The position numbers were made by a program, and so were the translations under genes. A stretch of 35,189 bases of DNA, from the NCBI GenBank assembly GCA_003225455.1, contig QIAB01000023.1, positions 1,875 through 37,063 on the forward strand, read 5' to 3'. Of the stretch, positions 1 through 35,189 are shown one piece after another (position 1 is the stretch's first letter; each line of letters opens with the position of its first letter). The DNA is from Acidobacteriota bacterium (GTDB lineage: Bacteria > Acidobacteriota > Terriglobia > Terriglobales > Acidobacteriaceae). The notes beneath the pieces were generated by a model. It ran no database searches, was not told the origin of the DNA, and was given only the letters and a program-made list of their open reading frames with translations.

Positions 1-1
1 T

Positions 2-622
2 CAAATTAGTCCGAACGATGCCGAAGCGCACAACTTGTATGCTTGGTATCTCGTATCCGTTAAGCGCTTCGATGATGGAATTACAGAATCTCAGCTTGCC
101 CGCAAGCTTGATCCACTCTCTTCGGAGACAAATTTCCTGCTCGGCCAAAACTTTTATCTGGCGCGCCGCTACGACCTTGCCATGAACCAGCTCCGCACCA
201 CGATTGCGCTGGACGCCAGTCTTTGGGTTGCGCACGATGAACTGGGCTGGCTGTACGAGGAACAGCACGACTTTCCGCGCGCCATCGCGGAATTCGAGAA
301 AGCTCGCAAGCTCGAGCCCAACGTTGCGGAACCGCTCGCATCGCTGGGTCGTGCCTTTGCGCTCTCAGGTCAAGCGGAGAAAGCTCGCCAAGTCTTAACT
401 CAACTGGAGAACATGCGTGACAAAATTCACGTTACGCCCTACAACGTGGCTTCGATCTACGCCGCGCTCGGCGATAAGGAGGAGGCCCTCGCTCAGTTGC
501 AAAAGGCCTATGAGGAGCGCTCTTTCTACCTCACGTGGCTTGCTGTCGATCCACAATTAGACAGCTTGCGCTCCGATCCGCGATTCCAGGATTTGCTCCG
601 CCGGCTTGGCCTCCCTCACTAG
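2..622 (+). CDS. TPR-repeat protein, C-terminal part (5' end outside window)
   Basis: The reading frame is open from the left edge, so the start lies outside the window; the first visible residues read QISPNDAEAHNLYAWYLVSV. The visible ~206 residues are tandem tetratricopeptide helices, with TPR-like units around ARRYDLAMNQLRTTIALD, HDFPRAIAEFEKARKLEP and GDKEEALAQLQKAYEERS. The end, with LTWLAVDPQLDSLRSDPRF, is the usual tail of large acidobacterial proteins in which a Ser/Thr kinase or winged-helix DNA-binding domain precedes a TPR array. That N-terminal domain cannot be seen, so whether it is a kinase or a regulator is open. TPRs mediate protein-protein contacts. The gene ends 13 bases before the convergent histidine decarboxylase gene. 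Confidence 0.8.
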   Translation, partial: QISPNDAEAHNLYAWYLVSVKRFDDGITESQLARKLDPLSSETNFLLGQNFYLARRYDLAMNQLRTTIALDASLWVAHDELGWLYEEQHDFPRAIAEFEKARKLEPNVAEPLASLGRAFALSGQAEKARQVLTQLENMRDKIHVTPYNVASIYAALGDKEEALAQLQKAYEERSFYLTWLAVDPQLDSLRSDPRFQDLLRRLGLPH

Positions 623-635
623 TTCATCCTCACAA

Positions 636-1568
636 TTACGAGGCGGCGCGGTGTTCGGCCGTCTCTTCGTCAGTCCCGGCCACCAATGGAGGCAGTTTCA
701 CTGCTTTCTCCCACTGGGAGATTGTCATGTCAATGATCGAAGAAGCAGGCTGGTTTGCCGGAACCGCATTTTTCGCCAACACTACGTAAGGAGCGCACGT
801 GAGCGAGCAGCCGACGTGGTTCGCGGACGCAAACTGGTACTTATAGCCACAGAATATTTTGCTGTACACCACGCCTTGATCCACTCCACACATCACCATG
901 CTCTTCGTCACGTTATGCTGAGTTTTTTCGAGGTACTTAATGACTTCCGCTTCCGGAGTGTTTTGGTTGCCGTAGGAGTTGCAATCTTCAATGAAGAGAT
1001 TGGCGGCAGTCTCGCGGTCATCGGCGATGGCCAGGGCAATCGCGGCCCAAACCCACGTCGGGCCGTTGGCCGTCGTGTTCTTGTTTGCACAAATAACGTG
1101 AGCGCCAGGCATGGGCGGAAAGCGCCTCTGTTTTTCAGTCCCAAATAGCCTCATCGCACAATCCAGCAGCGGCTTCACCGGAAATACTGGAATTCGCTTC
1201 CCGGCTTTCGGCTCGTCCTGATAGTACATGGGCTTCAGGCTGCCGTTGGCGATCTGGTCAGCAACGGCGAGGTGGTATCCCCAAACTGCGCCATTCACTC
1301 CACAAAACGAAGACGCCGTGAGCATATTGATCTGCCCAATGTATGCGTCGTTTTTCTCGCAGCGATCGTAGGAAACAATGCCTTCCGTTCCGGGATCCAG
1401 ACCAGCCGTGCTTACTACGCCGGTCGAAAGTTTCAGGGTTGAGATGTAGCCATAGCCGCTTGCTCCGGGATTCGAATAGCCCATGCAATAGGGATCGAAC
1501 GGGCCTACCGCGCCATTGACGACTTCGGGCAGAGGAAGGACGGGATCCTTAAGCTTAATTTCTGTCAT
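636..1568 (-). CDS. hdcA: Pyruvoyl-dependent histidine decarboxylase proenzyme
   Basis: The enzyme decarboxylates L-histidine to histamine with a covalently bound pyruvoyl group instead of PLP. The 310-residue length equals that of the Lactobacillus 30a enzyme as I recall it. The signature GIVSYDRCEKNDAYIGQINM followed by TASSFCGVNGAVWGY is nearly superimposable on that protein. Autocleavage would fall between Ser86 and Ser87, giving a beta chain and a pyruvoyl-capped alpha chain. Tyr67-Asp68 match the substrate-site Tyr62-Asp63, and Phe192 and Glu194 in LFIED match Phe195 and the catalytic Glu197. The ATG has a strong Shine-Dalgarno (GAGAGGAG about 6 bases upstream). There is no antiporter (HdcP) or histidyl-tRNA synthetase neighbour as in lactic acid bacteria, so a role in acid stress or amine signalling is unproven. 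The family call is firm; substrate identity is inferred. Confidence 0.88.
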   Translation of the reverse strand: MTEIKLKDPVLPLPEVVNGAVGPFDPYCMGYSNPGASGYGYISTLKLSTGVVSTAGLDPGTEGIVSYDRCEKNDAYIGQINMLTASSFCGVNGAVWGYHLAVADQIANGSLKPMYYQDEPKAGKRIPVFPVKPLLDCAMRLFGTEKQRRFPPMPGAHVICANKNTTANGPTWVWAAIALAIADDRETAANLFIEDCNSYGNQNTPEAEVIKYLEKTQHNVTKSMVMCGVDQGVVYSKIFCGYKYQFASANHVGCSLTCAPYVVLAKNAVPANQPASSIIDMTISQWEKAVKLPPLVAGTDEETAEHRAAS

Positions 1569-1755
1569 GATTGACTCCTCTCTTGATGAGTAATTCGATT
1601 CGAAATGTTGGAGAGACCTAGGTACCGATGGGACCGCAACTCAAATCAGGCTTGCCGCGGAAGCGAGCGACATAGTACCACGGGCTCGGAAGAAGAGATA
1701 GAACTTACAACTTCTCTGAGCGGGCGGCGAAAATCAGAGAACTTGATGAGTAAGA

Positions 1756-2589
1756 TCAAACCAGAACTTGGAGCAGCGCTCGATTGCGGGTCGACCGCCT
1801 GAAGGACCGCAGGAAAGCTTCAGCGAACTGGGCACGGCTATGCTTGTCTGGAATGGGAGCCGAAACACGACTGGGATATTCGTCGTAAGTACGCCCATCT
1901 AGTTCTCTACCCGTCTTGGCCTTTCGCACTCCGCCCCATTGTTTGAAAAAGAATGGGACACCGCAGCTCCGGCATTGTTCACGGATTGACAGAACCCATT
2001 CTTTTTTCATCGGGCGAGCGCGGGGCCCGCTTTCGCCTCCAACAATCACCCAGTTGATGCCCGAGAAGTCTATTTCCCCGAGATCTTCTAGAAGCGGCTC
2101 GATTGATAAAAAACGTACTTTTGCGGGCGACTGCTGCAAATGCCCCACTCTCGGCAGACCATACCTGCGGTTCTCCACACTCACTCCCCACCAGATGTTT
2201 TCCCGATCCGCAGCAAACTGCAGCTTTCCATTCAACAGGTCGCGCAACCGCTCCGATCTTTTTGTGAGCACCTGATATGTATGCCAATCCGCAATCGTCA
2301 TCACCCGCGAGACAGCTTCTACGTATTCGTCCGGCACCCCTGCGTGAAACAAATCACTCATCGAATTCACAAAGACGAGCTTAGGCGAGCGCCATAGAAA
2401 AGGTTCGTTGAGCTTTTCTGGAACCAAACGCAAATCGAAGCCTTGTTCGTAGGGATGGCCCTTCACCCCGCGAAACCGCTCCGCGAATGTCTCCGCATAG
2501 CAATGCTTGCAGCCTGGGCTGATCTTCGTGCAGCCGCGGACAGGATTCCAAGAAGCGTCGGTCCACTCGATTTGGGAGTGCTCACTCAT
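1756..2589 (-). CDS. Three-Cys-motif protein, phage Gp37/Gp68 family (DUF5131)
   Basis: The 277-residue protein opens with IEWTDASWNPVRGC and carries the three-cysteine motif C20-x6-C27-x2-C30 (GCTKISPGCKHCYAE). This is the hallmark of the DUF5131 (Gp37/Gp68) family and resembles the iron-sulfur site of radical SAM enzymes. Further conserved blocks are LVFVNSMSDLFH, YQVLTKRSERL, IWWGVSVEN, RFLSIEPLLEDL, WVIVGGESGPRARPM and FFFKQWGG. The length is normal for the family and the product looks intact. Biochemical function is unknown; the radical SAM-like reading is inference. It is divergent from the tcmP-like gene across 262 bases of non-coding DNA, and that pairing is a recurrent neighbourhood for both families. 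The Shine-Dalgarno is weak and close (AAAGG, 2 bases from ATG). No other phage gene is nearby, despite the phage-derived family name. Confidence 0.85.
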   Translation of the reverse strand: MSEHSQIEWTDASWNPVRGCTKISPGCKHCYAETFAERFRGVKGHPYEQGFDLRLVPEKLNEPFLWRSPKLVFVNSMSDLFHAGVPDEYVEAVSRVMTIADWHTYQVLTKRSERLRDLLNGKLQFAADRENIWWGVSVENRRYGLPRVGHLQQSPAKVRFLSIEPLLEDLGEIDFSGINWVIVGGESGPRARPMKKEWVLSIREQCRSCGVPFFFKQWGGVRKAKTGRELDGRTYDEYPSRVSAPIPDKHSRAQFAEAFLRSFRRSTRNRALLQVLV

Positions 2590-2851
2590 GACCTTTTCGA
2601 GACGACATTTTCATAGTACCGATGACCTTGGTAAAGTAAAGCACACACAAAAACTGCTTAAGCTTATCAACTTAGACTCCCACGCTCGATCCCGCAACGT
2701 TCTTCCAACGGATTATACGCTGTTATTCGTCTTTTATTCGCCCCGCCTCGTCGTTTCCGCGCAAAGATAGTTTGTGATGTTCACACGTTAGGACGATCTG
2801 AGAGAATTTTACTCACACGTCCCCAGATGAGACTGGAGGACTTTCAGGGTA

Positions 2852-3802
2852 GTGACTTCTCAGGACGAATTCGGTGGTGCGTGGACGCAGCAGAAACTTG
2901 GAGCGCTGGGCAAGTATTTGCAGGCATACACAACCATTTTCAAACGAAATCCCCGAGCTCAGTTTTATTCCATCAGCTACGTTGATGCGTTCGCTGGTAC
3001 TGGGACCCTCCAAAGGCCGGAACTTGGCAGATTGGCCGACCTCATTCCGGAATTCGAGCCTCCGTTCGACGAATATGTATTTATCGAGAAGAGCGCTGCA
3101 AAGTGCAGGGAACTACGGGCGATTGCGGCCGGCCAGCCACCAAGAAACATAAAAAATTTGAACGAGGATGCGAACAGCGCAATTCTGAAATGGTGTAAGA
3201 GCTTTGATGCCGGGCGCCAGCGCGCTGTGGTATTCTTAGACCCCTTTGGCGCGTCTGTGAAGTGGGAGGTGATTGCTGCGCTGGGTCGGACTCACGCAGT
3301 GGATTTGTGGGTGCTATTTCCATACTCCGCGATAAACAGAATGCTCGTACGTGACCGCAAGCCACCTGAACCATGGGCCCGGCGACTTACCGCAGTCTTT
3401 GGGACACGAGAATGGGAGAAGGCCTTCTACTCTACGAGCGCATTTCCATCTCTGCTCGATTCGACGCAGCGGGTTGAACTGATACACAAGTCCGCTGATT
3501 ACCCCGACATCACTGACTTCTTCATAGCACGATTGAAAAATGAATTTAAGGCGGTGAGTAAGCCGTTGCCACTCTACAACTCAAACGGCTCTCTATTATT
3601 TATGTTTTTTTTCGCTGCCGGGAATAAGCGAAGCGCTAAAACGGGCCTAACAATTGCGAACAGCATTATAGGCGGTTGCCCTTCGCGGCTTCGCGTCCCT
3701 CGATTTTGTGCCTTTCTGAGGGAAACAGTTCACAGCGGTATGTTCCCATGCTTCTTCGCCGGGTTCTTATCCCGTTTCGTGCCCAGCATTTCCAGTGCTT
3801 GA
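2852..3802 (+). CDS. tcmP: Three-Cys-motif partner protein TcmP (methyltransferase-like)
   Basis: The 316-residue product matches the three-Cys-motif partner family: [19 protein letters not shown] near the start and [15 protein letters not shown] at residues 43-57. What can be seen resembles a class I SAM-dependent methyltransferase core: DAFAGTG (45-51, motif I), an acidic FIEK at 78-80 (motif II), NEDA (104-107) and [13 protein letters not shown] (127-138, motif IV-like DPF). Translation starts at GTG, with GGAGG about 12 bases upstream. Family homology seems to stop near [18 protein letters not shown]. The last ~40 residues look non-native and lie antisense to the end of the carboxyltransferase gene, overlapping it by 73 bases, so the original stop may have been lost. 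The catalytic role is not known; methylation of a modified nucleic acid or peptide with its divergent partner is only a hypothesis. Confidence 0.82.
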
Positions 3803-5280
3803 ATTAGCTTCTTGCGAGTCTCGCGCGGCTGGATCACGGCATCCACAAATCCGCGCTCGGCGGCTACATAAGGATTTGCAAAGCGCTCGCGGAATTCTTC
3901 GATCTTTTTTTGGCGGACCGCGTCGCGATTTTCTGCATTCTCGAGTTCACGTTTATAAACAATGTCCACTGCGCTTTCCGGTCCCATGACGGCAATCTCG
4001 GCAGTTGGCCAGGCATAGTTCACATCCGTGCGAATATGTTTGGACGCCATCACGCAATAGGCTCCGCCATATGCCTTGCGTGTGATCACCGTAACTTTGG
4101 GCACGGTCGCCTCGGCAAACGCGTAGAGCAGTTTCGCGCCGTGTTTAATGATCCCTCCGTACTCCTGGTTTGTCCCGGGTAAAAATCCTGGCACATCTTC
4201 GAACGTCACCAGCGGAATATTGAAACAATCGCAGAAACGCACAAAGCGCGCGCCTTTGAGCGATGCATTAATGTCCAACGTGCCGGCTAGAAACGCAGGC
4301 TGATTGGCCACGATGCCTACGGGCCTGCCGTTCAGGCGGGCAAATCCAACAACAATATTCTTCGCGAAATGCTCTTGCACTTCGAAGAAGTAGCCATCGT
4401 CGACTACGGCATTGATGACGTCTTTCATGTCGTAGGGAAGATTCGATTGGTCGGGCACAATCGTATCCAGCCTTTGGTCGGCGCGATCAATCGGATCGTT
4501 ACAAACTTTTGTTGGCGCATCATCCAAATTGTTCGAGGGAACAAAACTCAGCAGTTCGCGGACCAGAGATAGACACTCCGCGTCATCCTGAGCCATGAAG
4601 TGTGCAACTCCGGAGGTCTCATTGTGCGCCTGCGCCCCGCCTAACTGATCTTTGGTCACTTCTTCATGGGTCACAGCCTTGATCACATCCGGTCCGGTGA
4701 TGAACATGTACGAAGTCTTGTTCACCATCACAATGAAATCCGTAATCGCCGGCGAATACACCGCGCCTCCCGCGCACGGACCCATGATCGCGGAAATCTG
4801 CGGAATCACTCCGCTGTACAGCGTGTTCCGCAAAAAAATATCCGCGTAACCGGCGAGCGACATCACTCCTTCCTGAATGCGCGCGCCGCCGGAGTCATTC
4901 AGTCCTATGAGCGGCGCGCCCATTTTTGCCGCCAGGTCCATGATCTTCACAATCTTCGCCGCATTGGCCTCGGAAAGCGATCCACCAAACACGGTGAAGT
5001 CCTGAGCGAAGACGAACACCAGGCGTCCTTCGATCCGTCCGTAGCCGGTGATGAATCCGTCTCCGTAATATTTCTGCTCCTCCATGCCAAAATCATGCGA
5101 ACGGTGTGTGACCAGCTTATCCGTCTCCTCGAACGTGCCCTCATCGAGCAGAAATTCGACTCGTTCGCGCGCGCTCATTTTGCTTTCTTTGTGCTGCCGC
5201 TCGCGACGCTGCGCTCCGCCACCCTCTTCGGCCAGGCCGTCGCGCTTTTTTAGCTCTTGAAGTTTCTGTTCGAGATTCAT
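3730..5280 (-). CDS. Acyl-CoA carboxylase carboxyltransferase (beta) subunit
   Basis: The 516-residue protein is the carboxyltransferase of a biotin-dependent acyl-CoA carboxylase (propionyl-/acetyl-/methylcrotonyl-CoA type), transferring CO2 from carboxybiotin to acyl-CoA. It is a full-length tandem crotonase-fold protein: [18 protein letters not shown] at the start, the N-half acyl-CoA site ([26 protein letters not shown]), and the C-half biotin site ([35 protein letters not shown]). The ATG at 5280 is preferred over an upstream start because [13 protein letters not shown] is the typical N-terminus. A TATAAT lies only 9 bases upstream, so the leader may be extremely short. PccB-type specificity is likely but not provable from sequence. 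Its biotin carboxylase and carrier partners may be those at 22.5-24.5 kb. Confidence 0.92.
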
Positions 5281-5289
5281 GGTGGGGAG

Positions 5290-5295
5290 ATTATA
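5290..5295 (-). promoter_or_regulatory. Possible -10 element of the carboxyltransferase gene
   Basis: TATAAT on the minus strand sits 9 bases before the ATG at 5280. No good -35 is visible at the right distance. If used, the transcript would have a leader of only 2-3 bases. Confidence 0.3.
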
Positions 5296-5323
5296 GGTGA
5301 GGTATGGCGGTGATTGATGGAGA

Positions 5324-5382
5324 ACGGGCGTCTCGCCCGTCATCTTTTTTATGCGCCGGCACGGCACGGGCGAGAACGCCCG
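5324..5382. repeat. Inverted pair of GC-rich hairpin repeats
   Basis: Two copies of one short palindromic motif lie in opposite orientation between the carboxyltransferase gene and the secreted-protein gene. The first hairpin (5324-5340) has a 7-bp stem, ACGGGCG/CGCCCGT, with loop TCT. The second (5367-5382) has a 6-bp stem, CGGGCG/CGCCCG, with loop AGAA. The reverse complement of copy one matches copy two almost throughout (ACGGGCGAGA, CGCCCG). A T6 tract follows copy one on the plus strand, but no plus-strand gene ends there. The pattern resembles REP/BIME-type interspersed elements. Confidence 0.6.
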
Positions 5383-5396
5383 CGCCTGGATCGGTC

Positions 5397-5981
5397 TCAC
5401 TCCATCGTGGATCCCAGCGGCTGGTACTTATACTTTTTACCGTCCCAAAAGATCGCGGAAACCGTGCCTTCGCCCTCACGGGCCTCTTCCGCATAAATCG
5501 CCATCACGGTTTTCTTGCGCACAGTCAGTTTCTTCACGGCAAGCTGCTTGAAGGGAAGATTGATAACGATAAATTTTGCTTTCGGCTCGGCCGCGCGCCA
5601 GCCATCAGCGCCCACGCCATGGATAATCAGCAAGGCCAGCCCACGCCGCTGCGGATCTTCAGAGGCGAACTTCGTCGTAACCTTGGGATCGCCATATCCG
5701 AAGAACGCATCGTAGGGATCGATTACTTTGTAATTGTCCTCCGCTTCATCCATCAGCGGATTCGCACAACGCGCCACAATCACCACGTCCTCCACGCCGT
5801 CACCGTTCAAATCGGCCGTCAGCGGCTGTGGACCAGGCTCAAGGCTGCAAGTCGACCCAAACTTTTTTTGCACGAAGTCATTGTCCACGGCTTGCGATGC
5901 AGGCTTTACGGCTGGCTGCGCGAAGGCGGTTGATAAAGAATAAGACGCGAGGAAAAGAAGGATGCAGATACGAAGGAACAT
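5397..5981 (-). CDS. Secreted protein of unknown function with Ca-binding-like loop
   Basis: The 194-residue protein begins [20 protein letters not shown] followed by AQPAVK, a clear Sec signal peptide with likely cleavage after AFA. The mature part contains [18 protein letters not shown] (about residues 53-70), a DxNxDGxxD loop as found in FG-GAP/EF-hand-like calcium sites, and a paired Cys (46 and 72) that could form a disulfide. The rest is predicted beta-rich with no enzyme motif I recognise. The stop lies 116 bases upstream of the carboxyltransferase start, with the hairpin-repeat pair between them, so co-transcription is uncertain. It appears intact. The family is not recognised beyond a periplasmic or secreted VCBS/FG-GAP-like fold. 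Confidence 0.75.
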
Positions 5982-6062
5982 GGATCTACTCTAGACCACT
6001 TTCCCTGCATGCGACAGATACCGGAAAGGTGCGGCATCCGAGGTTGTTACGAAACCTGTGCC

Positions 6063-6146
6063 GTCGGCTGAAAGCCGACTCTGATTTTCCACTTACGCTT
6101 TCCCGGCACTCACGTGCCGGGCTTTCTTATGCCGCCGCTTCGCGGC
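6063..6146. repeat. Cluster of three small GC-rich hairpins (interspersed repeat)
   Basis: Three perfect hairpins lie within 84 bases of non-coding DNA: GTCGGCT/AGCCGAC with loop GAA (6063-6079), CCCGGCAC/GTGCCGGG with loop TCAC (6102-6121), and GCCGC/GCGGC with loop TTC (6134-6146). CTTTCTT follows the second stem, making it terminator-like on the plus strand, but both flanking genes run leftward. The arrangement is more like a mobile REP-type repeat than a regulatory element. Confidence 0.6.
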
Positions 6147-6216
6147 TGATGCCCCTCTTGTCCCAACGCTCAGCATTGCGGCAGAGTTTTCGTAACGGCC
6201 TCCATCTGCCCGGCGG

Positions 6217-7593
6217 TCACGCCCCCAATGCTCGCTGAATCGCTCCTGCGATCCCCTGCGCCAAACTCCTCATCCTTGCTTCCGACTCGGCTTCAACCAT
6301 CACTCGCGCCAGGGATTCCGTGCCCGAATAACGAACTACTACACGCCCATTCCCGTCGAGTTCGCGCTCTGCTGCGGTGATGGCTCTCTGAATTTCTGGA
6401 ACTTCCGCAAATGGTATTTTCTCGCGCACCCGAACGTTCTGAATGGTCTGAGGAAAAATTTTGAGGTCGGCAATCAACTCTGCCAAAGAATTCCCGTTGC
6501 GTACCATGACTTCCATTACTCGCAAAGCGGTCAGCAGGCCATCGCCAGTAGTAGCTTCGCCGTCCCGAAAAATTACATGCCCGGATTGCTCGCCACCAAG
6601 CGTCGCACCCGTCTTGAGCATTTCTTGCAAAACATACTTATCGCCTACGCTGGCTCGCAACATGCGAATGCCGGAATTGCGCAAGGCAATCTCTAATCCC
6701 ATGTTCGACATTGTCGTGGCCACAACGGTCGAGGCTTTCAGGGCCCCGCGAGACTGCATGTCGCGGGCGGCCAGTAGAAGCACGCCGTCCCCGTTCACGA
6801 CTTTGCCCGCTGCATCGCTGAACAAAGCGCGATCGGCATCGCCGTCAAACGTTACGCCAAGGTCGAATTGCCCATTCTTCTCCGCTATTGCGTGACCGAT
6901 CGTCTCGGGATGCAGTGCTCCGCAGCTTTCGTTGATGTTCCTGCCATCGGGTGTGGCATTGATGAACGTCGCCTCTACGCCGCAAGTACGGAACAGTTCG
7001 GGCGCTTCCGCCGTAGCTGCGCCATTCGCACAGTCCACCATAATTCGCAAGCGGCTTAAATCCGCGTGAGCACTCGCCGCCAACCACTCAATGTAATCCC
7101 GGCGCAGCTTCGCCTCGCCGGGCAAGCTGGGTATGGCGGGGAGTTCCGCGCCAACAGGATCCTGAGGATTCTTCAGGAGTCCAAAGATTTCCTGCTCGAT
7201 TGCCAGCTCGTGCGAATCGGGCAGCTTGAAGCCATCGCCCGAAAAGATTTTGATCCCGTTATCGGTCCACGGATTGTGGGAGGCAGAAATCACAACGCCG
7301 GCGGAGTATTTCCGCGAGCGGGCAAGATATGCCACGCCTGGTGTAGTAATCACGCCGGCGCTGTGGACTTCCACGCCCACGGAATTGAGCCCCAGCATCA
7401 CACGGTCCGCAATCCACGCGCTCGATTCCCGGGTGTCTTGGCCAACCACGGCCCGCGGCTTGGGCTTGCTTCGAACTAGGTCGTGCCCGAGAGCGCGTCC
7501 AATCAGATACGTGCTTTCCACGGTCAAGGGAAATTCGCCGGCAATTCCGCGAATTCCATCGGTTCCGAATAGCTGACGTGTTGGGGATCCCAT
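6217..7593 (-). CDS. glmM: Phosphoglucosamine mutase
   Basis: GlmM interconverts glucosamine-6-phosphate and glucosamine-1-phosphate on the route to UDP-GlcNAc, hence to peptidoglycan and LPS. The 458-residue protein has all alpha-D-phosphohexomutase landmarks: LFGTDGIRG (8-16), the phosphoserine loop VVISASHNPWTDNG (~96-109), the Mg loop FDGDADR (~244-250), the sugar loop GGEQSGH (~334-340) and the phosphate-binding loop RYSGTESLARVM near residue 420. The length is typical. It is the third gene of the leftward cdaA-cdaR-glmM operon, 14 bases after cdaR. GlmM binds and restrains CdaA in Firmicutes, and the conserved gene order suggests the same link here. Confidence 0.97.
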   Translation of the reverse strand: MGSPTRQLFGTDGIRGIAGEFPLTVESTYLIGRALGHDLVRSKPKPRAVVGQDTRESSAWIADRVMLGLNSVGVEVHSAGVITTPGVAYLARSRKYSAGVVISASHNPWTDNGIKIFSGDGFKLPDSHELAIEQEIFGLLKNPQDPVGAELPAIPSLPGEAKLRRDYIEWLAASAHADLSRLRIMVDCANGAATAEAPELFRTCGVEATFINATPDGRNINESCGALHPETIGHAIAEKNGQFDLGVTFDGDADRALFSDAAGKVVNGDGVLLLAARDMQSRGALKASTVVATTMSNMGLEIALRNSGIRMLRASVGDKYVLQEMLKTGATLGGEQSGHVIFRDGEATTGDGLLTALRVMEVMVRNGNSLAELIADLKIFPQTIQNVRVREKIPFAEVPEIQRAITAAERELDGNGRVVVRYSGTESLARVMVEAESEARMRSLAQGIAGAIQRALGA

Positions 7594-7607
7594 TTGGCGT
7601 GTAAAGC

Positions 7608-8279
7608 TCAGCGGCTGCGGCTGGCGCTCTTTTCCATAATAACCGTCACCCGGAGAGGGGCGGGGTGCAAAACTTGGATCAGCGGGTCGGAGACATAAGC
7701 TTTGGTGACGAACGTTCCCTGATCCAGGGTTCCGCTCACGTCTACTGGATCAGTGATCGCCGCCTCTATGGCCTCCACCCGCTTCTTCGGGCCGATGACG
7801 GTAATGCGAGGAGGGTCTACGATTACGCGCCCGATGCTGTATCCCGACGCGAAATTGCCGATAACCCGCGGATGGACCTCAAGCTCTCGTATCATTCTTG
7901 CATCGAAGGCGAGCCGGAGTTGGCTGGGGACAACCTGCTCAATTTCCAAATCATGCGGCGCTCGAATCTGATGAGCGCTCAAATCGAATGTGCGCTCGCC
8001 TTCGCGAGCACCGTTGAGATCAATTTCCGCGTGGATATCGGAAGGCCCCAGCCGGCGCACGATCCGTTCCGGCCCGCGCACCCGAATCTGAGCCTGGGGA
8101 ATGCTTTCGGAGCTGATCTCAAGGTTCTCCGGAAAATGGTGGAATTCAATCGGTACCTCGACCGCAACTTCCGCGACTGGATCGCGCGTCACCGCCAGCC
8201 ACAAGCCTACCGCAAGCGTCAGCGACAACAGCTTCAGCCCGATATTATGCAGAACGTAGCGATGAACAAAATCTTTCAT
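7608..8279 (-). CDS. cdaR: YbbR-domain regulator of diadenylate cyclase (CdaR)
   Basis: The 223-residue protein has one N-terminal membrane anchor (about residues 12-30, IGLKLLSLTLAVGLWLAV), then extracytoplasmic YbbR repeats. The repeat signatures are EVPIEFHHFPENLEI, QAQIRVRGPERIVRRL and, in the second unit, ITVIGPKKRVEAI and TDPVDVSGT. In Firmicutes such proteins are regulatory partners of CdaA. It sits 3 bases after cdaA and 14 before glmM, which is strong context. Two YbbR units are fewer than the four in Bacillus CdaR, as is common outside Firmicutes. Function is inferred from family and operon. Confidence 0.9.
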   Translation of the reverse strand: MKDFVHRYVLHNIGLKLLSLTLAVGLWLAVTRDPVAEVAVEVPIEFHHFPENLEISSESIPQAQIRVRGPERIVRRLGPSDIHAEIDLNGAREGERTFDLSAHQIRAPHDLEIEQVVPSQLRLAFDARMIRELEVHPRVIGNFASGYSIGRVIVDPPRITVIGPKKRVEAIEAAITDPVDVSGTLDQGTFVTKAYVSDPLIQVLHPAPLRVTVIMEKSASRSR

Positions 8280-8282
8280 GTA

Positions 8283-9170
8283 TCAGCGTCCAGCCCCAGG
8301 ATTCGCACGCGAATCTACGACGCGGGAGATCGAGCTTCGCGGAGTTTCTTCTTCGGCTGCCTCCAACTCCTCGCCATTCGTAATCGGTGTGGGCAAAGTC
8401 GATGGCGGTACGTAGCGTCGCAGCAGTTCTCCTAAGCGTTCGCGCAACTGTTCAACCGTCAGATCGCGCTCGATCTTGCCGGAAACCGCTAAACTGATTG
8501 CCCCGGTTTCTTCGGACACAATTACTGCAATGGCATCAGTTTCTTCCGTCACTCCGATGCCGGCGCGGTGGCGCGTCCCAAGCTGCGTAGAGAGAACAGG
8601 ATTCATCGACAGCGGCAGAAAGCACGCCGCCGCCGCAATGCGATCTTTCTGGATAATGACGGCCCCATCGTGCAGCGGCGCGCTGGGACGAAAAATCGTC
8701 GCCAGTAGGTCATAGGAGAGATGCGCATCCAGCGGCACGCCACTCTCAATATATGTGCGCAGCCCGATCTCGCGCTCTATGACGATCAGCGCGCCCGTCT
8801 GATTCTGGGAAAACAGATTCGTCGCCAGCACAATATCGTCGTATGCGTCTCCCTCTGAAGCCAGCGCCTGACTAAGGCTTAGCCTTCGTCCCAATCGGGC
8901 CAGCGCCTGCCGGATCTCCGGCGCAAAAACCACGATGAGGGCGAACATGGAATAAGGCAGCACTACGCTGATTAGCCAGTTGAGCGTGGTGAGCTCCCCG
9001 ATGCGCGAGAAATAAAACGCCAGTCCCAGTGCCGCCACGCCCACCAGCATGTATGCGGCACGCGTGCCCCGGATCAACGCCAGGAGCTCGTAAATAATGA
9101 TCGCGACCAGCAGGATGTCGATGACCGATACCACCGACAAGTGCGGCCATGGCGCTGAAAACTGCCTCAA
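8283..9170 (-). CDS. cdaA: Membrane-bound diadenylate cyclase CdaA
   Basis: CdaA makes cyclic di-AMP from two ATP. The 295-residue protein has hydrophobic segments (~13-33, 37-55 and 62-85), then a DisA_N/DAC catalytic domain. Its motifs are the DGA site in PSAPLHDGAVIIQKDRIAAA (~163-182) and GTRHRAGIGVTEETDAIAVIVSEE with the RHR motif (~198-221). A C-terminal tail of ~45 residues is polar and probably disordered. The start is TTG at 9170, supported by AAGGA 6-7 bases upstream and by agreement with the usual CdaA N-terminus (SVIDILLVAIIIYELL). It is the first gene of the c-di-AMP operon, divergent from carD over 256 bases. Confidence 0.94.
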   Translation of the reverse strand: MRQFSAPWPHLSVVSVIDILLVAIIIYELLALIRGTRAAYMLVGVAALGLAFYFSRIGELTTLNWLISVVLPYSMFALIVVFAPEIRQALARLGRRLSLSQALASEGDAYDDIVLATNLFSQNQTGALIVIEREIGLRTYIESGVPLDAHLSYDLLATIFRPSAPLHDGAVIIQKDRIAAAACFLPLSMNPVLSTQLGTRHRAGIGVTEETDAIAVIVSEETGAISLAVSGKIERDLTVEQLRERLGELLRRYVPPSTLPTPITNGEELEAAEEETPRSSISRVVDSRANPGAGR

Positions 9171-9350
9171 TCACAATCCTTTCGGCGACAATCGAGCGTC
9201 AGACAGCCTCATTGTAATCCACCTGCGCGAAGGCAATATCCGGTGCTTCGTGCTTCCCCGTTCCATGGTTGTCAGAACAGAAGTGGGCGGAAGAGAGGGC
9301 GTGCCGAGCGGAATTTGAGCCAGATCGCCTGGCGCAATGTCCGCCTCCAA

Positions 9351-9379
9351 TTGCCTTTCCTGGCAGCTTAGGATAAAAT
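9351..9379 (+). promoter_or_regulatory. Sigma-70-like promoter upstream of carD
   Basis: TTGCCT (9351-9356) and TAAAAT (9374-9379) are separated by exactly 17 bases, 47 bases before the carD start. This is the best promoter match in the cdaA/carD divergent spacer. It is a motif match only. Confidence 0.45.
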
Positions 9380-9426
9380 AATGAAGTGCAGTTTGGCTTC
9401 CTCCCTGCGCTCGTGGGTGTTCCCTC

Positions 9427-9960
9427 ATGATGAGCGATGGCAATTTCCACATAGGCGACAAAGTCGTCTATCCCAATCATGGCGTTGGAGTTATAGAGCA
9501 GATCAGCAGCCGAACCATCGGTGCATCTGTGGAAAAGTACTATCTGCTGAAAATCAAGTCCAGCAGTCTTAAGGTCATGGTGCCTTTCCACAATGTTTCC
9601 ACGGTCGGGCTGCGGCGGGTGGTTCGCAATGGGGAGGTCCAGAAGATTGTTGACTTTCTGACTGAGGGCGAATGTGACAACAACGCCGACTGGAAGTATC
9701 GCTTCAAAGAGAACTCCGAGCGGATGCGCACCGGATCGCTGTTGGAAGTCGCCGCCGTGCTTAAGGGTCTGCTGCTGCTGAACCAGTCCAAGCCGCTTTC
9801 CTTTCGCGAGAAGAAGATGCTCGAGCGTGCCCGCTACTTGCTGGTCAGCGAACTGGCAATGGCGAAGAACTGCGAAGAGAACTACGTTGAGGACATGCTC
9901 TCGAAGGCTCTAGCCAAATGCAAACTGCGCTTTCCCGAAGCGGCAGAGTTTGAAGCTTAG
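9427..9960 (+). CDS. carD: CarD-family transcriptional regulator
   Basis: CarD-family proteins bind the RNA polymerase beta subunit and stabilise open promoter complexes, often at rRNA and stress promoters. The 177-residue product starts with the RNAP-interaction domain FHIGDKVVYPNHGVGVIEQI followed by YYLLKIKSSSLKVMVPFHNV (about residues 5-60). A helical C-terminal DNA-contact domain follows (WKYRFKENSERMRTGSLLEV, REKKMLERARYLLVSELAMA). The overall length is usual. Two adjacent ATGs (9427 and 9430) are equally plausible starts. It is monocistronic, divergent from cdaA, and preceded by a good promoter-like sequence. Confidence 0.95.
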   Translation: MMSDGNFHIGDKVVYPNHGVGVIEQISSRTIGASVEKYYLLKIKSSSLKVMVPFHNVSTVGLRRVVRNGEVQKIVDFLTEGECDNNADWKYRFKENSERMRTGSLLEVAAVLKGLLLLNQSKPLSFREKKMLERARYLLVSELAMAKNCEENYVEDMLSKALAKCKLRFPEAAEFEA

Positions 9961-10001
9961 TCGTTGGCCGTAGTCGGTAGTCTTTGGTCGTTGGCCAACC
10001 C
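9958..10001. repeat. Degenerate TAGTCGTTGG-type repeat, left flank
   Basis: The stop region of carD runs into TAGTCGTTGGCC, GTAGTCGGTAGTC and TTGGTCGTTGGCC, an imperfect iteration of a TAGTC/GTCGTTGG motif. A related iteration in the opposite orientation lies on the far side of the four-helix-bundle gene. Confidence 0.45.
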
Positions 10002-10086
10002 TCCTTTCTCAATTCCTCATTGTGGTTCACTCGTCACAGACGCGAGGATGTCTCCATGTGATATTTGAAAGTGGAGGACATTCACT

Positions 10087-10455
10087 GTGGCGAGTTCGTA
10101 CGACGATCTGAGAGCTTGGAAGCAAGCGATGGATCTAGCACTCGCGATTTACCGAAACACGAGGGGCTTTCCCAAGGAAGAACTCTACGGCCTGACTGCT
10201 CAGCTACGTAGGGCTGCCGTGTCCGTCCCAAGTAATATTGCTGAAGGGAAAGGGCGATCATCTGATAAGGATTTCGTTCTATTTCTCCACCATGCCCGTG
10301 GTTCGCTGTTGGAGCTTCAAACGCAGTTGGCAATCCCGACGGATCTGCATTATCTTACGATGCCCCAAGCTGCTCAGTTGTTGGAACAGGCGGAAATACT
10401 AGCAAAGACGTTGAATGCGCTTATCAATGCGCTCAAGAACCCAATGGCAGCTTAG
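10087..10455 (+). CDS. Four-helix-bundle protein (S23/IVS family)
   Basis: The 122-residue protein carries the family hallmarks SYDDLRAWKQAMDLA, GFPKEELYGLTAQLRRAAVS and VPSNIAEGKGR, then two more amphipathic helices (LHHARGSLLELQTQLAIP, AAQLLEQAEILAKTLNALIN). The family is named after proteins encoded in 23S rRNA intervening sequences, but stand-alone copies are common and their job is unknown. Relatives include the accessory Avd protein of diversity-generating retroelements; no reverse transcriptase is nearby. The GTG start at 10087 is the first start that preserves the motif, and the leader carries GTGGAGGA 9 bases upstream. Short low-complexity repeats in opposite orientations flank the gene. 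Confidence 0.88.
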   Translation: MASSYDDLRAWKQAMDLALAIYRNTRGFPKEELYGLTAQLRRAAVSVPSNIAEGKGRSSDKDFVLFLHHARGSLLELQTQLAIPTDLHYLTMPQAAQLLEQAEILAKTLNALINALKNPMAA

Positions 10456-10473
10456 GGGCAGGGAGAATCGGGA

Positions 10474-10530
10474 TTCGCTAACGACCATCGACTGGTTCGC
10501 TAACGACCATCGACTAATGACTAATGACCG
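10474..10530. repeat. Direct repeat and TAGTC-type iteration, right flank
   Basis: A 20-base sequence (beginning TTCGCTAACGACC and ending ATCGACT) occurs twice, at 10474-10493 and 10496-10515, with two bases between. It is followed by AATGACTAATGACC. On the minus strand this reads as iterations of TAGTC and GTCGTTAG, related to the block at 9958-10001. Confidence 0.6.
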
Positions 10531-11595
10531 TCACTCCCCCAGCCACGCCCCATACCCCTTCAGCGATTGGACATGATCGAACACAATCTTCATGGCGGCG
10601 GTAATCGGAATGGCGAGCACCAACCCGACTGCCCCCCAAAGCCATCCCCAAACTAACAGCGCGATGGTCACCGTCAGCGGATTAAGTTGTAAGCGGTTAC
10701 CGAGAAATTTCGGATAGAGGACGTTCAGCGCGATCAGATGTAATCCTGCAACCGTCACTAAGGCTCCAACGACGGCGGCGGACTCGACATGCCCGATTCC
10801 CACAAATGCGGGCAGCGCCATCGCCAATAAGACGCCGAGATAGGGGATCAGACTCAAAAACCCGCTGATGAATCCCACAAAGTAAAAGAACGGAAATTGC
10901 AGGATGCCGAACATAATCGTGCTGACCGTCCCCATAAAAATTCCGATTAGCAGATTGCCCACCATGAAGCTGCGGATCATGGCAGAAATCAGGCCGAGCG
11001 TGACATACGCGGTGTGCCTGTTTTCAAGTGGAAACAGCATAACCGTGGCGGAGCGCACGTGATGCTGCCAGGTCAGCATGAAGTAGACAAGGAACGGCAC
11101 AAAAGAAGCAGCCACCAATCCCTGCGTGACCGATCCAAATCCGCGCATCAACGGCCCGGTCCAGTCGGTGGATGATCGGGTCTGCTCCTGCGACTTCAGC
11201 CCTCCGAAGCTCTCAACTCTTTGGCGGAAGTCAGTTATGGCCGCTCGAACCTTACCGGCATATTGCGGGACATCCTGGAAAAATGTGGCAGCCTGGTTCG
11301 AGGTGTAGTAGAGAAGCGCACCGATAACCGCCACCAGCAGAATAACGGAAATCAATGCGGCGACACCTCGCGGTAAGCGCCAGCGCATTAGAAAATCAAC
11401 TAGCGGGGCCAAAATGAAGGCCAGCATTACCGAGAGCATCATCACTGCCAGCACCAACTCTGCCCAATAGCAGAGGCCAAGAATCGTGGCTATTCCAAGC
11501 GCGGTCAGTGACCAGTGAAATTTTGCAGGTTTAGAACGCGAGGCCGCGGGTTCTGGAGTTCGAGTTTCGTGGATCTGGGCCTCATCAATCGCCAT
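10531..11595 (-). CDS. AI-2E family transporter (PerM/YdiK-like permease)
   Basis: This polytopic inner-membrane protein of ~354 residues belongs to the AI-2 exporter family (PerM, YdiK, TqsA). It has N-terminal paired helices (ALGIATILGLCYWAELVLAV, MLSVMLAFILAPLVDFLMRW) and a central soluble stretch (~110-150). The C-terminal helix cluster has the family motifs NLLIGIFMGTVSTIMFGIL, GFISGFLSLIPYLGVLLAMA and VLYPKFLGNRLQLNPLTVTI. ATG 11595 (MAIDEAQIHETRT) is preferred over an upstream start, which would run into ruvX. Substrate cannot be assigned from sequence; some members export autoinducer-2, others are Na+/H+ antiporters. It is divergent from ruvX, with only 12-51 bases between the starts. 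Confidence 0.88.
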   Translation of the reverse strand: MAIDEAQIHETRTPEPAASRSKPAKFHWSLTALGIATILGLCYWAELVLAVMMLSVMLAFILAPLVDFLMRWRLPRGVAALISVILLVAVIGALLYYTSNQAATFFQDVPQYAGKVRAAITDFRQRVESFGGLKSQEQTRSSTDWTGPLMRGFGSVTQGLVAASFVPFLVYFMLTWQHHVRSATVMLFPLENRHTAYVTLGLISAMIRSFMVGNLLIGIFMGTVSTIMFGILQFPFFYFVGFISGFLSLIPYLGVLLAMALPAFVGIGHVESAAVVGALVTVAGLHLIALNVLYPKFLGNRLQLNPLTVTIALLVWGWLWGAVGLVLAIPITAAMKIVFDHVQSLKGYGAWLGE

Positions 11596-11634
11596 GGGCT
11601 TATCGTAATGGATTCCCGGACAGATCGTTCCACA

Positions 11635-11640
11635 TATAAT
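11635..11640 (+). promoter_or_regulatory. -10 element placing ruvX transcription at its GTG
   Basis: A perfect TATAAT ends exactly six bases before the GTG at 11647, the usual distance from a -10 to the transcription start. No convincing -35 is visible. If used, the mRNA would be leaderless. Confidence 0.35.
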
Positions 11641-11646
11641 CGCGGG

Positions 11647-12078
11647 GTGGCCACTGATCACCCACGTATTCTCGGACTCGACGTCGGATCAAAAACTATT
11701 GGTATCGCCGTTTCTGATCCCCTGGGTATCACCGCCCAGGGGCTGGAGACCATTCGGCGCCAAAACAAACGCGTGGATTTGGAGAGGCTCTCGCAGATCA
11801 TCCGGCAGTACGAAGTTTCGGAGATCGTGGTCGGCTACCCCCTCCGGCTAAGCGGGGCCGAAGGGACTCAGGCCGAAAAGATGCAGCGCTTCGCTAAGGA
11901 CATCGGGGAGCGTTTTCAACTCCCGGTCCACCTCTGGGATGAACGGCTGAGCTCGGCACAGGCTAACCGCGTTCTACGTGATTCCGAAATCTCTATTAAG
12001 CGCCGTGGCGAGGTTGTGGACCGCTTGGCCGCCGTGCTGATCCTGCAATCCTGGATGGATCGCCGCGCAGCGGGTTAG
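11647..12078 (+). CDS. ruvX: Putative pre-16S rRNA nuclease / Holliday junction resolvase-like (YqgF)
   Basis: RuvX/YqgF is an RNase H-fold protein implicated in 16S rRNA 5'-end maturation. From the GTG at 11647 the product is 143 residues, the normal family size. It contains RILGLDVGSKTIGIAVSDP (strand 1 with the catalytic Asp), EIVVGYPLRLSGAEGTQAEK (~58-77), LWDERLSSAQANRVL (the second acidic residue in DERLSS) and VVDRLAAVLILQSWMD at the end (third acidic residue). An in-frame ATG at 11608 would add 13 residues with no family counterpart, and a TATAAT lies between the two starts, so 11647 is favoured. tgt follows 32 bases later on the same strand. Confidence 0.9.
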   Translation: MATDHPRILGLDVGSKTIGIAVSDPLGITAQGLETIRRQNKRVDLERLSQIIRQYEVSEIVVGYPLRLSGAEGTQAEKMQRFAKDIGERFQLPVHLWDERLSSAQANRVLRDSEISIKRRGEVVDRLAAVLILQSWMDRRAAG

Positions 12079-12110
12079 CGTGCGAAGAGTTCGCCGCTAC
12101 AATCTAGGAA

Positions 12111-13397
12111 ATGTCTATTCGCTTTCAAATTGAGGCTACTTCTGGCGCAGGGCGCTGTGGGCGCCTCATCACGCCTCACGGGGAGGTGCAGACGCCGGTT
12201 TTTATGCCGGTGGGAACATTGGCAACAGTCAAAGGCGTACCGCAGGATATCCTCGAGGAACTGGGCGCCGAGATTATCCTCGCGAACACATATCACCTCT
12301 ATCTTCGTCCCGGAATTGAGCAGGTGCGCAAGTTGGGCGGGCTGCACCGGTTCATGTCTTGGGATCGGGCGATTCTTACCGACTCCGGCGGATTCCAGGT
12401 TTTCAGCCTGAGCGAGCTGCGCAAATTGACTGAGGAAGGCGTGAGCTTCCGCTCCCATCTCGACGGATCTACGCATTTTCTTAGCCCTGAAACGGCAATT
12501 TCTCCACAGATCGAGCTCGGGGCCGACATCATCATGGCGTTTGATGAATGCACGGAGTATCCGGCAGAGCCTTCCCGGGTGCGCTCGTCAATGGAGTTGA
12601 CGCTGCGCTGGGCGGAGCGGAGCAGGCGGTATTTCGAGGAGCATAAGCACGAAGTGCCATGGATCAGAAACCGCGTAGGGACAGCCGCCCCTTCGCTCAG
12701 TTCAGGGCAGGCTCTCGGCTGTCCAGGTGAGCGAAGCTCGCCCGATGCAAGCCTGGTGCAAAGCCGCCGAGACACCGAAACTACAGCCGCCGGGCCTCGC
12801 TCGGCCGGGCAGGTGAGGGCACCCACCCTTATGCCGGATGATACGACCCAGGCCCTCTATGGGATTGTGCAGGGCGGAATGGACGCGGCGCTAAGAAAAG
12901 AATCCGCTGAGCGCACAATTGAGATCGGGTTCTCCGGATACGCGATTGGTGGTCTCAGCGTTGGCGAAGCTCGCACTCTCACGCGCGAGATAGTCGAAGC
13001 AACGGTTGAGCATCTGCCGGCAGACAAGCCCCGGTATTTGATGGGAGTGGGTACGCCAGAGGAAATTGTCGAATATGCCAATCTCGGTATCGACATGATG
13101 GATTGCGTGCTGCCCACTCGGGCCGCGCGGCATGGCCTGCTATTTACATCCGAAGGCAAGATTTCTATCAAGCAGGCGCGTTATGCAGGAGATGAAGGTC
13201 CGCTCGATCCGAACTGCGGCTGCCGCGTCTGCGGCCGCTACTCGCGGGCCTACTTGCGGCACCTTTACGCATCTAACGAAGTGTTGGCGCAGGTGTTGAA
13301 CACCATTCACAACCTGAGCTTCTATCTTGACACTATGCGGGCGGTGCGTCATTCTATTGCACTTGGGGATAGACCCCAATTTCTTTCTGGTAAGTAG
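12111..13397 (+). CDS. tgt: Queuine tRNA-ribosyltransferase with an in-frame repeat insertion
   Basis: Tgt exchanges guanine-34 for preQ1 in GUN-anticodon tRNAs. Landmarks are TPVFMPVGTLATVKGVPQ, ILANTYHLYLRPG, LTDSGGFQVFSLSELRK (catalytic Asp), GIVQGGMDAALRKESAE, GYAIGGLSVGE, DMMDCVLPTRAARHGLLFT (nucleophilic Asp) and the zinc site NCGCRVCGRYSRAYLRHL plus a downstream His. The product is 428 residues against ~370-385 for the family. The excess, roughly residues 187-240, is low-complexity sequence (VGTAAPSLSSGQALG..., ETTAAGPRSAGQ) lying between HKHEVPW and TQALYGIVQGG, and is encoded by a GC-rich repeat element. The insertion falls in a loop before the substrate-binding GIVQGG, so activity may be retained. 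It is followed by yajC-secD-secF, the classical tgt-yajC-secDF order. Confidence 0.95.
   Translation: MSIRFQIEATSGAGRCGRLITPHGEVQTPVFMPVGTLATVKGVPQDILEELGAEIILANTYHLYLRPGIEQVRKLGGLHRFMSWDRAILTDSGGFQVFSLSELRKLTEEGVSFRSHLDGSTHFLSPETAISPQIELGADIIMAFDECTEYPAEPSRVRSSMELTLRWAERSRRYFEEHKHEVPWIRNRVGTAAPSLSSGQALGCPGERSSPDASLVQSRRDTETTAAGPRSAGQVRAPTLMPDDTTQALYGIVQGGMDAALRKESAERTIEIGFSGYAIGGLSVGEARTLTREIVEATVEHLPADKPRYLMGVGTPEEIVEYANLGIDMMDCVLPTRAARHGLLFTSEGKISIKQARYAGDEGPLDPNCGCRVCGRYSRAYLRHLYASNEVLAQVLNTIHNLSFYLDTMRAVRHSIALGDRPQFLSGK
12671..12835. repeat. GC-rich repeat element inserted in frame within tgt
   Basis: The stretch contains a perfect 9-bp inverted repeat, GGACAGCCG (12679-12687) and CGGCTGTCC (12716-12724), plus internal palindromes GAGCGAAGCTC and GCCGGGCCTCGCTCGGC. 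Its minus strand reads GGGTGGGTGCCC near one end and GGGCGGCTGTCCC near the other, a pattern I associate with interspersed repeats in acidobacterial genomes. The exact edges are estimated from where Tgt homology stops and resumes. Confidence 0.6.
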
Positions 13398-13528
13398 TCT
13401 CGACTGAAACCACAGCTAGGCTATCCCAGTTCGTGCCTGAGCTGAAGGAATCTCCGGCCTGAGGAAGCGAGAAATCCCGCGGTAAATCCGCAGTTTCGAA
13501 CTACTCTCGAGAACGGGTTATATAGAAC

Positions 13529-13849
13529 ATGGGCGCTCAATATATAGTGGCACAGCAGGCCACGGGGGCTGGCTGGCTGGGCTTTGCTCCGCTGATTTTC
13601 ATTTTCGCTATTTTCTATTTCCTTTTGATCATGCCGCAGCAACGGCGGCAGAAGAAGTGGCAGCAGATGTTGGGCGAACTGAAAACCGGTGACAAAGTTG
13701 TGACAAGCGGGGGAATTCGCGGAACTATCATCGCGCTGAAAGACGACTATATTCACTTGCGGGTTCCGCCGGACAATCTGCGGATTGAGATCACCAGGTC
13801 TTCGATAGCATCGGTTACCACGTCAGACGAGAAAGCCAAGGCGGCGTAA
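13529..13849 (+). CDS. yajC: Preprotein translocase subunit YajC
   Basis: The 106-residue protein has a single N-terminal membrane helix (WLGFAPLIFIFAIFYFLLIM, about residues 19-38). The YajC motif PQQRRQKKWQQMLGELKTGDKVVTSGGIRGTI and a short cytoplasmic beta domain follow. YajC associates with SecDF-YidC at the Sec translocon and assists export. The length is typical. It stands 131 bases after tgt and 77 before secD on the same strand, so it is probably part of the secDF transcription unit. Confidence 0.95.
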   Translation: MGAQYIVAQQATGAGWLGFAPLIFIFAIFYFLLIMPQQRRQKKWQQMLGELKTGDKVVTSGGIRGTIIALKDDYIHLRVPPDNLRIEITRSSIASVTTSDEKAKAA

Positions 13850-13926
13850 GAACAATTTTCAATTCCGGAATTTCCAATTGTTGGATCGAACTGCAAAACT
13901 TAAATTTCTAGGACTCGTATTTACCA

Positions 13927-15555
13927 ATGAATAAGAATCTGGGCTGGAAACTGGGTCTGGTGTTCGCAACTTTGCTATTCTTCCTGTTCGGCATCTTCGG
14001 GATTCCGAAAGGATTTTCGGGCCGATCTCTGCTCACTTCCCTACAGGATCGCATTCATCTGGGCCTTGACCTGAAGGGCGGCACACACCTGATCCTTCAG
14101 GTGCAAGTGAACGATGCCGTTAACGGAGACTCCGATCGTGCCGTGGATCGGCTGAAGGAAGAACTGCGCACCCGCAAGATCAATTACAACGAAATTACCA
14201 AGCCCGATCCGGCGAATAATCCCGATCAGATTGTGTTGAAAGGGGTGTCCCCGGAATCCAGTTCTGACTTGCGCAACATTGTGAATGACCGCTTGCCTGA
14301 GTACGATCTGAGATCGGGCGCCGAAAATACCTGGATTCTCACCATGAAGCCGCAGTACATGGCCGATCTGAAGAATCGCGCCGTGACACAGGCCATTGAG
14401 ACAATCCGCAACCGCATTGATCAACTCGGAGTCAGCGAGCCGATCATTCAGGAGCACGGTCTCGGCCAGTACCAGATTCTGGTGCAATTGCCGGGGGTGG
14501 ACGATCCAGCGCGCGTGAAAGAGATCATGCAGTCCACCGCGATGCTTGAGATCAAGCAGGTACTCGGTGGGCCCTACGCCAGCGAGCAGGAAGCAATCAC
14601 ACAGCAGCCCAACGGGATTTTGCCGCCGGATTCGATGCTGTTGAAGTTCAACGGAATCGGGCGAACCAGCGACACGGCTGAGCAATGGTACCTGGTTACG
14701 CGCAGCTCGGCAGTAGCAGGCGGCGATCTTCGTGCTGGCGGCGCGAGTGTTGGGCGGGACGCCAACACGAACGCACCCGACGTCAATTTCACTTTGACCA
14801 ATGAAGGTGGGCGCAAGTTTGCCGCCTTCACCGGTGCGCATGTGAATGATCGCCTGGCCGTGGTGCTGGACAACAAAGTTCGTGAAGTGGCGACCATTAA
14901 TGAGCAGATTCACGATCAGGGCCGCATCAGCGGTGGCGGGATGACGGAGCAAACCGCGAAAGATCTGGCCCTGGTGTTGAACTCGGGCGCGCTGCCGGCG
15001 GGGATTAAATATCTCGAGGAGCGCACGGTTGGGCCGTCGCTTGGAACTGATTCGATTCGTGCCGGCGTGCAGGCCGCGATCATTGGCATGCTCGCCGTGC
15101 TGGTATTCATGCTGGTGTATTACCGCGGAGCGGGAATCAATGCTGATGTGGCGCTGATCCTGAACTTGATCATCCTGCTCGGTTTTCTTGGCTACAGCGG
15201 GGCGACACTCACATTGCCGGGGATCGCCGGAGTGATTCTGACGGTTGGTATGGGTGTGGACTCCAACGTTCTGATTTTTGAGCGCATTCGCGAAGAGCTA
15301 AGAAACGGGAAGACGCCGCCTTCGGCGGTCGAGCAGGGCTTCAGTCATGCCTGGGTAACGATCGTGGACACACACGTTACGACCATCGTCTCAGCCTTTA
15401 TTTTGTTCATGTTCGGTACGGGCCCGGTGCGCGGATTCGCAGTCACGCTGACATTTGGGCTGTTTGCGAATCTGTTCACAGCGGTGTTTGTTTCGCGAAT
15501 GATTTTTGACTGGATTCTGAGCCGCAAGCAGCGCGGCGAAGCGTTGAGCATTTAG
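13927..15555 (+). CDS. secD: Protein translocase subunit SecD
   Basis: SecD (542 residues) couples the proton gradient to late steps of protein export, together with SecF. An N-terminal helix (LGLVFATLLFFLFGIFGI) precedes the P1 periplasmic head. HLGLDLKGGTHLILQV is the conserved first motif, and the middle DRLAVVLDNKVREVATI region with GGGMTEQTAKDLALVLNSGALP forms the SecD-specific domain. The RND-like helices come last: GPSLGTDSIRAGVQAAIIGM, then TVGMGVDSNVLIFERIREEL with the conserved Asp of TM4, and GTGPVRGFAVTLTFGLFANL. No frame break is visible. It lies 39 bases upstream of secF. Confidence 0.97.
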   Translation: MNKNLGWKLGLVFATLLFFLFGIFGIPKGFSGRSLLTSLQDRIHLGLDLKGGTHLILQVQVNDAVNGDSDRAVDRLKEELRTRKINYNEITKPDPANNPDQIVLKGVSPESSSDLRNIVNDRLPEYDLRSGAENTWILTMKPQYMADLKNRAVTQAIETIRNRIDQLGVSEPIIQEHGLGQYQILVQLPGVDDPARVKEIMQSTAMLEIKQVLGGPYASEQEAITQQPNGILPPDSMLLKFNGIGRTSDTAEQWYLVTRSSAVAGGDLRAGGASVGRDANTNAPDVNFTLTNEGGRKFAAFTGAHVNDRLAVVLDNKVREVATINEQIHDQGRISGGGMTEQTAKDLALVLNSGALPAGIKYLEERTVGPSLGTDSIRAGVQAAIIGMLAVLVFMLVYYRGAGINADVALILNLIILLGFLGYSGATLTLPGIAGVILTVGMGVDSNVLIFERIREELRNGKTPPSAVEQGFSHAWVTIVDTHVTTIVSAFILFMFGTGPVRGFAVTLTFGLFANLFTAVFVSRMIFDWILSRKQRGEALSI

Positions 15556-15594
15556 AGGGTTTGCCCTCCATCGAAACAAAGGGGTTTTGGCTAA

Positions 15595-16815
15595 GTGGAA
15601 TTTTTTCGTGATCCAAAGATAGACTTTCTCGGCAAGAAGTGGTATTTTCTCGCCTTTTCACTTGTGTTCAGCGTGGCGGGAGTGCTTTCCATGTTGTTCT
15701 GGCATGGAATCCCGTTGGGGGTTGACTTCCGAGGGGGCACGCTGGTTTATGTGAAGTTCTCGCATGCGCCGGATGATGACGCTATTCGCGCCTCGCTGCA
15801 AAAAGCTAATCTGCAGCGGGCTCGCATTCAGCGTTATGGACCGCCGGCCAACAACGAGGTTTTGATCGACCTCGATGTTCGCGAGACAAGCGAGAAGGCG
15901 CTTGATCAGGGCAAGGTTCAGATTATTAATGCGCTGGAGACCAATGCTCCGGTGGGCAAGCAGGATCTGAACAACTCGAGTTCTTTGACAATTGCAAATT
16001 ATCTGCTGGAAAAAGACCCGCTGCGCGCGGGAACCGACGCGAACCAGCGCTACTCGGCTCTCGCGCAAGCCATCGTCAATTACCGTGACAAAGTCAAAGG
16101 CGGTGTGCTGGGTTCGCTGGATGAACTCAAGGGTGTGGTCGATCCGGCTGCGGTGTCTGTATTACAAGATGGTTTTTATGTTTCAGATTTCGGAGTACGG
16201 AATGTAGAGATCGTAGGACCGCAGGTCGGGGCTCAATTACGGAAGCAGGCCCTGTTGGCGACGGTGTATTCGCTGGCAGGTATGCTGGTGTATTTGGGAT
16301 TCCGCTTTGAGTGGATTTATGGCGTGGCCGCGGTTGTAACCGTGTTCCACGACACGCTGATCACGGTGGGAGCGTTTTCGCTGACAAATAAGGAGATCTC
16401 GCTTACCGTGATTGCGGCGATCCTGACGCTGATTGGCTACTCGAACAACGACACAATCGTGGTTTTCGACCGGATTCGCGAAAACCTGAAATTGATGCGG
16501 CGTGAGAAGCTTTCGGATATCGTAAACCGCAGCATTAATCAGACGCTGAGCCGGACCATCTTGACAGCGGGTTTAACGTTTTTAACTGTACTTGCTTTAT
16601 ATCTTTTTGGGGGCGAGGTCCTTCATGGGTTCTCTTTCGCCCTGGTTATCGGCATCTTAATAGGGACGTATTCGTCGATTGCGATCGCCGCGCCGATTTT
16701 GGTGGCTTATCAGGATTGGCGCTCAACACGGGGCAGGCAATCACCAGTAATGATTGCCGCTGGAGGAGGTAAACCCAGGCCGCCACAGCCGAAGAGTGTG
16801 GCCAGCAATCGATAG
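15595..16815 (+). CDS. secF: Protein translocase subunit SecF (extended periplasmic domain)
   Basis: SecF (406 residues) partners SecD. It starts at GTG 15595 (MEFFRDPKIDFLGKKWYF), with the first helix FSLVFSVAGVLSMLFW and then the conserved GVDFRGGTLVYVKF. The RND helices include NVEIVGPQVGAQLRKQAL, GVAAVVTVFHDTLITVGAFS and LTLIGYSNNDTIVVFDRIRE, with the usual C-terminal SRTILTAGLTFLTVLALYLF. The family is usually ~300-320 residues; the extra ~90 lie in the first periplasmic domain (about residues 95-190, including QDLNNSSSLTIANYLLEKDP and KGGVLGSLDELKGV). The extension has no recognisable motif and may be lineage-typical. Confidence 0.96.
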   Translation: MEFFRDPKIDFLGKKWYFLAFSLVFSVAGVLSMLFWHGIPLGVDFRGGTLVYVKFSHAPDDDAIRASLQKANLQRARIQRYGPPANNEVLIDLDVRETSEKALDQGKVQIINALETNAPVGKQDLNNSSSLTIANYLLEKDPLRAGTDANQRYSALAQAIVNYRDKVKGGVLGSLDELKGVVDPAAVSVLQDGFYVSDFGVRNVEIVGPQVGAQLRKQALLATVYSLAGMLVYLGFRFEWIYGVAAVVTVFHDTLITVGAFSLTNKEISLTVIAAILTLIGYSNNDTIVVFDRIRENLKLMRREKLSDIVNRSINQTLSRTILTAGLTFLTVLALYLFGGEVLHGFSFALVIGILIGTYSSIAIAAPILVAYQDWRSTRGRQSPVMIAAGGGKPRPPQPKSVASNR

Positions 16816-16996
16816 GGGCTTTGCCGGCTCCGCGAACGTTGCAGTTACCGCGGGATCTGGCAGAGACTCACGCGCAAGCAACGTAGTTCTAGAGGGTTAC
16901 GAGGTATAAGATTCGGGTCAATTTTAGCCGGGGTTGGGAGCAAATGGGTCAAGGGCGGTGTCTAATCGTACGTAGGGTCTGCGTAGGAGAAACCTT

Positions 16997-17734
16997 ATGT
17001 TTGAAGACAGCCTTATCGAATCAGGTGGCAGGCTTAAGACAAAGCGGGGCGCAACCACACTCTTTTCGTTCGGATTGCAGGTTGCGCTGGTCGGTGTTCT
17101 GGTATTGCTTCCGCTGCTGTTTACAGAGGCCTTGCCTAAGACGCAGTTAATGACATTCCTGGTGGCGCCTCCGCCGCCACCCCCGCCGCCACCGCCGGCT
17201 GCGGCTCCAGTGAAAGTTGTCAAGCAGATTCAGACCGAAATCATCAACGGTCAACTGCGCACGCCGACCAAGATTCCTGAAAAAGTTCAGATGATTAAGG
17301 AAGAAGAGGCTCCGCCGCCACAAATGTCGGCTGGGGTGGTCGGCGGCGTGCCGGGCGGGGTTCCAGGTGGCCAGATGGGCGGTGTCATCGGGGGCATTAT
17401 TAGTTCTGCCCCGGTCGCCGTCCCTAAAGCGGCGACACCTACGCGAGTGCGCGTGTCTCAAGGTGTGACCCAAGGTTTGCTGATCAAGAAAATCCAGCCT
17501 GCCTATCCACCTCTGGCCCGGCAAGCGCGCATCCAAGGGTCCGTGCTTCTGCAAGCCCAAATCAGCAAGGAAGGCACGATCGAACACCTAACGCTGATCA
17601 GCGGACACCCCATGCTGGCGCCGGCAGCCATAGAAGCGGTTAAGCAATGGCGATACAAGCCGTATATTTTGAACGGCGAGCCGGTCGAGGTCGATACGCA
17701 GATTACTGTGAACTTCACTCTGTCCGGAGGATAG
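16997..17734 (+). CDS. tonB: Energy transducer TonB
   Basis: TonB spans the periplasm and passes inner-membrane proton-motive energy to outer-membrane receptors. The 245-residue protein has a single N-terminal anchor (VALVGVLVLLPLLFTEAL, ~31-48). A Pro-rich rod beginning with a run of ten prolines (~55-64) and a Gly-rich hinge (GVVGGVPGGVPGGQMGGVIG) follow. The C-terminal TonB fold (~160-245) contains IQPAYPPLARQARIQGSVLL, the usual receptor-contact signature, and AIEAVKQWRYKPY. Shine-Dalgarno TAGGAGA lies 7 bases upstream. It is first in the tonB-exbB-exbD-exbD-TPR group. Confidence 0.95.
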   Translation: MFEDSLIESGGRLKTKRGATTLFSFGLQVALVGVLVLLPLLFTEALPKTQLMTFLVAPPPPPPPPPPAAAPVKVVKQIQTEIINGQLRTPTKIPEKVQMIKEEEAPPPQMSAGVVGGVPGGVPGGQMGGVIGGIISSAPVAVPKAATPTRVRVSQGVTQGLLIKKIQPAYPPLARQARIQGSVLLQAQISKEGTIEHLTLISGHPMLAPAAIEAVKQWRYKPYILNGEPVEVDTQITVNFTLSGG

Positions 17735-17813
17735 ATCGCGGATGTAGAAGGAATTTTTGGGTGAAGAAGTGATTTCCGCAATTTGAAGAATTCCTGAGGA
17801 GGGAAAGCAACTC

Positions 17814-18569
17814 ATGCTTGTAGCAAACTTAGCCGCACTAGCCTTAGTTCATATGCCCACGCTGGCTGCCTTGATTCTGCAAGAGCAGCCAGTGGGGTGG
17901 GACCCGATTTCGCTTTGGAAACAGATGGGTATTCTGGCGAAGGCAGTGGTCCTCATTCTGTTCGTCATGTCGGGTTGGTCCATCGGCGTGATGATCGATC
18001 GCGCCATGGCATTCAGCGCGGCGCGGAAACAATCACGGGCGTTCGCACCCGCGGTGGCGGGAGCGCTTCGCGATGGCAAGATTGATGAAGCCATCAAGGT
18101 CGCGGAGCGCAACAAGAAAAGTCATTTGGCTAAGGTTGTCACCGCCGGCTTGATGGAATTCCGCGCTCACCAGGAGAGCGGAGAAATACCGGGGGAGACC
18201 ATCGAAGCTTCCAAGCGTGCTCTGGAGCGCACCGAGGCCATTGTTCATGCCGAGTTGAAGCGCGGCTTGGGCGGATTGGCCACGATTGGCTCCACAGCTC
18301 CCTTCGTGGGACTGTTCGGAACCGTGGTTGGCATTCTGAACGCCTTCAAAGGTATTTCGCAGGAAAAGGCTACCGGCTTGGCCGCAGTGGCTGGCGGTAT
18401 TGCCGAAGCTCTGGTAACCACGGCTGTCGGACTATTTGTAGCTATTCCGGCCGTGATGATGTTCAACTATTTGACCGGTCGCGTGGAAGCGTTCGACGTG
18501 GAGATGGACAACTCCTCGAGCGAACTGATCGATTACTTCCTGAAGCGGCGGGGAATGCGTCGCTCCTAA
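17814..18569 (+). CDS. exbB: ExbB/TolQ-type proton channel protein
   Basis: The 251-residue polytopic inner-membrane protein belongs to the MotA/TolQ/ExbB family and forms the pentameric proton channel that powers TonB. It has helix 1 (AKAVVLILFVMSGWSIGVMI, ~43-62), a cytoplasmic domain, then helices 2 and 3 (GLGGLATIGSTAPFVGLFGT and TAVGLFVAIPAVMMFNYLTG) carrying the conserved TM2 Thr/Pro (STAPFVGLFGTVVGI). The RBS GAGGAGGG is strong. A ~110-base gap with a very stable hairpin separates it from the first exbD. Confidence 0.93.
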   Translation: MLVANLAALALVHMPTLAALILQEQPVGWDPISLWKQMGILAKAVVLILFVMSGWSIGVMIDRAMAFSAARKQSRAFAPAVAGALRDGKIDEAIKVAERNKKSHLAKVVTAGLMEFRAHQESGEIPGETIEASKRALERTEAIVHAELKRGLGGLATIGSTAPFVGLFGTVVGILNAFKGISQEKATGLAAVAGGIAEALVTTAVGLFVAIPAVMMFNYLTGRVEAFDVEMDNSSSELIDYFLKRRGMRRS

Positions 18570-18605
18570 ATTTGCGCGACGGCTCTAGACACATTGAGTT
18601 GCGAA

Positions 18606-18640
18606 CCTTGAGCGCTCGCTGGCAAAGCGAGCGCTCGAGG
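18606..18640 (+). other. Strong intercistronic hairpin between exbB and exbD
   Basis: A perfect 11-bp inverted repeat, GAGCGCTCGCT (18610-18620) and AGCGAGCGCTC (18626-18636) with loop GGCAA, extends to about 15 bp with one G-U pair (18606-18620/18626-18640). It has no T tract, so it is not a classic terminator. Placement inside an operon suggests mRNA stabilisation, processing or partial attenuation. Confidence 0.65.
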
Positions 18641-18679
18641 CCTCCTCAGAATTCGCGCGCGTACAGGAGGATTTGAGTT

Positions 18680-19156
18680 ATGGCTATAGCAACCAGGAAC
18701 GAGGGAGCGAAGGTCAACTCCAACATCAACGTTACGCCCATGGTAGACGTGATGCTGGTGCTTCTGATCATCTTCATGGTGGTCACGCCCATGTTGCAGA
18801 AGGGTGTGACAGTTGACCTTGCAAAAGTGAACAACCCGGAACAAATGCCTGACGCAGACAAAGAAGATGCGCTGCTTGTGGCAGTGATGAGGGACGGGAA
18901 GGTTTTCCTAGGCAACGATCAGATTGCCGTGGATCAGCTCACCAACAAGATCAAAGACCGGGTCTCCACGCGTACCGATAAGCGCGTGTTCATTCGTGCG
19001 GATCAGCGGGCGAAATTCGGTTCAGTGGTCGAAGTTGTGGATAATGTACGTGCAGCAGGCGTGGACCAATTAGGTCTGTTAACTGATCAGAGAAAGAATA
19101 CCAGCAACAATCCACCTGCGGCGCCTGGGGCCGCTGCGCCAAGTGGCGGGCAATAA
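18680..19156 (+). CDS. exbD: ExbD/TolR-type biopolymer transport protein (first copy)
   Basis: The 158-residue protein has one membrane helix, preceded by SNINVTPMVDVMLVLLIIFM with the proton-binding Asp of the helix (MVDVMLVL), and a periplasmic domain (residues ~50-140: ALLVAVMRDGKVFLGNDQIA, VFIRADQRAKFGSVVEVVDN) ending in a low-complexity Ala/Pro tail. ExbD sits inside the ExbB pentamer and couples proton flow to TonB. The RBS AGGAGG is optimal. It is 22 bases upstream of a second, diverged ExbD, so the pump may use two different D subunits. Confidence 0.93.
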   Translation: MAIATRNEGAKVNSNINVTPMVDVMLVLLIIFMVVTPMLQKGVTVDLAKVNNPEQMPDADKEDALLVAVMRDGKVFLGNDQIAVDQLTNKIKDRVSTRTDKRVFIRADQRAKFGSVVEVVDNVRAAGVDQLGLLTDQRKNTSNNPPAAPGAAAPSGGQ

Positions 19157-19178
19157 ACATTAATAAGAGGAGATTCCT

Positions 19179-19619
19179 ATGGCAATGGCAGTCGGCACAA
19201 GCGGAGGCCAGAGCGCGGATATCAATGTTACACCGCTCATTGATGTGCTTTTAGTGCTTCTCATCATCTTCATGGTGATTACACCGTTGACTCCGAAGGG
19301 TTTGGAGGCGCTGGTGCCACAGCCCCCACCGCCGAATGCGCCGAAGAACCAGACACCGGATCGCACTATTGTCGTGCAGCTAATCGATCGCGGCGCGGGA
19401 CAGGCTCCAGGCTTGAAGATCAACCAGGAAGATACAACTTGGGAAAACCTGCAAGGCCGCCTCACGGATGTCTTCAAAGCGCGCGCAGAAAAGGTGATGT
19501 TCGTCAAGGGTGACAACAACGTCCCATTTGCTGATGTTGCGAACGTAATTGATATAGCGCATGCTGCCGGCGTAGATAAGGTCGGTCTGATCACCGCCAA
19601 GATCGAAGCGGGTGGCTAA
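19179..19619 (+). CDS. exbD: ExbD/TolR-type biopolymer transport protein (second copy)
   Basis: The 146-residue protein has the same plan as its neighbour: ADINVTPLIDVLLVLLIIFM with the conserved Asp, one helix, then a periplasmic domain (RTIVVQLIDRGAGQAPGLKI, KVMFVKGDNNVPFADVANVI). It lacks the first copy's Ala/Pro tail but has a Pro-rich linker (PQPPPPNAPKNQTP). The RBS AAGAGGAG is good. Tandem exbD genes after tonB-exbB recur in several phyla, with one copy possibly serving Tol-like or gliding-type functions; which does what cannot be told here. Confidence 0.93.
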   Translation: MAMAVGTSGGQSADINVTPLIDVLLVLLIIFMVITPLTPKGLEALVPQPPPPNAPKNQTPDRTIVVQLIDRGAGQAPGLKINQEDTTWENLQGRLTDVFKARAEKVMFVKGDNNVPFADVANVIDIAHAAGVDKVGLITAKIEAGG

Positions 19620-19734
19620 ACATCGATTTGGAAGAAATCGAACCAGCGCAGGAATGAGTACCGATCGTTGCTCCTGCGCCTCTCTACGGTTTTCAATGAT
19701 CGCAGCATTCTGTGGCGAGGGAGATTTCACCACA

Positions 19735-20046
19735 ATGAAAAAAGGCTTACGAATAGCGGCACTGATCGCGGCTGTGCTGGCCTTATTCTCGGCGACCGGG
19801 TGCAGCAAGCTAAGGGCGCGCGACCAATTAAACAAGGGCGTGCAGTCGTACAAGAACGGCAAGTACGAAGATGCGATCGATCACTTTCAACAGGCGGTGT
19901 CGTTTGATGCAGGCTTGGTGGTTGCGCGTCTGTACCTTGCTACGGCTTATGCGCAGCAGTACATTCCCGGTGCCGATACCCCGGACAATAACAAAATGGC
20001 GGAGCAGGCCACAAGGAAGTGCTGGAGCGCGATCCCAAGAACGTAA
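19735..20046 (+). CDS. TPR lipoprotein, 5' part of a frameshifted gene
   Basis: The product starts MKKGLRIAALIAAVLALFSA followed by TGCSKL: a lipoprotein signal peptide with lipobox SATGC (Cys23). TPR helices follow (ARDQLNKGVQSYKNGKYEDA, IDHFQQAVSFDAGLVVARLY). After PDNNKMAEQA the frame goes off into TRKCWSAIPRT and stops. Restoring one A in the short A run near 20013 would give AEQATKEVLERDPKN and join it to the next segment. It therefore appears to be one ~267-residue lipoprotein broken by one missing base. It lies at the end of the TonB/Exb operon, so it probably serves that envelope system. The RBS is GAGGGAG 11 bases upstream. Confidence 0.8.
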   Translation: MKKGLRIAALIAAVLALFSATGCSKLRARDQLNKGVQSYKNGKYEDAIDHFQQAVSFDAGLVVARLYLATAYAQQYIPGADTPDNNKMAEQATRKCWSAIPRT

Positions 20047-20537
20047 ACAGTGTGAAGGGCATTGCGTATCTCTACCTGCAGATGAAGCAATTTGATAAGG
20101 CGAAGGAGTTTTACCGCAAAGCCACGGAACTCGACCCCAACGATCCCGAGCCGTATTACTCGGTGGCGGTCATCGACTGGACGCAAACCTATCAGCCGCG
20201 CATGGAAGAGCGCGCCAAGCTTGGCCTTAAGCCTGAGGAGCCTCTAAAGGATAAGAAAGTTTGCGCTAGCTTGAAATCAAAGAACTGGAACGCAATTCAG
20301 GACGGAATCGACAATCTTAACAAGGCTTTGCAACTCCGCGCCGAGTACGATGACGCGATGGCCTACATGAACCTGCTCTATCGTGAGAAGGCTGACCTCG
20401 ACTGCGATGACGCCGCTGCCCGGGCTGCCGATCTGAAAACAGCTGATGAATGGGTAGACAAGACAATGGCCGCCAAGAAAGCCAAGGCAGAGAAACAGCC
20501 GGGAGCTCAGGGCATCACCATGCAGCCCAGCCAGTAA
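20019..20537 (+). CDS. TPR lipoprotein, 3' part of the frameshifted gene
   Basis: This segment continues the preceding lipoprotein in the -1 frame: VLERDPKNVNSVKGIAYLYL then QFDKAKEFYRKATELDPNDP, two clear TPR units. Another helical pair follows (GIDNLNKALQLRAEYDDAMA, YMNLLYREKADLDCDD) and a charged tail. The GTG at its start is simply the Val of KEVLERDP and there is no ribosome-binding site, so independent translation is unlikely. A rho-independent terminator follows 19 bases after the stop, marking the operon end. Acidobacterial genomes often carry one such lipoprotein after exbD; its role is unknown. Confidence 0.8.
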   Translation: MLERDPKNVNSVKGIAYLYLQMKQFDKAKEFYRKATELDPNDPEPYYSVAVIDWTQTYQPRMEERAKLGLKPEEPLKDKKVCASLKSKNWNAIQDGIDNLNKALQLRAEYDDAMAYMNLLYREKADLDCDDAAARAADLKTADEWVDKTMAAKKAKAEKQPGAQGITMQPSQ

Positions 20538-20556
20538 ACCTGAATTTTTCAGCTGC

Positions 20557-20586
20557 AAAGCCTCGCCCTGCGAGGCTTTCTTTGTT
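20557..20586 (+). terminator. Rho-independent terminator of the TonB/Exb operon
   Basis: A perfect 9-bp stem, AAAGCCTCG (20557-20565) and CGAGGCTTT (20571-20579) with loop CCCTG, runs into a T-rich tract (TTTCTTTG), 19 bases after the TPR lipoprotein stop. Confidence 0.85.
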
Positions 20587-20694
20587 CAGCGGAAATCTTG
20601 TGCGGTCTGATCTATTGCAGTTAGATTCTGTGGAAGACAATTTCCTTTGCGCGGATCTACGCGGCACTATGCAGATCAATTATCTTGAAAAAGA

Positions 20695-20724
20695 AATCCG
20701 TGTTAATCCGCGTTGATCCGCGGC
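20695..20724. repeat. Tandem ATCCGCGTTA-type repeat at the 3' end of the glycosyltransferase
   Basis: Three imperfect units of about 10 bases (ATCCGTGTTA, ATCCGCGTTG, ATCCGCGGC) lie in tandem. On the minus strand they encode the last residues (RINAD) and stop codon of the displaced glycosyltransferase tail. Confidence 0.5.
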
Positions 20725-20990
20725 GAAGAAGTAGCGTCGACCTTAAATGGGTTCAAGGCGATTCGACAGATCAGAATATTCGCTCCGAAACTCTGTGGCG
20801 CAGCACAGCCGTAGCCGCGAAGGGTCGCGCGGAAGTCAGGTTCCTTATCGACGACGAAGCCCGCCTGGAACACCCATATTGGCGTGCTAGGACTCAACCC
20901 AAACGTTTGCTCCATATTCTGCAGGTCGGCCGGAAAGTTCGAAAAATCCATTGTCTGGGATGAATCGCGATGACCCGAGCTCCGCTGCAT
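20703..20990 (-). pseudogene. Displaced C-terminus of the glycosyltransferase (frameshift)
   Basis: In the frame one base away from the upstream glycosyltransferase, the sequence reads QTMDFSNFPADLQNMEQTFG then STPIWVFQAGFVVDKEP, DFRATLRGYGCAAPQSFGAN and ILICRI. This looks like the usual soluble tail of acidobacterial PMT-type glycosyltransferases (WVFQAG..., L..YG..., SFG.NI...). It has no start signals of its own. Adding one base near 20970 (in GCGATTCATCCC on the minus strand) would fuse VIAI to SQTMDFSNF. It is most likely the true C-terminus, cut off by a one-base deletion or assembly error. Confidence 0.6.
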
Positions 20991-22333
20991 GGCGATTCCT
21001 TGAAAGCGGCGACCTGCCCGTAAAGCTGCACGACACTGCTGTGGCAGTAGTAGAAGCTAAGCAGAAGCGCGCCTTCAAGATCGGTGAAGATGATCGCATT
21101 GGCCGGCAGGGACCGGTGCATCCAGTCCACAGCCTGCAGCATGAGGCGCCTTCTTTGATTTTTGGGCTGGATGTAGGCTCCCGCCGGGACCACAAGCAAG
21201 TTGCAGAGGGCAAGCGCCAGGATAATGGCAAGCGGTTTCACCCAGCTTCTAGGGCTGCGCCAGTGAGCCAGGGCTATGGCGACTCCAGGCATGGCAAAGA
21301 GGGCGAGATAGGAGTTATGCCGTGTTCCGCCATAAGGGTAAGCGCCGCCCAGTGCCAGTGCGCAATTGATGATGAATGGCGCAAGCAACAGAAATCCAAG
21401 TTCCCGCGAACTGGGCTTGCGACGATCCGCCGCCTTTTTTTCTCTTAAGAGGATGACCACGCCCGCGATGAACAGCAGCAGCGCCACGACACTGATCGCG
21501 CCCTGGCTGAACAAGAAATGGAAGACCCTGACATTTGCCCGTAGGACGAACGGCACAATGTGATCCTCACCTCGATGAAAAACCGAGCCGCGAAGGTAAG
21601 AATCAGCAAGATTGTGAGCCAAGCGGCGTTTGTTCACAACATGAGTCTTCAACAGGAAGGCCACCAATGCAAACGCTACAACTTGGCCCACTCCCCAGAT
21701 GGTGTATATCCTTCCGCATACTTTGGCCGAACGCAGCCGCAATAGGGCATACAAACCCAGCGCAAGCGCAAAGATCAGCGATGAATAGTGCGTGAGCAGA
21801 GCCAGATACATCGAGAACAGCGACAAGAACATCGCGCCTCCCGACTCATCAGCGATAGCGCGATCAAGCCAGTAGAGGCTCGCTGCGCAGAAAAAGAGCA
21901 GCAGGGAATACTGGCGGAGCTCTGCTGAGAGATAAATAAGAGCAGGCGAAAATAGCGCGAGACTGAGCCCGATGAGCGCTGTCGTGTTATCCGCGATCCG
22001 CTTTAGCCAAAGAAACAGGATCCAGCAAAAGGCAGTGCCGGCGAGCAACGAAGGCAATCGCAGAGCGAATTCCGAGGTCCCCAGCCGGCTCCAATAATGG
22101 AGGAGGAGTATGAACAATGGTGGATGCGCCGTGCTCAGAGTCGCTTGATAGGTCAGTGCGAACGACGGTTGCTGCGAAAGAACGTAGTGCATGGCCTCAT
22201 CGGCGTTCAAGAATACTGAGCAAGCCCAAGTGGCGCGGATTAAGAATCCCGCTGTGAGCAGAGAGATCGGGAGCAAACCGATGCGTGATTTAGCCGTTCT
22301 CTCCGGGGCCACAGCCGCGGGAAAAGGTTGCAT
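20894..22333 (-). CDS. Membrane glycosyltransferase of the PMT/GT39-ArnT type
   Basis: The 479-residue polytopic protein has a first helix (LLPISLLTAGFLIRATWACS) followed by FLNADEAMHYVLSQQ. The acidic pair D45-E46 occupies the place of the catalytic Asp/Glu after TM1 in GT-C enzymes using polyprenyl-phosphate sugars. THPP-like AHPPLFILLLHYWSRLGTSE and LRLPSLLAGTAFCWILFLW are also typical, and about ten more hydrophobic helices follow to residue ~395. The last ~30 residues (ESPCSGARVIAIHPRQWIF onward) appear out of frame; the proper tail lies in the adjacent frame, ending at 20703. Sugar and acceptor are unknown. It is a leftward single gene, convergent with the TonB operon and divergent from accC. 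Confidence 0.85.
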   Translation of the reverse strand: MQPFPAAVAPERTAKSRIGLLPISLLTAGFLIRATWACSVFLNADEAMHYVLSQQPSFALTYQATLSTAHPPLFILLLHYWSRLGTSEFALRLPSLLAGTAFCWILFLWLKRIADNTTALIGLSLALFSPALIYLSAELRQYSLLLFFCAASLYWLDRAIADESGGAMFLSLFSMYLALLTHYSSLIFALALGLYALLRLRSAKVCGRIYTIWGVGQVVAFALVAFLLKTHVVNKRRLAHNLADSYLRGSVFHRGEDHIVPFVLRANVRVFHFLFSQGAISVVALLLFIAGVVILLREKKAADRRKPSSRELGFLLLAPFIINCALALGGAYPYGGTRHNSYLALFAMPGVAIALAHWRSPRSWVKPLAIILALALCNLLVVPAGAYIQPKNQRRRLMLQAVDWMHRSLPANAIIFTDLEGALLLSFYYCHSSVVQLYGQVAAFKESPCSGARVIAIHPRQWIFRTFRPTCRIWSKRLG

Positions 22334-22484
22334 AGGAAACCGTTATAGTACCCCGGCCCCGGCCTGCATGCCAGTTCCCGAGCGGGGTGGACTAGAATTA
22401 AATACCCTTAGCGCGATTATGCATTCACGAAGCACATCATCACTGAGGCCATAAGCAGCACGAGGCGACTAGCGCCGCTCATTT

Positions 22485-24005
22485 ATGTTCAAGAAGGTAC
22501 TGATCGCAAATCGCGGAGAAATTGCCGTGCGCGTGATTCGCGCCTGCCATGAACTGGGCATCACAGCGGTGGCCGTGTATTCGGATGTGGATCGGGCGTC
22601 GTTGCACGTTTTGAAGGCTGATGAGGCGCATCGCATCGGCGCCGCGGCTGCTTCAGAATCGTATTTGAACATTGAAAAGATCGTCGATGTCGCCGAACGC
22701 AGCGGCGCGGATGCGATTCACCCCGGCTACGGTTTTCGTTCCGAAAATGCAAAATTCGCCCGCGCCTGTTCCGAGGCTGGAGTGAAATTCATTGGACCAA
22801 CTGCAGCGGCGATGGAGTTGATGGGATCGAAGACAAGAGCGCGCCAACAAATGGAGAAGGCCGGAATCCCGTTTGTGCCGGGCACATCACGCGGTCTCGA
22901 GTCATTCGAACAGGCGGAGCAAGTCGCAAAGGAGATCGATTATCCGATAATGCTCAAGGCTGCGGCAGGCGGAGGCGGCAAGGGTATGCGCCTTGTGCGC
23001 TCGCGTGACGAGCTAAGAACTGCGCTCGAATCGGCGAAGAGTGAGGCGCAGCGGTCATTTGGCGATAGCGAGGTTTACATCGAAAAAGCGATTGTGAGTC
23101 CCCGCCACATCGAGATGCAAGTGCTGGCCGATGAGCATGGGAACACTGTTTATCTCGGAGAGCGCGAGTGTTCGATCCAGCGGCGGCACCAGAAGGTTAT
23201 GGAGGAGGCGCCATCGCCGATTGTTGATGCGGCAATGCGGCGGCGTATGGGCGAAGTTGCCATTCGCGTGGCCAAAGCGGCGGGATATACGAATGCCGGA
23301 ACTGTGGAGTTCCTGGTTGATCGCGACCGGAATTTTTATTTTCTTGAGATGAACACGCGCTTGCAAGTGGAACATCCGGTAACGGAGTTGGTTACCGGAT
23401 TGGACCTCGTGCATCTGCAAATTCGCATTGCCGCGGGAGACAGGTTGCGCTTTGCACAGGAAGAGGTGAACATTCGCGGGCACGCAATTGAGTGCCGGAT
23501 CTACGCCGAAGATCCGGACAACAATTATTTTCCCAGTCCGGGCAAAATTACGCTTCTACTGACGCCCGACGGGCCAGGGATTCGGTGCGATAGCGGCATA
23601 TATGAAGGCTGGACCGTGCCGATTGATTATGACCCTTTGTTAGCAAAACTGATTGGCTATGGGACCGATCGGGATCAGGCGATTTCGCGGCTCGTGCGGG
23701 GGTTAGATGAGTATCTTGTGGGCGGCATCAAAACAAACATTCCTCTGTTCCGCCGCATTCTGAGCGATCAGGATTTTCAAGCTGCCAATCTGGACACAGG
23801 GTACCTGGATCGTCTGCTGCGAACAAACCGCGTCAGCCGTGGAGATCAGGCCGCCGATGTCGCGGCAATTGCGGCAGGCATTTTTGCAGCACTGGATTCA
23901 GCTCAGCCGATGCGAAACGGCATCGCCCATGAAAGCCCCGCAGCCGGACCGCGTGCGGCATCGACTTGGAAACGAGCCTCTCGCATCGAAGCGTTGCGGC
24001 AGTAA
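22485..24005 (+). CDS. accC: Biotin carboxylase (acyl-CoA carboxylase alpha-type subunit)
   Basis: The enzyme carboxylates the biotin of its carrier protein using ATP and bicarbonate. The 506-residue protein starts FKKVLIANRGEIAVRVIRAC. It contains IHPGYGFRSENAKFARACSE, the ATP-grasp Gly-rich loop KAAAGGGGKGMRLVRS (~162-177), GERECSIQRRHQKVMEEAPS, FLEMNTRLQVEHPVTELVTG (metal/bicarbonate site) and the C-terminal domain FPSPGKITLLLTPDGPGIRC. A ~50-residue Ala-rich tail extends past the usual AccC end (~450), like the linker of a fused alpha subunit. The carrier domain is nevertheless on a separate frame starting 47 bases later. Partner carboxyltransferase: probably the one at 3.7-5.3 kb. Confidence 0.95.
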   Translation: MFKKVLIANRGEIAVRVIRACHELGITAVAVYSDVDRASLHVLKADEAHRIGAAAASESYLNIEKIVDVAERSGADAIHPGYGFRSENAKFARACSEAGVKFIGPTAAAMELMGSKTRARQQMEKAGIPFVPGTSRGLESFEQAEQVAKEIDYPIMLKAAAGGGGKGMRLVRSRDELRTALESAKSEAQRSFGDSEVYIEKAIVSPRHIEMQVLADEHGNTVYLGERECSIQRRHQKVMEEAPSPIVDAAMRRRMGEVAIRVAKAAGYTNAGTVEFLVDRDRNFYFLEMNTRLQVEHPVTELVTGLDLVHLQIRIAAGDRLRFAQEEVNIRGHAIECRIYAEDPDNNYFPSPGKITLLLTPDGPGIRCDSGIYEGWTVPIDYDPLLAKLIGYGTDRDQAISRLVRGLDEYLVGGIKTNIPLFRRILSDQDFQAANLDTGYLDRLLRTNRVSRGDQAADVAAIAAGIFAALDSAQPMRNGIAHESPAAGPRAASTWKRASRIEALRQ

Positions 24006-24052
24006 CGCAGGCGCTTCGGTCCGAAGTAGTGCAACTGGCGGATCTTAAATTC

Positions 24053-24550
24053 ATGATCTACGACGTCAGCATCGAGGGTACGAATTACCGGCTCGAACTA
24101 GAGCCGACGACTACGGGCTGGGATTGCCGTCTGAATGGCCGCACAATTCAAGTCAACGCCGCAATCATTCGCCCCGGCGTTATGTCTCTATTGATTGAGA
24201 ACAAAAGTCACGAAGTCAAGCGCGAAATTGTAGCAGCCGAGTTTCATCTCTGGGTTGGCAATCAGCGCTATTCAGCCGAATTGCGCGATCCGCGCTCTTT
24301 GCGCAACCGTAGAGATGGTACTGGCACGGCTGAAGGCTCGAGTAAATTGACGGCGCCGATGCCGGGAAAAGTAGTCCGTCTGCTCGTGAACGAAAAAGAC
24401 CAGGTCGAAGCCGGTCAGGGCGTTGTGGTTGTTGAAGCCATGAAAATGCAAAATGAGATCAAATCGCCCAAGAAAGGGATTGTGCAGAAACTTGCGGCCG
24501 CTGAGGGCGCCAGTGTGAATGCCGGAGACGTGCTGGCGATTGTGGAATGA
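24053..24550 (+). CDS. Biotin carboxyl carrier protein (biotin/lipoyl attachment domain)
   Basis: The 165-residue protein carries the biotinylation motif VVVVEAMKMQNEIKSPKKG, with Lys in EAMKM, inside a complete biotinyl domain beginning KLTAPMPGKVVRLLVNEKDQ and ending NAGDVLAIVE. The N-terminal ~90 residues (MIYDVSIEGTNYRLELEP..., VMSLLIENKSHEVKREIV) resemble the BT-like linker domain of propionyl-CoA carboxylase alpha subunits rather than an AccB N-terminus. Together with accC it therefore looks like a split PCC-type alpha chain. ATG 24053 is chosen because the frame upstream of it has no homology. It is convergent with the surA-like gene, 21 bases away. Confidence 0.9.
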   Translation: MIYDVSIEGTNYRLELEPTTTGWDCRLNGRTIQVNAAIIRPGVMSLLIENKSHEVKREIVAAEFHLWVGNQRYSAELRDPRSLRNRRDGTGTAEGSSKLTAPMPGKVVRLLVNEKDQVEAGQGVVVVEAMKMQNEIKSPKKGIVQKLAAAEGASVNAGDVLAIVE

Positions 24551-24571
24551 CTCGAGCCCGAGCAGATTCTT

Positions 24572-25636
24572 TCACTGAGCTGTGCCGTTGCTGTCCAGAA
24601 CTTTCTGTGAGTAATAGTTTTCTACTCTCGCCTGATCGCGAAGTACTTCGTAATATACCGCTTTAAGAAGCTGCTCGCGGCGCTCCTGAAGCTGCGAACG
24701 AATAGCTATCTTGACCCGAGGATCGGCCAGCTCGCGCTGCCCGGCGGGCTCCTTGGAAAGAACTTTAACAATGCGGAAGCCCACCAGTTGTTTGGTCATA
24801 GGATTAGCGACAGTGATGATAGGGCTGTACTGGCCGGGCTTGAGCTTCGTGACCAATTCACGTGTGGTCGGATCGGTGTTGCGCAGCGCTGACTCCGGTG
24901 TGAACCCCAAATCACCGCCATTGGCCGACGTCTCTGGATCTTCGGAGTAATTCATAGCTAAAGTCCCAAAATCGTCGCCGCTATCGAGGCGATTGGCGAG
25001 GGTCTGAATTTTCTTTCGGGCCTCCGCTTCGTTCTGCGCCTTATCGTTCTTCAGATTGTGTACTTGCGGACCCGGAGCGGTGGTGACGAAGATCTGGGCC
25101 AAGTGATACTGCGGCTCGATGAGGTTGAACTCCGATTTATGAGCGTTGTAGTAGTTGGCAATATCCTGATCGGAGACGTTGATCTTCGAAGAGATTTCCT
25201 TATTCAAAACTTTGTCGACGGTAAGCGAGCGACGCAGGTCGCGCTTGAAGTCATCCTCGCTGATTTTCTTTTCCTTGAGCCGGGCCTCAAACTCCTGCTT
25301 GCTATAAGGCGACTTCAGATCGTTCAGCTTGCGGCTGACTTCTTCATCGGTGGCGAGAAGCCCGAGTTTCTCCGCTCGCCGCATTAGGATTTGGTTATCG
25401 ATTAGCTCGCGAAGAATGCTGAGACGAAGGCTGGTGGCTTGTTCTCCCGTTGGTTGCTGTTCAGAGCCAGAGGTCTGATTTTGATAATACTTTTCCAGTT
25501 CGGCAAGGTAAATATTGCGGCCATCGACTGAGGCAGCAACATCGCTGCCGACCTGTTTGGAACTGCATGCAACTGCGGCGGCAATTAATCCGGCGAGCAA
25601 TACAAGACTCAGATGAACTCTGGAATTTCCGTTCAA
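24572..25636 (-). CDS. SurA-like peptidyl-prolyl isomerase/chaperone (PpiC domain) lipoprotein
   Basis: The 354-residue protein begins with a lipoprotein-type signal (LSLVLLAGLIAAAVAC, Cys24) and a SurA_N-like chaperone region (ASVDGRNIYLAELEKYYQNQ, LRELIDNQILMRRAEKLGLL, ATDEEVSRKLNDLK). A parvulin (PpiC) domain at ~175-300 contains EPQYHLAQIFVTTAPGP, DFGTLAMNYSEDPETSANGG, DLGFTPESAL and LKPGQYSPIITV. It would help outer-membrane proteins fold in the periplasm. The start is TTG 25636, supported by GGGGAGGG six bases upstream. It is last in the leftward lptD-larE-dsbA-like-surA-like group, 51 bases after the DsbA-like gene. Confidence 0.9.
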   Translation of the reverse strand: MNGNSRVHLSLVLLAGLIAAAVACSSKQVGSDVAASVDGRNIYLAELEKYYQNQTSGSEQQPTGEQATSLRLSILRELIDNQILMRRAEKLGLLATDEEVSRKLNDLKSPYSKQEFEARLKEKKISEDDFKRDLRRSLTVDKVLNKEISSKINVSDQDIANYYNAHKSEFNLIEPQYHLAQIFVTTAPGPQVHNLKNDKAQNEAEARKKIQTLANRLDSGDDFGTLAMNYSEDPETSANGGDLGFTPESALRNTDPTTRELVTKLKPGQYSPIITVANPMTKQLVGFRIVKVLSKEPAGQRELADPRVKIAIRSQLQERREQLLKAVYYEVLRDQARVENYYSQKVLDSNGTAQ

Positions 25637-25687
25637 TCAAACCCTCCCCAGGACGCGGCACGTCAGGATATCCGTCAAAATATTGAA

Positions 25688-26638
25688 CTATTTGCTTGCC
25701 GGCTGCGACGGAGTGGAAGCTGCAGTGGCGGCGTGCATCGGGGGCGCCACGCCAGCCTGCTGCAAAGCGCGATCCAACACGGCGCGAATGTCGCTGATCG
25801 GCATGGCGCCGTCTATCTTTTCTCCGTTCACAAACATGGTGGGTGTGGCCTCGACCCCCAGCGTGGAGCCTTCTTTTACTGAGGCTTTGACCGCGTCATC
25901 CTTCTGCGCTTTCATGCAGGACTGAAGCTTTGCTCCATCAACACTGTGCTTCTGGCCTTGCACCATCGCCAGGCGATCCAGGGCCCCGAACTGGCCATCG
26001 CGGCTTTTCTCAGAATTAACTTCGGTCTGATTGGAGTGGATGTAGTCGGCGAAATCCCAATACGCATCGTTGTTCTGCGACGACAAGCAGTTGGCATCCA
26101 CTGCGGCATGTATGGCCCAAGGATGAATTTCCGCGAGCGGAAAATCCTTGTAAATGAAGGCTACACGATCTCCATATTCCTTCAGCAGCTGAGGAAACAG
26201 GGTCTGGTGCATGCGCGAACAGTAGGGGCATTCGAAATCGTCATAGTTTATCGCGACCACTTTTGCGTCTTTGTTGCCACGTGTTGGCCGCCCAGCGACA
26301 TCAATTTTCTTCATCAGCTCGGCATATGGATCCTTGGTGAGATCAATCTTGGCCATGCGCATCAGCGTTTTACAGTCTTTAGAAAGCAGGAAATCATAGT
26401 TTTGCTTTTTATCGCCCTCGAATGTAATGGTCAGAGCGTCGTAGTTGGGAAATTCGCTGGGCTTCAGCGGGCTCAGGCTGATCTTCACGCCTCCCGGGAC
26501 GCTGTAGAAGGAACGCACCTGCCGTTCAATGCGCTGGGCAACATCCGGGGGGACGGACTGAGCCGAGCAGCCCAGGCAGATAAGGACGAACACGACAATA
26601 GAGCGCCGCAAAAACATCACTAGAAACCGCCTGTACAT
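25688..26638 (-). CDS. DsbA-family thiol-disulfide oxidoreductase
   Basis: Starting at ATG 26638 the protein has ~316 residues: a hydrophobic signal with possible lipobox (VVFVLICLGCSAQ), an extra N-terminal domain (~30-120, QVRSFYSVPGGVKISLSPLK), then a thioredoxin/DsbA-like domain. This contains VVAINYDDFECPYCSRMHQT (active site C137-P-Y-C140), IYKDFPLAEIHPWA and the cis-Pro loop GVEATPTMFVNGEKI, with an Ala/Pro tail. It probably forms or shuffles disulfides in exported proteins, with the nearby Cys-rich LptD an obvious client. Other possible starts are TTG 26650 and ATG 26617; none has a clear Shine-Dalgarno. It is 51 bases upstream of the surA-like gene. Confidence 0.88.
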   Translation of the reverse strand: MYRRFLVMFLRRSIVVFVLICLGCSAQSVPPDVAQRIERQVRSFYSVPGGVKISLSPLKPSEFPNYDALTITFEGDKKQNYDFLLSKDCKTLMRMAKIDLTKDPYAELMKKIDVAGRPTRGNKDAKVVAINYDDFECPYCSRMHQTLFPQLLKEYGDRVAFIYKDFPLAEIHPWAIHAAVDANCLSSQNNDAYWDFADYIHSNQTEVNSEKSRDGQFGALDRLAMVQGQKHSVDGAKLQSCMKAQKDDAVKASVKEGSTLGVEATPTMFVNGEKIDGAMPISDIRAVLDRALQQAGVAPPMHAATAASTPSQPASK

Positions 26639-26718
26639 GGGGATTAACAACTAATTATCTCACAGTTACTAGGCGAGATAGGCGGCCGGGGATTGCTGAT
26701 TTGCCGTTGCCAAGCTTC

Positions 26719-26746
26719 AATTGGCAAACTGCCGATTTTGCCAATT
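26719..26746 (-). other. Hairpin downstream of larE
   Basis: A perfect 10-bp inverted repeat, AATTGGCAAA (26719-26728) and TTTGCCAATT (26737-26746) with an 8-base loop, lies just after the larE stop. There is no T tract on the minus strand, so termination is uncertain. It could also protect the 3' end of the lptD-larE message. Confidence 0.5.
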
Positions 26747-26758
26747 TGGCGGTAGAGA

Positions 26759-27607
26759 TCAACCGATTTTACGGGCTAGTTCCTCAGGCGAGAGCAATGA
26801 ATTCATGGACCCGGAGCGGAAACCCTCCAGATCAAGGGTGACGAACTTGAAGCCGAGGGCTTTAAAGATAGCGGTGAATTTAGCAGCCATTCCAGAATCC
26901 AGAGCTTGTGGTAGCTCCTCCCGCGCGATCTCGATGCGGACGATCTCGCCATGATGCCGGACCCGAAACTGGCGGAAACCGAGGGCACGAAGTGCGCCTT
27001 CGCCCTGCTCGACGACGCTGAGAGCTTCTCGCGTTACCGGCCGGCCGTATTCGATGCGAGAAGACAGGCAGGCGGCTGCAGGTTTGTCCCAGATGCGCAG
27101 TCCGGCAGCGCGGGCGAGGTCGCGGATATCCTGTTTGGTCAACCCTGCATCGCGCAGCGGCGCAGCAATTCTGTGCTGTTTAGCGGCGAATTGACCAGGG
27201 CGGAAATCACCCTGGTCGTCTACGTTCACTCCATAGGCAATAGACTCGAAGCCATGCTCGCGGCGGAACTCTTCCATCACGGTGAAGAGTTCATCCTTAC
27301 AGAAAAAACATCGCGAAGCATCGTTGCGCGAGTATTCGGGGCGGTCGAGTTCGCTAGTGGCGATGACTTTGAGTGGAATGTTGTGTTCGCCCGCAAACGC
27401 CATCGCGTCCGCAAGTTGAGTGCGGGCCAGGCTAGGAGAATCGGCGATCACGGCCAGCATGCCACTCCCGAGTACCTCATGGGCCGACCAGGCCAGGAAG
27501 GCCGAATCCACGCCGCCAGAGTACGCCACCAGAGTGCGTCCGAGAGCGTGCAGGCCCGCATTCAGTGAGGCTTGTTTCGAAGCTAGGGAAACCGCATCCA
27601 TTGCCAT
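26759..27607 (-). CDS. larE: LarE-family sacrificial sulfur transferase (PP-loop)
   Basis: LarE supplies sulfur to the nickel-pincer nucleotide cofactor of lactate racemase-type enzymes. The 282-residue protein has the PP-loop ATP-pyrophosphatase motif VAYSGGVDSAFLAW (SGGVDS at 30-35), CFFCK at 100-104, YGVNVDDQGDFRPGQ, and CLSSRIEYGRPVT with Cys180 at the place of the sulfur-donating cysteine of L. plantarum LarE. Cys100, Cys103 and Cys180 together fit the subgroup thought to hold a [4Fe-4S] cluster, which can donate sulfur without sacrificing the cysteine. No larA, larB or larC is in the window, so the client enzyme must be elsewhere. It sits between lptD and the dsbA-like gene in the same direction. 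Confidence 0.92.
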   Translation of the reverse strand: MAMDAVSLASKQASLNAGLHALGRTLVAYSGGVDSAFLAWSAHEVLGSGMLAVIADSPSLARTQLADAMAFAGEHNIPLKVIATSELDRPEYSRNDASRCFFCKDELFTVMEEFRREHGFESIAYGVNVDDQGDFRPGQFAAKQHRIAAPLRDAGLTKQDIRDLARAAGLRIWDKPAAACLSSRIEYGRPVTREALSVVEQGEGALRALGFRQFRVRHHGEIVRIEIAREELPQALDSGMAAKFTAIFKALGFKFVTLDLEGFRSGSMNSLLSPEELARKIG

Positions 27608-27719
27608 ATGTTAATACCTTTCGAATATACCGGTTTCGGCAATCAGATCTTCCGCAGTTTCCGGCGCCCACGCTGAGGCAGAACGGCTCCCGCCGTCCGC
27701 GCAGACTGAGAATCAACAC

Positions 27720-30170
27720 CTAGAACAATCTCTCCTGTCGCCGTAGATTGCCAAATGCTCCAACATTAGCCAATGCAAATGTGAAGCGAAACTGGTTTTC
27801 GCTGCGCACCGAGCCTAGAGAGAATCGGCGGTATTCAAGGGTCACCCCGCAACAGTCCCAGTTATATGCAAGCTGGCCTGCCGCGTACTGGAGAACACCT
27901 AAATTTTCATCAAATCCGAAGTTGGTGGCGCCGCTGAAGCCCCGCTTGCCAGTGTGACCGTAGCCGAACAGAAGACGGAATTGGTTAAAGCCCTGGCCCT
28001 GGACATTGTGTGTAGAGGAGATCGCCTCCCCCGGCGCCCGCAGGTAAGCATCGCCTCCGCCGATCGTAAATAGTCCAAATCGATAGTTTACAAACGCGGT
28101 GCTGGCATTAACGCGTTCGCTGTTGAAATCGTAATCGACCGCCCACGTCGCTTCCGTACGGATAGTCGGTTGGACCCGAAGCCGCGATACCAGCGGCGAG
28201 AAGCGACGAAGACTAGAATCTGTGAGGAATGCAATTCCCGTAAAATCGGCTGTGGAAGTAAAAACATTTCGCGTGCCAAGGCGGAGTGCGCCGCCGAAGG
28301 TGGGGTCGATAAAATATTTCTGAGCCAATTCCCAAGTAACGATTTCGCGAACCCGAGGAATGCTCTGGCAGGGGTTGCCCAGTGGTACGCCCCGCTCCCA
28401 AGGAATCGGATTTCGTGCTCCCGGTCTCCCCACAGTCAGCGACGGCATTCCTTCAGGGCCGCAATCTTCTTGCTGGCCTGAGCTACGCTTCGCGTAAAGG
28501 CGGTTCACCAGCGCGTACTCCACCTCATTCGTGTCACTGAGGATGTCACGCTCGTCGAAACGCAGAATCTCAGCAAAGTTACTTATACCGGTGACATAGC
28601 GGTAGTTTAGGCGTGGCTCAATCACATGCTTCCACTTTCGGCCGAGAAATTCACGGCCAAAAATGCGGCCCGCTGGTGGCGGGAGAATTTCCAGCGATCC
28701 CTCGAAGGCTTTGCGATTGATGGCGCTGCTTCTCGCCACCCCAACTCCGCTGCTTGGCAGTAAATGCTCGGTGTAGCTGGTATCGCGCAGGGATATCTCG
28801 GGGCGAAACGACCAGCCGGAGAACTCCAGCGGAAGGGACAACGCTGGAGCCACGTCAAACCGCCCGACAAGCGGGGCGGTATGGAATCCCGGCTCACTGC
28901 GATAGAGTCCTTCGAGTGCAGCGCCGTAGGACCAGTAAAAGGGAGAGCGTCCGAGTTGGCGGTCTACCGCCGAGACTTCAAAGCTAGGAGCATGAATTAT
29001 CTTTACGACTTCAAGGGGAGGGGTGTCATTCTCGAAATCCTGATAGTGGCGGACCGAGGCATTATAGAAAGACCCGCGAGTCGCATTGGAGAAAAAGGCC
29101 TGCGATTTTACTTCCGAGTTTACGGCCTCAGTAAAAACGTCATTGAAGGCGAGGCGAAAGATGAATGAGCTGAGGTAATCGATGTCGACGACGCCACGGA
29201 AATTATCCGCGAATCTACGCTCCCCGCTGAGCCTGATATCCTCGCCCCCTTGGTCCACTTTGGGATGACCAAAACCGCGGTCCAGTACGCCATAAAAATT
29301 GAAGTCCAGGAACGATGTTTCACTTGGCTGAGTGCGGAACTCGCCTTGTGGCGCCCACCCGCGCTTGGAAAAATATTGTGTTCCCACTGTCGCGTCTGTA
29401 CTGCGATTGATCGCCCAATACACCGATTCGCCGAGCACGGTACCTTTGATTGACGACCGGCCGATGTTCGGAACCAAAAACCCACTCTGGCGCGGCGATC
29501 GTTCAATGGGGTGGGTGGCGAACGGCAGATAAAGAATGGGAATGCCCATGACGCGGAATGTGCTGTGATAAATTTTTGCGTTGCCGCCAACTTCCACAAC
29601 AAGTTTGTGCGCGTTGAACTGCCATCTGGGATGGGGCAATTCGCAGGTGGTGATGGTGCCATCGTAGACACGGTAATGATCCGGCCCGGTCTTCTCGACG
29701 ATTTTTCCGCTGAAGGCGAACGGGTTGGGCGAGGTCAGAATCGAATGGCGTCCTCGAATGCGGATGCCCGCGGTCCCGTGTACGTTCTCAAAACGGCCAG
29801 TCTCAGCGCGAGTATTGTACGTTCCGTGAGTAGCTTTGACGTGCTCATCATTGGGACCCCCATCCAGCACGACGTGGCCATCCACAGTTGCATCTGCGGT
29901 GTCGGAGTTGTAGTCCGCCGAATCAGCGTAGAGAACATATGTGCCGTAATGAATTTCTGCCTTTCCGCGGAGATGAAAGATCGGACCATCTTTTTCCTGC
30001 TCGACTGCGCGAATGGTAACTTCTTCACTCCTGATAGCCGAAGGAGCTGACGGTGGAGGCGGTGACGCATTCGACTCTGAAGAGGAAAGCAACTGGCTGG
30101 TAACTAAGCGAGGCGCGACTAGCAGATGACAAACGAACGCCGCCGTGATAAGCAATCGTGTGCGGGTCAT
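27720..30170 (-). CDS. lptD: LPS-assembly outer-membrane protein LptD (OstA/Imp)
   Basis: LptD forms, with LptE, the outer-membrane gate that inserts lipopolysaccharide. From ATG 30170 it has ~816 residues. A signal peptide (TRLLITAAFVCHLLVAPRLV) leads into the OstA/LptA-like jellyroll (FHLRGKAEIHYGTYVLYADS, YNSDTADATVDGHVVLDGG). Then come ITTCELPHPRWQFNAHKLVV, GIPILYLPFATHPIERSPRQ, SGFLVPNIGRSS, and a long beta-barrel ending ANVGAFGNLRRQERLF with a terminal aromatic. The vicinal pair in YNWDCCGVTLEYRR corresponds to the C-terminal CC of E. coli LptD, and other Cys lie upstream. ATG 30227 is another possible start; the frame is open further up, but that would overlap the divergent RDD gene. 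Confidence 0.93.
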   Translation of the reverse strand: MTRTRLLITAAFVCHLLVAPRLVTSQLLSSSESNASPPPPSAPSAIRSEEVTIRAVEQEKDGPIFHLRGKAEIHYGTYVLYADSADYNSDTADATVDGHVVLDGGPNDEHVKATHGTYNTRAETGRFENVHGTAGIRIRGRHSILTSPNPFAFSGKIVEKTGPDHYRVYDGTITTCELPHPRWQFNAHKLVVEVGGNAKIYHSTFRVMGIPILYLPFATHPIERSPRQSGFLVPNIGRSSIKGTVLGESVYWAINRSTDATVGTQYFSKRGWAPQGEFRTQPSETSFLDFNFYGVLDRGFGHPKVDQGGEDIRLSGERRFADNFRGVVDIDYLSSFIFRLAFNDVFTEAVNSEVKSQAFFSNATRGSFYNASVRHYQDFENDTPPLEVVKIIHAPSFEVSAVDRQLGRSPFYWSYGAALEGLYRSEPGFHTAPLVGRFDVAPALSLPLEFSGWSFRPEISLRDTSYTEHLLPSSGVGVARSSAINRKAFEGSLEILPPPAGRIFGREFLGRKWKHVIEPRLNYRYVTGISNFAEILRFDERDILSDTNEVEYALVNRLYAKRSSGQQEDCGPEGMPSLTVGRPGARNPIPWERGVPLGNPCQSIPRVREIVTWELAQKYFIDPTFGGALRLGTRNVFTSTADFTGIAFLTDSSLRRFSPLVSRLRVQPTIRTEATWAVDYDFNSERVNASTAFVNYRFGLFTIGGGDAYLRAPGEAISSTHNVQGQGFNQFRLLFGYGHTGKRGFSGATNFGFDENLGVLQYAAGQLAYNWDCCGVTLEYRRFSLGSVRSENQFRFTFALANVGAFGNLRRQERLF

Positions 30171-30365
30171 CTTTGCAAGCGCACGAAATCCCAGAAAGAA
30201 AACGCTGGGGGTATTTGAAGTTAGCATGGCGCCAGCCCGAGTGGCAAAGCGCCTGTAGATTCGATCCGCTGCACTGCGCTCTGGTTGCTTTGGTGATGAT
30301 TCGGCATCTCTTGGCCGTGGAGCAAAGGTTGGCCACTGGTCGGGAATGCTACGGCTTCTTCCAGC

Positions 30366-31538
30366 ATGAAATCTAGATTTGAACCCGATCCGGACCAAGG
30401 CAGTGTGCGCGAGGCGCACAGCCTGATCGATTCTGAAGCCTTCGATACGACTGAGCAGCGATTCGCGGCCAGCTCAGAGCAGCCGGACCTGCTGCCCGCA
30501 GGGAGGTTCGTGGTGGAGCAAACTCCACACCTTTCTGCCAGAGGAGCTGTGACAACGGCCAGGGATGATGACGCTGCCTCTGCCTCGGAGCAGAGGCAAA
30601 GCCCGGCAGAAGAGCAAGCCGCTTACCCGACTCATACGGAAACCAACTCCAGAGATTTGGACTCAGACGCCGAGGATGATCCAGGCGATTGGCGGCGGGA
30701 AGTGGCGGCACGTCTCAGCAAATATCGGGAGCGCCGTCGGCCGAGAGCGCCACGATACCCCTCACTGCGATTGAGATTCGAACCGGTTCAGCCCGACTGG
30801 ACGGCTCTGCCAACAGCGGCATCGCGTCAAGCCCTGGCAGAAGACAGTAAGCGAGTTGCCATCTCTACCGAGCCGAAGACCCAGAACCTGGTAGAGAAGC
30901 CACTGTTTGCGAAGCTAGCTGCCGCAGAAACGACCGCCAAGATCATTGAATTTCCCCGTTCGTTTGACCCGCCGACGCCTTTGGATGAATTGGCAGAACC
31001 CGTGCTGGACCGCCCGCGAATTCTGGAGGCACCCGAAATAGTTCCGTCCGCCCCTGCGCTGGGGGGCATTCTGATCGAAGCTGCCGAGGAAGAACTAAGT
31101 GAGCGGCGTCCGGGTTTCGAAATCCCGCTGCAACCGGCGCCGATGACGCGGCGTATTGCCGCGAGCGCGATCGATATTCTGATTGTGTGCACGGCACTAT
31201 CTGGTTTCGGCTACATCTTTTTCAGAATTGCCACCATTGTTCCTCCACCGCCCCAAGGGGCTGCCTGGGGAATGCTCCTTACCGGGGTTTTTTGGATTGC
31301 GTATCAATACCTTTTTCTCGTGCACGCCGGCACCACCCCAGGTCTGAAGATGACAAAGTTACGACTGAGCCGGTTTGACGGCAAGCCCGTACCGCGTGCG
31401 ATCCGGCGCTGGCGCGTGCTGGCTTCCGTGCTATCAGGATTGTCCCTGGGACTGGGCTTTGCCTGGTGCATGCTGGATGAGGACGAACTCTGCTGGCATG
31501 ACCGGATCACTCACACATATATGGCACCGAAGTCCTGA
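30366..31538 (+). CDS. RDD-family membrane protein with long disordered N-terminus
   Basis: The 390-residue protein has a C-terminal RDD domain (~258-390): MTRRIAASAIDILIVCTALS (first helix with Asp), GMLLTGVFWIAYQYLFLVHA (second), the loop GTTPGLKMTKLRLSRFDGKP, RRWRVLASVLSGLSLGLGFA (third) and a final DELCWHDRITHTYM. RDD proteins are poorly understood; some act as Na+/H+ antiporters or transport accessories. The first ~255 residues are charged, Pro/Glu/Ala-rich and without a fold I recognise (many SEQ, AEEQAAY and PPTPLDELAEP stretches), likely disordered. It is divergent from lptD with ~140-195 bases between the starts. The start codon at 30366 has no strong Shine-Dalgarno. Confidence 0.85.
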   Translation: MKSRFEPDPDQGSVREAHSLIDSEAFDTTEQRFAASSEQPDLLPAGRFVVEQTPHLSARGAVTTARDDDAASASEQRQSPAEEQAAYPTHTETNSRDLDSDAEDDPGDWRREVAARLSKYRERRRPRAPRYPSLRLRFEPVQPDWTALPTAASRQALAEDSKRVAISTEPKTQNLVEKPLFAKLAAAETTAKIIEFPRSFDPPTPLDELAEPVLDRPRILEAPEIVPSAPALGGILIEAAEEELSERRPGFEIPLQPAPMTRRIAASAIDILIVCTALSGFGYIFFRIATIVPPPPQGAAWGMLLTGVFWIAYQYLFLVHAGTTPGLKMTKLRLSRFDGKPVPRAIRRWRVLASVLSGLSLGLGFAWCMLDEDELCWHDRITHTYMAPKS

Positions 31539-31704
31539 TGGGTGGAGGAGATGAGATCTGTTGACAATAGTCTTTGACCGGAACCGCGTTCACGCTCAGG
31601 TACGTTGCGGTTCGCAGAGCCTCAGACTGCTCGTTGGATAATGCGAAGAGTTCATCGGCCAATTTCTTAGCCTGGTCTGCGGATGGAACATCTAGTACAT
31701 CTAG
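31507..31704 (-). pseudogene. Possible remnant of a small acidobacterial protein gene
   Basis: Read leftward, the frame gives SADQAKKLADELFALSNEQS followed by EALRTATYLSVNAVPVKDY. This resembles a common type of small acidobacterial protein (A..LA.EL..L...Q.EAL..A.Y). No ATG or GTG precedes the recognisable part and a stop lies just upstream at 31705-31707. The far end overlaps the RDD gene's 3' end out of phase. It may be a decayed fragment. The resemblance is from memory and weak. Confidence 0.3.
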
Positions 31705-31805
31705 TCACTTCAAACTACCAGCCATTCAGGGACACATTCTACGACGCCTTGAAGCAACGTTCGCGAATACTATACATTACGTATTACTCCTGATTACGCC
31801 CATCC

Positions 31806-31823
31806 TGCACAGGATTTGCACAG
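31806..31823 (+). promoter_or_regulatory. TGCACAG direct repeat, possible operator
   Basis: TGCACAG occurs at 31806-31812 and 31817-31823, 11 bases apart, about one helical turn. It lies just upstream of the promoter-like region of the STAS gene. The protein that might bind is unknown. Confidence 0.35.
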
Positions 31824-31835
31824 CTTTTAAAGCCC

Positions 31836-31862
31836 TTGTGTGCTAAACATTTATGATATATT
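31836..31862 (+). promoter_or_regulatory. Possible promoter of the STAS gene
   Basis: TTGTGT (31836-31841) and TATATT (31857-31862) are separated by 15 bases, shorter than ideal, in the most AT-rich stretch of the region, 35 bases before the ATG. This is a weak motif match. Confidence 0.3.
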
Positions 31863-31897
31863 GCGGCGATTCAAAACCTCCGCCTAGGGGCGTTCCG

Positions 31898-32443
31898 ATG
31901 CCAAACGAAAGGAACGATTCTCTACGACCCGTAAAAAGGACTTGGCAAGAGATCGCAGAAGAAGCTTCCCACGAACAGGACTCTGCCAAACTGAAACAAC
32001 TCTCCGAAGAACTAGCATGCGCACTTGAGGAACGTGACAAGCGATTACATCCGCCCCGCCTTGCTGGACGTACAATTCCGACCGTGGAAAATACGCTTCA
32101 TGTCGAACGATTGGGGAATCTTAAGGGTCAGAGCGTGCTTTGTTTTAAAGGGCCGCTGACCGTGGAGAATGTCTCCCTGTTTCAGAGTGCGATCCGGCGC
32201 GAGGAAAGCTTCTCGACTGTAATTCTCGACTTGAGTGATGTTCCCTATATTGATTCAACCGCATTGGGAGCACTTATCTCTGCCTACGTTTCTCGTCAAA
32301 AGGTGGGAAGACGAGTAGTGCTCTCCGGCGCAAGCGAGCGAGTGTCGAAAATGCTCAAAGTCACTAGCGTAGAATCGCTTTTCCTCACGTTCCCGACGCT
32401 AGAGGATGCAATAGGCGGTCTTACTGGGGCTGGCGCAGCCTAG
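31898..32443 (+). CDS. STAS-domain protein (anti-sigma factor antagonist-like) with N-terminal helical module
   Basis: The 181-residue protein ends in a STAS domain (~65-180): VLCFKGPLTVENVSLFQSAI, VILDLSDVPYIDSTALGALI with Ser120/Thr121 where SpoIIAA-type antagonists are phosphorylated, and VVLSGASERVSKMLKVTSVE. Such proteins switch partners with an anti-sigma kinase. The N-terminal segment (residues 15-50: TWQEIAEEASHEQDSAKLKQ and LSEELACALEERDKRL) is a helical hairpin that recurs in a small protein 1 kb downstream. ATG 31898 (MPNERND) is chosen because CTAGGGG lies 8 bases upstream. No anti-sigma kinase or sigma factor is in the window; a lone receiver domain lies at 33.5 kb. Confidence 0.88.
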   Translation: MPNERNDSLRPVKRTWQEIAEEASHEQDSAKLKQLSEELACALEERDKRLHPPRLAGRTIPTVENTLHVERLGNLKGQSVLCFKGPLTVENVSLFQSAIRREESFSTVILDLSDVPYIDSTALGALISAYVSRQKVGRRVVLSGASERVSKMLKVTSVESLFLTFPTLEDAIGGLTGAGAA

Positions 32444-32456
32444 TCAAAAAAATGCT

Positions 32457-32807
32457 ATGCCAAGAGTACTCACGTGGGTGTCGGATAAACACCTTACGGG
32501 CTGGGCCTGTTCTAAGTGCGGCTGGACGTTTCCTCTTCCTTCGCTTCTGAGCGATCCTGAGGCAAAGAAGGCCTATGACAGACTCGCCTCGGCCAAATTC
32601 CAAAGACATGATTGTGCTGGGCACCGGCCCGTCGCGTCACTCGCTCCCGACAGCTTGATTAACCGTGCCAAAGGACTAGTGATGCGCGGCTTCAGCCCAA
32701 AGACGCGGCTGAGATTGCTGCAAGGGAGATCATGTTCGAGAACGACCATGATCCCGACATCGCCAGAAAGGTGCAGATTGAAGCACAAGACTTCCTGCGT
32801 CGAGTGA
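32457..32807 (+). CDS. Small zinc-finger-like protein, frameshifted
   Basis: The first ~80 residues, WVSDKHLTGWACSKCGWTFP and AKKAYDRLASAKFQRHDC, contain C18-x2-C21 and HDCAGH (H51, C53, H56), a plausible zinc site. After LVMRGFSPK the frame degenerates into an unlikely Arg/Ser-rich tail (TRLRLLQGRSCSRTTMIP). The adjacent frame continues sensibly as KDAAEIAAREIMFENDHDPD, so one A seems to be missing from the AAA at 32699-32701. Restored, the protein would have ~123 residues ending at 32827. It follows the STAS gene by 13 bases and may be co-transcribed. The function is unknown; I believe similar small proteins occur in acidobacteria. Confidence 0.65.
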   Translation: MPRVLTWVSDKHLTGWACSKCGWTFPLPSLLSDPEAKKAYDRLASAKFQRHDCAGHRPVASLAPDSLINRAKGLVMRGFSPKTRLRLLQGRSCSRTTMIPTSPERCRLKHKTSCVE

Positions 32808-32827
32808 AGGAGGGTGATCTGAGCTAA
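32699..32827 (+). pseudogene. Displaced C-terminus of the zinc-finger-like protein
   Basis: In the -1 frame the sequence reads KDAAEIAAREIMFENDHDPD, IARKVQIEAQDFLRRVKEGD and LS before TAA at 32825. This is an amphipathic helical tail with normal composition, unlike the tail in the upstream frame. It has no start signals of its own. Together with 32457-32698 it forms one gene broken by a single-base loss. Confidence 0.65.
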
Positions 32828-32997
32828 CCGTCACGCAGGCTTTAGGGTCACGTTTGCCGTGAACAGCAGAAATGGCTGCCAGCGGGCTACGGGCACGCAT
32901 TTGCACTTGATTCTTGGGAGCAAAATCGCTGACAATACGGCCCATCTTTTGTCTAAAAGATTTGCTCTGCGCCGTTGCCAGCGAATGGCGGAGGGCA

Positions 32998-33186
32998 ATG
33001 CAAGCCGAAAAGCGAGAGCGTTGGATGCGGCTCTGCGTGGAAGCCGCTGACGAGCAGGACTTGAACCGCTTGCTCAAACAAATTTCTGACATTAACCGTC
33101 TGCTACATGAAAAAGAAATGCGGCTCAGAAATGTGCGGCGAGAAGCAACGGGATATGTCGTCGAAGCCGAGAAAAAGGCGGGCTAG
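32998..33186 (+). CDS. Small helical-hairpin protein related to the STAS N-terminus
   Basis: The 62-residue protein, RERWMRLCVEAADEQDLNRL and LKQISDINRLLHEKEMRL, is predicted to be two amphipathic helices plus a charged tail. Its W..xx.EA..EQD....L pattern and the closing E...RL align without gaps, over the EQD-to-RL part, with residues 15-50 of the STAS protein 1 kb upstream. ATG 32998 is chosen for the fit and for GGAGG three bases upstream, which is rather close. The function is unknown; it may be a free-standing copy of a protein-interaction module. It is convergent with the small coiled-coil gene. Confidence 0.65.
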   Translation: MQAEKRERWMRLCVEAADEQDLNRLLKQISDINRLLHEKEMRLRNVRREATGYVVEAEKKAG

Positions 33187-33220
33187 GAAATCATTCGATG
33201 GACCCGCCGCTGACCTCCCC

Positions 33221-33412
33221 TCAATGACTGGTCAGTTCGTGTTCGGCTTCGAGTGCGGCTTGGTAATGAGCGATGGCCATATGCGCGGCTCGGATGTCGG
33301 CTTCGATGCGGTTGCGGTCCACCAAATCTCTGTTGTCTTCCATGATCTGCACGTTGAGTTCTCGCAGCCGATCTTCCAACCTGCGGATGTGCTCTCCTAG
33401 TGGGGTATCCAT
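33221..33412 (-). CDS. Small coiled-coil protein of unknown function
   Basis: The 63-residue protein (MDTPLGEHIRRLEDRLRELN, VQIMEDNRDLVDRNRIEADI, RAAHMAIAHYQAALEAEHEL) shows heptad-like spacing and is probably an antiparallel helical hairpin. ATG 33412 is favoured because the MDTPL...HIRRLEDRL start fits a family I have seen in acidobacteria. TGGAGG lies ~13 bases upstream, which is long, and an in-frame start at 33460 remains possible. It lacks any catalytic or metal-binding motif. It is convergent with the 62-residue helical protein; no partner is evident. Confidence 0.65.
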   Translation of the reverse strand: MDTPLGEHIRRLEDRLRELNVQIMEDNRDLVDRNRIEADIRAAHMAIAHYQAALEAEHELTSH

Positions 33413-33551
33413 ACGGAAGACTGACCTCCATTCGGAAATGAGAGAAGCGCCGCGCTGCAATAGCGATTAAAGATGCAGGGCCTGACTTTAGTTAGCCTGT
33501 CGCTATTTTGACAATCCCTTTGCCCCCTCCAGCGGAGTGCGCTATTCACAG

Positions 33552-33929
33552 TCAAGCGGCAACGTCGTAGAGCAAACTGCGGGCTTTGCCGACCACAACT
33601 GACGCGTGCTCAGACTTCGAGACTAACGAGGATACACCTACGGAACGAGCTTCCTCCGCAGAGAACACATCACTGTACTCGCTAAAGATAATGATCGGCA
33701 CCATAGGCATCAGACCTTTCAAAGCATGTGCAGCTTCTATGCCATTCATCACTGGCATTGAGAGGTCCATCACAATCAAATCAGGATGCAACTGCTGAGC
33801 CTTTTCAATCGCCTCCTGCCCGTTCTCTGCTTCTCCGCACACCTCAAAGTCGGCTTCGCGTTTAAATAGCTCACAGAGCGCCTGACGGATAAGCGCGTTC
33901 TCATCTACGATCAAGACGGCATTCGCCAT
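33552..33929 (-). CDS. Single-domain response regulator (receiver only)
   Basis: The 125-residue protein is one REC domain with no output domain. The acidic pocket is D9/E10 (VLIVDENALIRQAL), the phosphoacceptor D55 (DLIVMDLSMPVMNGIEAA), the switch Ser83 (IIIFSEYSD) and Lys105 (SLVSKSE). A ribosome-binding site (AGGGGG) lies ~7 bases before the ATG. Stand-alone receivers pass phosphoryl groups or bind partner proteins. No histidine kinase is adjacent. The sequence resembles NarL/FixJ-type receivers (AHALKGLMPMVPIIIFS), so it could be a shortened LuxR-type regulator that lost its HTH. Confidence 0.92.
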   Translation of the reverse strand: MANAVLIVDENALIRQALCELFKREADFEVCGEAENGQEAIEKAQQLHPDLIVMDLSMPVMNGIEAAHALKGLMPMVPIIIFSEYSDVFSAEEARSVGVSSLVSKSEHASVVVGKARSLLYDVAA

Positions 33930-33985
33930 CGGCAGACCCCCTGAGGATTGAGGCCAGCACCGCTCTAACGTCGCCGAGCTATTAC

Positions 33986-34240
33986 TTACACCTGTGCTCG
34001 GAAGGGGCTGGCATTTCCGAAAGCCGTTCTCAGGTCATGTCCATCGTAAAGCTCAACCCATTCGTGACCCTGTTGGCAAGAAGCCACTTTGACTCGCAGG
34101 TCTGAATACCCTTGTGGCGCGGTAAACGCAATCTTTCCCTGAGTACGAAATGGGCGGCGGTGATTGATGATTCCCTTACAGAAGGAACACACCCTGCCGT
34201 TTGATTTGAGGTAAAGGGTACTCGCTATGATGTTGTTCAT
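33986..34240 (-). CDS. Hypothetical small protein with possible zinc-binding site
   Basis: The 84-residue protein contains GRVCSFCKGIINH (C18-x2-C21) followed ~30 residues later by VASCQQGHEWVELYDGHD (C54, H58, H67). This could make a C2-HC or C2-CH metal site in a small beta-rich fold. The normal composition and distinct Cys/His spacing favour a real gene. The ATG lies after AGGCGAAC, a weak ribosome-binding site. It lies upstream of, and in the same direction as, the receiver gene (56 bases). The function is not recognised. Confidence 0.55.
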   Translation of the reverse strand: MNNIIASTLYLKSNGRVCSFCKGIINHRRPFRTQGKIAFTAPQGYSDLRVKVASCQQGHEWVELYDGHDLRTAFGNASPFRAQV

Positions 34241-34302
34241 AGTTCGCCCTATCAGTTTTTACGACTGTAAGCGGCGCATTTTAGAAGTGGCGAACGGCAA
34301 AT

Positions 34303-34566
34303 CTAATGCTTCGATTTGCTCTGTCTCTTCACTACGTGGGCGGTACGCTGAATGCGACTCTTAATGATCTCTTGCTCGTCGCGCGCCAAATCTGTCAGCT
34401 CCGCAATGTCGTGTTCGGTTGCGCCGCGAGGATGCAGCGCACAATCGGCGAATTTCAACCATCTCGCCCGGTTATCTGATCGCGGCCCGAGCGTGCTGGC
34501 CTCGTCTTCTGCCTGGTTCTTGCCAAGGTCCGGATGGATGTCGATGCTTAAGCGGGAATGTTGCAT
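34303..34566 (-). CDS. Hypothetical small protein
   Basis: The 87-residue protein begins MQHSRLSIDIHPDLGKNQAE; the SRLSIDIHPDL start resembles the beta strand of ribbon-helix-helix DNA-binding proteins. The rest (RARWLKFADCALHPRGATEH, DIAELTDLARDEQEIIKSRI, QRTAHVVKRQSKSKH) does not follow that fold: it is helical with a strongly basic end. It could be a diverged small regulator or a chimera after frame loss. It lies in the same direction as the next two leftward genes. The function is not recognised. Confidence 0.45.
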   Translation of the reverse strand: MQHSRLSIDIHPDLGKNQAEDEASTLGPRSDNRARWLKFADCALHPRGATEHDIAELTDLARDEQEIIKSRIQRTAHVVKRQSKSKH

Positions 34567-34955
34567 GACCGACCGCAGTTTGGCGTTGCCAACTACGATG
34601 CCATATCCCCTGCGAACGTTCGATCCCGTACATCTAGTATTACCGTTGTCTAACAGTCAGAGTCTCTCCATTTCCTCGAAAGCTAGCTCAAAAGCCGCGC
34701 CACAAGCCTGCGCGGGCGTAGCAGTCAAGTTGGAAGTACAGTGTTTCCTGTATCCTCAAGTCGTCCGCCTTGTCCAAAGTGCGGCGAACCCGGAAAAACA
34801 GATCGCTCGATAGCGGCATGAACGCGAATGAGGCGCATCCCAAAAGGGAATTCGGAAAGCCAGACCAAAGCTCGCCGACGAAGGCGCTGGTGTTTGCTGC
34901 TAAATGCGGCGTCACCGGAGTATCATCTTGTGGTCCTGGGAACATTCCTCCAGCT
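34567..34955. other. 389-base region without a confident gene
   Basis: No convincing gene is seen between two small divergent genes. A GTG-started frame at 34741-34821 encodes RPPCPKCGEPGKTDRS, a zinc-ribbon-like knuckle, in a 26-residue peptide whose TGA overlaps an ATG at 34818. That ATG is in frame with the following gene and could be its alternative start. Nothing else is recognisable. Confidence 0.4.
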
Positions 34956-35189
34956 ATGACTCGCAGACGCGGAAATCCGAATTGGGGACGGCCAGCTCGA
35001 CCCGTTCCCGCCGTTGCTACCGCGTTTGAAGTACAAGTTCGACGGTTGGGACTCACAAGGCAAACGTGTGCCGGTTCACGCGAGTTGCGCGGATGGTGTG
35101 AGCGCAATAAAAACCGCTGTTACATACCGGAATGGCTGCTTGAGGAGTGGGAAATTGCCGTAGACCCATACTTCAGTGGCGCGGCGTGA
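34956..35189 (+). CDS. Small conserved-looking protein of unknown function
   Basis: From ATG 34956 the protein has 77 residues: MTRRRGNPNWGRPARPVPAV then ATAFEVQVRRLGLTRQTCAG, LRGWCERNKNRCYIPEWLLE and EWEI. The NPNWG start, the FE.QVRRLGL helix and WCE.N.NRCYIPEWLL.EW form a pattern I associate with small acidobacterial proteins of unknown role; I know no function. In-frame starts at 34818 or 34770 would lengthen it with less regular sequence. It is complete, with its stop on the last base of the window. Confidence 0.6.
   Translation: MTRRRGNPNWGRPARPVPAVATAFEVQVRRLGLTRQTCAGSRELRGWCERNKNRCYIPEWLLEEWEIAVDPYFSGAA

Follow-up and report, generated by a model that had tools for sequence, protein, structure and literature searches.

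What is a gene resembling the pyruvoyl-type histidine decarboxylase (HDC) of lactic acid bacteria doing on an acidobacterial contig, and how did it come to be there? The gene lies in a 35,189-nucleotide stretch of contig QIAB01000023.1 (assembly GCA_003225455.1), which is referred to here as the window (Table 1). The reading that we prefer, and to which we give a probability of roughly three in four, is that it encodes a functional HDC that was gained laterally from the non-Bacillota branch of the family and that has a role in intracellular pH control or histamine supply.

Table 1. Features of the window, with positions counted from its first nucleotide.
Feature	Position	Strand	Basis or remark
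Ser/Thr-kinase-TPR gene (end), convergent with HDC	2..622	plus	
PF02329 pyruvoyl-type HDC homologue, proenzyme of 310 aa	636..1568	minus	ORF, profile, PDB chain alignment
Phe192-Ile-Glu194-Asp195 codons (F-x-E-D; Glu197, Asp198 in Lactobacillus 30a)	984..995	minus	alignment
Ser86-Ser87 codons, predicted self-cleavage site	1308..1313	minus	alignment with 1HQ6/1PYA chains
Tyr67-Asp68 codons, substrate-binding pair (Tyr62-Asp63 in Lactobacillus 30a)	1365..1370	minus	alignment; roles from PMC8465708
Ribosome-binding site AGAGGAG of HDC	1575..1581	minus	read directly; 6 nt before ATG
DUF5131 gene, upstream neighbour of HDC	1756..2589	minus	
mmdA-like carboxyltransferase gene	3730..5400	minus	82-90% identical in same-family relatives; anchors locus in host lineage
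Acido-Lenti-1 RNA	6102..6147	plus	58.9 bits vs 37-bit threshold

The HDC homologue and its active site

The open reading frame, which starts with ATG and has 310 codons, encodes a full-length homologue of pyruvoyl-type HDC and is the only HDC copy in its genome. Chance is excluded as an explanation of the family match: the Pfam profile PF02329 scores 276.7 bits against a curated cut-off of 25, aligning residues 14-291 with positions 6-290 of the 294 in the profile, and a PDB sequence search finds the crystal-structure chains of the Lactobacillus 30a enzyme at 3e-28 and 3e-13. The NCBI equivalog TIGR00541 gives 262.9 bits, which is under its cut-off of 346.65; since this cut-off is missed by every tested non-Bacillota homologue, TIGR00541 is fitted to the Bacillota members of the family. 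The AlphaFold prediction, whose confidence is moderate (mean pLDDT 68.9), has chain B of 1PYA as its top structural match (target-normalised TM 0.82, E 7e-15), followed by pyruvoyl-dependent arginine decarboxylase.

The first-pass annotation of this DNA had stated that the Ser-Ser cleavage pair, the Tyr-Asp pair and the F-x-E-D motif are all retained. Alignment with the characterised enzymes confirms this for S86-S87 (Ser81-Ser82 of the Lactobacillus 30a enzyme), Y67-D68 and F192-I-E194-D195. Glu197 is the catalytic acid of the Lactobacillus enzyme, and E194 is its counterpart. Further residues that the annotation had not listed are also kept, namely the lid residue I64 (equivalent to Ile59) and D58/D195, which correspond to the pH-switch pair Asp53/Asp198; K163 is likewise kept in the alignment of homologues. 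All the catalytic residues are retained and are invariant across the clade of the window HDC. The roles of Ser81/82, Ile59, Tyr62/Asp63 and the Asp53/Asp198 pair are those described for the Lactobacillus enzyme (PMC8465708). The substrate-site residues examined are all classical, which favours histidine as the substrate, and the protein is likely to function as a histidine decarboxylase.

The earlier expectation that the proenzyme processes itself is supported, with the cleavage pair and the site residues retained. The proenzyme would cut itself between Ser86 and Ser87 into a predicted beta chain of residues 1-86 and an alpha chain that begins at position 87 (from the 1HQ6/1PYA alignment), with Ser87 becoming the pyruvoyl group that heads the latter. 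The pyruvoyl group would form a Schiff base with L-histidine, and loss of CO2 would release histamine with the consumption of one proton. By analogy with the Lactobacillus 30a enzyme, Asp58 and Asp195 probably raise activity at low pH. The literature searched yielded no biochemical evidence for this branch of the family, and we infer the cleavage, substrate, pH response and physiological role of the window HDC.

Host contig and origin of the gene

The contig is acidobacterial in character, as indicated by an RNA family and by the character of its genes. Acido-Lenti-1 is named for Acidobacteria and Lentisphaerae, and for cdaA, glmM and mmdA of the contig, same-family genomes contain copies of 60-90% identity; glmM-ybbR-cdaA and mmdA are conserved. 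The call of a probable acidobacterium, which had been made from the letters alone, agrees with both lines of evidence.

HDC is flanked by the kinase-TPR gene on one side and by DUF5131, a TcmP-like gene and mmdA on the other. In two relatives (G005 and G006), the order after mmdA is a gene in the place of TcmP, a 71-73% identical DUF5131 gene and then other genes, none of them a decarboxylase. This pattern fits a lineage-specific insertion of a single gene beside DUF5131. Rearrangement around the glmM-cdaA block also took place. In the stretches around this block from eight relatives, the first six genes of the window were not found beside it; some of these stretches stop soon after glmM. Between positions 1756 and 3802 of the window, DUF5131 is conserved near mmdA in relatives, and the adjoining gene of TcmP type has another sequence and another orientation there, which gives the impression of an exchange.

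Two functional links to neighbours were considered. An operon link between HDC and mmdA, an idea that came from pccB/pccA adjoining HDC in two alphaproteobacterial metagenome-assembled genomes (MAGs), was rejected, since relatives without HDC conserve mmdA as well. The signalling genes that surround the cyanobacterial HDC raised the possibility of a link with the kinase-TPR gene, which was set aside because this gene and the window HDC are convergent.

Within the same family, 2 of 150 genomes contain PF02329; the count is 3 of 399 for the class and 2 of 396 for the phylum (own genome counted in each case), and in the cyanobacterial phylum it is 1 of 292. The closest sequence to the window HDC comes from a Leptolyngbyaceae MAG (67% identity), followed by Bacteroidota, Parasutterella and alphaproteobacteria at 57-61%; Streptoalloteichus (46%) and Bacillota (31-37%) are more distant. 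When the three core same-phylum sequences (window, G029 and G213) are constrained to one clade, the cost is 68.5 log-likelihood units and the tree is rejected (p-AU 1.5e-8). Pairing the window sequence with G213 gives p 0.0013, and pairing it with G029, whose place in the tree is less sure owing to an assembly gap that splits its HDC and to a long branch, gives p 0.0005. The test does not reject a clade of the window sequence and the cyanobacterial one (p 0.29). It should be noted that the deep branching order is weakly supported and that losses could add to the patchiness.

The window HDC was probably acquired from unrelated bacteria, and the comparisons of sequences and loci support such a transfer well. 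The first-pass annotation had proposed it and had named a phylogeny of PF02329 proteins as a check; that phylogeny scatters the acidobacterial copies, and the genome counts, the rejected single clade and the presence of mmdA with DUF5131 but no HDC in relatives bear the proposal out. The source would be the non-Bacillota branch and the event, most simply, the placing of a single gene beside DUF5131. There is no compositional sign of transfer, as GC and third-position GC of HDC are the same as in its neighbours. No tRNA or repeats mark an insertion site at the locus, and scans for sigma-70 promoters and terminators gave nothing clearly over chance. The only match in the phage collection is a Streptococcus satellite phage, and IMG/VR holds no relative.

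Antiporters, role and alternative readings

The observation that no antiporter stands next door holds, the neighbours being kinase-TPR, DUF5131, TcmP and mmdA. Histamine-secretion clusters have been defined by an antiporter less than three genes away (PMC8465708), and none lies that close to the window HDC. The genome itself comprises 4.99 Mb in 195 contigs and is 95% complete, with an estimated contamination of 4.5%. None of its 16 AA_permease_2 matches exceeds the TIGR00905 cut-off (best 138.4 vs 409.05 bits), a search that covers a 95%-complete draft and one antiporter type; a gadC-like type, as in G213, would miss TIGR00905 too. Compared directly with HDC-linked antiporters, the proteins of the genome reach at most 31% identity across long stretches, with no close match. 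HdcB is a maturation protein found in some Bacillota clusters (PMC8465708); its profile PF17528 has zero matches in the genome, in a search run without a working positive control.

Antiporter-linked HDC genes are found in Bacteroides and Parabacteroides, and the G213 gene row, read from translations, consists of a PLP-type basic amino acid decarboxylase, HDC and an APC-type antiporter, which matches the clusters described in PMC8465708. Bacteroides nordii, a cyanobacterium and alphaproteobacteria carry HDC as a solitary gene, and the genomes of B. nordii and the Leptolyngbyaceae cyanobacterium likewise have no antiporter over the TIGR00905 cut-off. The solitary gene had been regarded as unusual, a view that this comparison does not support. 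Without a dedicated antiporter, the likeliest role of the enzyme would be intracellular pH control or histamine supply, with histamine leaving through a general transporter or by leakage. A different role for histamine is possible. A tentative and rather unlikely extension is that the window HDC is a member of a cysteine-rich, non-Bacillota branch whose genes have moved repeatedly on their own, with no antiporter, and in which histamine acts inside the cell, for instance in signalling or in modification, in place of acid resistance coupled to an antiporter.

Three explanations compete with a laterally acquired HDC. In the first, the pyruvoyl enzyme has the same fold but decarboxylates some other amino acid and supplies a building block to another pathway. 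The lack of an antiporter of the usual type would agree with this, as would the divergent PF02329 proteins that have altered site residues and lie beside biosynthetic-looking genes (an amidinotransferase in G910/G1128, deoxyhypusine synthases in G029). We consider it unlikely, because the window protein keeps every substrate-site residue examined and groups with the antiporter-linked Bacteroides enzymes and not with the altered proteins.

The other two concern origin. That HDC is an ancient acidobacterial gene which most lineages have lost and a few have retained, with no transfer, is distinctly improbable given the scattered copies and the rejected clade, the different neighbourhood in which each acidobacterial copy sits, and the relatives that have mmdA and DUF5131 together without HDC; in its favour, several Acidobacteriota-like genomes carry PF02329 and the composition of HDC matches the host. 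The same match in composition, together with the Acido-Lenti-1 RNA and the internal position of HDC on a contig of 38.9 kb that carries host-like cdaA, glmM, mmdA and DUF5131, makes foreign sequence in an acidobacterial bin a very remote explanation, despite the estimated contamination. A functional HDC gained by transfer remains our preferred reading.

Divergent relatives and known systems

The divergent relatives that lie beside amidinotransferase or deoxyhypusine synthase genes may be more novel than the window HDC itself. In two genomes of the same class (G910, L094:5469-7614; G1128, L095:567-2830), a divergent PF02329 gene immediately follows an L-arginine:glycine amidinotransferase-like gene, which is related to 1JDW, SxtG and HsvA and is ~80% identical between the two. 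The PF02329 proteins have Phe for Y67 and Leu for R69 and keep the cleavage serines and the Glu, and the pair looks like a pathway of two genes that acts on another substrate. The diverged HDC of G029 is split between two contigs (L019:2-2589 and L020:12443-14962), in the order deoxyhypusine synthase, alpha/beta hydrolase, HDC, second deoxyhypusine synthase and cupin/JmjC-like protein. On a Salipiger plasmid (L023:4680-6855), a protein with a weak transglutaminase match (TGL, 38 bits), to which PDB sequences give no real support, is encoded 19 bp upstream of HDC. In PF02329 proteins of Rhizobium plasmids (L025, L026:5956-6948), Gly replaces Tyr67, Arg replaces Glu71 and the cleavage site reads Thr-Ser, changes that make their annotation as histidine decarboxylases doubtful.

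The known enzymes had been described as those of lactic acid bacteria and clostridia, which is too narrow: a 2021 survey that required an antiporter nearby found antiporter-linked HDC homologues in six phyla, Acidobacteriota not among them (PMC8465708). The present case is a modest extension of that pattern, in which a known, patchy enzyme family gains a lone, probably laterally acquired member in a phylum outside the six. Since antiporter-free copies recur in several phyla, surveys that require an adjoining antiporter miss a share of possible bacterial histamine producers. The window HDC and its lone relatives can serve as simple, testable cases in which histamine may be used independently of the secretion system.

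The classical HdcA of Lactobacillus 30a, Tetragenococcus and L. reuteri (PF02329; PDB 1PYA, 1HQ6) has in common with the window HDC full-length homology, the cleavage site, the substrate pair, the catalytic Glu and the pH-switch pair; the window HDC is about 33-35% identical to the enzymes of Tetragenococcus and L. reuteri. The classical operon includes an antiporter, HdcB and hisS, none of which adjoins the window HDC. The window HDC also has extra cysteines (C28, C70, C89, C254 and C258); within the non-Bacillota branch, those at 28, 254 and 258 are present in nearly all members and those at 70 and 89 in most. The HDC of Leptolyngbyaceae cyanobacterium RU_5_1, the nearest sequence, is lone like the window HDC, but its gene is packed tightly in a row with those for SpoIIE-type phosphatases and an NMT1-like binding protein. 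This row (L001:2-8980) is of a signalling type: 12 bp separate HDC from a preceding AAA-GAF-SpoIIE protein and 3 bp from the NMT1-like protein that comes next, which is followed by a SpoIIE phosphatase. The Bacteroides HDC found with aaxB and an antiporter (B. stercorirosoris, PMC8465708) is 57-60% identical to the window HDC and has the same cysteine pattern and active-site residues; it is linked to an antiporter and in some cases to PvlArgDC, whereas the window HDC is linked to neither.
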